Shown: positions 1 through 64,000 of the stretch, in pieces
How positions within the stretch are numbered: position 1 is the first letter of the stretch
Layout: every line of letters begins with the position of its first letter
Source of the DNA: Arenicola marina
Taxonomy: Eukaryota > Annelida > Polychaeta > Arenicolidae
DNA length: 64,000 bases
Direction of reading: 5' to 3'
Assembly (NCBI GenBank): GCA_964019135.1
Contig: OZ025252.1
Coordinates: 9,502,823-9,566,822 of the forward strand
The notes under the pieces: model-generated
What the model was told of the DNA's origin: nothing
Seen by the model: the letters and a program-made list of their open reading frames with translations, nothing else
Databases searched by the model: none
Position numbers and translations under genes: made by a program

Positions 1-578
1 AGTTTAGGTGATGTCATTTCTAATTCACTTTTCTCTGCAGGTATCCAAGTGAAGTCGTCTATTAGTTTTCTTTCCATCATTTCCTGAATAGCAGACTGTT
101 TTGCATGTATTTGAACAGTCCAGCTGCAATCTTTTGGCAAATCTATTAGCGAGGCATCACTCAGACTGAGCTTCAGCAGAAAGCCCCGTAGTGCTTGCTC
201 GACATGTAGCAAGAGATCCTGTCTTAACTGGGCTTCCTGTTCAGCATATTCATGGTGCATAGATACAGCAAGTGGCGTGGCTAACTCAAAGACAAAGCGC
301 TCGAGAGATTGCCCAGCTGACCCTACAATGACCACATCAACCCGCTGCACCTGCCCACGGTCTAGCAGAGGCCTCACGCTCTGCACCAACTCGCTGATGT
401 ACTTTGTCACCTCAGGCTGACAGCAAACCTGCAGAGGGACACGGTATTTTTTCTTCAGTCGAAATATCCCCTGTGGATATAATTCTCGAATATATAAAAT
501 GTTGTGAATTGCCACTTCAAGGAATTCACAAAAGATGTCCCCACTAATTTTCACCACGTTGTTGTCATGTGTAGCCAT
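1..578 (-). CDS. MAD2L2: MAD2L2 (REV7), HORMA-domain protein, C-terminus cut by window edge
   Basis: Reading leftward from the ATG at 578-576, one open frame of 192 codons plus two bases reaches the window edge without a stop. It matches MAD2L2/REV7 along its length: a start region with DIFCEFLEVAIHNILYIREL, then YPQGIF, KKKYRVPLQ, VRPLL, ERFVFEL and DDFTWIPAE, in the family order. Human MAD2L2 is 211 residues, so about 20 codons lie outside. The family folds as a HORMA domain whose safety-belt closes on partner peptides. It serves as the REV7 subunit of DNA polymerase zeta and of shieldin, and inhibits APC/C. An insertion relative to human lies around residues 105-125. No intron interrupts the visible codons. 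It is divergent to PPP1R21, with 397 bp between the two start codons. The call is secure; whether this copy is the only one in the genome cannot be seen. Confidence 0.95.
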   Translation of the reverse strand, partial: MATHDNNVVKISGDIFCEFLEVAIHNILYIRELYPQGIFRLKKKYRVPLQVCCQPEVTKYISELVQSVRPLLDRGQVQRVDVVIVGSAGQSLERFVFELATPLAVSMHHEYAEQEAQLRQDLLLHVEQALRGFLLKLSLSDASLIDLPKDCSWTVQIHAKQSAIQEMMERKLIDDFTWIPAEKSELEMTSPK

Positions 579-975
579 GATTAGTAATCAGTCATCTTTG
601 TAAACCAGTATACTTCTTAAAAAACAATGCCGATGGGATCAGGCTGTCGCCAAACACACGCCATTTGTAAACACCTTAGGCAGTGAGGGTAGTTAGCCAA
701 GCTCCCCGCAAGGTGGCGCTACGCAGGCTCTATAATGGAGCCCTAGCGGAGTGAGTCGAAGGCAGAGAGTGGGTAGTTAGCGTTTCAACCGCCGCGACAC
801 CTGCTGGGAGAGTATGCTGTAAGACAAGTATTTCTTGAAACACCCACCGAACACTGCCTCTTCCGGTTTACATGTCAAACTGCAAAATATAAATCTGTAA
901 TCCGTTTATTTATCTATTTAACTTGGCAATTCACTTTTTACTACATACTTATGTTGATCAAATGATTGCGAGACA
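579..975. promoter_or_regulatory. Divergent intergenic region between MAD2L2 and PPP1R21, presumed bidirectional promoter
   Basis: This 397-bp segment separates the two outward-facing start codons and must hold both 5' UTRs and core promoters unless further 5' exons exist. It has a GC-richer core at about 695-830 with several CpG dinucleotides, then an AT-rich part before the PPP1R21 ATG. No unambiguous TATA box or initiator could be assigned. An in-frame TGA at 955-957 supports the chosen PPP1R21 start. Promoter function is inferred from gene arrangement only. Confidence 0.6.
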
Positions 976-3900
976 ATGAGCGACCTCCAGGCCAAGTACC
1001 AAAAGCTGGCAACAGAATATTCGAAGGTATGACATTTGGTGTTTGAACGAACGTAACTGGGCGTTAGACCCAGGCCAGGCCATATGAGACAGACTCTTGA
1101 CAGTTGTTGCTCCGCATATCCTCAGGCAGAAAATGTGGGGGGAAGATTTTTTTGTGTGGGCAAATGTTTTGTTTTGTGTTTTGAATGGCACAATCCATCA
1201 AACCATTGTCATTTTACTATTGTCACTAAGATACCTAAACTTTGTATTTACCACAAAACCCACATGCATATGAACTAACAAATTATCGCATTACTATCAA
1301 GGCGGTTGAAATGAGACTGTCTTGTTGTTTATCGCGCCATTTTGTATTTGGTCATTCTTCACCAGGGGCTTTAGCCAGGTGGCGTTTCGCTTATTGCATG
1401 TCAATAGCTAGGTGTATGCCACCAAGCGAATGGTATTATATTGACGGCATGCATAGATTTTCCACTGGGTGGGCTTGAGAAACGTTATTGTCGTAATAAT
1501 GAAGACTTGAAATAAAATAGTAACGTAAGTTGATTGATACATACTTCCAGAAATTATTCCTATACTCCAAACAGTTTGTCGCCATCAATACCGCTTCTCG
1601 CCTCGCATGTTTATGCATTGCGATACAGGATTTGATCGTTAGGACATGTGGCATTGTTTCGTGAAACCAACAATGTCACATGTCTTCATCTGTCTCATCT
1701 GCATTTTCTTCACACTGGCAGCCTCTAATAGGTTCGAGTGGGTAGATTTCGACATTTTGCTGAACCAGGTAGCAGTCGTTAATAGGTATGTCGTACGCCT
1801 TTGACCGGAATTGAGATTTGATGAATTTGCGGATTTCACACTGATCTCCTGATATTTCAACCACGATATATCTATCTCGGCCTTTCGTCTTATCACGATC
1901 CACCTTTAGATAGACCGAATCACCCACTTGCACCTTGATCATCGTTGATTCACTGCGGCTTCCAGCTTTGGACTTGCTGCTGTGAAGATGGTTAGCAGTG
2001 GCGGTTCTATGGGGGGGGGGGGGGGTAGGGGGGTTGCAACCCCCCCTTGGGAACCAGAACATACAACATACATGTTACTATACATGTTAAAGTCTCAAGT
2101 CTTCAGAGAGCAACCCCCCCCCCCCCTTGGGAAACTGAACATACACTGTTAAAGTCGGTTTCTCCAAGCACGCCTCCGCCCCCCCCCCCCCCCCCCCCCC
2201 CCCCCGGTCGGAAGTTTTTCAGAGAGCACAGCCCCTGGTCGGAAGTTTTTCAGAGAGCACAGCCCCCGGTCGGAAGTTTTCAGAGAGCACCCCCCCCTCC
2301 CCCCCCCCCCCCCCTTGGCAAATTCCTAGATCCGCCCCTGGTTAGCAGTTCGTATGTGCTGCTGTGTCCTGATGAGCTGAAGATCATCTATGGGTAAGTG
2401 TTCTCCAGTGACCTGGTCCCGTTGAGTCCAAACTTCACGCGCAGACAGACCACCCTTACGAATCCGCGCGTTCAGGTTTGCAGTAGCAACCGCGAGCGTA
2501 GATTGCGTCAGTGTATCGCCTTCCGGGTTGAGACGCAAACATTCCATACCTAACTCTTGGATGGCGCGTTCTGCCACCGGATTTTTATTTACGTTTTTTG
2601 CTGCGCCGATATCAAGGACGACACCCAGAGCTTTTAGAGACTGATCGTTCCGCAAGCTTACGAAGCCTGGGGCTGGGTCAACGCGAACGTGAACATCGTG
2701 ATCTCCGTATGAACGAACTTCAGCGGTAAGTGCGATCAAGGCATTTCTCAGCTCGTCTCGGGTTTCACCCCCGATAAGGGAGGTAAGGCTGTACATTGAA
2801 ACAGTTTCCCGAAGAACAAATACATATTGTCGGTAACGGCGCATGACGTCTGCTGCGAAGTTCGATCCTATCAAAGCAGGAGGATCGCATGATGTCTGAG
2901 GTCGCAGATAATTAGATAGGGTGTTAAGTGACCCACAGTGGTGACAAGATGGTGTTACGGCTACGAGAGCTTTATCCAGATCCAAGGCAGGAGAGATACC
3001 TGGTGAATAGCGCCTTCATATGGTGCTGAGGGGCGCTCGAACCGTATGTGCGTTGCCGTCAACAGACCGTTAATGACGGCGCGTGCTACCTACCTGTTTC
3101 TGGTAGGTAAGAAAGGTTTGTCTTCTCTCACCACTAACAATCCATCATTCGCAATGGTTACGTCGCGTATGTATCGTTTGACGTCCTGTATTGTAGTTTG
3201 CCTTTTGGAGGGTCGAGTTCCCTGTACGAGGTGTGCGTGTGTACGCCGAAGATTCGGACACTCGAGTTGAGTTACCTTCCAAGCCGCCCGGTTGGTGAAT
3301 GGCATCATTACTGAACCGTTTCTGACGTCACTGATTGATACACCGCGGACGACGGAATCTTCGGATTCCATGATGAATTTGCACAAATGACAACTTGGAT
3401 CCGAACATTCAGCTGGGTGTCTGCTTGCATAACTTGACGGAAGATTGGCGGCTCCAGATATGTGCCGGACTTGAATCGCGTAGCGACTGACAGTTGATAA
3501 GAAAGACGTAACTCTTGCGCTGGCTGAAAATTCACCGCGATTTAGTTTTTCACAGGCTTGAACACACGGTCTACTCTCCGTTAATAGTTGCGTAGTGTGT
3601 TGTAATTAAATAAGGAAAGGAGCGAAGTGCTTGATCGCCGTGCCAATAGTCAGCGCTTCGATTTCGCAAGGCATCCACGTAACTTGGTGCTTCCTGAGTT
3701 TAGCGTTGAAGAAGCCAGCCAGGATGAGAACGTCGTTGTGGCGAACGTATAACGTCGCGGCAATGCCTTGACTTCTGACTGATCCGTCCGTAACTATCCA
3801 TAATCGGTCTGTGGGATAGTAATGGTCTTAGTATTTTGTAACGACTCCTGCGCTACTTTGAAGGCGATGAGAAGCTCTTCTTTCCAGATGATAACCTCAC

Positions 3901-6900
3901 GGGACTCATTGCCCGCTGTTGCGGCTTCGAGCAGACTCACGTATTGGGCGTATCCGCGAAGAACACGACTGAGCACCTTATACGCTCCAACAAAGGATCT
4001 CAATCCTTGAACAGTTGTAGGTGGTTTAACTAGTGTAAGCGCGCTGATTCTGCGTTTGCTGGCTTTTAGTGTGCCGTCTGACCAGATCCATCCTAAAATA
4101 TTCGCTGATTTCGGGCATATGATCGTTTTAGAGGCAGAGAGACGAAGATTGTTTCGCTTCAGTGCTGATAACACCCGGGACCAATTGGTCAAAGTTTCCT
4201 GTGGGCTGTCACCGCCTACGTACAAATCGTCAGCGATTTTTGCCACATAGCCTTCTTGGATCAAGTCACCAAGAACTCTACACATCAGTTCCTCCAGGCA
4301 TGTCTGGATCCTGGCATCCCCATGGCCGAGCGGGGGTATACCCTGACGCCTTTGAAGGGCCTTGCAACTCCGCAGTATTTCATTGACGTTTGGGCCAGTG
4401 GTATCTGATAGAACAATTTGAGTAGGTCGGATATTACGATATTACGATGTATTTCCATTTCGCTATTTCACGGAGAACTCCCGTCAACGTTCGGTATCAG
4501 TGAAGGTTGGGGTTTGCAGTAATTAACCACTTCGCGAAATGAGGTGACCAAGCGTTTACTGCCGTTGTGTTTGTTGACGAGAAACGGTAGATTAAGATAT
4601 TCCAAGGTGGTGTTGACGTCTTCGGGCTTAGCAAATACCCCGGCGGCTTTGAGTTCGTCGAACTTTTGCTGTAACTCAGTCATAGTTGACTTGTTATACA
4701 GTGGAAGACGTCCCTTTCTAGCTCTTTCTCTGGGGTGGAAGAGTAGGTCCTATGATCAGGATTTAGGATCAAAGACGGCGTCGTATTGTCCGTGAAGATC
4801 TTTGAATCTCTGTCGGATTTCTGTAGGTAAACGTTCGTCTGGGTCTACCGACACATGGGTCGAGAACGGCGCTTCTATCTTCACAGTCCGGGTTGTTGGT
4901 AACACTGGCTGTTGTTGAGAAATTGTCTCTGGTGGAGATCCGACTTCTCTGACTTGGCATAAGTGTTCGTTGCCTTTGACCAGGATTGCTTCCGCCGTGG
5001 TATTGGCAACGCGAAGTGTATGTCTGACAGCGACGATCTCTTGTGGGGTAGGCGACGCTTTGCCGAGTTTCAGGTTTGTATTAGATGGGCTGTCCCACCT
5101 GGTTCCAAAGCCCACGTGAACGTGTTAGTTCACAATGAACCTCGGCGATGACGTCAAGTGGGGTTATGCCATCAGCTTGACGTGCTGACTGGGATTCGGT
5201 TTTGATTGGTAATCCAATTATTTTAGCGAATGACGCTTGAATCATGTTAGTTGTAGCACCGGTGTCTAGTGTGACTTTAACACGGTGGTGCTGGAAGAAT
5301 GTAGTCAGAAATGGAGATTGAATGACGTCAACGTTCCTCACAGTTGGTTCTGTATCCAGTAAAGCGTCTGGAACTGCTTCAGTGTCTCTGTCATATGAAG
5401 GTTCGTAAATATGTTCATCGTACTCATCATCTGCCACGCGACGTGATCGCCCTAAGGCATGCCTGTCAGCTTCTGGTAAATACTGACAATCGATGAGGTT
5501 ATGGGACGCGTCTGCGTGCGGTTTTACACAATATACAGGACTTAAACCCCTTTGGTTTTCGCTGTGGCTGGTTTTTCTGGTGGTACATGGGAGCTGATGA
5601 CGCGCGTAGGGCTTTCGAATCATCGATAGTTCGTAACTCATCCAGAAGAGATGATAGAGCTTGGGATATTTCCGGTTTTAGAGATGCTAAGGATTGTTTT
5701 CGAAGTTCAGCGCCGTATTTCTGTTTGACAAACTGAGGTAAAGCAGGATTTATTAGGTTGAGCCACATGAACACAACCGTGTTCTCCAAAGTAGGTGTTA
5801 GGTCTTCATCAACCATGACCGGTTCTCCGTGATGGAGAATGTCGCTATCCGGAGTTAGAAGATTATCCTCGAAAAAGGCTAACAAGCGCTGGTATAGATC
5901 TTCAGGTCGTTCATCAGGTAATAACTTGACATTAGATAGGTCTAAGAAATGAGCCCCGGAGGACTGGAAGCCATAATGCAGACGAATCTTCTGCCAAATA
6001 TCTGGCAATGAGGTAGAACCTTTCACGATGGAAGATCTTGATATGACTGAACATTATTTGGCCCAGTAATAGCTCCAGCTTAGCGTTTTTTTGTGTGGCC
6101 GTCAGTCTTTGTTCACTATATAGTTATAGGTACGGGTGCCACATCATCAGTTAGTCCTCTATTTGGGTTTGTAGCAGTTTTCTTTTGCCACACAACTCCT
6201 TCATTGAGGAAACTGTTGAAGCTATGGTCCAATGACAGTATATATATTAAGTTTTGCCTCCAGTTTTCAAATGAGTTCACTGTCTCATGCTTGGTCAAAG
6301 ACCATTGTTTCGGAGCTCTTGCCATATTTGTCTGGCGAACAAGGCCGGTATTAGCTTACTTGCGTGAGGAAACTTCAATTTTCCAAATCGAAACTGAGTG
6401 AAGCTGTTTCAGTCTTTTCGTCTTGTTGATAGACTATGCTACTCCGGACGAAGGTTTGTAAACCGTTGACACCACGCCAGATAACAACAACAGTCTTCTC
6501 CGACTTTATTCCCAATACACGTAAACTAACCACTTCTCATTGTGCAACTGCAAAGGCCTCGACGAGTGATAGAGCCACTCGCCAGATGGCGTTAATCACC
6601 CGTGGCGCTAATACCTTTTCCTGTAAGTTATATTGGTAGAAGAGTATTGTACAATGTGTAGATTCCCTCAAGCGATGCAAAACGTCCCGGGTCTTGTCGT
6701 CAAAGTTTGTATTGGGCATGCTGTGGGGGGCTTAATGTTTAAGGGGGTAGAGTCCTGCCCAGGTGAAGAGGGATTGAAATAGCTGGTTGTTATTATTAAT
6801 CAGGTGAAACATGGAAGCTGGGGCTCCATTTGCAAGCCAGCTTCTCTAGGGGCACAATGGTGTCCATGCTAAATTCCTTAGAAACTCCAGTCAGGAATCG

Positions 6901-9900
6901 ACTGTAGCTTTTATAATAATGTGTACGTGTACAATCATAGTGTTTACATCTTCTATATACCTTGGTCTATCTGACATCAAGAAAGTGTGTCAACACTATA
7001 GGTTCTTTCGAGCTTGGAGTGTTATGATACACAGATTTCAGAGAGCTTTCAGGCTGTAATCATTAAAATATAAAAAGGGTCTTTTGCAGTTTCTAATTGG
7101 ATACATAACTTCATGTCAAGGAGAGTCCAGCCTTGTAATAAATTGCGAATTGGTTAAAATTAGTGAGTGGCTTTATGCAAACAAACTTGCCCTGAACGCG
7201 GCAAAATCCAAGTTCATGATCTTTCATACACAACAAAAATCTGTTAATGTTCCCTCTTTGTTTAGAAACAATACGCAAATAGAGTGCGTTGACATTTCGA
7301 CATGCTTGTTATCATCCTTGACAAACATATGAAATGGAATAAACATGTTGATAAGATCGCGAATAAAATCTCTAAAGTTGCTGGGATTCTAAAAAAAATG
7401 AAATGGACCCTTCCTCGCCATATTTTACGCACAATTTATAACACCCTAATATTGCAAACTCTAAAATTTTATTACAAGCTCAAGCATGATACATTACCAT
7501 TTTACTTCTCACAGTTTCCGATTGTTCATAGCCATCAAATTCATCACCACAATACGAGATTCAATTCCCGATTGTCTACCACTATGGTATTTCACGACTT
7601 TGCAACTAACTGTATTCGACATAGCCTCGTTAAAGTTGTGAGTGAAACTCCAACACTTATTCTAAACAAAATATATACGCATAGCTTACCTGCATTTGCA
7701 AGATATATTAAGGATAATTTAATAATTAACTATGATTTCGAGTGTCACATCGAATATTGTTATATTTGCCATCGGTTAATTGTCTGAATAACTTAAGTAC
7801 ATATATTGAAGCTGTTCATGTGAGGTGTATTTTGATCTGTATTGAATACCTAAAATATTATTGTATATATATTATTGTTATCTTTTGGTTGTTTATGTGT
7901 TACTGTATAACTTTAAAGATCAGAATGTTGGGTGGCTCTAGCACCAGCGACCTTTAAGGTCTCAGTTGGAATCTCCCGGCCAAGTCGACACTATTTGTCT
8001 CACTTCTCATTTGTATTTACATCATACTTGGTCAAATAAACGAATCATGAATCATGTCACATTTTGTCTTTATGCAGTCAACATATCAAATCATGCCCAA
8101 TCAATCAAATGTATCAGATTAGCAGGTTCTGACAGTGTGCTTCCGGTTGGACGACTTCCACTTGGAGGACACCCCATTTTGGTACTTCCAGTTGGACGAC
8201 TTCCAGTTAGACGACATTATATATAAATACGTTAATTCAAGAGGTGTGAAAGCGGGAAGGCCGCCAATATTCCATCTTGAACATCAAAGGGTGCAGGTGT
8301 CGTTCACACCTCTTTGTAAAAATAACACGACGCCAACGCAGTGGCTGTCGGCAACAACAGAGTGACGCTAAATCTTAGACGACACGCCGAAAAAATGTTG
8401 TACTATTCTTCAAACTGTCCTAATTTTATCTGCAAAACTCTCAAATAGTCATGCTAACCATGATGCATCTATATGAATTGTTTATTTCGCGATGCCTAAC
8501 GTATTTATATACAATGTCGTCTAACTGGAAGTCTTCCAACTGGAAGTGATCTGTTCTCACTGTATATACCGGTTTTCTTATTTCAGTTGCATATAATACA
8601 TACTGTAGCCCATTTTATCCTCATTATATATAAAATAGCTTAAACCGTTTATATTTTACAGTTGTATAGACTTTATATATTAGCTGAATGAAAATGAAGT
8701 AATATTATTTATTTTCCTAAAATGTTTTTCCATAGTATATTACAATATAGAAATCTTCTGTTTTAATTTCAAAGCTAAGAGCACAGTTGCCAGTACTGAA
8801 AAAGGCTGTTATCGATGAGCAGACAAAAGAAGAGGAGTTGAAGGTACAGTTATCCCTGAGTTCTGAAATGATCCTCAGTTATAGAACTCTTTAGTTATAG
8901 AACTCCTCAGATATAGAACTTCTCAGTTATACAATATGTACATGTACCTTGATGGTATGATTATCTGTTTCATAACTTTACCAGGCGATTCTTCAGATAT
9001 CCGTTAATTGCAGATATCATCAATTTAATAAACACTGGAAAATCTAAAATGCATGATGTCAATAAATGAACGCAATTTTACATGAGTGATGTATTTGATT
9101 CTGATAAAAAAATTATGCTCTTTTATTCTGTTTTTCAGCTATTCTTTGTGTCCATCTGTAATATGGTGTATCTATTATATTTTTCGTTCAACTATTAAGG
9201 AGAGTATAAAGGGAAAGGACCAGCGCATACGCAAGTATGAACAGGAGATTGACAGCCTCAGCTTCAGAAACCAGCAGCTATCGGCTAGAGTGTCTGTGCT
9301 ACAACAAGAGTTGGAAGAAGAACATATCAAAGGCAAAACGAAACACAAGGTGTGTTATTTGATTCGGCGAAGAATTGTATTTACGGAAGAACTGATACAA
9401 TTTTTGTCAAATTTAATATGGACTTAAAGAAATTAATTTTCATTTTTTTCGTTTGATGTAAAATGTTTGTTGTTGTTTGGTAAGGTTATGAAAGTGAGAA
9501 TATTTGTAGTGTTTATGTTTGCCTGACTGCATGGTTTATTGGTATAATTGTTGAGCTTTTTCATTTTAAAATTGTCGCTGGCGGATATTGCATGCTAGTG
9601 CATACCTATTCTAGAATGGCATGCTTCTGTCTCTGCAGACTTGGACTGTTTTGGGACAGACTTACAAACATGAAAACGCTGTAAGCTGTCTTTTGATACC
9701 CCTTTCATTTCTATGTAGTATACTACCCACATTACCGGTATGTGTTTAAATCACCCATAGATAATATCTTCCCTCCCAGTACCCTGCCATCCTTAGAGTT
9801 ATGTTAGAAAGCTTGATGCTTGCTTTCTCATATACACTATAGTAACAGGTTTACTTGTACCCTTTCGTCATATATCTTGAAAGTATATTTCCATCTTGTA

Positions 9901-12900
9901 TGAACAAATTCGTGTTTTAGCATGCAATGTGATTTTTGTACCTGATATGCCAAAATAGGTTGGCTTTAATTATTGAGACTGCTGCGAGCGTGCGGTGCTC
10001 GCCTTGCTGTGGTTATTGGTGGAAGGCAGGAAGCAGCTTTAATAAGGCAAACATACCTCCATAGCGTCCCACATAGCCAGGAAACGCAGCTAATCATTAA
10101 CCTCACCTACAAAATGTCACCTATAAACAGTGTCATATTCTAAACATTTCTCCCGGGTATGATGACTGTATCTATAACTTAGATAGCTTTCCCTTTAAAA
10201 CAACATGTTTTTTAAACAAAGTCGTGCATACATTAGCAGTGGCAAGCAGAATAATTGATCAAGGATTTTATTTGATGACATCAATGTGTGTTTGGCTTTT
10301 AGTATTGTGGCTTTCAGCACTCTTGTAGCATGGTATTGTATTGCATGGGTTGGGCGTGTACACTGCGCCTGGCCGGAAGTGAAGCGGCTATTATTTCTGA
10401 TGAGTAAATATTAGCATAAAATCTGGTCCGTTTTGGTTTAACAGAAACAGAATGCAGCACAAGACACACAAACAGGGATTGCAGAATATTCTGCTCATGC
10501 AAGTATAATTGGGGAAGAATTACAAAGCAAAATTGAAGAAAATGCAAGATTACATAGCAAGGTAATTATTCTTGTGTGTCTAGGAAGCGGTTTCAAATGC
10601 ATGAACTTTACGAGGCGTTGTTATTTGTTGGTATATAAAATGTAGTTGTCTTAGTTTTGTAAGGCCTTAATTGTTCACCATTGTGTATAAGTATATGTGC
10701 ATAAGTATTTTTGTTATGAAGTCTATTCCTTTTTGTGCCAGAAGTGCTTAACGGTGTGAAAAGACCATCACTGATTGAACTCGTTCATTGTTATTACTAC
10801 ATTGTGCTATAAAGTACTCGGTCATGAGTGATGTGCTTACATTTTCGCATATCGCTGGCCACGTGTACAATTGATTCATGGCATTTCAATCGAAATTGAC
10901 AATTTAAAAAATTAGATCTCGCAAAATAAAATGAATGATTTTTTATATTTCTGAGTGGTCCTCGATGGATATAATGAGCTATAATGAGAAGTTTTAAAAG
11001 GGTGATTTTTTACAGTAATAGTAGTTAATTACCGAATCCGGATGTGTGTCGCTTCAGTGAAAGTTCTATTTTTAGTTGATTTTGATCACCGAGTGATCCC
11101 ACTGTGTGTTTGATGTGAAGTGGGTGTTGGTGACCTTAGGTTCATGACGTGGACGAGGCCCACCGCCGTGTGTTGCTCGAGCTCCAGGACCGCCTATCGG
11201 CCCTGGAGTCGGACGCCAGCCAGCACCAGGCAGTCCTGGAGGCCACGCGCCAGAACAGCAAGGGACAGATAGACCGGTTGCAGGAAGAAAAGGCGCTCCT
11301 AGAGGTCGTTGTCTGAAGATACCATTTCTTTTTTGTGGTGTGCATAGATTTAGGTTCCGGCTGAGCTATATACTGGCTATTTTGTGTTTATCTTGAACTA
11401 TTACCATGCATCTATCTATGGGCTTCTATCTGGTGTAATGGTTAGCGCACTAGACCGCAGATCTATAGCTTGTGGGCTCGAAGCCGGCCCCGGGCACCTA
11501 ATCTGGGATATGTTTGTCATCGTCCCGAGAGGTTCCTTAATGTCATGTGTTCGCAATACGGCCTAAAACATTAATTAATTAATTTCGCTTGCACTTTGAT
11601 ATGTTACACAGATGCTGTGTTAATTAACTGCTGTTTCCGGTGGTATTTCGTCATCTATTATTCTGGTGCCCAGTTATCCAATATTCCAAATGGCCATCTT
11701 CCTTTACAAAAAATACTATTCGGTAGGGATTATTACTGCACAATATATGGGGATGACGTAATGAAAGACGAAGAACTGCATTTTTTGTCTTATTATTATT
11801 GTGCATTCTACGTATTAAAATGAAATATTATTTGCATATGTTGGTTGTAGATACGACTCCAGCGACAGGAGAAGGACGCCCACCGCGCTCTGGCCAGGGC
11901 CACAGACGCGTGAGTACGACGTGTCACCTTGTCTGAGGTTTACACGTAGAGGGGTCCAGACCTAGTCGTTACTATCCACAATGATAGCAATTTCCATTTT
12001 GTTGCATTTCGTAGTCTCAGCAGGTATTTTAGCCCATTTGGATGGCCCCCTGGATAAGTTTTTAATCTGGCTATAGTTGTAGTGTACAGACCAACATGGG
12101 TTCTAAGTGTGGCATCAGCTTTTTATCCACATCCTTTGTGCTTTGTCTTTCATGTTTGTTGGGTAATGAGGAGTAATTTCTGGACTTTTTAAGGGAAGAG
12201 CGGTTGGTCTTCCTACAACGAGATCTATCTACCCAACTGGAAAAAACAACGTCGACGATTCGCAGTAAATTGCCTTTTAATGACACTGGTGAGTTTTTGT
12301 CGAATTCAGTGATGCATACGATGGTTGGTTTATTGACGTAGATAATATATACTGATAGATACATATTACAAAAAGTTGTGATATTTTATCTCGTGGAAAT
12401 CTGAGATATGAAAAACCCTTGCTTCCCATCTTACATTGATGATTTATAATTTCCTTAGATTATCGGCTTTAAATATATGTAACATGCAAGTTGACTCAGC
12501 TCGTCAATTCTATTTGGGCTCATTGATTGTGCAAACCAGTCCTATGGAGGTGTAGGGAACCGGTCGTCGCAAAATGTCTCCTTGAGGTTTCTGAAATAGC
12601 AACATAGGGCGATATCGCAGTTATGTTTTCATATAATGAAACAGCGTGGTTAAACCACGAAAATATAAAGATAAAGCCGGAATGCAAATTGCATTATGAT
12701 CCTTAATATCTTAAAATTGTATTCACCCGCAACCGTCGACACCCACAGAAGTCGTGGAGGCACGTGACTCTGCTCAGTTTGCCCAGATATACACAAAACC
12801 CCTCATATATTCTCTGACTCGTAGAACTCCCGGAGCTGAACGCCCTGAACGTTCCGTGCCACAATCGTAAGCGCCAGCTGCGGACCAAGGAGCTGGCGGG

Positions 12901-15900
12901 GCAGGCGCTGGGGCTGGTGCGCGAGCTTGTCCAGGGTCTCTCCAACTACTACACGTACTCCGAGCAACGCGCCAAAGCATTCCCCGTCGACGCTGACCTC
13001 GAGCCGCTCAGTGACATCAACAAAAAGGTAGGAGGCGACCACGTGGCGCCCGCTCACTCTGTGTGTACCGTGCTCACTGTGTGTCCCCGCTCACTGTGTG
13101 TCCCGCGCTCACTGCGTATCCCGCGCTCACTGCGTGTCCCGCGCTCACTGCGTGTCCCGCGCTCACTCTGTGTGTACAGTGCTCACTGTGTGTCCCGCGC
13201 TCACTCTGTGTGTACTGTGCTCACTGTGTGTCCGGCGCTCACTCTGTGTGTACTGTGCTCACTGTGTGTACCGTGCTCACTGTGTGTCCCGCGCTCACTC
13301 TGTGTGTACCGTGCTCACTGTGTGTCCCGCGCTCACTGTTATTTCCGTGCTCACTGTGTGTACCGTGCTCACTGTGTATCCCACGCTCACTGTGTGTACC
13401 GTGCTCACTGTGTGTCCCGCGCTCACTCTATGTGTACCGTGCTCACTGTGTGTCCCGTGCTCACTGTGTGTCCCGCGCTCACTCTGTGTCCCGTGCTCAC
13501 TGTGTGTCCCGTGCTCACTGTGTGTCTCGTGCTCACTGTGTGTCCCTCACGCACTGTGTGTCCCGTGCTCACTGTGTTCCGCGCTCACTCTGTGTGTACC
13601 GTGCTCACTTTGTGTCCCGCGCTCACTGTGTGTCCCGTGCTCACTGTGTGTCCGGTGCGCACTGTGTCCCGTGCTCACTGTGTGTCCCGCGCTCATTGTG
13701 TGTCCTGTGCTCACTGTGTTTGTCCCGCGCTCACTCTGTGTCCCGTGCTCACTGTGTGTCCCGCGCTCACTGTGTGTGTACCGTGCTCACTGTGTGTCCC
13801 GTGCTCACTGTGTGTCCCGCGCTCACTGTGTGTCCCGTGCTCACTCTGTGTGTCCCGTGCTCACTGTGTGTACCGTGCTCACTGTGTGTCCCGCGCTCAC
13901 TCTGTGTGTACCGTGCTCACTGTGTGTCCCGCGCTCACTCTGTGTGTACCGCGCTCACTGTGTGTTCCGCGCTCACTGTGTCCCACGCTCACTGTGTCCC
14001 GGCTCACTGTGTGTCCCTCGCTCACTGTGTGTCCCGCGCTCACTGTGTGTCCTGCGCTCACTGTGTGTCCCGCGCTCACTGTGTCCCGCGCTCACTGCGT
14101 GTCCCGCGCTCACTGTGTGTCTCATGCTCACTGTGCTGACTGTGTCCCGCGCTCACTGGGTGTCCCGCGCTCACTGCGTGTCCCGCGCTCACTGTGTGTC
14201 TCATGCTCATTGTGTCCCGTGCTCACTGTGTGTCCCGCGCTCACTGTGTGTTCTACCCTCACTGTGTGTCTCGCGCTCACTGTGTCCCGCGCTCACTGTG
14301 TGTCCCGTGCTCACTGTGTGTCTCATGCTGACTGTGTCCCGTGCTCACTGTGTGTCCCGCGCTCACTGTGTTTCCCACGCTTACTGTGTGTCCTGCGCTC
14401 ACTGTGTGTCCTGCGCTCACTGTGTGTCCCGCGCTCACTGTGTGTCCCGTGCTCACTGTGTGTCCCGCGCTCACTGTGTGTCTCGCGCTCACTGTGTGTC
14501 CCGCGCTCACTGTGTGTCCTGCGCTCACTGTGTGTCCCGCGCTCACTGTGTGTCCTGCGCTCACTGTGTGTGTCCCACGCTTACCGTGTGTCCTGTGCTC
14601 ACTGTGTGTCCCGCGCACACTGTGCCCCGCGCTCACTGTGTGTCCCGGGCTCAATGTGTGTCCCGCGCTCACTGTGTGTCCCGCGCTTACTGTGTGTCCC
14701 GCGCTCACTCTGTGTACCGTGCTCACTGTGTGTCCCGCGCTCACTGTGTGTCCCGCGCTCACTGTGTGTCCCGCGCTCACTGTGTGTCCCGCGCTCACTG
14801 TGTGTCCCGCGCTCACTGTGTGTCCCGTGCTCACTGTTTGTGTCCCGCGCTCACTGTGTGTCCCGCGCTCACTGTGTCCCGCGCTCACTGTGTGTGTCCC
14901 GTGCTCACTGTGTGTGTACCGTGCTCACTGTGTGTCCCGCGCTCACTGTGTCCGGCGCTCACTGTGTGTCCCGCGCTCACTGTGTGTCCTGCGCTCAGTG
15001 TGTGTCCCGCGCTCACTGTGTGTCCCGCGCTCACTGTGTGTCCCCGCTCACTGTGTGTCCCAAGCTCACTGTGTGTCCTGTGCTCACTGTGTGTGGCCGG
15101 TGCTCACTGTGTGTCCCCACTCACTGTGTGTCCTGCCATCAGTGTGTGTCCCGCGCTCACTGTGTGTCCCCGCTCACTGTGTGTCCTGCGCTCACTGTGT
15201 GTCCTGCGCTCACTGTGTGTCCCGTGCTCACTGTGTGTCCCGCGCTCACTGTGTGTCTCGCGCTCACTGTGTGTCCCGCGCTCACTGTGTGTCCCGCGCT
15301 CACTGTGTGTCCTGTGCTCACTGTGTGTGTCCCGTGCTCACTGTGTCCCGCGCTCACTGTGTGTCCCGCGCTCACTGTGTGTCCCGCGCTCACTGTGTGT
15401 CCCGCGCTCACTGTGTGTCCCGCGCTCACTGTGTGTCCCGCGCTCACTGTGTCCCGTGCTCACTGTGTGTCCCGCGCTCACTGTGTGCCCTGCGCTTACT
15501 GTGTGTCCCGCGCTAACTGTGTGTCCCGCGCTCACTGTGTTCCGTGCTCGCTGTGTGTGTCCCGTGCTCGCTGTGTGTGTCCCGTGCTCACTGTGTGTCC
15601 TGCGCTCAGTGTGTGTCCTGTGCTCACTGTGTGTCCCGCGCTCACTGTGTCCCGCGCTCACTGTGTGTCCCGTGCTCACTGTGTGTCCCGTGCTCACTGT
15701 GTGTCCCGTGCTCACTGTGTGTCCCGTGCTCGCTGTGTGTGTCCCGTGCTCACTGTGTGTCCTGCGCTCAGTGTGTGTCCTGTGCTCACTGTGTGTCCGG
15801 CGCTCACTGTGTCCCGCGCTCACTGTGTGTCCCGCGCTCACTGTGTGTGTCCCGCGCTCACTGTGTGTCCTGCGCTCAGTGTGTGTCCCGCGCTCACTGT

Positions 15901-18900
15901 GTGTCCCGCGCTCACTGTGTGTCCCAAGCTCACTGTGTGTCCTGTGCTCACTGTGTGTGGCCCGTGCTCACTGTGTGTCCCCGCTCACTGTGTGTTCTGC
16001 GCTCACTGTGTGTCCTGCGCTCACTGTGTGTCCTGTGCTCACTGTGTGTCCCGCGCTCACTGTGTGTCCCCGCTCACTGTGTGTCCCGTGCTCACTGTGT
16101 GTCCCGCGCTCACTGTGTGTCCTGTGCTCACTGTGTGTCCCGTGCTCACTGTGAGCCCGGTAGATTATTTGAGGCGAATATAACAACAGTAAATACGTCG
16201 TTGTAAATGGAAAGGACACTGATCCCCTCCCTCGCCACACGTTGCTGGCTCGCCACACGTTACTCCCTCGCCACACGTTACTGGCTCGCCACACGTTACT
16301 GGGTGTCGTTGTATGGGTTAAGGTGTCAGAAACCACTTATCGTTGAGCCGACAGGTGACACGTGGGCTATTGTTCGGAAGAGGATATAAACATATCTTAG
16401 GCGTCTTTGAGGATTGCTACTGCAGTCCATCGGAATCCTCATAGATGTAGATTTCTATGTGATGGAGCAGAAACCTGTGTATTTGCGGTGACTTACCAAT
16501 CGTCTTGGCCTGTGTTACAGTATTGTCAGTATCTTCACGAGAACGCGTCCTACCTGCGACCAGTCGAGCAGTCCTTCAAGGCATTCGCAGAAGACCTGAA
16601 GGAAGATTCACTTACAACTTTGGTCTGTATTCGCCAAACCGCACCAATCTATAGGACGTATTATCTCCACTTTGTCTAATTTCCCCGGCGGTTTTGTGGG
16701 TCACTTTTTGTGCCGAAATGTGGCCTAAAACACTTTGCGTAATCTGGACTTTGCCTTTGTTCTGTGAGCTGTGTGACTGGCTTCCATGCTGCAGACACTT
16801 TGAGAAGAGTTTAATAATGTTCACAAGCAGTGTGATTAAGTGCATTAACTTTCAATGGCCTTGTCTTTCTTCAAATGAAGGGCCGTATTGGTTTAACAAG
16901 ATGGGTTATCTAAGTGTATGTTTACTTGTAGGAAACTGCATCGGGTCTTCAGCCGTTCTCGGCGTGTTTCAAAATATATGTAGCCTACGCCAATAAACTC
17001 TTATCGTACCAGCTACTAAGGTGAGCAGACCTTCAACTTCTCTCAGCCCAATATTATTTAATATTAACCAATGAATAAATCCTACCGATATTTCGCCCGG
17101 TAGCCTATTGTGTTATTACTTTCCATCTGTCTCTCCGCCTCACTGTGTGGATCACACCGTCGCCTAGTAGGTTGGGCTATCGTCGCGTGTCTCAGCTAGA
17201 CCAGCCCAAGCGGCCGGTGCGTAGTTCGAATCCCACATGTGTAAATATCTATGTGCGGTCAGGATAGATATCCCATCTCTTTCCACGCAAAGCGTAGTTA
17301 CTCTCGGAGACATGGCTCCGCTCTGTTCTTGACCCTTCCCATTGTCGCGATATGACCTAAACAGGTTTACGCGTACGACTGAAATCCGTCACTTGCTGTG
17401 TGTCCGTGCTCTCCGCAGCCTGGAGGAGGAGTGCGCGGTGTCCTCCTGCAGCTCCACCCTGGAGGCCAAGAACATGGAGCTGCACACCGCCGTGCGGGCG
17501 CTGGTCGCCGCACTCTCCAAGCTCGACACCTACATCAGTATTATCGCTGCTCAAAGTGAGTCGCCAGAAACTCGACACTTATATATATGTACTTACACAC
17601 TGAACTTGGCGTTCCACTAAAAACTGGTTTCCTATTAAAATTGTCCCACTTGAGTCCACTTTGATTATGTAAGCACTGAATATAATGTGTGTTTTTCAGA
17701 TGTTTCCCAAGCCAGTCACCCGCAGTCTAGTCACTGTCGGCTGTTTGAACAGACCGCCAGAGCGATCACAGACTTCCACGAAGTTGTCAAAGGTATGCTT
17801 CTTGCCGCACTCATTGGCTGTGGCCCATTCTGACGTCAGGTTCGGGGTAAACGAACCCCGCATTCATTGGCTGTGGCCCATTGTGACGTCAGGTTCGGGG
17901 TAAACGAACCCCGCATTCATTGGCTGTGGCCCATTGTGACGTCAGGTCCGGGATAAACTCATCCCGCACTCATTGGCTGTGGCTCATTGTGACGCCGAGT
18001 CCGGGATAAACTCATCCCGCACTCATTGGCTGTGGCCCGTTGTGACGCCGAGTCCGGGATAAACTCATCCCGCACTCATTGGCTGTGGCCCGTTGTGACG
18101 CCAGGTCCGGGATAAACTCATCCCGCACTCATTGGCTGTGGCCCGTTGTGACGCCAGGTCCGGGATAAACTCATCCCGCACTCATTGGCTGTGGCCCGTT
18201 GTGACGCCAGGTCCGGGATAAACTCCTCTCGCACTCCATTTCTCCATTCCGTTGCCCCGCGAGGTGTATTTGCCCTATTTGAGCCTTCATTTGCATAAAA
18301 GAGACCTAGAACACCTATACTTAATTTCATGTTCAAATGGGAACCAGAGAACCGTTGTGGTATAATAGCTAGGTGAACGTGATGTAGCGGACTTATCACT
18401 AACTTCTCCTCCCAATGATAACGTCATAGATATCGCAGACAACGGCCTCTGATTGGCCTTGTCGAGGTTTTCCTCTATCGACCCGGACAGTTTCGTCTCC
18501 AAGATGTTCATTCTCCTGTGTATGTCACCCCCGCGCTGGCGTGTTGTAGACGTGTCGAAGCTGTACAACGGCAAGGTGTCGCTGGAGCACCAGCTGCCGA
18601 CCACCACCCAGAAACTCCGGGTCACGGACGAGTGCCTCGTGTCGGCTCTCGTGTCATTGGTCACGTGCACCAGCAAGGTGGGTCAAGCCGGGGTCAGGCA
18701 CGTGTCATTGGTCATGTAGGTCAAGGTAGGTCAAACAGGGTCAGGCACGTGTCATTGGTCATGTAGGTCAAGGTAGGTCAAACTACCGTCTCTCTGCCTC
18801 TTACAATGTGATACGACCACAAGGCACAGCAGTACAGTTGGTTGCCGGATAATGCTATACCATACTGGTATGAAGATCCAAAGAAGAACGCTTGCCTTAT

Positions 18901-21900
18901 TACGTATTAACATACCTTTATGACGTCACGGTATGTGTATACTCTACAAACGTTTGGCGACCGTCACACTGTTTTGTTATCTGGGCATTCTGTGTGACAT
19001 AATCAGTTGTGGTAATGTGCGGAGAAGTCATTGACCCGTGGTTTGTGCGCAACCGCTTTGTCTTGCTCACGCTCAGCGTATGCACTATGGCTTGGTTGAT
19101 ATAAAGCCCGTGATGGACTGTGTTATAGACATCTAGTTGGGTCTGGTGATAAGTTTATATGAGTTATTAATGGACAAATGTTTTTTTCTTTAGATTTCTG
19201 CGTTTTTCGCAGGAAACCTTGATTTTTTCTACAACACCTTGCGTACGGACTCGGCGCCCAGCACGCTGACCACGCCACAGTGTAACCCCGAGGTGAACCT
19301 GTACCGGCAGCGGGCAGCAGACTTCCTCAGCCTCATCGCCAAGGTGAGGCACGGTGGGGGGACCAGCACACAGCCGTCTGGTTACCATGCCGTTACCGTA
19401 CCTGGCTTATGATATATAATTTCTGCCAAATCTGGTGGGTACCTTTTAGGCTCAGGTGATCAGCATCTGGTTGATGTCTGGTGCCTCTGGGGCATGTTTA
19501 TCTAACCAATTGTGTTGTCCCGGGAGGTCCCATGTCCCTTGTCCCTTGGTCCAGTTTAGCCATCACATCCGCAAAAATGGCCTAAAACACCATATTTTCT
19601 TTGCAGCCGAATCCGGAATCCGTTCCTTACGCCACTGCCATTCAGAACCGCAAGACCCTGTACAGCTCTACAGAGAGCAGAGACAGTCTATCACAACAGG
19701 TGAGTCCGCGCACCAGACCATCTGCTCGTGACTGCTGTGTGACGTCGTTTATGACGTCATCCCTTTGTAAAGTGAAAGTCATTACTCCTGTACGACTGGG
19801 GGCGTTCATAGAACCGTTGTCTATTAAATATTCATGAAGATATTATAATAAACCTATATGAATATTTAATGTATTATATATATATATATATAAGGGTACA
19901 CCGTTTAATCCCCGCAATATGGCACTGCATTATAGAAATAATTTTCCATTATTTCTTTGCCAGATTATGCTTTATTCATGAGATATATACCTGTTAGATG
20001 TGGGTTTTTTTTATTACAATTTATTTATTTATCTCGTCTCCTCACATCTGATGTCACCCATTTACGATAAATGTCGCATGGGTGCTGCCCCCAGGTGGTC
20101 ACCTTGCAGGACAAGGCCAGTCGACTTGAACAGGACAAAGAACACTGGATGCTGGAGTCGCAGCTCATGCAGATGAAATACGAAAAAGAAAAACAGGTAA
20201 TATTGATTTGATTTCTGTATCCTCAAAAGGGTATTCTAAAACATACACTTGTTACGAGGGGTCAGTTAAACGTCACATTTAAGGTCACATGTTTCACAAT
20301 GGAAATTACGCGCACAGAAATCGTGACAGCTTTTTCGGTAGTATGAGAGGCCTTCCACGCTACCTATATAGAAGCAGTTCAGATGCTAGATATCCAAGAT
20401 GTTTAGATGCTTACTTACCCCCATTATCATCATGTTATGATTGAATTCTCCACAGGAAAATTATCCTGATATTATATATAAAATAAACAACACTTTTCGC
20501 CATCTTTCTCACTATCACCCCATCTTTGTAATCATTCTTTTCGCCATACCTCTCATCGTCTTTCTCACCATGCTTGTCCATGTCCTTCGATTTACAGAAA
20601 GTAGGCGACATACATAGAAAAATGAAACTCTTGGAGACAAAACTGTCCGGGTCGATAGAGGACAACCTCGACACAGCCGATCAGAGGCCTTCGTCTGTGA
20701 TATCTATGACGTCATCATTGACAGGGGGGCCCGGAGGACCGATCGCCAACTCTGTGATAAACGACTCCATTGTGAGTAGTGACAGTATGTGATAAGCGAC
20801 TCCATTGTGAGTAGTAACAGTATGTGATAAACGACTCCACTGTGAGTAGTGGCAGTATGTGATAAACCACTCCATTGTGAGTAACATATATAGCAGTACA
20901 ATATTTTGTAATATTGAAACGGGTCGATCGGTCTTTCCTGAGCTGGCCTAGTAGCAAATATTTACTAGACATATTGATATAACAACCTACAATGATGTGA
21001 CAAAATAAAACTTCCAAAGGACTACGCCAGCCTGTAATTAGGAAATACTCGAAGAGACTGACAACGTCTGTGTTGCAGCGTCGCTTCATGCAAAGATAGC
21101 CTTGCGATGACGCGCGTTCCTTGTCGCGTGGTATGTTCCAGCTGGGTCACGTGGCGTCCATGGGCGAGAGTGACGGCGACGAGCGCGAGAAGTTGATAAA
21201 GCAGCACTTCAGTAACCGTCTGTCTGAGCTCACCTGTCAGCTACAGCTCGCCGACAGCAAGGCGCTCCACTTCCACGCCGAGGTAGGAACACAATGAATC
21301 ACATGAGATTCATTTACTCACAGAGCAAGCTATGTAGAGGGTATAGGTCACAACGCGATATGGGTTTCATCTCATCCGTGTCTCTTCCACATCATGAACG
21401 AGAATTCCAGAGCAAGATAGAAGATTTATGCTGAGATACCCCCATCCCCCACTGGTAACAATGCGTTTTATGCTTGACTCACACGAACTTTTGTAGATTG
21501 AGAAGTTATGAACTTTATACAAGTTAGCAGCTGATAGAATATTGGGTGGGTTTATGCCATATCTAATGGCATAATGAGCCGAGATGCGAGAAACAGTGAT
21601 TAAACACTTCCAATTAGGCATGATGGGTCAGCGATTAAATCTCGCGGGATCTCGAGGCACACTGAGGTCCATGCGTTGTGCCTTCACGTTCCTGTAGATC
21701 ATGCTAATGTCAAATATAAATGTGTTTCCGCAAATTTGCTCTTCGTACTTTTATTGGTGGACGCTGTTGACGCAGCTTATGTGTAACATAAAAGCAACCA
21801 CAGGTTGCGTCAACCACCTGGTCCCCGCAAGTCGTGGTATATAACTCCAGCGTTCGTTCTGAATAAGCGTCATAACGCACTGATTGGCGCGGCGAGAACA

Positions 21901-24900
21901 AACCAGGGCGGTACAGCGTGGCTTGGCGGGTCGACGCAGAGCCCTGTCAACAGCATATCCAGGGGACCGACGTCGCTGTGACGAAACCGAATTAGACTAT
22001 CAAGACTAATTTAGCATAGTTCTATTCGTTCTGCGGTTGGGCAGAAAACAATATATTAATTCCCATGAAATCACAAATGGACACATATTGACAGTAACAT
22101 ACCTTGGGTAACATGCAAGTCATAGCGTGACCGCTCGATGACATTGTACTGTTGGGCAACCTTCCAATGACCTGGTAGCCTGAGGCCCGATGGCCCGCTG
22201 ACGATTAGGGTGAACTATCGATGACCTCATAGGGTGACTTATCAGTGGCCTGGTAAGGTGACCTTTCGTTGACCTGGTAAGGTGACCTTTCGTTGACCTT
22301 TCAGTGACCACCCGATGACCTCATAATGAACTCTTTCGGTGACCTTGTATAGTGACCGTCTGATGATCTCATGGGGTGGGCGTTTTAATGTGAAGGGTTA
22401 TGGATACTCAGGTGATTATTACCCCTTCGCCCTTCTGCTCTGGTATTATCAACCAACCGTCAGATTCGGGCTAGACACCTTTCCCCCACTGCTGGGCTTC
22501 CCCTGATCGCCAATGCACGGATGGGGTTTTAGTCCTCTTCCTCTAATATTTGGAATTCTCCTCACAGAGAAGGATGGTGTGTCAAGACCTTCTTCTGGTC
22601 TAAATATATTCTAATATCTTTGCTTTAAATTTAAAGTTACTGATACAGCAATACTTTCCTTTTGACATTTGTTTAGAGCCAAACTTGTGCGTTTGGTGTG
22701 GGAAAGTGTGACTTTCTTGTGTATTTTGTTTATGTCATCAATATTTGCATATTTTACCTTATAATATATGATAACACATGTACTGCTCGTATAGTTAACT
22801 TTTACACACCCATACAAGGTGTCCGGACTTCTTTCGGAATTATTTCGAAAATCATAATGTAGGTGAAAAATTGCTGTATGAGCAGCTTTAAATAGCAAAA
22901 GCGTCCATAAATCCAGCGTGATGGCGTACTACACAAGAACGCGAGAAAATGCATCGCAAAACACAAGATTTTTAGTTCATGTTCACTATAGCATTGTCTC
23001 TATGCCACAACGATATCAGTGCATTATTTTTGCATGAATGACCTGAAATGCTTCGCATGGGAAAAGTTGCGGTATGAGTAACTTTAAAATGATATGTAGG
23101 GGGCAAATAAGGCGTTATTCACCTTGACCTTAGGAAAGTCGCGGACCCCCAAAGTTGATAATGTTTTTTGTTTTTTTCCATTCGATGAGCTTCAGCTCTG
23201 TGAGGAATCCTCTAAAGGTGGCGTAAACTCGCCATAAACACGGGTTTCCTGTTGTTTGGCCTAGCCTTACCACTGCCTCGTATGCTCACGGTCATATCGC
23301 CTTGTTTACTTGATGGAATACCTCAGCGCCCGTACGTCTCATGCCCTTGGTCCGCCTCTCTCACACACTGACCCTTCCTCATCGCAGTCTGTACCCACCC
23401 CCCTCCTCACAGTCTGTACCCACCCCCTCCTCACAGTGTGTACCCACCCCCACCCACGCCGTGGCTCGCCCCCCCCACCACCCCTCCCCTCCCGCCCACG
23501 TCGTACCTTGTCAGTCTATGGGATCGTGTACTAGTTGCACCACGTGGCCTGGACATCAGCCATCGTGACGACCTCCTTCCTGGAACTAGACCAAGGATCC
23601 TGTAGTCTGGCCTTGTCCTTCACACGTCCTCCGCTCTCTCACTCTCCACCTCTCTATATCTCTCACTCTCTCGGTCTCTCACTCTCTCTCTCTCTCTCCT
23701 CCCTCTCTCTCTCTGTCATTCTCTCTGTCTCGCGCGCTCCCTCTCTCTCTCTGTCTGCCTGTCTTTCGCTCTTTCGTCATAAAGTGCTATGTCTCTGCCG
23801 TCAGCGCTTATCCTCAGTTCCTCTCTAATTGGTAGCTATCCACCACATTTTCCAGATCCTGGGTGAATTTTAATGGGGGAGGGGACACGAATTGACCTCC
23901 CTGTTGATTAGCTTGGTTGTATATTCAGGACACTTTAACCACTAATGATCATATGGCGTCAATGGGAGAAGGAAGGAAGAGTGGAGCCATATCCCCGCGG
24001 CAATGTTGATTAGGAGAAGTCGAAATTGACCTTAATAAGCCCCCCCCCCCCCCAACCCTCGTCTTTCTATTTAACCTTGGCAAAACTACTGTTAAGCAAG
24101 TTTAGTTTTGAATCCCACATAAGCCACTATTGTCGCGATGTTACCTACAGCGGTTAGAGCCCCGTACTTAAAGTTACAATTTCAACAAAAGGTAAACATG
24201 ACCCCCCGGCGGTGGGAGGGGGGGGGGGCACTACATATAGTTAGGTATATACATATGTGCCGCCCTTTCTCGCCTTTCTCACTCAATCCCCGAAACAGAA
24301 ATCTACAATTTCTCTCGATGTGCCCGTCTGAGACTTTGTTCTTCAAAATTACAGTTTTTGACTATATAGTCCTGTTAATATCGAAAGTGTTCAAATAGTT
24401 AACCTGCAGACACTTTGTTATGAACGTCAGTATTTATTTTAGATGCCTGTTTTAACCACAAATTTCTATCAGTGTCTACTTTAGATGCCTTTTGAACCAA
24501 AGTGTTCTCTCTGTGTCTATTTTAGATGCCTTTTTTAAACGAACAATTCTCTCTCAATGACCACAAAATCGCGCATTTCTCTCCCGCTCTCCAAATGCTC
24601 TCTGGCATGGGCGGCACACCCACTGTAGTAATGTAGTGCCCCCCCCCCCCCCTGTAATAATGTAGCGCCCCCCCCCTTGTAGTAATGTAGTTCCCCCACC
24701 CGGGACATGACCCCGTTAAATTTTTTGGCATTAACTTACGACAACAACGTTTATTTGGACTGAAAATTTGGGCTGGTTCGTTTGCTGCTTTCTTTCGTTT
24801 GCACCTTTTGTTGAAATGCTACCATGAAACGAGCCAACCAACTGCCTCCCCTTTCTATCCCGCCCTGTCAGCTATTTCAATCGTCTATCTTTATCGCCGT

Positions 24901-27900
24901 TAGTTGTGAGCTGCGTGAGAACCCTTGGCCCACTTTATCCCTTATGGGTGCGAATGGTGACCTAAAGCCCCAATCCACCCATCACCCATCGCGCCATTCT
25001 CTCCCTCCCTCGAGCTTTCTTTTGTCCTCCCCCCCCCCCCCCCATATACCCCTTCTACGTATATGTACCCTTTCTCTACCTTCTTCCCTCTATCCAGATT
25101 CTCTTTACCGCCCCACCCCTCCATTATAGCTTTCTGTGTCCTGCCTTCCATCGTGCGTTGCTGCCCATCCCTCCCTCCCTCTATCTCAGTCATGTTTTGG
25201 ACTCGTCCTATCTCCTTTTGTTCACTCTCTCTATCCCTCCTCTGTCGTGTGTTCTCTCTCCCTCCCTACTGCTATCTGTCTCTCGCATTGTGCTATTGGT
25301 CGTTATTGCCTCCGTCAATCCCCTTCTTTCTGTCCATCTGTATACCTATCCACCCATCTCTCCATCTGACATAATCTCAAACTGGTCTCTTATATAATGT
25401 TTATCACGCTCTATCCATCTCCCGTTTTATCCCTCCCTGGTACTCTCTCGAGTCAATTAGCTGTTAAAGCACCAGTCATCACCATGCACTCGTTCTTTCT
25501 CTCCATCCGCACCTATCCACCCATCTCTCCATCTTACATATTGTCGATTGCCCTCTTTATATACTGTTAATGGCCCCATCCCCCGCTCCCACCCCACTCC
25601 GTCTACGCTTACACTCTTCCCTTGAACGGCCTTGACCTTTGTCCACTCCGCGTCTCTGTCCCTCCACACTCCTCGGCTCCCCCCCCCCCCCCATCCCGCC
25701 TCCCTCCCTCACTACTTTTTCCCTACTCCCGCCACCCCGCACTACTCTTCCCCTACTCCCGCCACTCCCTCCCCCCCCTTCTCGGCGTCTGTGTCTCGGT
25801 CACTCCCTTTTAGTACCTGACCTCGCCGCAGCGTGGCGCACGTGGACAGCTCGACCGCCTCGTCACGAATTCACGCCAAGGGCACAATGCGTGACCTTAG
25901 CCGGAAACCAAACATGACCTTGAACGGGAAACTCGTTCATGTCACTTTATATATCGTATAAAGCACACCCCGGTGCATACATCATCCATCTTATGTCACT
26001 TTATATATCGTATAAAGCACACCCCGGTGCATACATCATCCATCTCATGTCACTTTATATATCCTATAAAGCACACCTCGGTGCATACATCATCCATCTT
26101 ATGTCACTTTATATATCGTATAAAGCACACCTCGGTGCATACATCATCCATCTCCTGTCACTTTATATATCGTATAAAGCACACCTCGGTGAATACATCA
26201 TCCATCTCATGTCACTTTATATATCGTATAAAGCACACCCCGGTACATACATCATCCATCTCCTGTCACTTTATATATCGTATAAAGCACACCCCGGTAC
26301 ATACATCATCCATCTCATGTCACTTTATATATCGTATAAAGCACACCCCGGTACATACATCATCCATCTCATGTCACTTTATATATCGTATAAAGCACAC
26401 CCCGGTACATACATCATCCATCTCATGTCACTTTATATATCGTATAAAGCACACCCCGGTACATACATCATCCATCTCATGTCACTTTATATATCGTATA
26501 AAGCACACCCCGGTACATACATCATCCATCTCGTGTCACTTTATATATCGTATAAAGCACACCCCGGTACATACATCATCCATCTCATGTCACTTTATAT
26601 ATCGTATAAAGCACACCCCGGTACATACATCATCCATCTCGTGTCACTTTATATATCGTATAAAGCACACCCCGGTGCATACATCATCCATCTCATGTCA
26701 CTTTATATATCGTATAAAACACACCCCGGTACATACATCATCCATCTCATGTCACTTTATATATCGTATAAAGCACACCTCGGTGCATACATCATCCATC
26801 TCATGTCACTTTATATATCGTATAAAGCACACCCCGGTGCATACATCATCCATCTCATGTGACTTTATATATCGTATAAAGCACACCCCGGTGCATACAT
26901 CATCCATCTCCTGTCACTTTATATATCGTATAAAGCACACCCCGGTGCATACATCATCCATCTCATGTCACTTTATATATCGTTCCCATAGGGGAACGCC
27001 TGTCGCCGCTCGGGGCCGCTGTGATCACCACCGGCACTCGCTCCCACACACATTCCTCTCATTTCCCAGCGTCACCCAATCCCCCACCCCACTACTTACA
27101 CCCAGCGTCACCCAATCCCCCACCCTACTGCTGACACCCAGCGTCACCCAATCCCCCACCCCACTACTGACACCCAGCGTCACCCAATCCCCCACCCCAC
27201 TACTGACACCGAGCGTCACCCAATCCCCCACCCCACTACTGACACCCAGCGTCACCCAATCCCCCACCCCACTACTGACACCCAGCGTCACCCAATCCCC
27301 CACCCCACTACTTAAACCCGGCGTCACCCAATCCCCCACCCCACTACTTACACCCAGCGTCACCAAATCCCCCACCCCACTGCTGACACCCAGCGTCACC
27401 CAATCCCCCACCCCACTACTGACACCCAGCGTCACCCAATCCCCCACCCCACTACTGACACCCAGCGTCACCCAATCCCCCACCCCACTACTGACACCCA
27501 GCGTCACCCAATCCCCCACCCCACTACTTACACCCGGCGTCACCCAATCCCCCACCCCACTGCTGACACCCAGCGTCACCCAATCCCCCATCCCATTGCT
27601 GACACCCAGCGTCACCCAATCACCCATCCCACTGCTGACACCCGGCGTCACCCAATCCCCCATCCCACTACTTACAGCCAGCGTCACCCAATCCCCCACC
27701 CCACTACTTACACCTGGCGTCACCCAATCCCCCACCCCACTGCTGACACCCAGCGTCACCCAATCTCCCACCCCACTACTGACACCTGGCGTCACCCAGT
27801 CCCCCACCCCACTGCTGACACCCGGCGTCACCCAATCTCCCACCCCACTACTTACACCCGGCGTCACCCAATCCCGCACCCCACTGCTGACACCCAGCGT

Positions 27901-30900
27901 CACCCAATCCCCCATCCCATTGCTGACACCCAGCGTCACCCAATCCCCCACCCCACTCCTGACACACAGCGTCACCCAATCCCCCACCCCACTACTGACA
28001 CCTGGCGTCACCCAAACCCCCACCCCACTGCTGACACCCGGCGTCACCCAATCCCCCACCCCACTACTGACACCCAGCGTTACCCAATCCCCCACCCCAC
28101 TGCTGACACCCAGCGTCACCCAATCCCCCATCCCACTGCTGACACCGGGCGTCACCCAATCCCCCATCCCACTACTGACACCCAGCGTCACCCAATCCCC
28201 CACCCCACTACTTACACCCAGCGTCACCCAATCCCCCACCCCACTACTTACACCTGGCGTCACCCAATCCCCCACCCCACTGCTGACACCCAGCGTCACC
28301 CAATCCCCCACCCCACTGCTGACACCCAGCGTCACCCAATCCCCCACCCCACTACTTACACCCGGCGTCACCCAATCCCCCACCCCACTGCTGACACCCA
28401 GCGTCACCCAATCCCCCACCCCACTGCTGACGCCCAGCGTCACCCAATCCCCCATCCCATTGCTGACACCCAGCGTCACCCAATCCCCCATCCCACTGCT
28501 GACACCCAGCGTCACCCAATCCCCCACCCCACTACTGACACCTGGCGTCACCCAGTCCCCCACCCCACTGCTGACACCCGGCGTCACCCAATCCCCCACC
28601 CCACTACTGACACCTGGCGTCACCCAGTCCCCCACCCCACTGCTGACACCCGGCGTCACCCAATCCCCCACTCCACTACTTACACCCGGCGTCACCCAAT
28701 CCCCCACCCCACTGCTGACACCCAGCGTCACCCAATCCCCCATCCCATTGCTGACACCCAGCGTCACCCAATCCCCCACCCCACTCCTGACACACAGCGC
28801 CACCCAATCCCCCACCCCACTACTGACACCTGGCGTCACCCAATCCCCCACCCCACTGCTGACACCCGGCGTCACCCAATCCCCCACCCCACTACTGACA
28901 CCCAGCGTTACCCAATCCCCCACCCCACTGCTGACACCCAGCGTCACCCAATCCCCCATCCCGCTACTGACACCCGGCGTCACCCAATCCCCCACCCCAC
29001 TGCTGACACCCAGCGTCACCCAATCCCCCATCCCACTGCTGACACCGGGCGTCACCCAATCCCCCATCCCACTACTGACACCGGGCGTCACCCAATCCCC
29101 CATCCCACTACTGACACCCGGCGTCACTCAATCCCCCATCCACCTGCTGCCAACGAAGTCTGCTTCCATCCTGTCAGGTCAAGGTTGCCTAAGGCACCAC
29201 CCAGTAGCCACCTCCATTCCGTCAAGCCCCAACCCTCCTTCCCCAGGCACATCCATGCCGCCTCTGACGTCACGCGGGTCCGATGGACAGATGGATGAAG
29301 CGAGTGAGCGGACGGATGAGTCGGTTCCTCCGGCGCCGGGCCGCGGAGGTCAGCGGCGGGGCGGGCGGGGCGCCTGCGCCTCCTCCCGCCGGCCCGGGGG
29401 TCAGACCGTGGACGGCCAGGGCCGCCCTGGGTCAGGATTCCGGTCGATGTATGCACCGGGGTGTGCTTGGCGGGTTTCGGAAGTCTGTGGGTGGGTCTCA
29501 GCGTAGTCTCAGTCCGTCAGCCCGGCCCACCGCGGTGAAAGGGAATACGCGGGGTTTACGTGACCCGCTCCCATGACAACGACGAGGACACTCGCCAGGC
29601 GACGGCACCGGAGCCAGGCCGCGGCAAGGTCAAAGTCGTCTGGGGGTCCCCTCCTAATATACGGTCCCCTCTCAGCTGGAGGGACGCGCGGAAGGGGGGG
29701 TGGGTCGTATATATAATGATGCGTCGTTGCGTTGTAGGTTCGAGTCCCCTGCAAGCAACAGAAGACCTCTTTTCTTACGTGGTGTAACAGTAACTCGTAA
29801 GTCTTTACGATAAAGTGTCTGTGCCGTTAAACCCAGACGAAGCCTACTGTGGCCCCTTTTCTATTTTGCTGAAATGACAGCAGTTTTAAAGCTGCTTGTC
29901 GAGCTTTTTCCGCCAAATCTAAGCCCATGCGACATATGTATCGCAATTTGCAGAAAACTCGATTGTTTCATTCTATAAATTCAAAAACCGATGTGTCTAT
30001 CCCGGGACACCGCGGAACTGTCGCGGCACTGCTGCTTATAACAAAGCATCGCGAAGCGCAAAGACTGATGACGTTTGCCACTTTACCACAGACATTTTGG
30101 ATGATTGAAGGACTGATTCGTATTTGTATTTTGACCTCTAGTTTTGGCGGGAAAGAGCTCGATAAGTAACTTTAATTGCCGTGGTGTCGCCACGTTGAAT
30201 GTTCTGATTGGCTGTTACTATGTACGATGTTTGAGCCGCACGTGTCATATGGTTGAGACCCTGTGTATGGGACAAACATATCTACCCAGTGCAAAAAAGT
30301 TGCCAGGGGAGTGCCGGCCGCAAAAAAGCGTGGGCCGGGATGGACTGATGGAAGCAGTCGACGTATTAAATCCGCAGCGGGATCGAGAGACGGGCGGAGA
30401 TGTAAGGCGGCCGGGGTGGCTGGGTGCGTTTGTTATGTTGTGGTCAGGGTCGCGTTGGTGGTTTATGGACCAGGGTGCGACAGCGGGGGCTTGGCTGCCC
30501 GGGCGGCCTTCCTGCACTTTGGCTGGGCTATTGGGAGGGGGATGGGACAGGTGGGATGGAGAGGGAGATGTGGGTTGGTGGGTGCGGGGGGGGGGGGGGG
30601 GGGGGTGACACGGTGTCTCCGAATGGGGCAAACACCCCCACTTTATCACCCATCGACCCCCCCTCTTATCCACCCCTGTCGAGGCCATCGGCGAGTCTGT
30701 CGCTTGTAGGTCAAGGTCGTCTGACGTCGGCCCTCGCTACCTACCCGCCCTGCGCTTATTGCTCTCTTCCCGGAGGGAAAAAAACATCTCATAAATAAGG
30801 AACCATAAAAAAAATGCACCATCTACATAAACAAGTTCGGCTTGATGGACTGATGGGTGGAGAGGGAACGTTACCATGGTCTGAAAACCTGGCCTTCACT

Positions 30901-33900
30901 CTGACACACGTCACTCCCGCCACAAAGGGCCACTGTTCGACCTTGACCTTTGTGGGCCCGCCTGCCGAGATGGAATCAGGCCAACGTCACGTGGTGCAGA
31001 TCGGAGACGCCGCATCAAACTTCATCTTTTGACATTTTGCGTGGGAGGAGATTGCACTTTGACCCTGGGCACTAAATCGTCAAGAAGTTATACCTTACCC
31101 CGCCCCCCCCCCCCCCCCATCACTGCCAAACACACGTCTTCCTTGCCCATCAGAGGTCCACTTTTGAATTCAGTGACCCAGCGCTCTGGATGGTTCTGAT
31201 GGATGTTGTGGGATGGTTTACAACGACAGGCGTAAATATTGAAGGTAAATAATCCATGTACTTATGTATGTATGTATTTACATGTATATCGGGGATAGGA
31301 AATAGGAGGGCAGGAAACAGTCGTGGCGTGATGGGCAGTGCGTGCCGGGCCGTGGGAGTCTCGTCGTGTCGATAACTGGGCCCAGGCTGATGCGTGCTGT
31401 TCATGGCGAGTCCTCTCCACGCTATCGTAACTTCCGGGCTTCCCAGAATAAGAAGGCCAACATAAGAAGGCCAAACAAAGACAGTTATACTTTTCTGGTC
31501 GGCACATGCGTGTGACGGTATTGCCGCGTGACCTGATTACCGTTTGACCGTATTGCCGCGTTATCTATTACCGCCTGACCGTATTGCCGCGTTACCTATT
31601 ACCGACTGACCGTATTGCCGCGTTATCTATTACCGCCTGACCGTATTGCCGCGTTATCTATTACCGCCTGACCGTATTGCCGCGTTACCTATTACCGACT
31701 GACCGTATTGCCGCGTTATCTATTACCGCCTGACCGTATTGCCGCGTTATCTATTACCGCCTGACCGTATTGCCGCGTTATCTATTACCGCCTGACCGTA
31801 TTGCCGCGTTATCTATTACCGCCTGACCGTATTGCCGCGTTATCTATTACCGCCTGACCGTATTGCCGTCTGACCGTATTGCCGCGTTATCTATTACCGC
31901 CTGACCGTATTGCCGTGTTACCTATTGCCGCCTGACCGTATTGCCGCGTTATCTATTACCGCCTGACCGTATTGCCGCGTTACCTATTACCGACTGACCG
32001 TATTGCCGCGTTATCTATTACCGCCTGACCGTATTGCCGTGTTACCTATTGCCGCCTGGCCGTATTGCCGCGTTATCTATTACCGCCTGACCGTATTGCC
32101 GCGTTACCTATTACCGCCTGACCGTATTGCCGCGTTATCTATTACCGCCTGACCTTATTGCCGCGTTATCTATTACCGCCTGACCGTATTGCCGCGTTAT
32201 CTATTACCGACTGACCGTATTGCCGCGTTACCTATTGCCGCCTGACCGTATTGCCGCCTGACCGTATTGCAGCGTTATCTATTGCCGCGTTACCTATTGC
32301 CGCCTGACCGTATTGCCGCGTTATCTATTGCCGCCTGACCGTATTGCCGCGTTATCTATTACCGCCTGACCGTATTGCCGCGTTATCTATTACCGCCTGA
32401 CCGTATTGCCGCGTTATCTATTACCGCCTGACCGTATTGCCGCGTTATCTATTACCGCCTGACCGTATTGCCGCGTTATCTATTGCCGCCTGACCGTATT
32501 GCAGCGTTATCTATTGCCGCATGACCGTATTGCCGCGTTATCTATTACCGCCTGACCGTATTGCCGCGTTATCTATTGTCGCCTGACCGTATTGCAGCGT
32601 TATCTATTACCGCCTGACCGTATTGCAGCGTTATCTATTGCCGCCTGACCGTATTGCAGCGTTATCTATTGCCGCCTGACCGTATTGCCGCGTTATCTAT
32701 TACCGCCTGACCGTATTGCCGCGTTATCTATTACCGCCCGACCGTATTGCCGCGTTACCTATTGCCGCCTGACCGTATTGCCGCGTTATCTATTACCGCC
32801 TGACCGTATTGCCGCGTTACCTATTACCGCCTGACCGTATTGCCGCGTTATCTATTACCGCCTGACCGTATTGCCGCCTGACCGTATTGCAGCGTTATCT
32901 ATTGCCGCCTGACCGTATTGCCGCCTGACCGTATTGCCGCCTGACCGTATTGCCGCATTGTCTATTGCCGCGTGACCGTATTGCCGCGTTACCTATTGCC
33001 GCCTGACCGTATTGCCGCCTGACCGTATTGCCGCCTGACCGTATTGCCGCATGACGTGCAGTTTCCTTTATCAAATGTAACTTCATAAAACCCAGCAATT
33101 GTGCAATTCCCCCTGCTATCCCCCTGCTCAATGAGCCGCTATATATATATATATATATATATAAGATTACTTGCGTTACCTAAAATGGAACATGTTTTTA
33201 TGTATCTTCCATTTTGCCTTGACCTTTCACCTTGATCGCTATAAAGAGACTTCTCGACCCACACTGAGGACTGCGGTTATTGGAAATCTCTATAACCGTC
33301 CGTCCGTTCAGAGTCTCCAGAACGGCGTCCAACCCAAGGTCATTGTCCCGGGAGGTTCGTTTATTCCGAGCGACACGTGCTCGATCTGCGATACCCAGTC
33401 TGTCGGCGGAGGGAGCGCGATGACGTTGAGGCTGGGTGAGGGGAGGAGAGGGGTGCCTGGGTGGGGAGAAGTTCTCATGTCTGATTTGTGCTTTTATACA
33501 ACATTTCTAAAGATAGATGAGGACGATCTGTATATATATATATATGCAACTGTGTGCGTCACAACACTCGAAATTTCCTTGACCTCCCCCTTCACCCCCT
33601 CCCCCCCCCCCACCCCGCTACGCCCTCGTCACTGCACCCCTCTCTAACAAGGCCATCCGGGGACGGTAGGGGTAGGTAGAAACTGCAGACTGGGTGGCTG
33701 GCTGGCTCGCTGGCTCGAGGCCGGTCGTTACTACGTTGACCCTCAATGGCCGGCCCACGGCTGAGAGAGGCCGGGGGGTCAACGCATTGGCCAACGGGGC
33801 AGCCAGTGCACGGCGACCCCACAGGCCGGGTGCGTCCCGTGCCTGACCCCTGCCGCGGAGTCCCCGACCCCCAAGACCCCACTCCCCCGGGACCCCCGCA

Positions 33901-36900
33901 AAAACCCGGACGCCACCACTCAGCTCTGCACCCACCCCATCGTCCCGCAGTCAGTCATGTTTTCAGTCACACTTGGACGTCATGGCGACGATTGCACTGC
34001 GTAAAGCCCGGGTCTGGCGGTGGGCGGAGTGAGTGCGCTCGCACGGAGGGACCACCTGGCGGGGACGCGCTCTCATCGATCTTATTAATGGGGCTGTTGT
34101 TATTGACCGCTGATATATGGACCAAGTAGTGGCACGTGGTCGGAGGGTAGTTGGGCGGGTTGTATTCGCATGTTTGGGGATTTGCGGCAGGAAATCGGGC
34201 GGCGGGGGGTGGGGGATTGGGTACATTACAAAATGATTGAGAAGAATCATGAAATGATAAATACAATACTATATATGAGGTTCAGTGTGAAATGTGTGTG
34301 TAGCGTAATTTTGGAAGGCTTATCATTAACAAAGGGTTATACCACTATGGCTTTATAATAGGTATTCACACCATGTGGGGAAGTGGGGGGGGGGGACTAC
34401 AGTTTATCACCTACAATAGGTATCCACACCATGACCGGGAGGCGGGGGGGGGGGGGGTTACAGATAGCGGCCCGTAGCTATGCAAGTGTTGCCTGACCTT
34501 GGCTTGACCTTGGCCTGGCGATCGAGTTATTCCCCTCGAGTTCACGGTTTAGACACCAGGGGCCGCTCGCCGACCCCGCCACTGACTGAGTGCCCTCAGG
34601 CGGGGCGGCCTGGCCGCTGTGACGTCATCACTTCGACCTCGCCCTAATATCAACAAGCGCCCCCTAACGGCGAAGTGCGGCCTCTAACCTCTTGATCGCC
34701 ATTTGAGCCAATCAGAAACGATCGTGTTGTAAAGCTGCAGGCAACTACTGTGACCTGGTTCCTGCCTTTGTTTCCGTACTGTCTATTTATAAGATCCTGG
34801 TCAATGGAAACAATGCATGAGGAGGTGGAGCCGAACGCGTGCCCCCAACCCCCACATGTCTATTAGAGATAAAGAGGCGTTGGGTTAGTCGGGCGTTAGC
34901 AAGTAGTGGTATTGTATTGGGCCGACTGACCGATAGTTATGTCTGACCCGCCATTTTTGTTATCGGCTTACCGACGGGAGATGCAGAACGATGGTGGGTC
35001 ACAGTGAAGCATAAGGCGGTGCGAAGTGGCGCTGTTACCATTATTGTGAGATAACAATCTGTGTAATCGAGAGGAACGTCCTGTGATGCATCCAGGCTAG
35101 GCGGCGGGCCGTTATAACTCCTCGAGTTAAAGGGGCGGCGGGCCGTTATAATCCTCGAGTTAAAGGGGCGGCGGGCCGTTATGATCCTCGAGTTAACGGG
35201 GCGGCGGGCCGTTATAACTCCTCGAGTTAAAGGGGCGGCGGGCCGTTATAATCCTCGAGTTAAAGGGGCGGCGGGCCGTTATAATCCACGAGTTAACGGG
35301 GCGGCGGGCCGTTTTGATCCTCGAGTTAAAGGGGCGGCGGGCCGTTAAGATCCACCTGTTAAAGGGGCGGCGGGCCGTTATAATCCTCGAGTTAAAGGGG
35401 CGGCGGGCCGTTAAGATCCACCTGTTAAAGGGGCGGCGGGCCGTTATAATCCACGAGTTAACGGGGCGGCGGGCCGTTTTGATCCTCGAGTTAAAGGGGC
35501 GGCGGGCCGTTAAGATCCACCTGTTAAAGGGGCGGCGGGCCGTTATAATCCTCGAGTTAAAGGGGCGGCGGGCCGTTAAGATCCACCTGTTAAAGGGGCG
35601 GCGGGCCGTTATAAAACTCGAGTTAAAGGGGCGGCGGGCCGTTAAGATCCACCTGTTAAAGGGGCGGCGGGCCGTTATAATCCACGAGTTAAAGGGGCGG
35701 CGGGCCGTTATAATCCACGAGTTAAAGGGGCGGCGGGCCGTTAAAATCCACTGTTAAAGGGGCGGCGGGCCGTTATAATCCTCGAGTTAAAGGGGCGGCG
35801 GGCCGTTAAGATCCACCTGTTAAAGCGGGTGTCCAACTTAATTTAATCGCGATCTGCACCGAAAGTTCACATCTTGAAATTAAATTGGTTAACGTGTTAA
35901 CGTGTTAATTAAAGTGTTAACGCTTCGTTTCGGCCGACTGGTAAGGAGAACAAAATTAAGGCAACCCGCCCCCAGCAATGTCGAGCAGAGCGCCATTTTG
36001 CCGGGAGCAGTGACGGTTATTGTGACTATTCATGTGGCACCGCCTTATGTTATCACTCGCGGACAGAGAAATCAGGGCCGCGATTTACAGATGAACAGCG
36101 GCAGTTCCAAGCCGCGCAGTAGACCATGATCTTAGCGTTTCATGGAAAAGTACCATCCAAACAAATTGATGTACATCTTGCGACAATTGATTTCGCAACA
36201 ATGCCATGATTGGAGTTAGAATCGCAGCTCTTTATATTAGCGATGATCACGCGCTCTTGTTTTGCTCACACAATAGGCGTAATTTCCGCTGTGAATAAAT
36301 TAGAGTATCGCCTCCTGATTGGTCAATCGCGGACACACCGCCAAAAAGGGCTGCCGCCTGGGTAGGCGGCGAAATCGTGCCCGGCGGTCACTTCTAAATT
36401 TTATTGTGAGCTATCGATAGGACGAACAATTATGTAATTTGGAGGATAGACAATTGGGTATTATATGAATCTGTAAATCAGCGTTAAAGGCCAGACTGGC
36501 GGTTCCCTTTAAAGGGGCGGCGAGCCGTTATAATCCTCGAGTTAAAGGGGCGGCGGGCCGTTAAGATCCACGAGTTACAGGGGCGGCGGGCCGTTATAAT
36601 CCACGAGTTACAGGGGCGGCGGGCCGTTATAATCCACGAGTTACAGGGGCGGCGGGCTGTTATGATCCACGAGTTATGGGGCGGCGGGCTGTTATGATCC
36701 ACGAGTTAAGGGGCGGCAGACCGTTATGATCCACGAGTTAAAGGGCGCCTAATGACACACGCTATTGCCGGACTTCTAACAAAGTATTGGTGTTTATGAA
36801 TATGAAGACTACACAATCCTCCCGGGGAAAATGGAATGGGGTTGGATGAAACTTACCCCAGGGACAGGGGCTTGGGTTCGTCCGCAGAAGACGCAGTTTG

Positions 36901-38221
36901 CGTTGGAAAATGTATACCAGCATTACCAAGAGTTAAGGCACACATGCTTAACAGTTATCCCCGTAAGCCATCAATGATCGGTGCTCTTAATATGGGAGAC
37001 TCGAGGGACCCTTAGTTTATCTTGTGTGAATGTCCGTTGCCGGCCAAATAATAGTGCGATATTCACCAACCCACAAGCTGGAACCTAACCATACGGTAAC
37101 TAATGTGTGATGACATAGGCGAGGTATTTATTGTACAATATGTCTATTTGGCCTTGTTATTGCATTGCCTAGCCGCCGACTTCGCCTTACTGTTGTGCTG
37201 CGAGCAAGCCGCTGTGTCACCTGTGGGGCATTGGGTCCTGGACTGACCACCTTTTGACCCGTTGAGACCCTTAATGGAGCCGTAATGATGGTTGTTTCAG
37301 TGCCGCGCGCTTCACAAGCGATTGATGCTGGCCCAGAAGGAGCGAGACCAATTCCGGGACGATCTGTCGACAGCCAATCAAAGTGTCGCTCAACTTAAGG
37401 TGAGTGTGAGAGCCGATCAGCGTCTCCTACAGTGAGCGTCTTAGCCAGTCTGGGCCCGAATAGCATGAGGCGTCCGTACATACATTATGTGATCTCTAGT
37501 AATGGTGAAGTGGCTAACGTCACTATGGTAATAGTGACACCTGATTGGTGTGACCTCTGGTTAGCTTGACACCCTCGCCAAGGTGACCCCTGGTAATAGT
37601 GACCTTTCACGAAGGTGACATGGCTACGGTGACCTGAATATAGCGAACGGGATAAGATAGCCGGTGGTGAGAAATAGCGACCAAGATACTCCAAACAGTG
37701 ATGATGGTAGTTCATGTATGGTTGCTTTGTCAGGTGTATACGTGTTGTTGTTTGTCGTTACAGGATGAGCTGCAGACGACAACCAAGAGTTACGAGGGTC
37801 AGCTGAGCATGATGAGTGAACACTTGGCGGGAATGAACGAGAGACTGACGTCACAGAAAGACGAGATTGACGTGTTAAAGTACCAGCTCAACAATGCCAA
37901 GGTAATCTTAAAACCAAGTAACAAACCTTCCAAGATTTCAGGTTTTGTTTTATAACATTAAGACGTCCAAATGTAATAAATACATAATTGAAAAAGAATT
38001 CTGATACGGCTATACGACTTTAATCGCGCCTTCTTTATTGATTCATCATCCAAGTCAGGGAAATGGATCAGTTGTGAACTGTAATTAAGGAAACCTGAGT
38101 TTTACTCATACGCGAGCTGATATGGAAGTACTAATTAGCGTATGTGATGTCTATATCATGTTCAGTGCAATAAACTGGATATTATATCCTGCAGGGAAAC
38201 AAGAAAGGAAAATCAAAATGA
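976..38221 (+). CDS. PPP1R21: PPP1R21 (FERRY complex subunit Fy-2), complete, 21 coding exons
   Basis: Exons: 976-1026, 8775-8843, 9200-9349, 10445-10561, 11140-11304, 11851-11909, 12194-12288, 12825-13027, 16521-16622, 16932-17020, 17419-17555, 17700-17792, 18550-18677, 19194-19343, 19607-19699, 20095-20196, 20598-20771, 21142-21282, 37301-37399, 37764-37901, 38195-38221. All introns are GT-AG and all phases agree, giving 793 residues (human 780). The N-terminus reads [17 protein letters not shown] then LRAQ, the KLRAQ motif at residues 17-21. Exon 9 has [14 protein letters not shown], exon 16 [10 protein letters not shown], exon 18 [18 protein letters not shown]. The TTKRSYEDQ-like motif TTTKSYEGQ is at about 744-752, and the tail is GNKKGKSK. 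The human protein is a coiled-coil early-endosome protein, the core of the five-subunit FERRY Rab5 effector that links mRNAs and ribosomes to endosomes; PP1 binding is implied by its name. An in-frame TGA lies 7 codons before the ATG. Confidence 0.97.
1027..1675. other. Start of PPP1R21 intron 1, no recognised feature
   Basis: This stretch follows the exon 1 donor GTATGA. It is AT-rich with short chance open frames and shows no recognisable gene or repeat. The 3' LTR of the adjoining retrotransposon would be expected here, but no sequence matching the region right of the gag fragment was found by eye. Confidence 0.6.
1676..6325 (-). mobile_element. Degraded LTR retrotransposon (gag-protease-RT-integrase order), antisense in PPP1R21 intron 1
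   Basis: Broken reading frames on the minus strand follow the order of an LTR retrotransposon. Gag-like frames lie at 6325-6116 and 6026-5499. An aspartic protease core with DTGATT is near 5275-5250. Reverse transcriptase pieces lie at 4683-4468 and 4285-3794, with an ADD catalytic motif near 4240-4222. Integrase follows at about 3386-1676, with a CHHC zinc-binding motif near 2950 and a C-terminal basic domain that ends at the stop at 1676. Frameshifts and stops separate the blocks, so it cannot make a full polyprotein. Integrase after RT fits Ty3/Gypsy or BEL-Pao; I lean to Ty3/Gypsy but cannot settle it. A 345-bp transposon interrupts the integrase. Confidence 0.85.
1996..2340. mobile_element. 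345-bp inverted-repeat element nested in the retrotransposon integrase
   Basis: The left end CAGTGGCGGTTCTATG and the reverse complement of the right end, CAGGGGCGGATCTAGG, match at 13 of 16 positions. GTTAG flanks it at 1991-1995 and 2341-2345 as a 5-bp target-site duplication. Removing the element restores a continuous integrase C-terminal frame across the junction. The interior consists of G- or C-homopolymers and short direct repeats near 2210-2290 with no coding capacity. Its transposon superfamily is unknown. Confidence 0.8.
6331..7083. other. Intron 1 between retrotransposon and LINE, possible remnant 5' LTR at about 6480-6718
   Basis: On the minus strand this segment carries an AATAAA near 6508-6503 followed by sequence leading into the gag side of the element, as an LTR plus leader would. 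No second LTR copy is seen on the other side, so the LTR reading is weak. The rest shows no recognised feature. Confidence 0.3.
7084..8060 (+). mobile_element. Non-LTR retrotransposon (LINE) 3' fragment, dead
   Basis: Two frames (7084-7332 and 7302-7787) encode the C-terminal part of a LINE reverse transcriptase, with [20 protein letters not shown], then [19 protein letters not shown] and [17 protein letters not shown] frameshift joins them near 7310. Between [12 protein letters not shown] and FYYKLKHD the usual fingerprint of about 50 residues is absent, indicating an internal deletion. The 3' end is near 8060, with the repeat GAATCATGAATCATG. It is probably of the CR1/Jockey-like group, clade not certain. 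A second copy of the family is at 62255-62850. Confidence 0.8.
8133..8562. mobile_element. MITE-like inverted-repeat element in intron 1
   Basis: Inverted arms of about 50 bp lie at 8184-8233 and 8498-8547, sharing CTTCCAGTTGGA, AGTTAGACGACATT and ATATAAATACGTT in reverse complement. Short outer ends CAGTG at 8133 and CACTG at 8558 may be the true termini. A partial extra copy of the arm repeat lies at 8138-8170. No coding frame and no clear target-site duplication were seen. Confidence 0.65.
9350..10444. other. PPP1R21 intron 3, no recognised feature
   Basis: This AT-rich intron runs between donor GTGTGT and acceptor TTTAACAG. I see no gene, RNA or clear repeat. The other short introns (2, 4, 6, 7, 9, 14, 15, 16, 19, 20) also show no recognised gene. 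Confidence 0.6.
11409..11575 (+). mobile_element. tRNA-derived SINE, family B, in PPP1R21 intron 5
   Basis: It has an RNA polymerase III box A (TGGTGTAATGG) and a box-B-like GGCTCGAAGCC, then the family body GGGCACCTAATCTGGGA, a CGTCCCGAGAGGTTCC core and a CGGCCTAAAACA end with an ATTAATTAATT tail. Related copies in reverse orientation are at about 40675-40870 and 56040-56188. Confidence 0.75.
12825..13027 (+). CDS. PPP1R21: PPP1R21 exon 8, whose frame stays open into a minisatellite
   Basis: This exon encodes the segment with [21 protein letters not shown] and [15 protein letters not shown], matching the conserved middle of the family. The donor GTAGGA follows codon AAG at 13025-13027. Downstream of the donor, the same frame remains open through the whole 18-bp array and stops only near 16183, because the unit length is a multiple of three and this frame lacks stop codons. 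Confidence 0.93.
13055..16150. repeat. 18-bp minisatellite, about 170 copies, in PPP1R21 intron 8
   Basis: The array is made of TCACTGTGTGTCCCGCGC and close variants (CCTGTGC, TACCGTGC, CCTGCGC), with occasional 2-bp or 4-bp indels that shift the frame between blocks. It begins within about 30 bp of the exon 8 donor. Because 18 is a multiple of three and the unit lacks stop codons in several frames, it produces Cys/Leu/Val-rich open frames of over 1000 codons that are not genes. Alternating GTGTGT and CGCGC segments could favour Z-DNA. Confidence 0.95.
16225..16302. repeat. Short 18-bp tandem repeat, about four copies
   Basis: The motif CTCGCCACACGTTACTGG repeats with CTCC/CTGG variation just after the large 18-bp array. 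The unit length is the same but the sequence is unrelated. Confidence 0.75.
17165..17360 (+). mobile_element. tRNA-derived SINE, family C, in intron 10
   Basis: It contains a box-B-like GTTCGAATCCC and a body with TTACTCTCGGAGACATGGCTC, ending near ATATGACCTAAACA. A shorter related fragment is at about 39690-39790 (TTACTCCCGGAGACCTGGCTC). Box A is degenerate. It ends about 60 bp before the exon 11 acceptor. Confidence 0.6.
17807..18232. repeat. 53-bp tandem array, eight copies, in intron 12
   Basis: Each unit holds CATTGGCTGTGG (an inverted CCAAT box), a TGACG(T/C)C half-site that is a full TGACGTCA in the first copies, and a small inverted repeat. The inverted repeat is CGGGGT-AAACGA-ACCCCG in copies 1-2 and CGGGAT-AAACTC-ATCCCG in later ones. 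The array starts about 14 bp after the exon 12 donor at 17793. The last copy is degenerate. Confidence 0.9.
18380..18530 (-). pseudogene. Antisense diverged copy of PPP1R21 exon 17 inside intron 12
   Basis: On the minus strand, reading from about 18530, the frame gives [20 protein letters not shown] and continues [15 protein letters not shown]. This parallels exon 17, which reads [20 protein letters not shown] then [15 protein letters not shown]. Similarity extends to the GTGATAA near the exon end after a small deletion. The frame is open but runs opposite to the gene, so it cannot be spliced into PPP1R21. It lies 20 bp from the exon 13 acceptor side. Confidence 0.85.
18650..18782. repeat. 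Tandem repeat (51/47/35 bp) overlapping the end and donor of exon 13
   Basis: Unit 1 (18650-18700) spans the last 28 bases of exon 13 and its donor. Units 2 (18701-18747) and 3 (18748-18782) repeat CGTGTCATTGGTCA and a following GGTCAAGGTAGGTCAAAC. Units 2 and 3 carry CAAGGTAGGT, a stronger donor match than the native CAAGGTGGGT. Confidence 0.85.
19457..19600 (+). mobile_element. SINE-like fragment in intron 14
   Basis: It contains the core TTGTCCCGGGAGGTCC and ends with AAAATGGCCTAAAACAC, both shared with family B SINE ends. The tRNA-like head is partly recognisable (CAGCATCTGGTTGATG) but degenerate. It ends just before the exon 15 acceptor. Confidence 0.5.
20598..20771 (+). CDS. PPP1R21: PPP1R21 exon 17, end and donor tandemly duplicated downstream
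   Basis: The exon encodes 58 residues including [20 protein letters not shown] and a Ser/Gly/Pro-rich stretch ([10 protein letters not shown]), corresponding to a variable linker before the conserved [11 protein letters not shown] block. Its last roughly 18 bases plus the GTGAGT donor recur three more times at 35-bp spacing. A diverged copy of the exon lies in reverse orientation in intron 12. Confidence 0.9.
20754..20886. repeat. 35-bp tandem array that duplicates the exon 17 end with its splice donor four times
   Basis: GTGATAAACGACTCCATT followed by GTGAGTAGT recurs with donors at 20772, 20807, 20842 and 20877. The first is taken as the real donor because the exon then joins exon 18 in phase. 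Reading past it reaches an in-frame TGA within about 11 codons. Confidence 0.9.
21283..22630. other. Beginning of the 16-kb PPP1R21 intron 18, mostly unrecognised
   Basis: No gene is visible. At 22130-22380 there is a degenerate run of about 10-12 bp motifs around GGTGACCTTTCGTTGACC and GATGACCTCAT. The rest shows no clear structure. Confidence 0.55.
22631..22891. mobile_element. TTAA-flanked MITE copy 1 (261 bp)
   Basis: Left end TTAAAGTTACTGATACAGCA and right end (reverse complement) TTAAAGCTGCTCATACAGCA are inverted repeats bounded by TTAA, the target-site type of piggyBac-related elements. There is no coding capacity. A further related terminus in the same orientation as the right end is at about 23062-23087. 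Confidence 0.65.
23630..23790. repeat. CT-rich microsatellite region
   Basis: It holds long (CT)n runs with interruptions. Just before it, 23385-23450 has three copies of a roughly 25-bp ACAGTCTGTACCCACCCCC motif. This is low complexity. Confidence 0.75.
23925..24000 (-). mobile_element. SINE family A, truncated 3' fragment
   Basis: TTGGTTGTATATTCAGGACA and the following CGTCAATGGGAGAAGGAAGG stretch match the 3' half of the family A SINEs at 48783, 51306 and 63838. The tRNA-like head is absent. Confidence 0.65.
24196..24722. mobile_element. Palindromic repeat element with G/C homopolymer arms
   Basis: The left arm (ACATGACCCC, then a G run, then CACTACAT, TGTGCCGCCC) is repeated in reverse complement on the right (GGGCGGCACAC, ATGTAGTGCC, a C run, ACATGACCCC). 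Three roughly 50-bp direct repeats with TTTTAGATGCCTTTT lie at 24440-24545 inside. It is probably a nonautonomous DNA transposon; no target-site duplication was established. Confidence 0.55.
25000..25830. repeat. Pyrimidine-rich low-complexity region in intron 18
   Basis: The plus strand is almost entirely C and T with CTCCCTCC-like motifs and C-homopolymers. It yields many Pro/Ser/Leu chance frames on the plus strand and Gly/Arg frames on the minus strand. No gene is seen. Confidence 0.7.
25937..26985. repeat. 54-bp minisatellite, about 19 copies
   Basis: The unit contains ATGTCACTTTATATATCGTA, then AAAGCACACC(C/T)CGGTGCATAC and ATCATCCATCTC. Copies are over 95% identical, with G/A at the GTGCAT/GTACAT site as the main variable. 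Unit length is a multiple of three, giving a false open frame of about 300 codons. It ends at 26985, about 80 bp before an unrelated 36-bp array. Confidence 0.95.
27066..29150. repeat. 36-bp minisatellite, about 58 copies
   Basis: The unit contains CCCAGCGTCACCCAATCCCC and CACCCCACTACTGACA, with variants CCGGCGTC, CTGGCGTC, CATCCCA and GCTGAC. It produces Pro/Thr/Ser-rich frames on plus and Val/Gly-rich frames on minus of 700 to 1177 codons. These lack any non-repeat conserved domain and are not annotated as genes. Confidence 0.95.
29151..29885. other. GC-rich stretch of intron 18 after the 36-bp array
   Basis: It is GC-rich at 29270-29660, with a lone box-B-like GTAGGTTCGAGTCCCCTGC at 29736-29754 that may be the remnant of a tRNA-SINE. 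No protein domain is recognised in the open frames. Confidence 0.5.
29886..30175. mobile_element. TTAA-flanked MITE copy 2 (290 bp)
   Basis: The left end TTAAAGCTGCTTGTCGAGCT matches the reverse-complemented right end TTAAAGTTACTTATCGAGCT. TTAA sits at both outer boundaries (29886-29889 and 30172-30175). The interior, with CTATCCCGGGACACC and AAAGCATCGCGAAGC, recurs at 47240-47513. There is no coding frame of note. Confidence 0.75.
30176..31506. other. Intron 18, unrecognised with a long G run
   Basis: A G-homopolymer lies at about 30588-30606 and a C run at about 31103-31119. Open frames here are Gly/Arg- or Pro-rich chance frames. No gene or clear element is seen. Confidence 0.5.
31507..33056. 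repeat. 31-bp bipartite minisatellite, about 50 copies
   Basis: The unit is CTGACCGTATTGCCGC (16 bp) plus GTTATCTATTACCGC (15 bp). The halves share TATT(G/A)CCGC, so the 31-mer is itself a diverged dimer. Occasional copies have only the first half repeated, for example near 31860 and at the end, 32870-33050. Confidence 0.95.
33057..35096. other. Intron 18 between arrays, no recognised gene
   Basis: It holds an (AT)n run at 33140-33162, a (TA)n run at about 33529-33545 and G runs at 34386-34396 and 34445-34458. GC-rich parts give Pro/Arg-rich chance frames. No domain is recognised. Confidence 0.55.
35097..35826. repeat. 33-bp minisatellite block 1, about 22 copies
   Basis: The unit contains GGGGCGGCGGGCCGTTATAA then TCCTCGAGTTAAA. 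A second type with TTAAGATCCACCTGTTAAA alternates with the first in much of 35330-35680, giving a 66-bp higher-order period. CTCGAG and CACGAG variants mix. Confidence 0.93.
36505..36748. repeat. 33-bp minisatellite block 2, about 7 copies
   Basis: This is the same unit as block 1 (GGGGCGGCGGGCCGTTAT, CCACGAGTTA), separated from it by about 680 bp of non-repetitive sequence. Copies are more diverged, with CAGGGGCGG, GGGCTGTTAT and GGCAGACCGTT variants. Confidence 0.9.
36749..37300. other. End of intron 18, no recognised feature
   Basis: Unique-looking sequence leads to the exon 19 acceptor TTGTTTCAG. No gene, RNA or repeat was identified. Confidence 0.5.
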
Positions 38222-40670
38222 GCGGATCTTCAAATACAGGATATAGATGCGAAACTACTTCTAGAATTCCACAGGCAGCTCCTCATCCTACGTCACATCG
38301 CCTGGTTGTGACGTCAGTCCTTTATGCCGTTGTCTCAAAGCCTCTCAGACATGTTTGTCGCTTGAGTTGTACTATGAAAGTCGCTAGACATATCTGTTGA
38401 AGTACTTATCTTTCCGTTATCTCCCATGGCCTTTCGTGGGTGACTCTACTTGGCCTGTCTCGCTTGGAGCGTCTTGCAATGTAGGGAAATGTGCAGTAAC
38501 GAGTCATAAAAAGACACGATATGTCTATAAATATTGCACAATTATCAATATGTTTGAATCAAACGAGCAGTTTAATGCGCCATATTAATTTTATAAAAAA
38601 AAGAGACTTTGACCTTCGATAAGCTAATCCCGACACCGACCTTGATCAATTTCACGAGTTGTCAAGTCGGCTGTAGAAGGAGTCCGGGATGGGTTGTTAG
38701 TGGCATCTATCGCTTGCTTCTCAACTGCAGATATCATTCTAAATGACGGACGAGTTCAACCTGCATCGTGCTTCCATGTGAACCAGCGCCATTTTAATTC
38801 AGTGTAGCTCATGTACAACTCGCTACCAGCATTTACTACTAACAAAATAGATTTCGTATGTGTATACTAACATGGCCGTTAATCTATCAAACGTGGCTGA
38901 CTAGGCCCTATAAGGGTATTCGTGTCAGTGTTTACACGTTGTCACATCTAATGACGTCATTCCCAGACGACTTAAGACGCGGCATTGAAATCAAATCCTT
39001 CCAATGTACGTAACCATGGCAACATGTTATAAATAAAACACGTGCCGCGATTAATCTGCTCGGTGATTAAGTTGATCCGTGACTTTTGAGTGAAGTTTTA
39101 TTTAGTAAAGGAGAGTGATGTTTTCCATGATAAAAGAGGCGACTGTTTTAACGTGAGACCTAAGTTAACGTTTGTCGTTTATGAGTAATGAAAGGACTTT
39201 TTGAGGGACAACTGAATACAAGCCATTAGTGGACATGCAATTGTGCGAACCGCGATGATAATTGTCATTAGCATAATTGATCATTAGCAAAAGTGTATGC
39301 GTAGAAATGCTAGGCTGTGAATAGCATTTAGTGTCTGTGCAGAAGTGGTCGATTGGTTATTAGCAGTAGGTGTCTGGTTGTGTGTTTGGAAGTGGCAGGC
39401 TGTCAATAACGTGTGTCTGTACGGACGTTGCAGCTAGACTGTGATTAGCAATAACTGAACTGGTTGTGTGTCTGTACGTGCTACATTGCAAAAAGTCCCT
39501 GGCTATGTCTGTACAAACGTACTTGTTTGTGGACCAGGTTGTGTCTGTACAGAGATGATTGTTTGTGATCAACAATACGTGTCGGGTTGTGTCTGTACAA
39601 AAGTGCTACGCTGTGAATAGCATTTAGTGTCTGGTTGTGTGTCTGTATAGAAGTGCGCGGCTGGATCGTTAGCTTTTACTCTCGTACGTTACGTTCTTCG
39701 CAACGAGGTGGTTACTCCCGGAGACCTGGCTCCTCTCTCCATTGACGTGATAGGACTGCATATCTTAAGGCGTCCTACCAACCAACCAACATGGCTACAC
39801 CAATTCAAAGATACAATACTCTATAAAACAAGTAGTCTACAATTATCGCATTCGAAGCGACGTAAAACACATATTTTGTATTTTGTCGCTGCCAAATGGT
39901 TACCATGGCCGCCGCTAGAGTACAGGGGGCGGTATTCATAAATCACAAATCTAGCGCCAAGTGGAACATTTTTGTCGAGCGATTATCGGGTTCACAATAG
40001 AACTATTTACACAAGAGGTAGATTTTATGAATTAAGAAAGTGCTAACATTATATTGAATATGACTTCTTGGTCAGGAGCCCCAATGCTGCGACGAAAATG
40101 TTCTTTGTGTGGTAAGTTACATCTGGATTATGAATACCGCCCCAGCGTCTGAGAGTCCACCCAGGACGGGTTTGGTAGGGGAGATTAGGGAAAGGGTGGG
40201 GGGGGGGGTTAATTTGGCAGACACGCAATGTAGTACATTACATGTATGCATAATGTACTGTTTATGTAATCCGTGTATGGTATCTCTGTATATTTGGAGT
40301 GTATATCGATATAAAATATATACGAACGCGACTTTGGGATCTGTTTGTTTTTGATGAGTGAGTTTGCATAGAAACTAAAGAGCTCCAAACCAGATATTGT
40401 ACAGGTTACAAATGTTATGAACGACAGGTGTCAAAAAGGATTGCTAGTGTGTAGCGCTTTTAATACAATTAGTTTTAGTTTTTTTAACCCAAAATATAGT
40501 TCATTAGATATTTATGATGAACACATTTACCTCTCTTTTTTCGATAAAGTTTATATCTATTTACGATCCAAATTTACGAGATTTTACAAAGAAGCGATCT
40601 TCTGGTCAGCGCAAACAAATCTATAAAATGAAATTGTGTTTTGGGCCACTTTTGCGCACACGCAAGACTA
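38222..40670. other. Intergenic region downstream of PPP1R21
   Basis: It follows the PPP1R21 stop and must contain its 3' UTR; candidate AATAAA signals occur, for example near 39031, but none can be chosen. A degenerate tandem stretch at about 39290-39665 repeats TGTGTCTGTACAGAAGTGC-like motifs. A SINE family C fragment is at about 39690-39790. No gene is seen. Confidence 0.55.
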
Positions 40671-40674
40671 ATGT

Positions 40675-40870
40675 TAGCCAATGAACCCCGCAGGACGATG
40701 AATGGAGGGCACTTGTCCGAGATTAGGTGCCCGGGCCCGGCTTCTGACACAGAACCTATTTATCTGTGGTTTACCGCGCTAACCACTACACTAGGGAGAC
40801 CCCATTTTACGCTAACCACTTCACTGGGGACTTCCCCCCCCATTTTACAACTGGAGAGCCCACTCTTGGC
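40675..40870 (-). mobile_element. tRNA-SINE family B, with box A region tandemly duplicated
   Basis: On the minus strand CCCTAGTGTAGTGGTTAGCG contains a perfect pol III box A (TAGTGTAGTGG). It is followed by GGGCACCTAATCTCGGACAA, the family B body. Upstream a second head copy (CCCAGTGAAGTGGTTAGCG) lies about 33 bp away, with CATTTTAC repeated too, so the head is present two to three times. Confidence 0.7.
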
Positions 40871-41224
40871 GTTCAGTATTCTATGGGTTACAGGTACGTT
40901 GATCTACATATTCGAGCTCAACATTTCACATCCCAAGGTCCCCACCCAGCCCCCGGGGAGCCCTCTCGGAACGGATTCGGTGTGCAACTCTCATACCCAG
41001 TGCCAGAGATACATAGACAGTGTACCGCACAACGGGATACTATTGTTCTTTTGGAAGCAAAAAATATTTCATACTTGACTAGCCCAAGATACTGCCCCAA
41101 CAGGGTCTTGTTCAAACAAAATGGAAAATGATTGCCAAAAAGATTATTCACACGTTTGGTGATGAAAATGTAATTTGGGGATGTTGTTCAACAAGGATAT
41201 TTGGACAAGTGACCAGCTTATTGA

Positions 41225-41600
41225 TTAAACTGGTCAAATCTGACCTCCAGTCAGTCCTCCACCGCCACTAGTCGCGAACCCCGGCTGGCGGTTCGCCTCC
41301 ATTTAGTCGCCTTTTGCGTGACGCAGATGTTAAACGTGAAGGCACATCTGGCCTATTCTATTTCCTCCCAAACCCGCAAAGCGGGGTGGGGCGTGTAGTT
41401 ATCAACGACCGGCCTTGGTTGGTGGGGGTTTCAGTGACCCGTTGATCTGTCCAGGGTACGGGGGAGTCATGTGCCGGGAGTAGCCCTGCTCTGCCCTTGT
41501 CACACGGGGGGGGGGGCGAACCCTGGACTCGACAGGGCTGCGTGAGGGAGCCGCCGTGGTCCAGACAAGGAAGGCGTATCAATCTAGATCACTCATTGAT
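41225..41600. mobile_element. Possible SINE or other dispersed repeat
   Basis: GC-rich sequence with a tRNA-like box-B motif on the minus strand (AGGGTTCGCC near 41523) and a G run at 41506-41516. No second copy is present in the window, so the assignment is weak. Confidence 0.35.
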
Positions 41601-42694
41601 CCTTGGCCCAACTTGACTGTAGTGTGTACAATCCTGGACTAAAATACCAACTATGCATAGACAGAACCGAACGGGCTAACCACTAACAAATAAGTAACTA
41701 GCAAGCTGCTAGATTTGCTTAAAGTCCAGTTCAAAAAAAAGACACAAACGACACCTTTTCATTCAGATTAAAAAATGTATTCCCTATCGCGCACATTTTG
41801 TGGCAATGATTAAAACGTTTACATTATTAAGAATGTGGCGCGCGCGTTAAGGCAGTCGACCTTCTGCGCAAAAAATATATCATAATGCTGAAGTTGTCAT
41901 ATGAAATTTAAACCTCAATGCGTTAAAACCTTGCTCATGTTGACCAAATCGTTCTACGAGGATTATTTAAGAATATAATTTAATGTATTAAGCGATAATT
42001 GTGACGTAACTTGCAATTAAGCTATAATAATAACGTAAGAAGCAGCGTTAAGTAATAAGATAAACTTCGCAAAGCAAAGTATTACCAATAGATTAGAAAA
42101 CACATAAGACCTGCATATAACCTAAATAACTGATAAAATCACAATTTAAGTCGCATTAAACTACGATAACATATTAAAACGACGCTGTTCACAAATACTA
42201 CGTAATAGCATGGGGTCAAGCTACATGCATCACCGATGTCGACCTTCAGATAATTCAAGTAATAGTCCGACGCATATTTTATCGGTGACCTGTTAATAAT
42301 ACATGATACAATATATATATAGCTAATACAACACAATAATGAGAGGAGACTTTAATTACATCATACATGTGACTACGCCTCTCATGCAATGATAGGAGTT
42401 GGACGGATGGTTATCTGCGAGTCGCACGAATGGTTGAGACTTCCCTGGGACACATTATAAAAAAATACTTTGGCACAACTGAGCAAAGATGGTTAACATG
42501 CGAATGTAAATGGCTGTAAAACAAACAGACGCTAATCAGGACCAGAATGTCTTCCGGCTGTGTTACGCAATACAAGTTAACGGTGTACACCTGTAAATTC
42601 ACTATTTCGTTACAACCAGTAGAGCAACATATAAATATATTTCATAGTCTCATTGGAAATAACAAAATCGGGATAAATAAACAAATCAGTATAA
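41601..42694. other. AT-rich intergenic region downstream of CEP128
   Basis: It lies beyond the CEP128 stop in the direction of its transcription, so it should hold the CEP128 3' UTR. It is AT-rich with no recognised gene or repeat. Confidence 0.5.
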
Positions 42695-42925
42695 TCAGGC
42701 TAAGCTCTCCTCGTTGTAGCTATTATTCTCGAATCTATCCCTGAATTCGGTGAGTGTTAGTGGGGGAGGGGTGATTGGCTTATATGGACCGGAAATGACG
42801 TCACAGCCCGAGATATCGCACGGAGAATTTTGCGCTGGAACGCTGTCAAACGCCACTCGACGACTGCCATTGGATCTCTTGCCATTCGAACCGTCCGAGG
42901 TCCGTAAAATACTGGCTTCAGGATT
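42695..42925 (-). CDS. CEP128: CEP128 terminal coding exon, low-complexity tail
   Basis: The last exon encodes 76 residues and the TGA at 42697-42695. It leaves the coiled coil: the sequence is Ser/Asn/Arg-rich (GSNGKRSNGSRR), then has YKPITPPPLTLTEFRDRF and an acidic end. Human CEP128 also ends in a basic, serine-rich, non-helical tail, but little residue identity is visible. The acceptor TTTACCTACAG precedes it on the minus strand. Confidence 0.88.
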   Translation of the reverse strand, partial: NPEASILRTSDGSNGKRSNGSRRVAFDSVPAQNSPCDISGCDVISGPYKPITPPPLTLTEFRDRFENNSYNEESLA

Positions 42926-45900
42926 CTGTAGGTAAATTACAAGAACAGTTCCCGTAAAACAAGTAATTATAATTACAACAAATACAATAGTGGACTTCAT
43001 AGAACATGGAAAATGGATGGGCTTGGATGAAACTTTCCACAGATGCAGATGCCAGCGCGCGAGGACACATAGATACTGCGATGTGTACTCCACTAGCCAT
43101 TATGAGATATCATTTGTATTTAGCATCAGCCCAACAACTCACCTTCCGTGCCGGCGACTTCATTCTCGCCTCAGAAAGTTCGTTCCGTAACGAGTTCATG
43201 GTGTCCTGCAGTCTGCGGATAACATACAACAGCTAATATGAGCACAAGCAAAAGGTAGGAGTCACACATGAAACGTTAATGCTATATATCGTATGAATTA
43301 TCCCCAAAGCCACTATTCCAAAACGAGTTATGCGATAGAACGTTTCTCAGAACGTAATATATCAGAAACAAGCAAAACAGACAAAACAGAGCATTATCTG
43401 TTCATACACATTTCATAAACTAACAGTTGCGTTTGCTTCCAAGAGCAAAAGTTTTATGGAAGTCAGAAAAATAGTAAGCAGTGCGTCTATAGATTCCATG
43501 CGTGTATGATAGGTACAAGAAACCCATGATATGATATGTACAAGAAACCCATGATATGATAGGTACAAGAAACTCATTTAATTCATGTTATGGAAAATAA
43601 CCTATCCCCTCTCCCAAAATGCCAACAATGCTATATTACTATACTGTAAGTACATCAAATTCTGTTGGGTCTTTGGTTGAAGCTGACAAACATAAACTGA
43701 TTTTAGGCTTGTCAATGAAATATTTTGTGTCAAATTAGAAAACGAGGCGACAAATATTTTCCGTGCCGACTATAGTTCACGTACTTTGTATAGCGCTCGT
43801 GAATTTTCTCTCGTTCTTTTTGAGTCTCCTGCAAATAATACAAATAACACATTTTCAATAACACACACTACATTAGGCAAAATTGTGCACGTCACAAACT
43901 AGGGAGTTATTTTACTTCAACAGTTTTATGTCAAAATTATTCACAAATCTCACCTTGGTCAACTCGGAAGTATCTAGTTGAAGGTCATTGACTGGCGTCT
44001 GCTCTTCCATTTGCTCTACGTCCACGTGGAATTCCTCCTGATTCTGCGAAAAGCGCAAAGGGAAAATGATAACTCTTATATGATTAAAGCTCTGCTTCTG
44101 CTGCTGTTAATGTGTTTAATATAAGTCCCGCTTGATGTTGTATATGTTTGTTGAGCAACTGTAACTGATTTCATAGAACAATAAATCAATTCGATGATAA
44201 ATGAAGCGCCAATCAAATACATCCATCCATTTCTGTTGAAATTTGAAGTCGCGAGTCGACTTGAGTATTACAGATATGTTCACCACTAGTTAAGTCACAT
44301 GTACTCGTATCTTGTTGCACTCGGATATTGCCGAACACTGATCTAACATTTTATAACGACGCTCAGATCCAAGTGCGCATGCGCCGCGGTTCATTTGTCG
44401 GTGAAGCGGACGCATTTCCACCACTACTACAATACAAACTCTTGCACTACGATGACCTACCCTGTAGTTCTCGTCTTCCAGCAAGTCTCGCTCCGGCTTC
44501 TCCGTGAGGTCTGTCAGAAAGAAGAGAACATATAAAAAAAATTGTATCAAGACAATTGTTATTTATGTGTTGTACAAGAAGCTGTGAGCCTACAGTAAAA
44601 CATAAATATCTATAAACTACTTCCTTAGCGCCTCAATATCGTGTTCTCCCTGAACGCCTAAGCAATTATCGCATAATATAGGCAATCATCACAAAATAGG
44701 TCAGTCAATATGGTTCATCACAAAATAGGTCATTCAATATATTTCATCACAAAATAGGTCATTTAATATGGTTTATCGAAGCTCACTATATCTTTATATA
44801 TTATTATATCTTTATATAATTATCAGATAGAACATATTTAAGATATTCCCTATTTCAAAATATGCGTTTCTATAAAGAAAGAAAAACAGGTGAAACATGT
44901 GCAGCACATTCATTGTTATACACCGCCTTATTCCGTGGACAGGATTCATTAGCAGTTATGACGCGCTGCTCACCGCGCTGCGCGTCTCCCGCCTGGTGGT
45001 CGACCACGTGGTTCAGACGCTCAATCTCTGCCATCAGCAGCTGCCGGTCACGCTCACTTTGCAGCGCCGCGTCCCTCATATCCGACCGCAGCGCCGCCTC
45101 CCGGCCCCGCCACTCACGTAGCTCCGACTGTAGCCACGCCAGCTTGCTCTGTGGGCGGTACAGACACGGGGTAAGGGTAACTATGGGTAGGACACGTGTT
45201 AACCATGGGTACGCCACGGCGGTTTGCTCAGTGAGCGACAGACAACGATCGGCCCATGTTAAATGAATGAAACTTCAGGTGTATTTAAATAAAAAGTTTT
45301 TGTCAAAGGCATTAGAGGCATTCCAAATCAATACTTTCATGTCCTATCCGTCCTTTTTTCATTATTTTCTTGATAGTTGAAACACTCTTCAGCTACTTTG
45401 GAATCAACAACAAACCCAACCATTTTCTCTATAGGCGCTGTGACTTTGACCTTGACCATATGGGCGTCCCATCACCCAATCACGTGGGGGATCGAACAGC
45501 CAATCACTGACCCTGACGTTGACGAGCCATTTCTGGGGTTCACAGGGGGACTCCGCGTTCTGGGCCAGGGCTTTGTAGGTCTCCAGGCAACCACGCGCAG
45601 CCACGTCAATCAAACTGTCAATCTCCGCCGATACACTGTGCAGCAGGTTCTATAGCCGGGCATCGACAAACATCATAAATCACCAAGTGTGAGCAATTCT
45701 GAGGTATCTTGTTTTACACCTCCAAACGCATGGTTGCGGAAATAAAGCGATCATGACTGTAATGCACGCCTGTCAATGAGTATTACCGGTATATTGTATT
45801 GTATTGCATCGCGTCCCGTGTCAAGGTAAATATATGCATCTTTCTATTACAGAACAGGCTACATGCTGTAACCATGCCAACCGTGTCAACACTAGAATTA

Positions 45901-48900
45901 GCGTGGACAATCTATGTTCGGTCTTTACCTGATATTACTAACGACACCGTATCAATTTGGATGTAGGAGAAAACATTAACATGAAATAAAAACAAAAAAA
46001 CTTAAAGATGACAAGCTATCGGGAGTCACGGGTACATTAATTGCCAGGCTCACAGCCATCCTTACGTACCTCGTGGTCTTTTCTTGCCCGTCGCAACTTG
46101 TCCTTCTCATCCAGTAACGCCAGTTCAATATCTTTAGCCCTGTGACACGTACACATGTATTATCTTCGAGGATAAAGCAAACCATGCAAGCAATAAATAT
46201 GCTTCCATATATTTATATGTAATTATATGCACAGGTCAATAACAATATACATTTCTGTGCAATATTATGGGGTTTGCATCACAGGCCACGGTATAGTTAT
46301 CACAGGCCAGAGTGTAGTTACCACAGGCCAGAGTGTAGTTATCACAGACCAGAGTGTAGTTACCACAGGCCAGAGTGTAGTTATCACAGGCCAGAGTGTA
46401 GTTACCACAGGCCAGAGTGTAGTTATCACAGGCCAGAGTGTAGTTACCACAGACCAGAGTGTAGTTACCATAGGCCAGAGTGTAGTTATCACAGGCCAGA
46501 GTGTAGTTATCACAGGCCAGAGTGTAGTTATCACAGGCCAGAGTGTAGTTACCACAGGCCAGAGTGTAGTTATCACAGGCCAGAGTGTAGTTACCACAGG
46601 CCAGAGTGTAGTTATCACAGGCCAGAGTGTAGTTATCACAGGCCAGAGTGTAGTTACCACAGGCCAGAGTGTAGTTATCACAGGCCAGAGTGTAGTTACC
46701 ACAGGCCAGAGTGTTGTTATCACAGGCCAGAGTGTAGTTATCACAGGCCAGATTGTGGTGATCACACACAACTTACCTGGATAAGCCGTCCTCGGTCAAT
46801 TGTGACTGAAAACACAAGGCAGAGATATATATCGTGTTTCGTTCGGTTTATTGATGAGTTTGTGAGGATTTGATCAGGTTTAAAGGCATTTTCTGGCTCA
46901 GTATAATATCTCTAAGGCACAGATGTATGTCAATAACATATGTATTCACCCTGAGAATCCTAATTCAAGTGCACATATCAATGTGGCACTTACGACAAAG
47001 TTTTCACTAATCATATCTATTAATGGTATATCTTGAAATGTTAGAGAAATAAATTCTGCATCACACGTTGGACACGAGAGTAAGCAACACTTACCTTGGA
47101 GATAAACTCCTCTCTTGTCATATGGTATTTCTGTTGTAAGGTTACCGATTCAGACTGAGTTCTGTGAAACACAGAGTATGCTTGATACAAACTAAAGCAT
47201 CAGAAACCTGATAAACATCGCTGTTTCGGCCGTGGTGGGGCAAACGTGTCTATCCCGGGACACCACAGAACTCGGTCGCGGCACTGCTACTTATACCAAA
47301 GCATCGCGAAGCACACAAACTGATGACGTTTACCACTAAAATGAAAACTTGTGGTAAATAGATATCACGGACAAGGCTAAGAGACACTATTTGGCAGTCT
47401 GGTATGGGTGGAGTATAGATAAAAGAAGTCTTGAATGATTCAAGGACTGATTCTTATATGTATTTTGACCTCGTTAGTTTTGGCGGGAAAGAGCTCGACA
47501 TGCAACTTTAAGCCCTAACCAAATCAAACCAAAGTACTTACATTGCCAGCTCGTTACTGAGTCGGTCCACCTCGCCTTTCCATTTCTCTGACTGCTTCTT
47601 AGATAACTTTCCCGCCGCGCGTTCTTCTTGTAACTCAATCTGAAAGGAAGCAATACCGTAGTCATCGCACAAACAACAACTGAGCGACCGTTTTCCACTG
47701 TGATACTTGTATTTTCCGAAAAATCCATCGGCAGGTGAGGGGCATACTGTTAGGTGTTCTCGGTAATTGTTGTGCACAAGGAGACTAAATTGGCCACAAC
47801 ACCTTCCTGGACACTGCAATGGGATTCAATGAAGTGTGCCCAATATGCAGGTGCTAGAACACGAATCCACTACCTGTAGACCTGCAGCTCAGCCTGCTTA
47901 CCAAGTGAGCTAGGGAGGATGCCCGGGGAGCGAGAGGCGTACGCGGAGAGGGGGGGGGGGGTTGTATACTCCTCCATACCCTTAGCCTGCTGGTGTTGGG
48001 AGAATGCAGTCGAGATAGACACATGGATTGTTTTAATAAAAGTAGCAAACACCATTCTCGTCGTTTTAGACAAACTGAGTGGACGTACCTTTATAGCCTG
48101 AAGCTCAGCTTCGTATTCCGCTCTCTCCTTCTTGTAGTGGCGCGTCAAGTCATGAATTTTCTGGGATTCGTACATCTGATCAAAGAAACTACAGGTAATT
48201 GCACTGACCTTTCGGTACTGATGGTCGCAAAAACTTTAAGACGAAAGACGATCTTATTTTTATTATAAATATTCATGTGAACGTTAATTCATACAATTTA
48301 TTCTAGAAACATATTATCTTAAAGATAGACGCACACAGATAATCTTCTCAAAATGCTTATAACGTTACACACAAAAAATACATGACCAAAAGTAATCGTC
48401 TGACGGGTTGATGAGCCTCTAACTCTCCATGAGACGCTCACAAGAGCATATTGATGACGCCTTTTTTAAAGTTTCGACTACGCAGCTAACACCTCCAGAA
48501 AACGATTTCACTTTTAAAGATTGTATGTCTCATATAAAAAGGCTGTTTAATTTAGGACTATTTCAGATCAGCTATGATGTGTACAGTGGAAGCTGTGAGA
48601 ATCGCTAGCTGCTTAAAAGTGGTTGCGTTCTCATTAGTGTGTGTCGGTCTGTGACAGGTTCCGGTAGTCGTAACCCACCTTGAAGTGGTCAGTCTGTCCC
48701 TTCATCAACTCCACCTGGGAGACGTACATCATCTTCTCCTGAAAACATTAAATGCTTCATGTTACTTCTGAGCAGATGACGGTTGGTTGGTTGGTTGGTT
48801 ATTCAGGACGCTTTAACCACTTTTGGTCATATCGCGTCAACTGGAGAAGGAAGGGAGAGTGGAGCCATGTCCCCGGAGGTAACCCCCTACTCTTTACGAA

Positions 48901-51900
48901 GAAAGACATGGGATCTTTATCCTGCGACCACACAGATATGGCCACAGCAGGGCTCGAACCACCGACCCACGTGCCGTTAGGCTCTCAGGTGACCAGAGCA
49001 CTCAACGCAAGCGCTCTAGCCCACTGAAACTTTGGCCAACATTAACCTCCCGGGACAAAGAAATGATGTTAGCTTAAATAAGCCCAAGATGATGGAGCCG
49101 GGGTTCGAACCCATGACCTGTTGGTCTGCAGCTGGGGAGGCTGCGAGGTCAAGTCTGGAGACCAACAACATTTCAGTAGTAGACATGCTGATTTCTCTGC
49201 GGATTTCCCTGCGAATTTCTCTGCTAATCTCACCTATCCTATGCTCATTTATCTGCTAAGTTCTGTGCCACCCAGAATGGTGAATTGCGGGCCTGTGGCT
49301 CAGCACAGAGCCCACAATGGTGACAATCACAGTCACCATTCAGTCCTAACCTCGTTCATCCTCTTGAGCAGCGTATCCACCTCCTCTCGCGCGGCAGCCT
49401 CCGCTTTCCTAGACTCACTCAGACTGGACCGCAAATCCTGCGTAGATTATAGTGTACAAGTTCAATGTAGACTCATATAATCTATATAGGAAGGCCACAG
49501 TGCGGATAAATACATGGGTAAAACTATCACAGTGCGGATAAATACATGGGTAAAACTATTACAGTGCGGATAAATACATGGGTAAAACTATTACAGTGCG
49601 GATAAATACATGGGTAAAACTATTACAGTGCGGATAAATACATGGGTAAAACTGTTACAGTGCGGATAAATACATGGGTAAAACTATTACAGTGCGGATA
49701 AATACATGGGTAAAACTATTACAGTGCGGATAAATACATGGGTAAAACTATGTAGCGAGGGTCAGAGTTAAAAGGTGGGATAACATTGATTTATCATAAT
49801 TGTTTACCAAACGGACAGGCATTGATCATCTTGACATGACACCACACGAATTAATATATTGGTGTTTCATGCCAACTTTGTGCACAGGTGGGCTAAAACA
49901 AAGACACTCTTGGAACAATGAACTGAATGACACACCATAATGTCAGCTGTCAAACATCCACTATAGTAAGGAATCAACAAGAGATCAAGTTAAAATGCAC
50001 ATTTCCTTTACTGTGCCAATGTACCCGTCCTTAATATAGAGTTCATCGCGTCGCCGCCAACGGACATAACACATTTTCTTTACAGTGCCAATGTACCCGT
50101 CCTTAATAGTTCATCGCGTCGCCGCCAACGGACATAACACATTTTCTTTACAGTGCCAATGTACCCGTCCTTAATATAGAGTTTATCGCGTCGCCGCCAA
50201 CGGACATAACTGAGCAATGCAGTAAAGGCTATTCATGTATCCATGCCAACCTGTCTCTCGCCAGCCAGTTCTGCCATCTGTGCAGACAGTTCCACCTTCA
50301 CCAGACTGTTCTCCCGCACCTCTCTCTATTACAAAGTAAAACAGACCAAACTGCAAGAAATGTAAATTAACGTTTTGGGGGGCCACTTTGGTGCACATAA
50401 AGACTAAACAAAGCTTTTAAATTTACTAGGCCTTTACGAGGAGCAACTACAGTATTTGGGGCAAATTCAAAATTAGCCCACAGTGTTTGTCCCCTGCGTG
50501 TTTCCAGAAGTACCACGTGACTCACCTGCAGGTGCAGTAGTTGGTTCTGCGCCAGGTGGTTAGCGGTCTCCACGGCAGTCACGTGGTCTTCGATCTTGTT
50601 CTTGTCCTCCAGTATGCTCATCACCTTCTCCTTGGCGCCGTGCAGCTCAAACTCCAACTGGGCAACACATCGGAATACTTGATCTAATCTGTTCCATTAT
50701 TGCATCACCTCCCACCAACAAATATCAAGGACAAGAACGTTAGAATAATCTGTAATATTAATATAATAAATGTAATCTCCTACTCCTTGCAAATGCAGGA
50801 GACCTTTATTCGACACAAAGATATACATTTGCACAAGTGGAGTTCGAACCAGGCCCCGTGCGCTTGAGCTGGCCTAGCAGCACGTAGAAGTAGGAATATA
50901 GCCAAACTCCTCAAACGGTGACCCCCAGTGGCAATGACATAGAGCTTACTCGCCAACAACATAGCGGATGTGTATGAGCGACAGGCAAGATGATACAGTG
51001 GTTCCTACCCGTTCGATCACCATCTTGCAGTCCCTGAGGTCCTTCTCCAGATCCATCCTGTTGGCCTTCAGTTCATTCACCTGACAACAACAGCTATCAA
51101 ACATTAAAAGTTGTTTCTCCATCACTCACAACGACATGCCATCAACATTGCACACAATTATACATTTATTTTGGTCGCAGTCGCGCGCGCACTACGTGAC
51201 TACAGTAGAACTAGAGGTCGCCAAATATCAACCCCAGTGATCCGTGTCCGGTAATATGTAAATATCGTTGACGCCAAAACCTAAGACTGACCCACGCAGA
51301 GTAGATTGGTTGGTTGGTACTTCAGGACGCTTTAACCACTTTTGGTCATATCGCGTCAAGAAGGAAAGAAGGGAGAAGGAAGGGAGAGTTGAGCCATGTC
51401 TCCGGGGGTAACACCCCACTCCTTACGAGTAGGGTGTTACATGGGATCTTTATCCTGTGACCACACAGACATGGCCACAGCAGGGCTCGAACCATCGATC
51501 CACGCGCCGTTAGGTTCTCAGGTGACAAGATCACTCAATGCGAACGCCCACTGAGCTATCGCGCCGGCCCCCACAGAGTAGAGCTCACCTCTATGTCCTT
51601 CAGTCGCACCTGCTCATCTTGAGACGCACGGATTGCCTGTAACAAGAACGGAAGCTCTCAGAAATTAAGGTAAATTAAGGAGGAATCTTGGGGAATCTCA
51701 CCTGATTAATGGTGATACACCAATAATGGTGTATCAATATAAAACCCAAATTGACAGGCTATTTGGGTCATATGCATAATAAAGTAATGAAATTGCGATC
51801 CGACGATTGGATTATTATTATTATTATTATTATTATTAAGCGATCACAAGTACTAAGTGCAAGAGGAGCAGCGAGACACCCAGTAGTATGTCTATATAGC

Positions 51901-54900
51901 TCAGGCCCGGGGCCCACTGACCAGCAGTTCGCTGAGCTCTCTCTTCAGCGGCTCCAGCTGGTGGGCCATGGCGGCCTGGTGGCCACGTGACTGCTCGAGG
52001 TCCGTGATGAGCTGTTCGTGTCTGGCCGTGGCTGTCTGGGCGCTGTGCTGATGGCGGTCCGCGTCGCGCTCCAACTTCTTGCTCTTCAACTTCCATCTGC
52101 AGGAACACAGACAACAGCCAACAGGACATTATAGTGTCACAGGCAGGTCCCGTATGTATAAAAGATCTTCATCGCTACACATAATTCTTTAATGTTACAT
52201 ATAAAAATCTAGATTAAGTTTTCCCGGCGACAAATAGAAAATGTTCACTTCGTAAATGCATTTTTACAATTTATAAAAATGCACAAATTGAATCTTTATT
52301 ATTAATTCTAGCGTCACGTACCTGAGCCAACAAAAGGATACGAATTATGGTATCTGCTAATTAACCTCGGATATTGAACACCGGTTGCTACGCTCCATTA
52401 TTTCCTTATATAACTGGCCAAGGACTGGCATTATTACCACATTATCGCCCTTGTCAGTTAAACAAAATGTAATATGATTTATACAGATTTACTTCGGCTA
52501 AAACATTTCACATGACTACGGCGACTCACTGCCGAACTGTCTCCTGTGCTCTGGCCTTGATTTCCTCCTTCCGACTTTCACTTTCCTGCAGTTGTTTCTG
52601 CGTCTCCCGCAAGTCGGCGCTGTAGTTTTCGGCACAGTGCGTCGACTCTTTCAGCTTCGTCAGGGCGTCTTCTAACTGGACCAGTAGATGGCGCTTCTGT
52701 CGCTGACCCTCCTCGTGTCTCTCCGTCATCTCCTGCAGCTGGGTGATGGCCTTCGCCGCCTGGCGTTCCTTCTGCTCCTTGTCCTTGTTCAGAACCTGTC
52801 GGAGGAAAGGAATCCACTGGTGTTTTAGGCGAACGGTGTGTACACATATGCTAAATCAACCATCCATATGTGAAATAATCCCCAGAATCGGATGCCCAGC
52901 GTGATTGAGGACGGATCCGTTAGTCTGAAGCTCGGCAACTGAGCTACGGGTGTTCATAGAAGCCGCCAGTGATGGGCGGGGTGAGAGTGGAACCATGTTC
53001 ACAGGTTGACAACGAAAGATCTACTGATCAATACACTGACTCATTCATAGCTACGACCAGAAAATTACATAATGCATGCAAATTACAACAATCTAAATAC
53101 AGTAGTAGCTCAGTTGACAGACGTTATACGCTTAAATGAGAGATACATTTGTTGCAGACACAGAGGCGACTATTGTTCTAAGAGCATCCCACGAGGCGAC
53201 GTCCTCATGTGTCTCACCTCGATGTGGTCAGACAGCTGCTCCCGCTGTCTCTCCGATCTATCCAGTTCACTCCGTAACTCCGCCGCGCTGCCCAGAACGG
53301 AAGCAGACTTGGAGAGCTGCGCGCGCAGGCCCTGCACCTCTTCCTCGAGACGCTGGCGCTGCCAGTCCGGCGTCTCGCGTCCCCGCTGCTGCGCTGTGGT
53401 CAAGGTCAACAATGGGGCATCGTTGCAGGTACTGATATCAGACAACGTTCGTCAGGTAATTAAATTGTTTAGTATTTTAGTTAACCAGTATAATTTTGCA
53501 AAATGATGCAGTTGCAAAGGTCTCGGTGAATTTTTTATACAATAATACAAGTTCCATAGAGACCACTGTGACTCTCACCATTTCGCAGACAGCCTCAGTG
53601 TCACAGAAACCCAGTGTCACAGACACCCACCGTGTCCCAGACACCCACCATGTCAGACACCCCCACCGTGTATCCCAGAATTCCTTGCACTGTATCACAG
53701 CTGTCCATGAACTTACAGTTAGCGTTCGGGTCGCGTTCTTGTTGCTCCAGTCTGGACTGTATACGGAGCTTATCCTCGTCTGAATCTGCCAACTGTCGCC
53801 GCAACTCAGCCACCTAGTGGACAACAGAGACATTATCAATAAATCACAAACACAAGATACATAAACAGCCACAACACAGCAATATCGATCGTTCTGCCAT
53901 GTGAGATCCACGAAATTTATCATATTAGTTTTGCTACGCGTGAGTTTTACAGGAGTTATTCTGAAGATCTGGTTTCGCGTTTGATGAATAACCCAAAATA
54001 CATTCATTTGCTTTGTAAGACATATCTTAATTACCGGTATAACATTTTAATTGTTACGCCTCTTAATATATACATGTATATCTTATTACACCTTCAGTAA
54101 AAAGACACCGCTAAATAAATCTTAGATAGCAAAAGCACACAAATACACATACATAACTCCCAGAGCAAAGGCAGACATTTTTATTTTAACATGAACAAGA
54201 CAATAAACCTTAAGTCTCTAGATGGGGGAAAAGCGGCTTTGGACATTTAAAAGCTCATAAGCTAATATTAATTAATACTAATAAAACATGTCATTTTGAT
54301 ATCGTGTGCGCCGCGCTATTTATGATAAAAGACACCGCTAAATAAATCTTAAAGAGCAAAAGCACACCAATACACATACATAACTCCCAGAGCAAAGACA
54401 GACATTTTTATTTTAATATGAACAAGGCAAATACACCTTAACTAGGGTTAGGCACTCTGGTAGCTTCGTAACAAGTGCATGATATAGCAGAGTACTAAAG
54501 TGGATATCAATCATATTTCAAACCCAGCTGAGGTCATTATGTGAAGCTATATCAAGACCTGAAACCCTGAAATTATAAAGAAAGAAAATACCAAAGAGGA
54601 AATAGAAGGACAGTTTGCGTGTTAGAGTCACAGGATTGGTATGGGTGCAGTGTGGATCATCTCGCTAATCTTATCAGTGGCAACATTCAAAACCCATATG
54701 TGTGCAAACAAAGATACATCAGCAAGATGATGATATATCAGACTTTGTCAGAGTTCAGCCAATTACAACCCTTCACCAAAAGTGTGAGAGACATTGAACA
54801 CCAGTAACGGAGCACGTCACGTGCAACATTCCAAGCCTGATGTCTGCCAATACCTGACGCTGGAAAGTATCACGACCGCCTTCAGATTGCTCAAGGTGGC

Positions 54901-57900
54901 GACGAACGCTCTCTAGCTCTGCGACGACCTAATGTCACAACAGAGTACCAGAATCACTTTCATCGCAGACTACATTGCAATGCCATCCTCTCTGAAGAGA
55001 ACTTCCAAGAAAAATAAGCGGATATGTATCTTATATTAACATAAGGTAAAGACCAGCAAGCAGAATGATCTTCATCAGATGGGTGAAAAGCGGGTTTGTA
55101 CATTTAAAAGCTCATAAGCTAAGATTATCTAACACCGGTACTAATAAAACATGTCATTTTCATATCGTGTGCGCCGCGCTATTGATGATATGTAGAATCC
55201 TAACTACCGGTACAGTGAATAATATATACATGTAGAACTCAAAGCCATTTAAGACTGCGTTATTTAGGGAAGTGTATTGCCTTACACTTGCACGCTGCGC
55301 CTCTGATTGAGCTAACTGAGACCTCAGCGAGGTAATCTCTTCAATCTGTGGAGCCTGCTTTTTTTGTTGTTCTAATGCCTGAAAATGAAAAATATTAAAA
55401 TGCCTTAATTAAATTAAATATACATAAAGAATTTATGAACACTTCCAAACGCCAAATATGAATTTCGAGTAGCCCATCCTTTATCAAAAGTGTAAATGCA
55501 GTCCCCATAAGAAAGGATGGTTTTATGACGGCAGGGGTGGGGGGTAGTTCGAAGGCTGACAACCGGTGAGAGTAATCGACTCCAAAAGTGTCGACAAGGG
55601 AGGAGTTCGGTTCATATTCGTATGAAACTTTCGCCGTTGTTTGTTTCCAGTTTAGACTTAACAGTGTAGGTTTGAAAGGTAGACATCGTGCGACGTTCAC
55701 GCTCAACCCCACCCACCTCGGGTAGCTCTCGAAACCAAAGGGGTAAATCCAAATGACCCTTTTTCTGTGTTCATCCATTGCAGTTTAAGTTCTATCAAGA
55801 ATTCAAGACACATAAAATATACATAAATATTGTAAAACAAAAAGAACCTGTTTTAATTCTGCCGACATCACGCCAACCTCGTCCTGTTTTTTCTTCAGAG
55901 CAGACCTCTCTGTTCGTAGCTCATCCTGAATGCTTTGCAACCGTTTATCCACGCTGCTCATTGCCTGCAACACAAAGCGTCTGCCATGTCTCTGGTGGCA
56001 ACTACTAACTCTGCTCACAGAAGGATTGTTATCCTGCAGGAAATGACATGAATCGATGCTTTAATTAGGCCGAGGCTGTGCACACAAGGGTTAAACTGGG
56101 CCAAGGAACTTCTCGGGGCGATGAGTAGATGAAACCTGTCCCAGATTAGGTGCCCAGATTCGAACCCAGCACTATTGATCTGCGTGTTACTGTGATACAT
56201 ACTACACTAGAGAGGTCGCCTTATCGTTACTGTGATACATACTACACTAGAGAGGTCGCCTTATCGTTACTGTGATACATACTACACTAGAGAGGTCGCC
56301 TTATTGTTACTGTGATACATACTACACTAGAGAGGTCGCCTTATCGTTACTGTGATACATACTACACTAGAGAGGTCGCCTTATTGTTATTGTGATACAT
56401 ACTACACTAGAGAGGTCGCCTTATCGTTACTGTGATACATACTACACTAGAGAGGTCGCCTTATCGTTACTGTGATACATACTACACTAGAGAGGTCGCC
56501 TTATTGTTACTGTGATACATACTACACCAGAGGTCGCCTTATCGTTACTGTGATACATACTACACTAGAGAGGTCGCCTTATCGTTACTGTGATACATAC
56601 TACACTAGAGAGGTCGCCTTATTGTTACTGTGATACATACTACACTAGAGGTCGCCTTATCGTTACTGTGATACATACTACACTAGAGAGGTCGCCTTAT
56701 CGTTACTGTGATACATACTACACTAGAGAGGTCGCCTTATTGTTACTGTGATACATACTACACTAGAGGTCGCCTTATCGTTACTGTGATACATACTACA
56801 CTAGAGAGGTCGCCTTATCGTTACTGTGATACATACTACACTAGAGAGGTCGCCTTATTGTTACTGTGATACATACTACACTAGAGAGGTCGCCTTATCG
56901 TTACTGTGCTACATACTACACTAGAGAGGTCGCCTTATTGTTACTGTGATACATACTACACTAGAGGTCGCCTTATCGTTACTGTGATACATACTACACT
57001 AGAGAGGTCGCCTTATCGTTACTGTGATACATACTACACTAGAGAGGTCGCCTTATCGTTACTGTGATACATACTACACTAGAGAGGTCGCCTTATCGTT
57101 ACTGTGCTACATACTACACTAGAGAGGTCGCCTTATTGTTACTGTGATACATAATACACTAGAGGTCGCCTTATCGTTACTGTGATACATACTACACTAG
57201 AGAGGTCGCCTTATCGTTACTGTGATACATACTACACTAGAGAGGTCGCCTTATCGTTACTGTGATACATACTACACTAGAGAGGTCGCCTTATCGTTAC
57301 TGTGATACATACTACACTAGAGAGGTCGCCTTATTGTTACTGTGATACATACTACACTAGAGGTCGCCTTATCGTTACTGTGATACATACTACACTAGAG
57401 AGGTCGCCTTATCGTTACTGTGATACATACTACACTAAAGAGGTCGCCTTATCGTTACTGTGATACATACTACACTAGAGAGGTCGCCTTATCGTTACTG
57501 TGATACATACTACACTAGAGAGGTCGCCTTATTGTTACTGTGACACATACTACACTAGAGAGGTCGCCTTATCGTTACTGTGATACATACTACACTAGAG
57601 AGGTCGCCTTATTGTTACTGTGATACATACTACACTAGAGAGGTCGCCTTATCGTTACTGTGATACATACTACACTAGAGAGGTCGCCTTATTGTTACTG
57701 TGATACATACTACACTAGAGAGGTCGCCTTATCGTTACTGTGATACATACTACACTAGAGAGGTCGCCTTATTGTTACTGTGATACATACTACACTAGAG
57801 AGGTCGCCTTATCGTTACTGTGATACATACTACACTAGAGAGGTCGCCTTATCGTTACTGTGATACATACTACACTAGAGAGGTCGCCTTATCGTTACTG

Positions 57901-60900
57901 TGATACATACTACACTAGAGAGGTCGCCTTATCGTTACTGTGATACATACTACACTAGAGAGGTCGCCTTATCGTTACTGTGATACATACTACACTAAAG
58001 AGGTCGCCTTATCGTTACTGTGATACATACTACACTAGAGAGGTCGCCTTATCGTTACTGTGATACATACTACACTAGAGAGGTCGCCTTATTGTTACTG
58101 TGATACATACTACACTAGAGAGGTCGCCTTATCGTTACTGTGATACATACTACACTAGAGAGGTCGCCTTATCGTTACTGTGATACATACTACACTAGAG
58201 AGGTCGCCTTATCGTTACTGTGATACATACTACACTAGAGAGGTCGCCTTATTGTTACTGTGATACATACTACACTAGAGAGGTCGCCTTATCGTTACTG
58301 TGATACATACTACACTAGAGAGGTCGCCTTATCGTTACTGTGATACATACTACACTAGAGAGGTCGCCTTATCGTTACTGTGATACATACTACACTAGAG
58401 AGGTCGCCTTATCGTTACTGTGATACATACTACACTAGAGAGGTCGCCTTATTGTTACTGTGATACATACTACACTAGAGAGGTCGCCTTATCGTTACTG
58501 TGATACATACTACACTAGAGAGGTCGCCTTATTGTTACTGTGATACATACTACACTAGAGAGGTCGCCTTATCGTTACTGTGATACATACTACACTAGAG
58601 AGGTCGCCTTATCGTTACTGTGATACATACTACACTAGAGAGGTCGCCTTATCGTTACTGTGATACATACTACACTAGAGAGGTCGCCTTATCGTTACTG
58701 TGATACATACTACACTAGAGAGGTCGCCTTATTGTTACTGTGATACATACTACACTAGAGAGGTCGCCTTATCGTTACTGTGATACATACTACACTAGAG
58801 AGGTCGCCTTATCGTTACTGTGATACATACTACACTAGAGAGGTCGCCTTATCGTTACTGTGATACATACTACACTAGAGAGGTCGCCTTATTGTTACTG
58901 TGATACATACTACACTAGAGAGGTCGCATTATCGTTATTGTGATACATACTACACTAGAGAGGTCGCCTTATCGTTACTGTGATACATACTACACTAGAG
59001 AGGTCGCCTTATCGTTACTGTGATACATACTACACTAGAGAGGTCGCCTTATCGTTACTGTGATACATACTACACTAGAGAGGTCGCCTTATTGTTACTG
59101 TGATACATACTACACTAGAGAGGTCGCCTTATCGTTACTGTGATACATACTACACTAGAGAGGTCGCCTTATTGTTACTGTGATACATACTACACTAGAG
59201 AGGTCGCCTTATCGTTACTGTGATACATACTACACTAGAGAGGTCGCCTTATCGTTACTGTGATACATACTACACTAGAGAGGTCGCCTTATCGTTACTG
59301 TGATACATACTACACTAGAGAGGTCGCCTTATCGTTACTGTGATACATACTACACTAGAGAGGTCGCCTTATCGTTACTGTGATACATACTACACTAGAG
59401 AGGTCGCCTTATCGTTACTGTGATACATACTACACTAGAGAGGTCGCCTTACCGTTACTGTGATACATACTACACTAGAGAGGTCGCCTTATCGTTACTG
59501 TGATACATACTACACTAGAGAGGTCGCCTTACCGTTACTGTGATACATACTACACTAGAGAGGTCGCCTTATCGTTACTGTGATACATACTACACTAGAG
59601 AGGTCGCCTTATCGTTACTGTGATACATACTACACTAGAGAGGTCGCCTTATTGTTACTGTGATACATACTACACTAGAGAGGTCGCCTTATCGTTACTG
59701 TGATACATACTACACTAGAGAGGTCGCCTTATCGTTACTGTGATACATACTACACTAGAGAGGTCGCCTTATCGTTACTGTGATACATACTACACTAGAG
59801 AGGTCGCCTTATCGTTACTGTGATACATACTACACTAGAGAGGTCGCCTTATTGTTACTGTGATACATACTACACTAGAGAGGTCGCCTTATCGTTACTG
59901 TGATACATACTACACTAGAGAGGTCGCCTTATTGTTACTGTGATACATACTACACTAGAGAGGTCGCCTTATCGTTACTGTGATACATACTACACTAGAG
60001 AGGTCGCCTTATCGTTACTGTGATACATACTACACTAGAGAGGTCGCCTTATCGTTACTGTGATACATACTACACTAGAGAGGTCGCCTTATCGTTACTG
60101 TGATACATACTACACTAGAGAGGTCGCCTTATCGTTACTGTGATACATACTACACTAGAGAGGTCGCCTTATCGTTACTGTGATACATACTACACTAGAG
60201 AGGTCGCCTTACCGTTACTGTGATACATACTACACTAGAGAGGTCGCCTTATCGTTACTGTGATACATACTACACTAGAGAGGTCGCCTTACCGTTACTG
60301 TGATACATACTACACTAGAGAGGTCGCCTTATCGTTACTGTGATACATACTACACTAGAGAGGTCGCCTTATCGTTACTGTGATACATACTACACTAGAG
60401 AGGTCGCCTTATTGTTACTGTGATACATACTACACTAGAGAGGTCGCCTTATCGTTACTGTGATACATACTACACTAGAGAGGTCGCCTTATCGTTACTG
60501 TGATACATACTACACTAGAGAGGTCGCCTTATCGTTACTGTGATACATACTACACTAGAGAGGTCGCCTTATCGTTACTGTGATACATACTACACTAGAG
60601 AGGTCGCCTTATTGTTACTGTGATACATACTACACTAGAGAGGTCGCCTTATCCTGCACGATTATAGTCTTTCGCACAGTGGGACACCTTGCGATAGCCT
60701 CGAAATAAGTGATCATGTAGTTGTGTACACAATTCGTTAAATGCGTTTCAAAAATTACTAGGCACACTTACACTTTCAATGACAGGTTTATGTATTTCCT
60801 CCCTTAACTGCGTAAACACCTGTTTGTCGGCTCCGCCCAACCTGAGTGAGACCAAAAACAAATCAAAACACCTTACAACAGGAATCTCTTGTAACTGATT

Positions 60901-60993
60901 AAGAAAAATCGAACACAACCACAGACAAAACCACATAAAGAAGTCGGATTTCGGTTTCTTTACTTTGAGATACGTTTACAAAAGATTGCTTTA

Positions 60994-61050
<57 letters not shown>

Positions 61051-63334
61051 CAGTGATAATCCTTTGTGTGTTAACAGTCTGCAGGCCACATCACAACAAA
61101 AGAATGGGGCGAAAGCAATTAACACGGCGCAGCTTCCCGGAGAAATGGACACTTTGGTTGCAGAAAAGCCGTGTCGGTGTCGGAAAGCGAATGTCGGATT
61201 AAAGAGGGCAATTAGCATTGTAGAAATCTGTTACAGGTCGAACTGTGTCGGATAGCGAGGTTTCCGGATTAACGGGTGTCGGATAAACGGGGTCTGATTG
61301 TAAAAATAATGACTAAAATAGAATATCAGGGCTTTCATTACCGGTTTCTGTTCGTGATTTCTCGATCCAGATCATCCTGTAGACGGAGCTGTCCGCTGGA
61401 CAAGTCTCGCACGGAGCGGTGCAGTTCGTGCAGACGACCCCCAGCGTCCATGTCGTCAAAGAAACGGACCGCGTTTCGCGCGTTCCGCCCTCGGGCAAGG
61501 TCAGGGTCGTCTGTGTACACGTCATAGTCACTGGCTCGCCGCTGCCGCGATGAAACGAGGAATCGTTATTTCAGATCTCAAGCACAAATCTCTTGATTCC
61601 AATAATTTGGATACTTGATTGACTTAGATATCTGGATCAGATAACGGACAGTGATAACTTACATCATACTCGCGCAATGGGGAAGTAGGGGTCCTATGCC
61701 GCCGTTCTGAAACAGACAAAATCATCATTGCGTAAGAAAGTACCTTTTGTATAGGTTATCATACACATAACATTTTCAACAAAGGATATTGGTACGCCTA
61801 AGACGTGAATGAAAACTTTCAAAAATACTCCTATATCAACTTCATTACGAAATGGAGCCTTACAGAATGATAGTGCCGATAATGTATTAAATACCACCGA
61901 TGAAATTGGTTTATGATGAAAGTCCTCCGATTTAGTTATTCAACCTTTGCCTCCGACGTCCTCAAGGTCACTGGGACGCAGACTTCGCCCCGAGTCTCTC
62001 AATGACTGCCGCGTCCTCTCTTCCTTCAGACGCCCGGATGTCCTGTGGAGATCGTCCCTCAGCTGAAAACGATGACGTACATGGAATCTCGAGCGGACAC
62101 AAAAGCAATAAAAATGGCAACTAGCTTGGACCGCAAAGATCCTCGTATTTTATTTTTCGTTTTTTTCCCCGCTATAACCGAATTCATTTTATAACTTTTT
62201 ACTAATTTTGATGTAATGCCTCGTATGAAATTCATTTAAAAGAAATAAAAGGTTTACTGAGGTGGCATAGTCATGTTGACAAGGTCTGCATTAAAATCTC
62301 AAAGACCCTGGTAATATTGAATAGACTTAAATACACTCTGCCCAAAATACTCTCTTACCTATATACAATTCCCTCATTCTTCCGTACATAAGCTACGGCA
62401 TACTAGCTGTGGGTTACTTTAGGGAACGAATTTAGAAACTACAGAAAAGGGCAGTAAGAATTATATCTCTTAGCAATTTTAATGCCCACAGCGAGCCCTT
62501 TTTAAAACAGCTAAACGTACCAAAACTGGAAGATATTTAATTTTTACAAAAATTAAAGTTCTATCCTAAATTAACAAATAATAATCTCCCCACATACTTT
62601 TCACACATCCCCATAACACGTGCCTACGAAATACACTCACATAATACAAGTAGAGTTGACCATGAATATGCAAAGAAATGCATCAGACATATTGCCGGAT
62701 TGAGACTGTAAATACCGAAACAGCAATAATTTTAGAGAAGATAAATACTCACAGCCTGATAGGATTCTCAAAGTATGTTAAAGATTATATCATAAGAAAT
62801 TATTTGGACCAGTGTTTTAAATCGCTATACGTCAAAGATAAAATCAGCCCCTTCGCCCCGCCCCGCCCCTCCCGTCCCCTCCCCCGCGACCGCTCCCCAC
62901 TCCCGCCTCCCCTCCCACACTTTGTAAGTAACAACAATCTTGCTATGTTTTCATTGTTTAAATGAAGTTACAGTTATATCATTTGTCTGTGTTACAACAA
63001 TTGCAGGTAGCTCTGACAATAGCGGTGTGCTTTGTTGTTGCGATTGCCTGCCCCCCCCCCCCCCAACACCGCCGCAAGGTCTCCTGAGAAACCTCTCTGC
63101 CCCCTGGCGAGACCTGCCGAATCACAAGCCACCTCCTTTACCCCCCCACTCCTCCTCCCCATGCCCTCCTGCGTTCCTATTGGCTGTTAATCGGCGGCCG
63201 CATCAAGCTGCGGCCCCATCAGGCGTACACTAATAAATGCATCTTACCTTGTCCACATGCATGCTTTTTCTGTCTCCCAGGTCTCTGTAGTCCCCTAACA
63301 TCTTGTCCACAGCTCGCAGGTTCTGGTTTGTATC
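42695..63334 (-). CDS. CEP128: CEP128, centriolar subdistal-appendage coiled-coil protein, 30 exons visible, N-terminus outside window
   Basis: Exons in transcript order: 63334-63248, 62062-61945, 61706-61663, 61541-61342, 60841-60772, 55964-55848, 55378-55286, 54928-54854, 53813-53717, 53393-53218, 52795-52530, 52096-51922, 51636-51589, 51080-51009, 50657-50526, 50325-50251, 49437-49351, 48738-48679, 48175-48089, 47639-47542, 47161-47095, 46805-46777, 46139-46070, 45649-45518, 45148-44974, 44510-44461, 44043-43954, 43828-43785, 43212-43143, 42925-42695. All are GT-AG and phases agree, giving 1044 residues plus stop. Landmarks shared with human CEP128 (1094 residues) are NLRAVDKMLGDYRD, LHELHRSVRDLSSGQLRLQD, ERRHRTPTSPLREYD, ETVRQ-WKLKSKKLER across an exon junction, IHDLTRHYKKERAEYEAE and the EIDSLIDVAARG...PQKWL block. 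Nearly all of it is predicted coiled coil. Human CEP128 localises to subdistal appendages of the mother centriole and affects ciliary signalling. About 40 N-terminal residues are probably missing. It is tail-to-tail with PPP1R21. Confidence 0.95.
43213..43784. other. CEP128 intron with short tandem repeat
   Basis: Three copies of a roughly 27-bp motif with GTACAAGAAACCCATGATAT lie at 43505-43580. The rest is AT-rich and unrecognised. In the intron at 44511-44973, three copies of TCACAAAATAGGTCATTCAA lie at 44690-44765. Confidence 0.65.
46277..46762. repeat. 21-bp minisatellite, about 23 copies, in a CEP128 intron
   Basis: The unit is ACAGGCCAGAGTGTAGTTA plus TC or CC. ATC and ACC versions largely alternate, a 42-bp higher-order period. 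The array begins about 15-20 bp downstream (in transcription) of the donor of the exon at 46805-46777. It gives open frames of about 170-200 codons in several frames, which are artefacts of the unit length. Confidence 0.95.
47235..47513. mobile_element. TTAA-type MITE copy 3, left end missing or diverged
   Basis: It shares CTATCCCGGGACACC, AAAGCATCGCGAAGC and TTTTGGCGGGAAAGAGCTCG with the 29886-30175 element. It ends in CAACTTTAA (TTAA at the boundary), 29 bp before the next CEP128 exon. The left terminal repeat is not recognisable. Confidence 0.6.
48176..48678. other. CEP128 intron, no recognised feature
   Basis: AT-rich intronic sequence without clear repeat or gene. The introns at 44044-44460, 45149-45517, 45650-46069, 47640-48088, 50658-51008, 52097-52529, 52796-53217 and 53394-53716 likewise show nothing that I recognise. 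Confidence 0.5.
48783..49025 (-). mobile_element. tRNA-derived SINE, family A
   Basis: On the minus strand it runs from a truncated tRNA-like head with box-B-like GGTTCGAGCCC to a (CCAA)n tail, seen as GGTTGGTTGGTTGGTT on the plus strand. The body contains TTCAGGACGCTTTAACCAC and GAGAGTGGAGCCATGTCCCC, shared with 51306-51573 and 63838-64000. Confidence 0.75.
49030..49190 (-). mobile_element. Second SINE fragment abutting the family A copy
   Basis: A box-B-like GGGTTCGAACCCC, a CTGCAGACCAAC stretch and a core TTGTCCCGGGAGGTTAATG on the minus strand suggest another tRNA-SINE, related to the fragment at 19457-19600. Confidence 0.5.
49497..49752. repeat. 32-bp tandem array, eight copies
   Basis: The unit contains ACAGTGCGGATAAATACATG and GGTAAAACTATT, with only single-base differences between copies. 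It lies about 60 bp upstream of the acceptor of the CEP128 exon at 49437-49351. Confidence 0.93.
50003..50210. repeat. 73-bp tandem repeat, three copies
   Basis: Each copy contains TGCCAATGTACCCGTCCTTA, TCATCGCGTCGCCGCCAACG and GACATAAC. The middle copy is short by a few bases. It ends about 40 bp past the donor of the exon at 50325-50251. Confidence 0.85.
51306..51573 (-). mobile_element. Full-length family A SINE with target-site duplication beside a splice donor
   Basis: The minus strand begins GGCCGGCGCGATAGCTCAGT (box A TAGCTCAGTGG), has box B GGTTCGAGCCC, and ends in a CCAACCAA tail. CAGAGTAGA flanks it at 51297-51305 and 51574-51582. The right duplication starts 6 bp after the donor of the CEP128 exon at 51636-51589. 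Confidence 0.88.
51808..51838. repeat. (ATT)n microsatellite
   Basis: About nine to ten ATT units occur in the CEP128 intron just right of the window's 51922-52096 exon boundary region. Confidence 0.85.
54095..54450. repeat. Duplicated intronic segment, about 230-bp unit, 1.5 copies
   Basis: AAAGACACCGCTAAATAAAT, CATAACTCCCAGAGCAAAG and GACATTTTTATTTTAA occur at about 54104-54205 and again at 54330-54420. The later part of the first copy, from AGCTCATAAGCTAA to GCGCCGCGCTATT at 54218-54325, has a third occurrence at about 55080-55195 on the other side of the exon at 54928-54854. Confidence 0.85.
55080..55195. repeat. Third copy of part of the 54095-54450 repeat
   Basis: TTTAAAAGCTCATAAGCTAA, TAATAAAACATGTCATTTT and ATATCGTGTGCGCCGCGCTA match 54218-54325 closely and in the same orientation. 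Confidence 0.85.
55379..55847. other. CEP128 intron, no recognised feature
   Basis: A minus-strand frame at 55778-55395 is open for 127 codons but shows no recognisable domain, no splice support and no match to CEP128. I treat it as chance. Confidence 0.5.
56040..56188 (-). mobile_element. tRNA-SINE family B copy at the root of the 40-bp minisatellite
   Basis: On the minus strand it has GGGTTCGAATCTGGGCACC (box B plus family body), then GTCCCAGATT-type body sequence and CCCCGAGAAGTTCC. Its head continues directly into the adjoining 40-bp array, whose units carry CTCTAGTGTAGTATGTATCA, a degenerate version of the family's box A head CCCTAGTGTAGTGGTTAGCG. Confidence 0.75.
56186..60653. repeat. 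40-bp minisatellite, about 112 copies, in a CEP128 intron
   Basis: The unit contains GTTACTGTGATACATACTAC and ACTAGAGAGGTCGCCTTATC. Most copies are identical. The main variants are ATCG/ATTG/ACCG after CCTT, a 2-bp deletion (ACTAGAGGTC) in the left part, and rare CTACAT or ACTAAAG changes. The 38-bp version is confined to roughly 56520-57370, so the right two thirds is younger or more homogenised. On the minus strand each unit carries a box-A-like TAGTGTAGTATG. Confidence 0.96.
60990..61050. repeat. (AAT)n microsatellite
   Basis: About eighteen AAT/TAA units in the CEP128 intron between exons 60841-60772 and 61541-61342. Confidence 0.9.
61130..61300. mobile_element. Possible pogo/Tigger-like transposon end
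   Basis: Repeated GTCGGATAA, CCGGATTAACGG and GTCGGATAAACGGGGTCTGA resemble the terminal motif (reverse complement CAGACCCCGTTTATCCGAC) of pogo/Tigger-type elements. No opposite end or transposase was found. Confidence 0.35.
62255..62850 (+). mobile_element. LINE fragment, same family as 7084-8060, antisense to CEP128
   Basis: Interrupted frames give HVDKVCIKISKTLVILNRLK, then INTHSLIGFSKYVKDYIIRN, paralleling [20 protein letters not shown] and [20 protein letters not shown] of the first copy. Multiple stops and frameshifts make it inactive. It retains the region deleted from the first copy in degraded form. Confidence 0.75.
62851..63247. repeat. C-rich low-complexity stretches after the LINE
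   Basis: CCCCGCCCCGCCCCTCCCGT-type sequence lies at 62860-62920 and a C run at 63051-63063. The remainder up to the exon donor at 63247 shows no feature. Confidence 0.6.
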
Positions 63335-64000
63335 CTGAAAGTAATCAACTTCCCCTTAAGCTACAAATTAAAAATACGAATTGAATGATCATGCTGATTT
63401 GAAGAATGGGATGTGACAATAGGATTTATAAGTAAATGTGATATTGTACAATATTTCATTGACATAAATGACACCATCCTAGAGTTAACCAATGGTATGA
63501 CCCTCTACTTTCTCCATAGATAGATAGGGAACATGTACATACACTATACCATCTATTGTAGGGAGACCTCTGCCTGGTGACAGGTCTGACTTATTTAGCA
63601 TATGTAATGCACCGTTTTTTTAATATACCGGTAGTGTGCAAATGCTAGGCCAATCATGATAATCAAATATGTATATTTCCTGTTACATGGAGATGTGATG
63701 TAACCCTAATGTACTATGTACATACTCATATATGAAGTAAATTGACCTTATCTTAAAAACACTGAACATTAATGCAGAGACTTGTTTGTTTATATTGTAT
63801 GATGCAGTTAGATTCATAATGTTTAAAAGTTTAGATTGGTTGTTGATTGGTTGTATATTCAGGACGCTTTAACGATTGAGATCATATCGTGTCAATAGGA
63901 GAAGGAAGGGAGCGTGGAGCCATGTCCTCAGAGGTAACCCCCGACTCTTTGCAAAGGACATGGGTTCTTTATCCTGCGGCCACACAGACATGGCCACAGC
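63335..64000. other. CEP128 intron running to the right edge
   Basis: It is AT-rich sequence upstream (in transcription) of the first visible CEP128 exon, with no further exon recognised. The N-terminal coding exon(s) must lie beyond the window. Confidence 0.7.
63838..64000 (-). mobile_element. SINE family A copy cut by window edge
   Basis: TTGGTTGTATATTCAGGACG, GAGCGTGGAGCCATGTCCTC and CACACAGACATGGCCACAGC match the 3' and central parts of the copies at 48783 and 51306. The tRNA-like head lies outside. Confidence 0.75.

Follow-up and report, generated by a model that had tools for sequence, protein, structure and literature searches.

In the window, as we call the whole 64,000-nucleotide stretch of DNA analysed here (G000:C5:9502823-9566822), TRF arrays amount to 16.3 kb, or 25% of its length; one of them, of about 4.5 kb and made of near-identical 40-bp units, is the subject of this analysis. 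Together with the SINE that it adjoins (Table 1), this array lies in the intron upstream of a predicted coiled-coil exon, in sense orientation to the minus-strand gene and 64 bp before the predicted acceptor. The coiled-coil gene has a weak Pfam match to CEP63, with an E value of 0.003 that is below the Pfam cut-off, and any effect of the array on its splicing would be speculation. The window also contains PPP1R21-like exons, which suggest an animal.

Table 1. Features assigned in the window and, in the last four rows, tandem repeats of other SINE parts in further insertions of the same family.
Feature	Position	Strand	Basis or remark
Predicted coiled-coil exon, 117 bp, AG/GT bounded	55848..55964	-	Splice sites by eye
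3' copy of 13-bp target-site duplication, plus-strand letters TTATCCTGCAGGA	56029..56041	-	10 bp exact; 13 bp with one mismatch
SINE body of copy A: remaining tRNA-related part with box B-like GGTTCGAATCT, conserved core GGGCACCTAATCTGGGACA, tail	56042..56185	-	blastn to other copies, eight-locus profile, core match
35-bp SINE head, SINE-proximal copy, source of the unit	56186..56220	-	Alignment, profile
Minisatellite, 112 units (35 bp SINE head + 5 bp target site, GATAA on the minus strand)	56186..60653	-	TRF, direct splitting
5' copy of target-site duplication (TTATCCTGCACGA)	60649..60661	-	First 5 bp double as end of outermost unit
Second SINE copy (B, = L018), one extra head unit	40608..40803	-	blastn, profile, shuffles
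Two head units of copy B, 40811-40848 and 40778-40810, each starting GTAAAAT	40778..40848	-	
Third SINE copy (C)	11420..11599	+	blastn, profile
L024/25: 54-bp repeat			SINE body
L031/32 = L039: 163 x 32 bp			SINE body
L035/36: repeats of 67 bp and 14 bp			
L012-14: 139 bp x 2			Tail + 3' flank

Regarding its architecture, TRF reports a single array of period 40, with 112 copies and 97% matches, and direct splitting likewise gives 112 units; these fall into 11 types, the commonest of which accounts for 70 of the 112, and comprise 106 units of 40 bp and six of 38 bp, all six within units 9-30 when numbered from the SINE. Read on the minus strand, the unit consists of GATAA followed by the 35-bp SINE head GGCGACCTCTCTAGTGTAGTATGTATCACAGTAAC. 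The distal first 23 units reappear exactly, rare variants included, at an offset of 19 units; this is a block duplication of about 760 bp and, taken with the position of the 38-bp units, it suggests that recent growth occurred at the SINE-distal end. When a dimer of the unit was searched against the whole 867-Mb assembly, one place was found, the array itself, inside which all 50 matches listed fall; the counts of this search are lower bounds, because very common words are skipped.

As for the neighbour of the array, three SINE copies in the window (56047-56161, 40677-40798 and 11418-11538, here A, B and C) match one another in blastn with E values of 2e-9 to 3e-15; copy A, which is locus L019 with a core match at C5:9558959-9558977, is the one beside the array. 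All three are also recovered with a profile made from eight further loci of the genome, at E values of 1e-28, 6e-35 and 2e-29, and in the three-copy alignment the head of A falls opposite those of B and C. The profile of the three window copies contains the array's own SINE, and its matches to those copies hold by construction; it gives 111 matches in the array, reaching model position 35, as well as eight weaker relatives in the window, mostly tails, with E values up to 0.01. The array derives from the head of the adjoining minus-strand, tRNA-derived SINE, as the original prediction had it, with 35 bp of head and 5 bp of target site making up the unit; that prediction also named a 40-bp array occurring mostly without a SINE beside it as evidence against itself, and at the one place found among the dimer matches listed the array has its SINE. 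The start that it gave, 56040, lies inside the 3' target-site copy. Another array of the window, with 53-bp units at 17805-18236 beside a SINE tail remnant, was considered as SINE-derived and rejected, its scores against the three SINE copies being reached by 67, 1095 and 1448 of 2000 shuffles.

The family was traced through its 19-base core, GGGCACCTAATCTSGGAYA, which has 36 exact matches in the assembly, every one of them examined, compared with 0 for the reversed control; no exact match to it was present in the viral contig or genome contig databases. All family counts rest on SINE copies with a perfect 19-base core. After removal of copies with a common locus or common flanks, chosen by eye (two of L012-L014, and one each of L024/25, L031/32, L035/36 and the L040 pair), 30 independent insertions remained, and 27 of them have the 5' head; the other three, L010, L030 and L041, begin at positions 32, 75 and 31 of the profile. 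Many of the copies printed contain TRGTGTAGTGG and GGTTCGAATCC, which correspond to the box A and box B consensus, and the tail follows the pattern CCTTGGCCCARTTTAGCC. With default settings, ARAGORN found no tRNA in the window, and with a relaxed threshold it gave weak folds on the SINE strand in three of five copies; Rfam returned no tRNA match up to E 5. Exact target-site duplications of 12-16 bp are present in seven of 27 loci (L012, L022, L023, L029, L033, L034 and L044), that of L033 lying in an array; at L027 and L040 the flanks match over 30 bp that are array sequence, and the other 18 loci gave 4-8 bp in the flank scan and no clear duplication, the scan of L019 having looked inside the array. 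With its boxes in the 5' part and its varied target-site duplications, the family is most probably a tRNA-derived SINE.

At the window locus, SINE and array lie together within one 13-bp target-site duplication, whose two copies differ by one base. In minus-strand orientation, the sequence at the array's outer edge is ...TCGTGCAGGATAA|GGCGACCTC..., and that where the SINE tail stops is ...TCCTGCAGGATAA|CAATCC. A 13-mer pair with at most one mismatch occurred in 4 of 4000 random unmasked pairs with a comparable search space; the exact 10-mer match occurred in 20 of 20000 tail shuffles and in 736 of 20000 random window pairs with the arrays unmasked, many of the latter falling, we take it, inside arrays. 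Among 26 arrays of the window that were tested, such a bracketing pair was found only around the present one, apart from two poly-C pairs. Since its unit is homologous to a SINE segment and it lies within one insertion, bounded by the duplication, the array is probably to be classed as a SINE-derived minisatellite. An older minisatellite beside which the SINE landed is scarcely credible, since the unit itself is the SINE head and the duplication encloses SINE and array, not the SINE alone; the family does have cases in which a SINE seems to have landed inside an older array, namely L027, L033 and L040 (at L040 the same insertion occurs at two places separated by 5076 bp, owing to a block duplication within that array).

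The five bases that open each unit bear on the origin of the first repeat. GATAA precedes the head in copy A alone among 27 loci, the preceding bases varying from locus to locus; since no other locus has it, GATAA is host DNA, the end of the target site, and not SINE sequence. A unit with host target-site bases cannot come from SINE RNA alone, unless RNA and target happened to match over 5 bp, which is unlikely. Because the unit holds these bases, the first duplication very probably crossed the finished junction of host and SINE, as DNA and after integration.

Looking for head repeats across the family was a check that the original prediction proposed, and extra head units were found in five of the 30 independent insertions, or in three of 28 when the window copies A and B, which prompted the search, are set aside; the loci are L009 (3 units), L016 (2), L043 (six profile hits, the first partial), L018 (copy B) and L019 (copy A), and a partial extra head alongside L015 was left out of the count. 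Four further insertions have tandem repeats of other SINE parts (Table 1), and overall nine of the 30 have a tandem repeat that includes the SINE. The best parallel to the window array is L039, where 5.2 kb of repeats of SINE positions 71-102 lie between the head and the tail of the very SINE from which they come. A 74-bp array beside L011/L045 abuts the head, but the common CAGCCTCTA is too short to decide on its origin, and it was not counted.

At L009, L016 and L043, the junction between heads falls at one common place, CCTGGG|GGGCC (diverged in L009; pattern ATAGGTCCTGGGGGCCTCC), where CCTGGG, at about position 55, is joined to the run of G with which the SINE begins, and the repeated stretch covers approximately SINE positions 3-58, with no visible flank. 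The head units of L043 have private variants in common and are closer to each other than to other loci (mean distance 0.159 mutually versus 0.239), which supports their duplication locally, in place; those of L016, whose second unit is shifted at its end, are barely closer to each other (0.164 versus 0.187), and those of L009 are no closer (0.26 versus 0.25), so that the distances leave the origin of these two undecided.

These loci also enter the mechanism put forward in the original prediction, namely that template slippage multiplied the head as the RNA was reverse-transcribed, so that the array arrived with the SINE. The number of insertions with extra heads, the junction common to three of them and the partial head beside L015 are what such slippage could claim; the common junction, however, may have formed repeatedly, each time where the initial G-run of the SINE met CCTGGG, and the private variants of L043 point to duplication in place. 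For the window array, slippage is unsupported because 5 bp of the unit belong to the target site of this very insertion and because the array lies between the two copies of the target-site duplication; slippage would need the improbable chance match between RNA and target, and we consider it very unlikely, so that this part of the prediction is abandoned in favour of duplication as DNA.

Short repeats within the SINE are a possible source of such duplications: in its consensus, GGTTC recurs at a spacing of 69 bp, which roughly fits the unit length of L035 (67 bp), and CTCGGG at a spacing of 48 bp. They resemble the short-direct-repeat model of Haber and Louis, as it is told in the available portion of PMC6947457, whereas the window array has no clean microhomology. 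The edges of its duplication are GCAG|GATAA and GTAAC|ACGCAG; GCAG flanks both of them, and a slip at GCAG would yield a 46-bp unit.

In copy B, the two head units align with a score of 37, which 0 of 2000 shuffles reached; where a copy at 40675-40870 had been described with its head repeated two to three times, the second unit is upheld and the third is rejected, as 69 of 5000 shuffles reach its score. Since both units start with GTAAAAT, a heptamer that precedes the head at none of the others printed from the set of 27 loci, this duplication also seems to cross the 5' junction. The outer target-site match of copy B, the 9-bp TTGTAAAAT, is tentative and is equalled by 143 of 20000 random pairs; in the 27-locus scan, the match was of 7 bp, 46 bp past the 3' end of the profile. 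No head repeat was seen by eye in copy C. A segment that crosses the 5' junction in copy A and, less surely, in copy B would also fit a duplication during integration, in which second-strand synthesis over the new 5' junction slipped back 40 bp. This timing is unlikely in our view: the repeats of L009, L016 and L043 show no flank, those of the SINE body lie far from the junction, and timing cannot be read from one genome. Of low probability, too, is the broader idea that the 5' junction of SINE integration is a hot spot of tandem duplication, where strand-switching at fill-in would copy target bases with the first 26-35 bp into a dimer, and from there into a giant array; if it were true, each array would be the fossil of an integration error.

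Regarding the frequency of such events, the control flanks of 28 loci (L039 and L040 excluded) contain 40 TRF arrays in 57.7 kb of non-array sequence, that is, 0.69/kb. In about 5.0 kb of SINE sequence (5006 bases, an approximate count), seven arrays are present versus 3.5 expected (L009, L012, L019, L025, L035, L039 and L043), or ~1.4/kb, with P = 0.063 for at least seven. Without the window array (at least six), P is 0.14, and it is ~0.38 without L025, L035 and L039, whose units are located within or close to the search core, or whose SINE consists partly of array, and which the search may have favoured. L033 and L040, with the SINE within an older array, stand outside this count, as do L016 and L018, where TRF made no detection. 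The idea that this SINE, or its head, expands more readily than the DNA around it was considered and is not supported, because the density is not clearly above that of the flanks. The proposed tendency of the head to expand is borne out insofar as extra heads exist, but not as something particular to the head, since other parts expand too: heads expand, but the genome makes minisatellites everywhere, and very readily.

In conclusion, duplication of DNA across the junction after integration, followed by tandem growth, is very probably the explanation of the window array, and the best one that we have. A tRNA-derived SINE would have inserted in the minus strand by target-primed reverse transcription, the mode to which the 13-bp target-site duplication points; later, a junction-spanning segment of 40 bp, made of 5 bp of target site and the first 35 bp of the SINE, would have been duplicated in tandem at the DNA level; and the dimer would then have grown to 112 units by unequal exchange or replication slippage, block duplication included. 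The array is a by-product of a minisatellite-prone genome, and no function is needed to account for it. Its value is that of an unusually clean record of the birth of a minisatellite, in which source, insertion boundaries and duplicated segment are all readable, and in which the host-derived bases of the unit discriminate between an origin in RNA copying and one in DNA duplication. With L039 and its 163 units of 32 bp, and with the copies that have two to six heads, it forms a series of stages in one SINE family and one genome, from which the onset and growth of minisatellites could be measured.

The origin of minisatellites from SINEs is already on record, and the window array is a clear new example of a known birth route and not a new class. 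In the literature, as far as it was covered in part, no report was found of a minisatellite unit spanning a SINE and its own target-site duplication; the novelty of such a unit, which rests on this negative, is weakly evidenced. In the sections available of the papers cited here, minisatellites from human Alu are described as SINE segments made tandem in place, with short direct repeats at the edges and any part of the element usable (Ahmed and Liang 2012, PMC3389668; PMC9659126; Jurka and Gentles 2006, as cited). The window array is likewise a SINE segment repeated in place; unlike the Alu cases described there, its unit enters the target-site duplication, its edges have no clean direct repeat, and it has 112 copies. 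The mouse (GGCAGA)n VNTR, derived from B1 SINEs (Bois et al. 1998, as cited in the parts consulted of PMC6947457 and PMC9659126), also expanded from inside a SINE, with a unit of 6 bp compared with 40 bp, host bases included, in the window array. According to the same portion of PMC9659126, tRNA-related SINE regions became tandem in Hy/Pol III of plethodontid salamanders and in satellite 1 of Xenopus, as in the window array; those are satellites, whereas the window array was found at one locus among the matches listed. Finally, PcH-sat of limpets, which derives from Nin-SINE, is, like the window array, a tandem sequence that arose from a tRNA-type SINE of an invertebrate; it differs, by the account in the available part of PMC11121367, in being a 179-bp satellite without box A and box B and in its pericentromeric location.

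The second giant minisatellite, besides that of the window, lies in L039, one of the genome loci with an exact match to the 19-base core of the SINE; its unit corresponds to SINE positions 71-102, and the head and tail of the same SINE stand on either side of the array.

As for L024 and L025, two related loci 15 kb apart, each has the same array derived from the SINE body, with a length that differs between them, possibly a record of array growth following segmental duplication. At L040, a single SINE insertion was found twice within the array, with a spacing of 5076 bp; this doubled insertion marks a later block duplication in the array, and it could provide a means of dating array growth.

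Coordinates of the features (plain numbers are window positions)
Feature	Position	Strand	Unit (bp)	Copies
Retroelement fragments	2326-6053	-		
PPP1R21-like exon	12818-13030			
Region of 3.1-kb array	12818-16183		18, degenerate	
Array near splice donor	17805-18236		53	8
Paired arrays	35100-35808; 36509-36745		33	
L039 array	L039:1613-6833 (G000:C12:16933000-16941000)		32	163
L040 locus (with array)	G000:C18:2035500-2044500		37/111	
L024 array	G000:C10		54	about 7 (TRF)
L025 array	G000:C10		54	about 22 (TRF)

Regarding the window, the 3.1-kb array immediately follows the PPP1R21-like exon, and long open frames remain on both its strands. The 53-bp array begins ∼12 bases past a predicted splice donor of a PPP1R21-like gene; its units contain ATTGGCTG and, in some, TGACGTCA, which we take to be CCAAT-box and CRE motifs, respectively. 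The paired arrays are distinct, 700 bp apart, and have nearly identical units. Finally, the retroelement fragments are broken and of the reverse-transcriptase type, with one weak Pfam RVT_1 match, under the cut-off.
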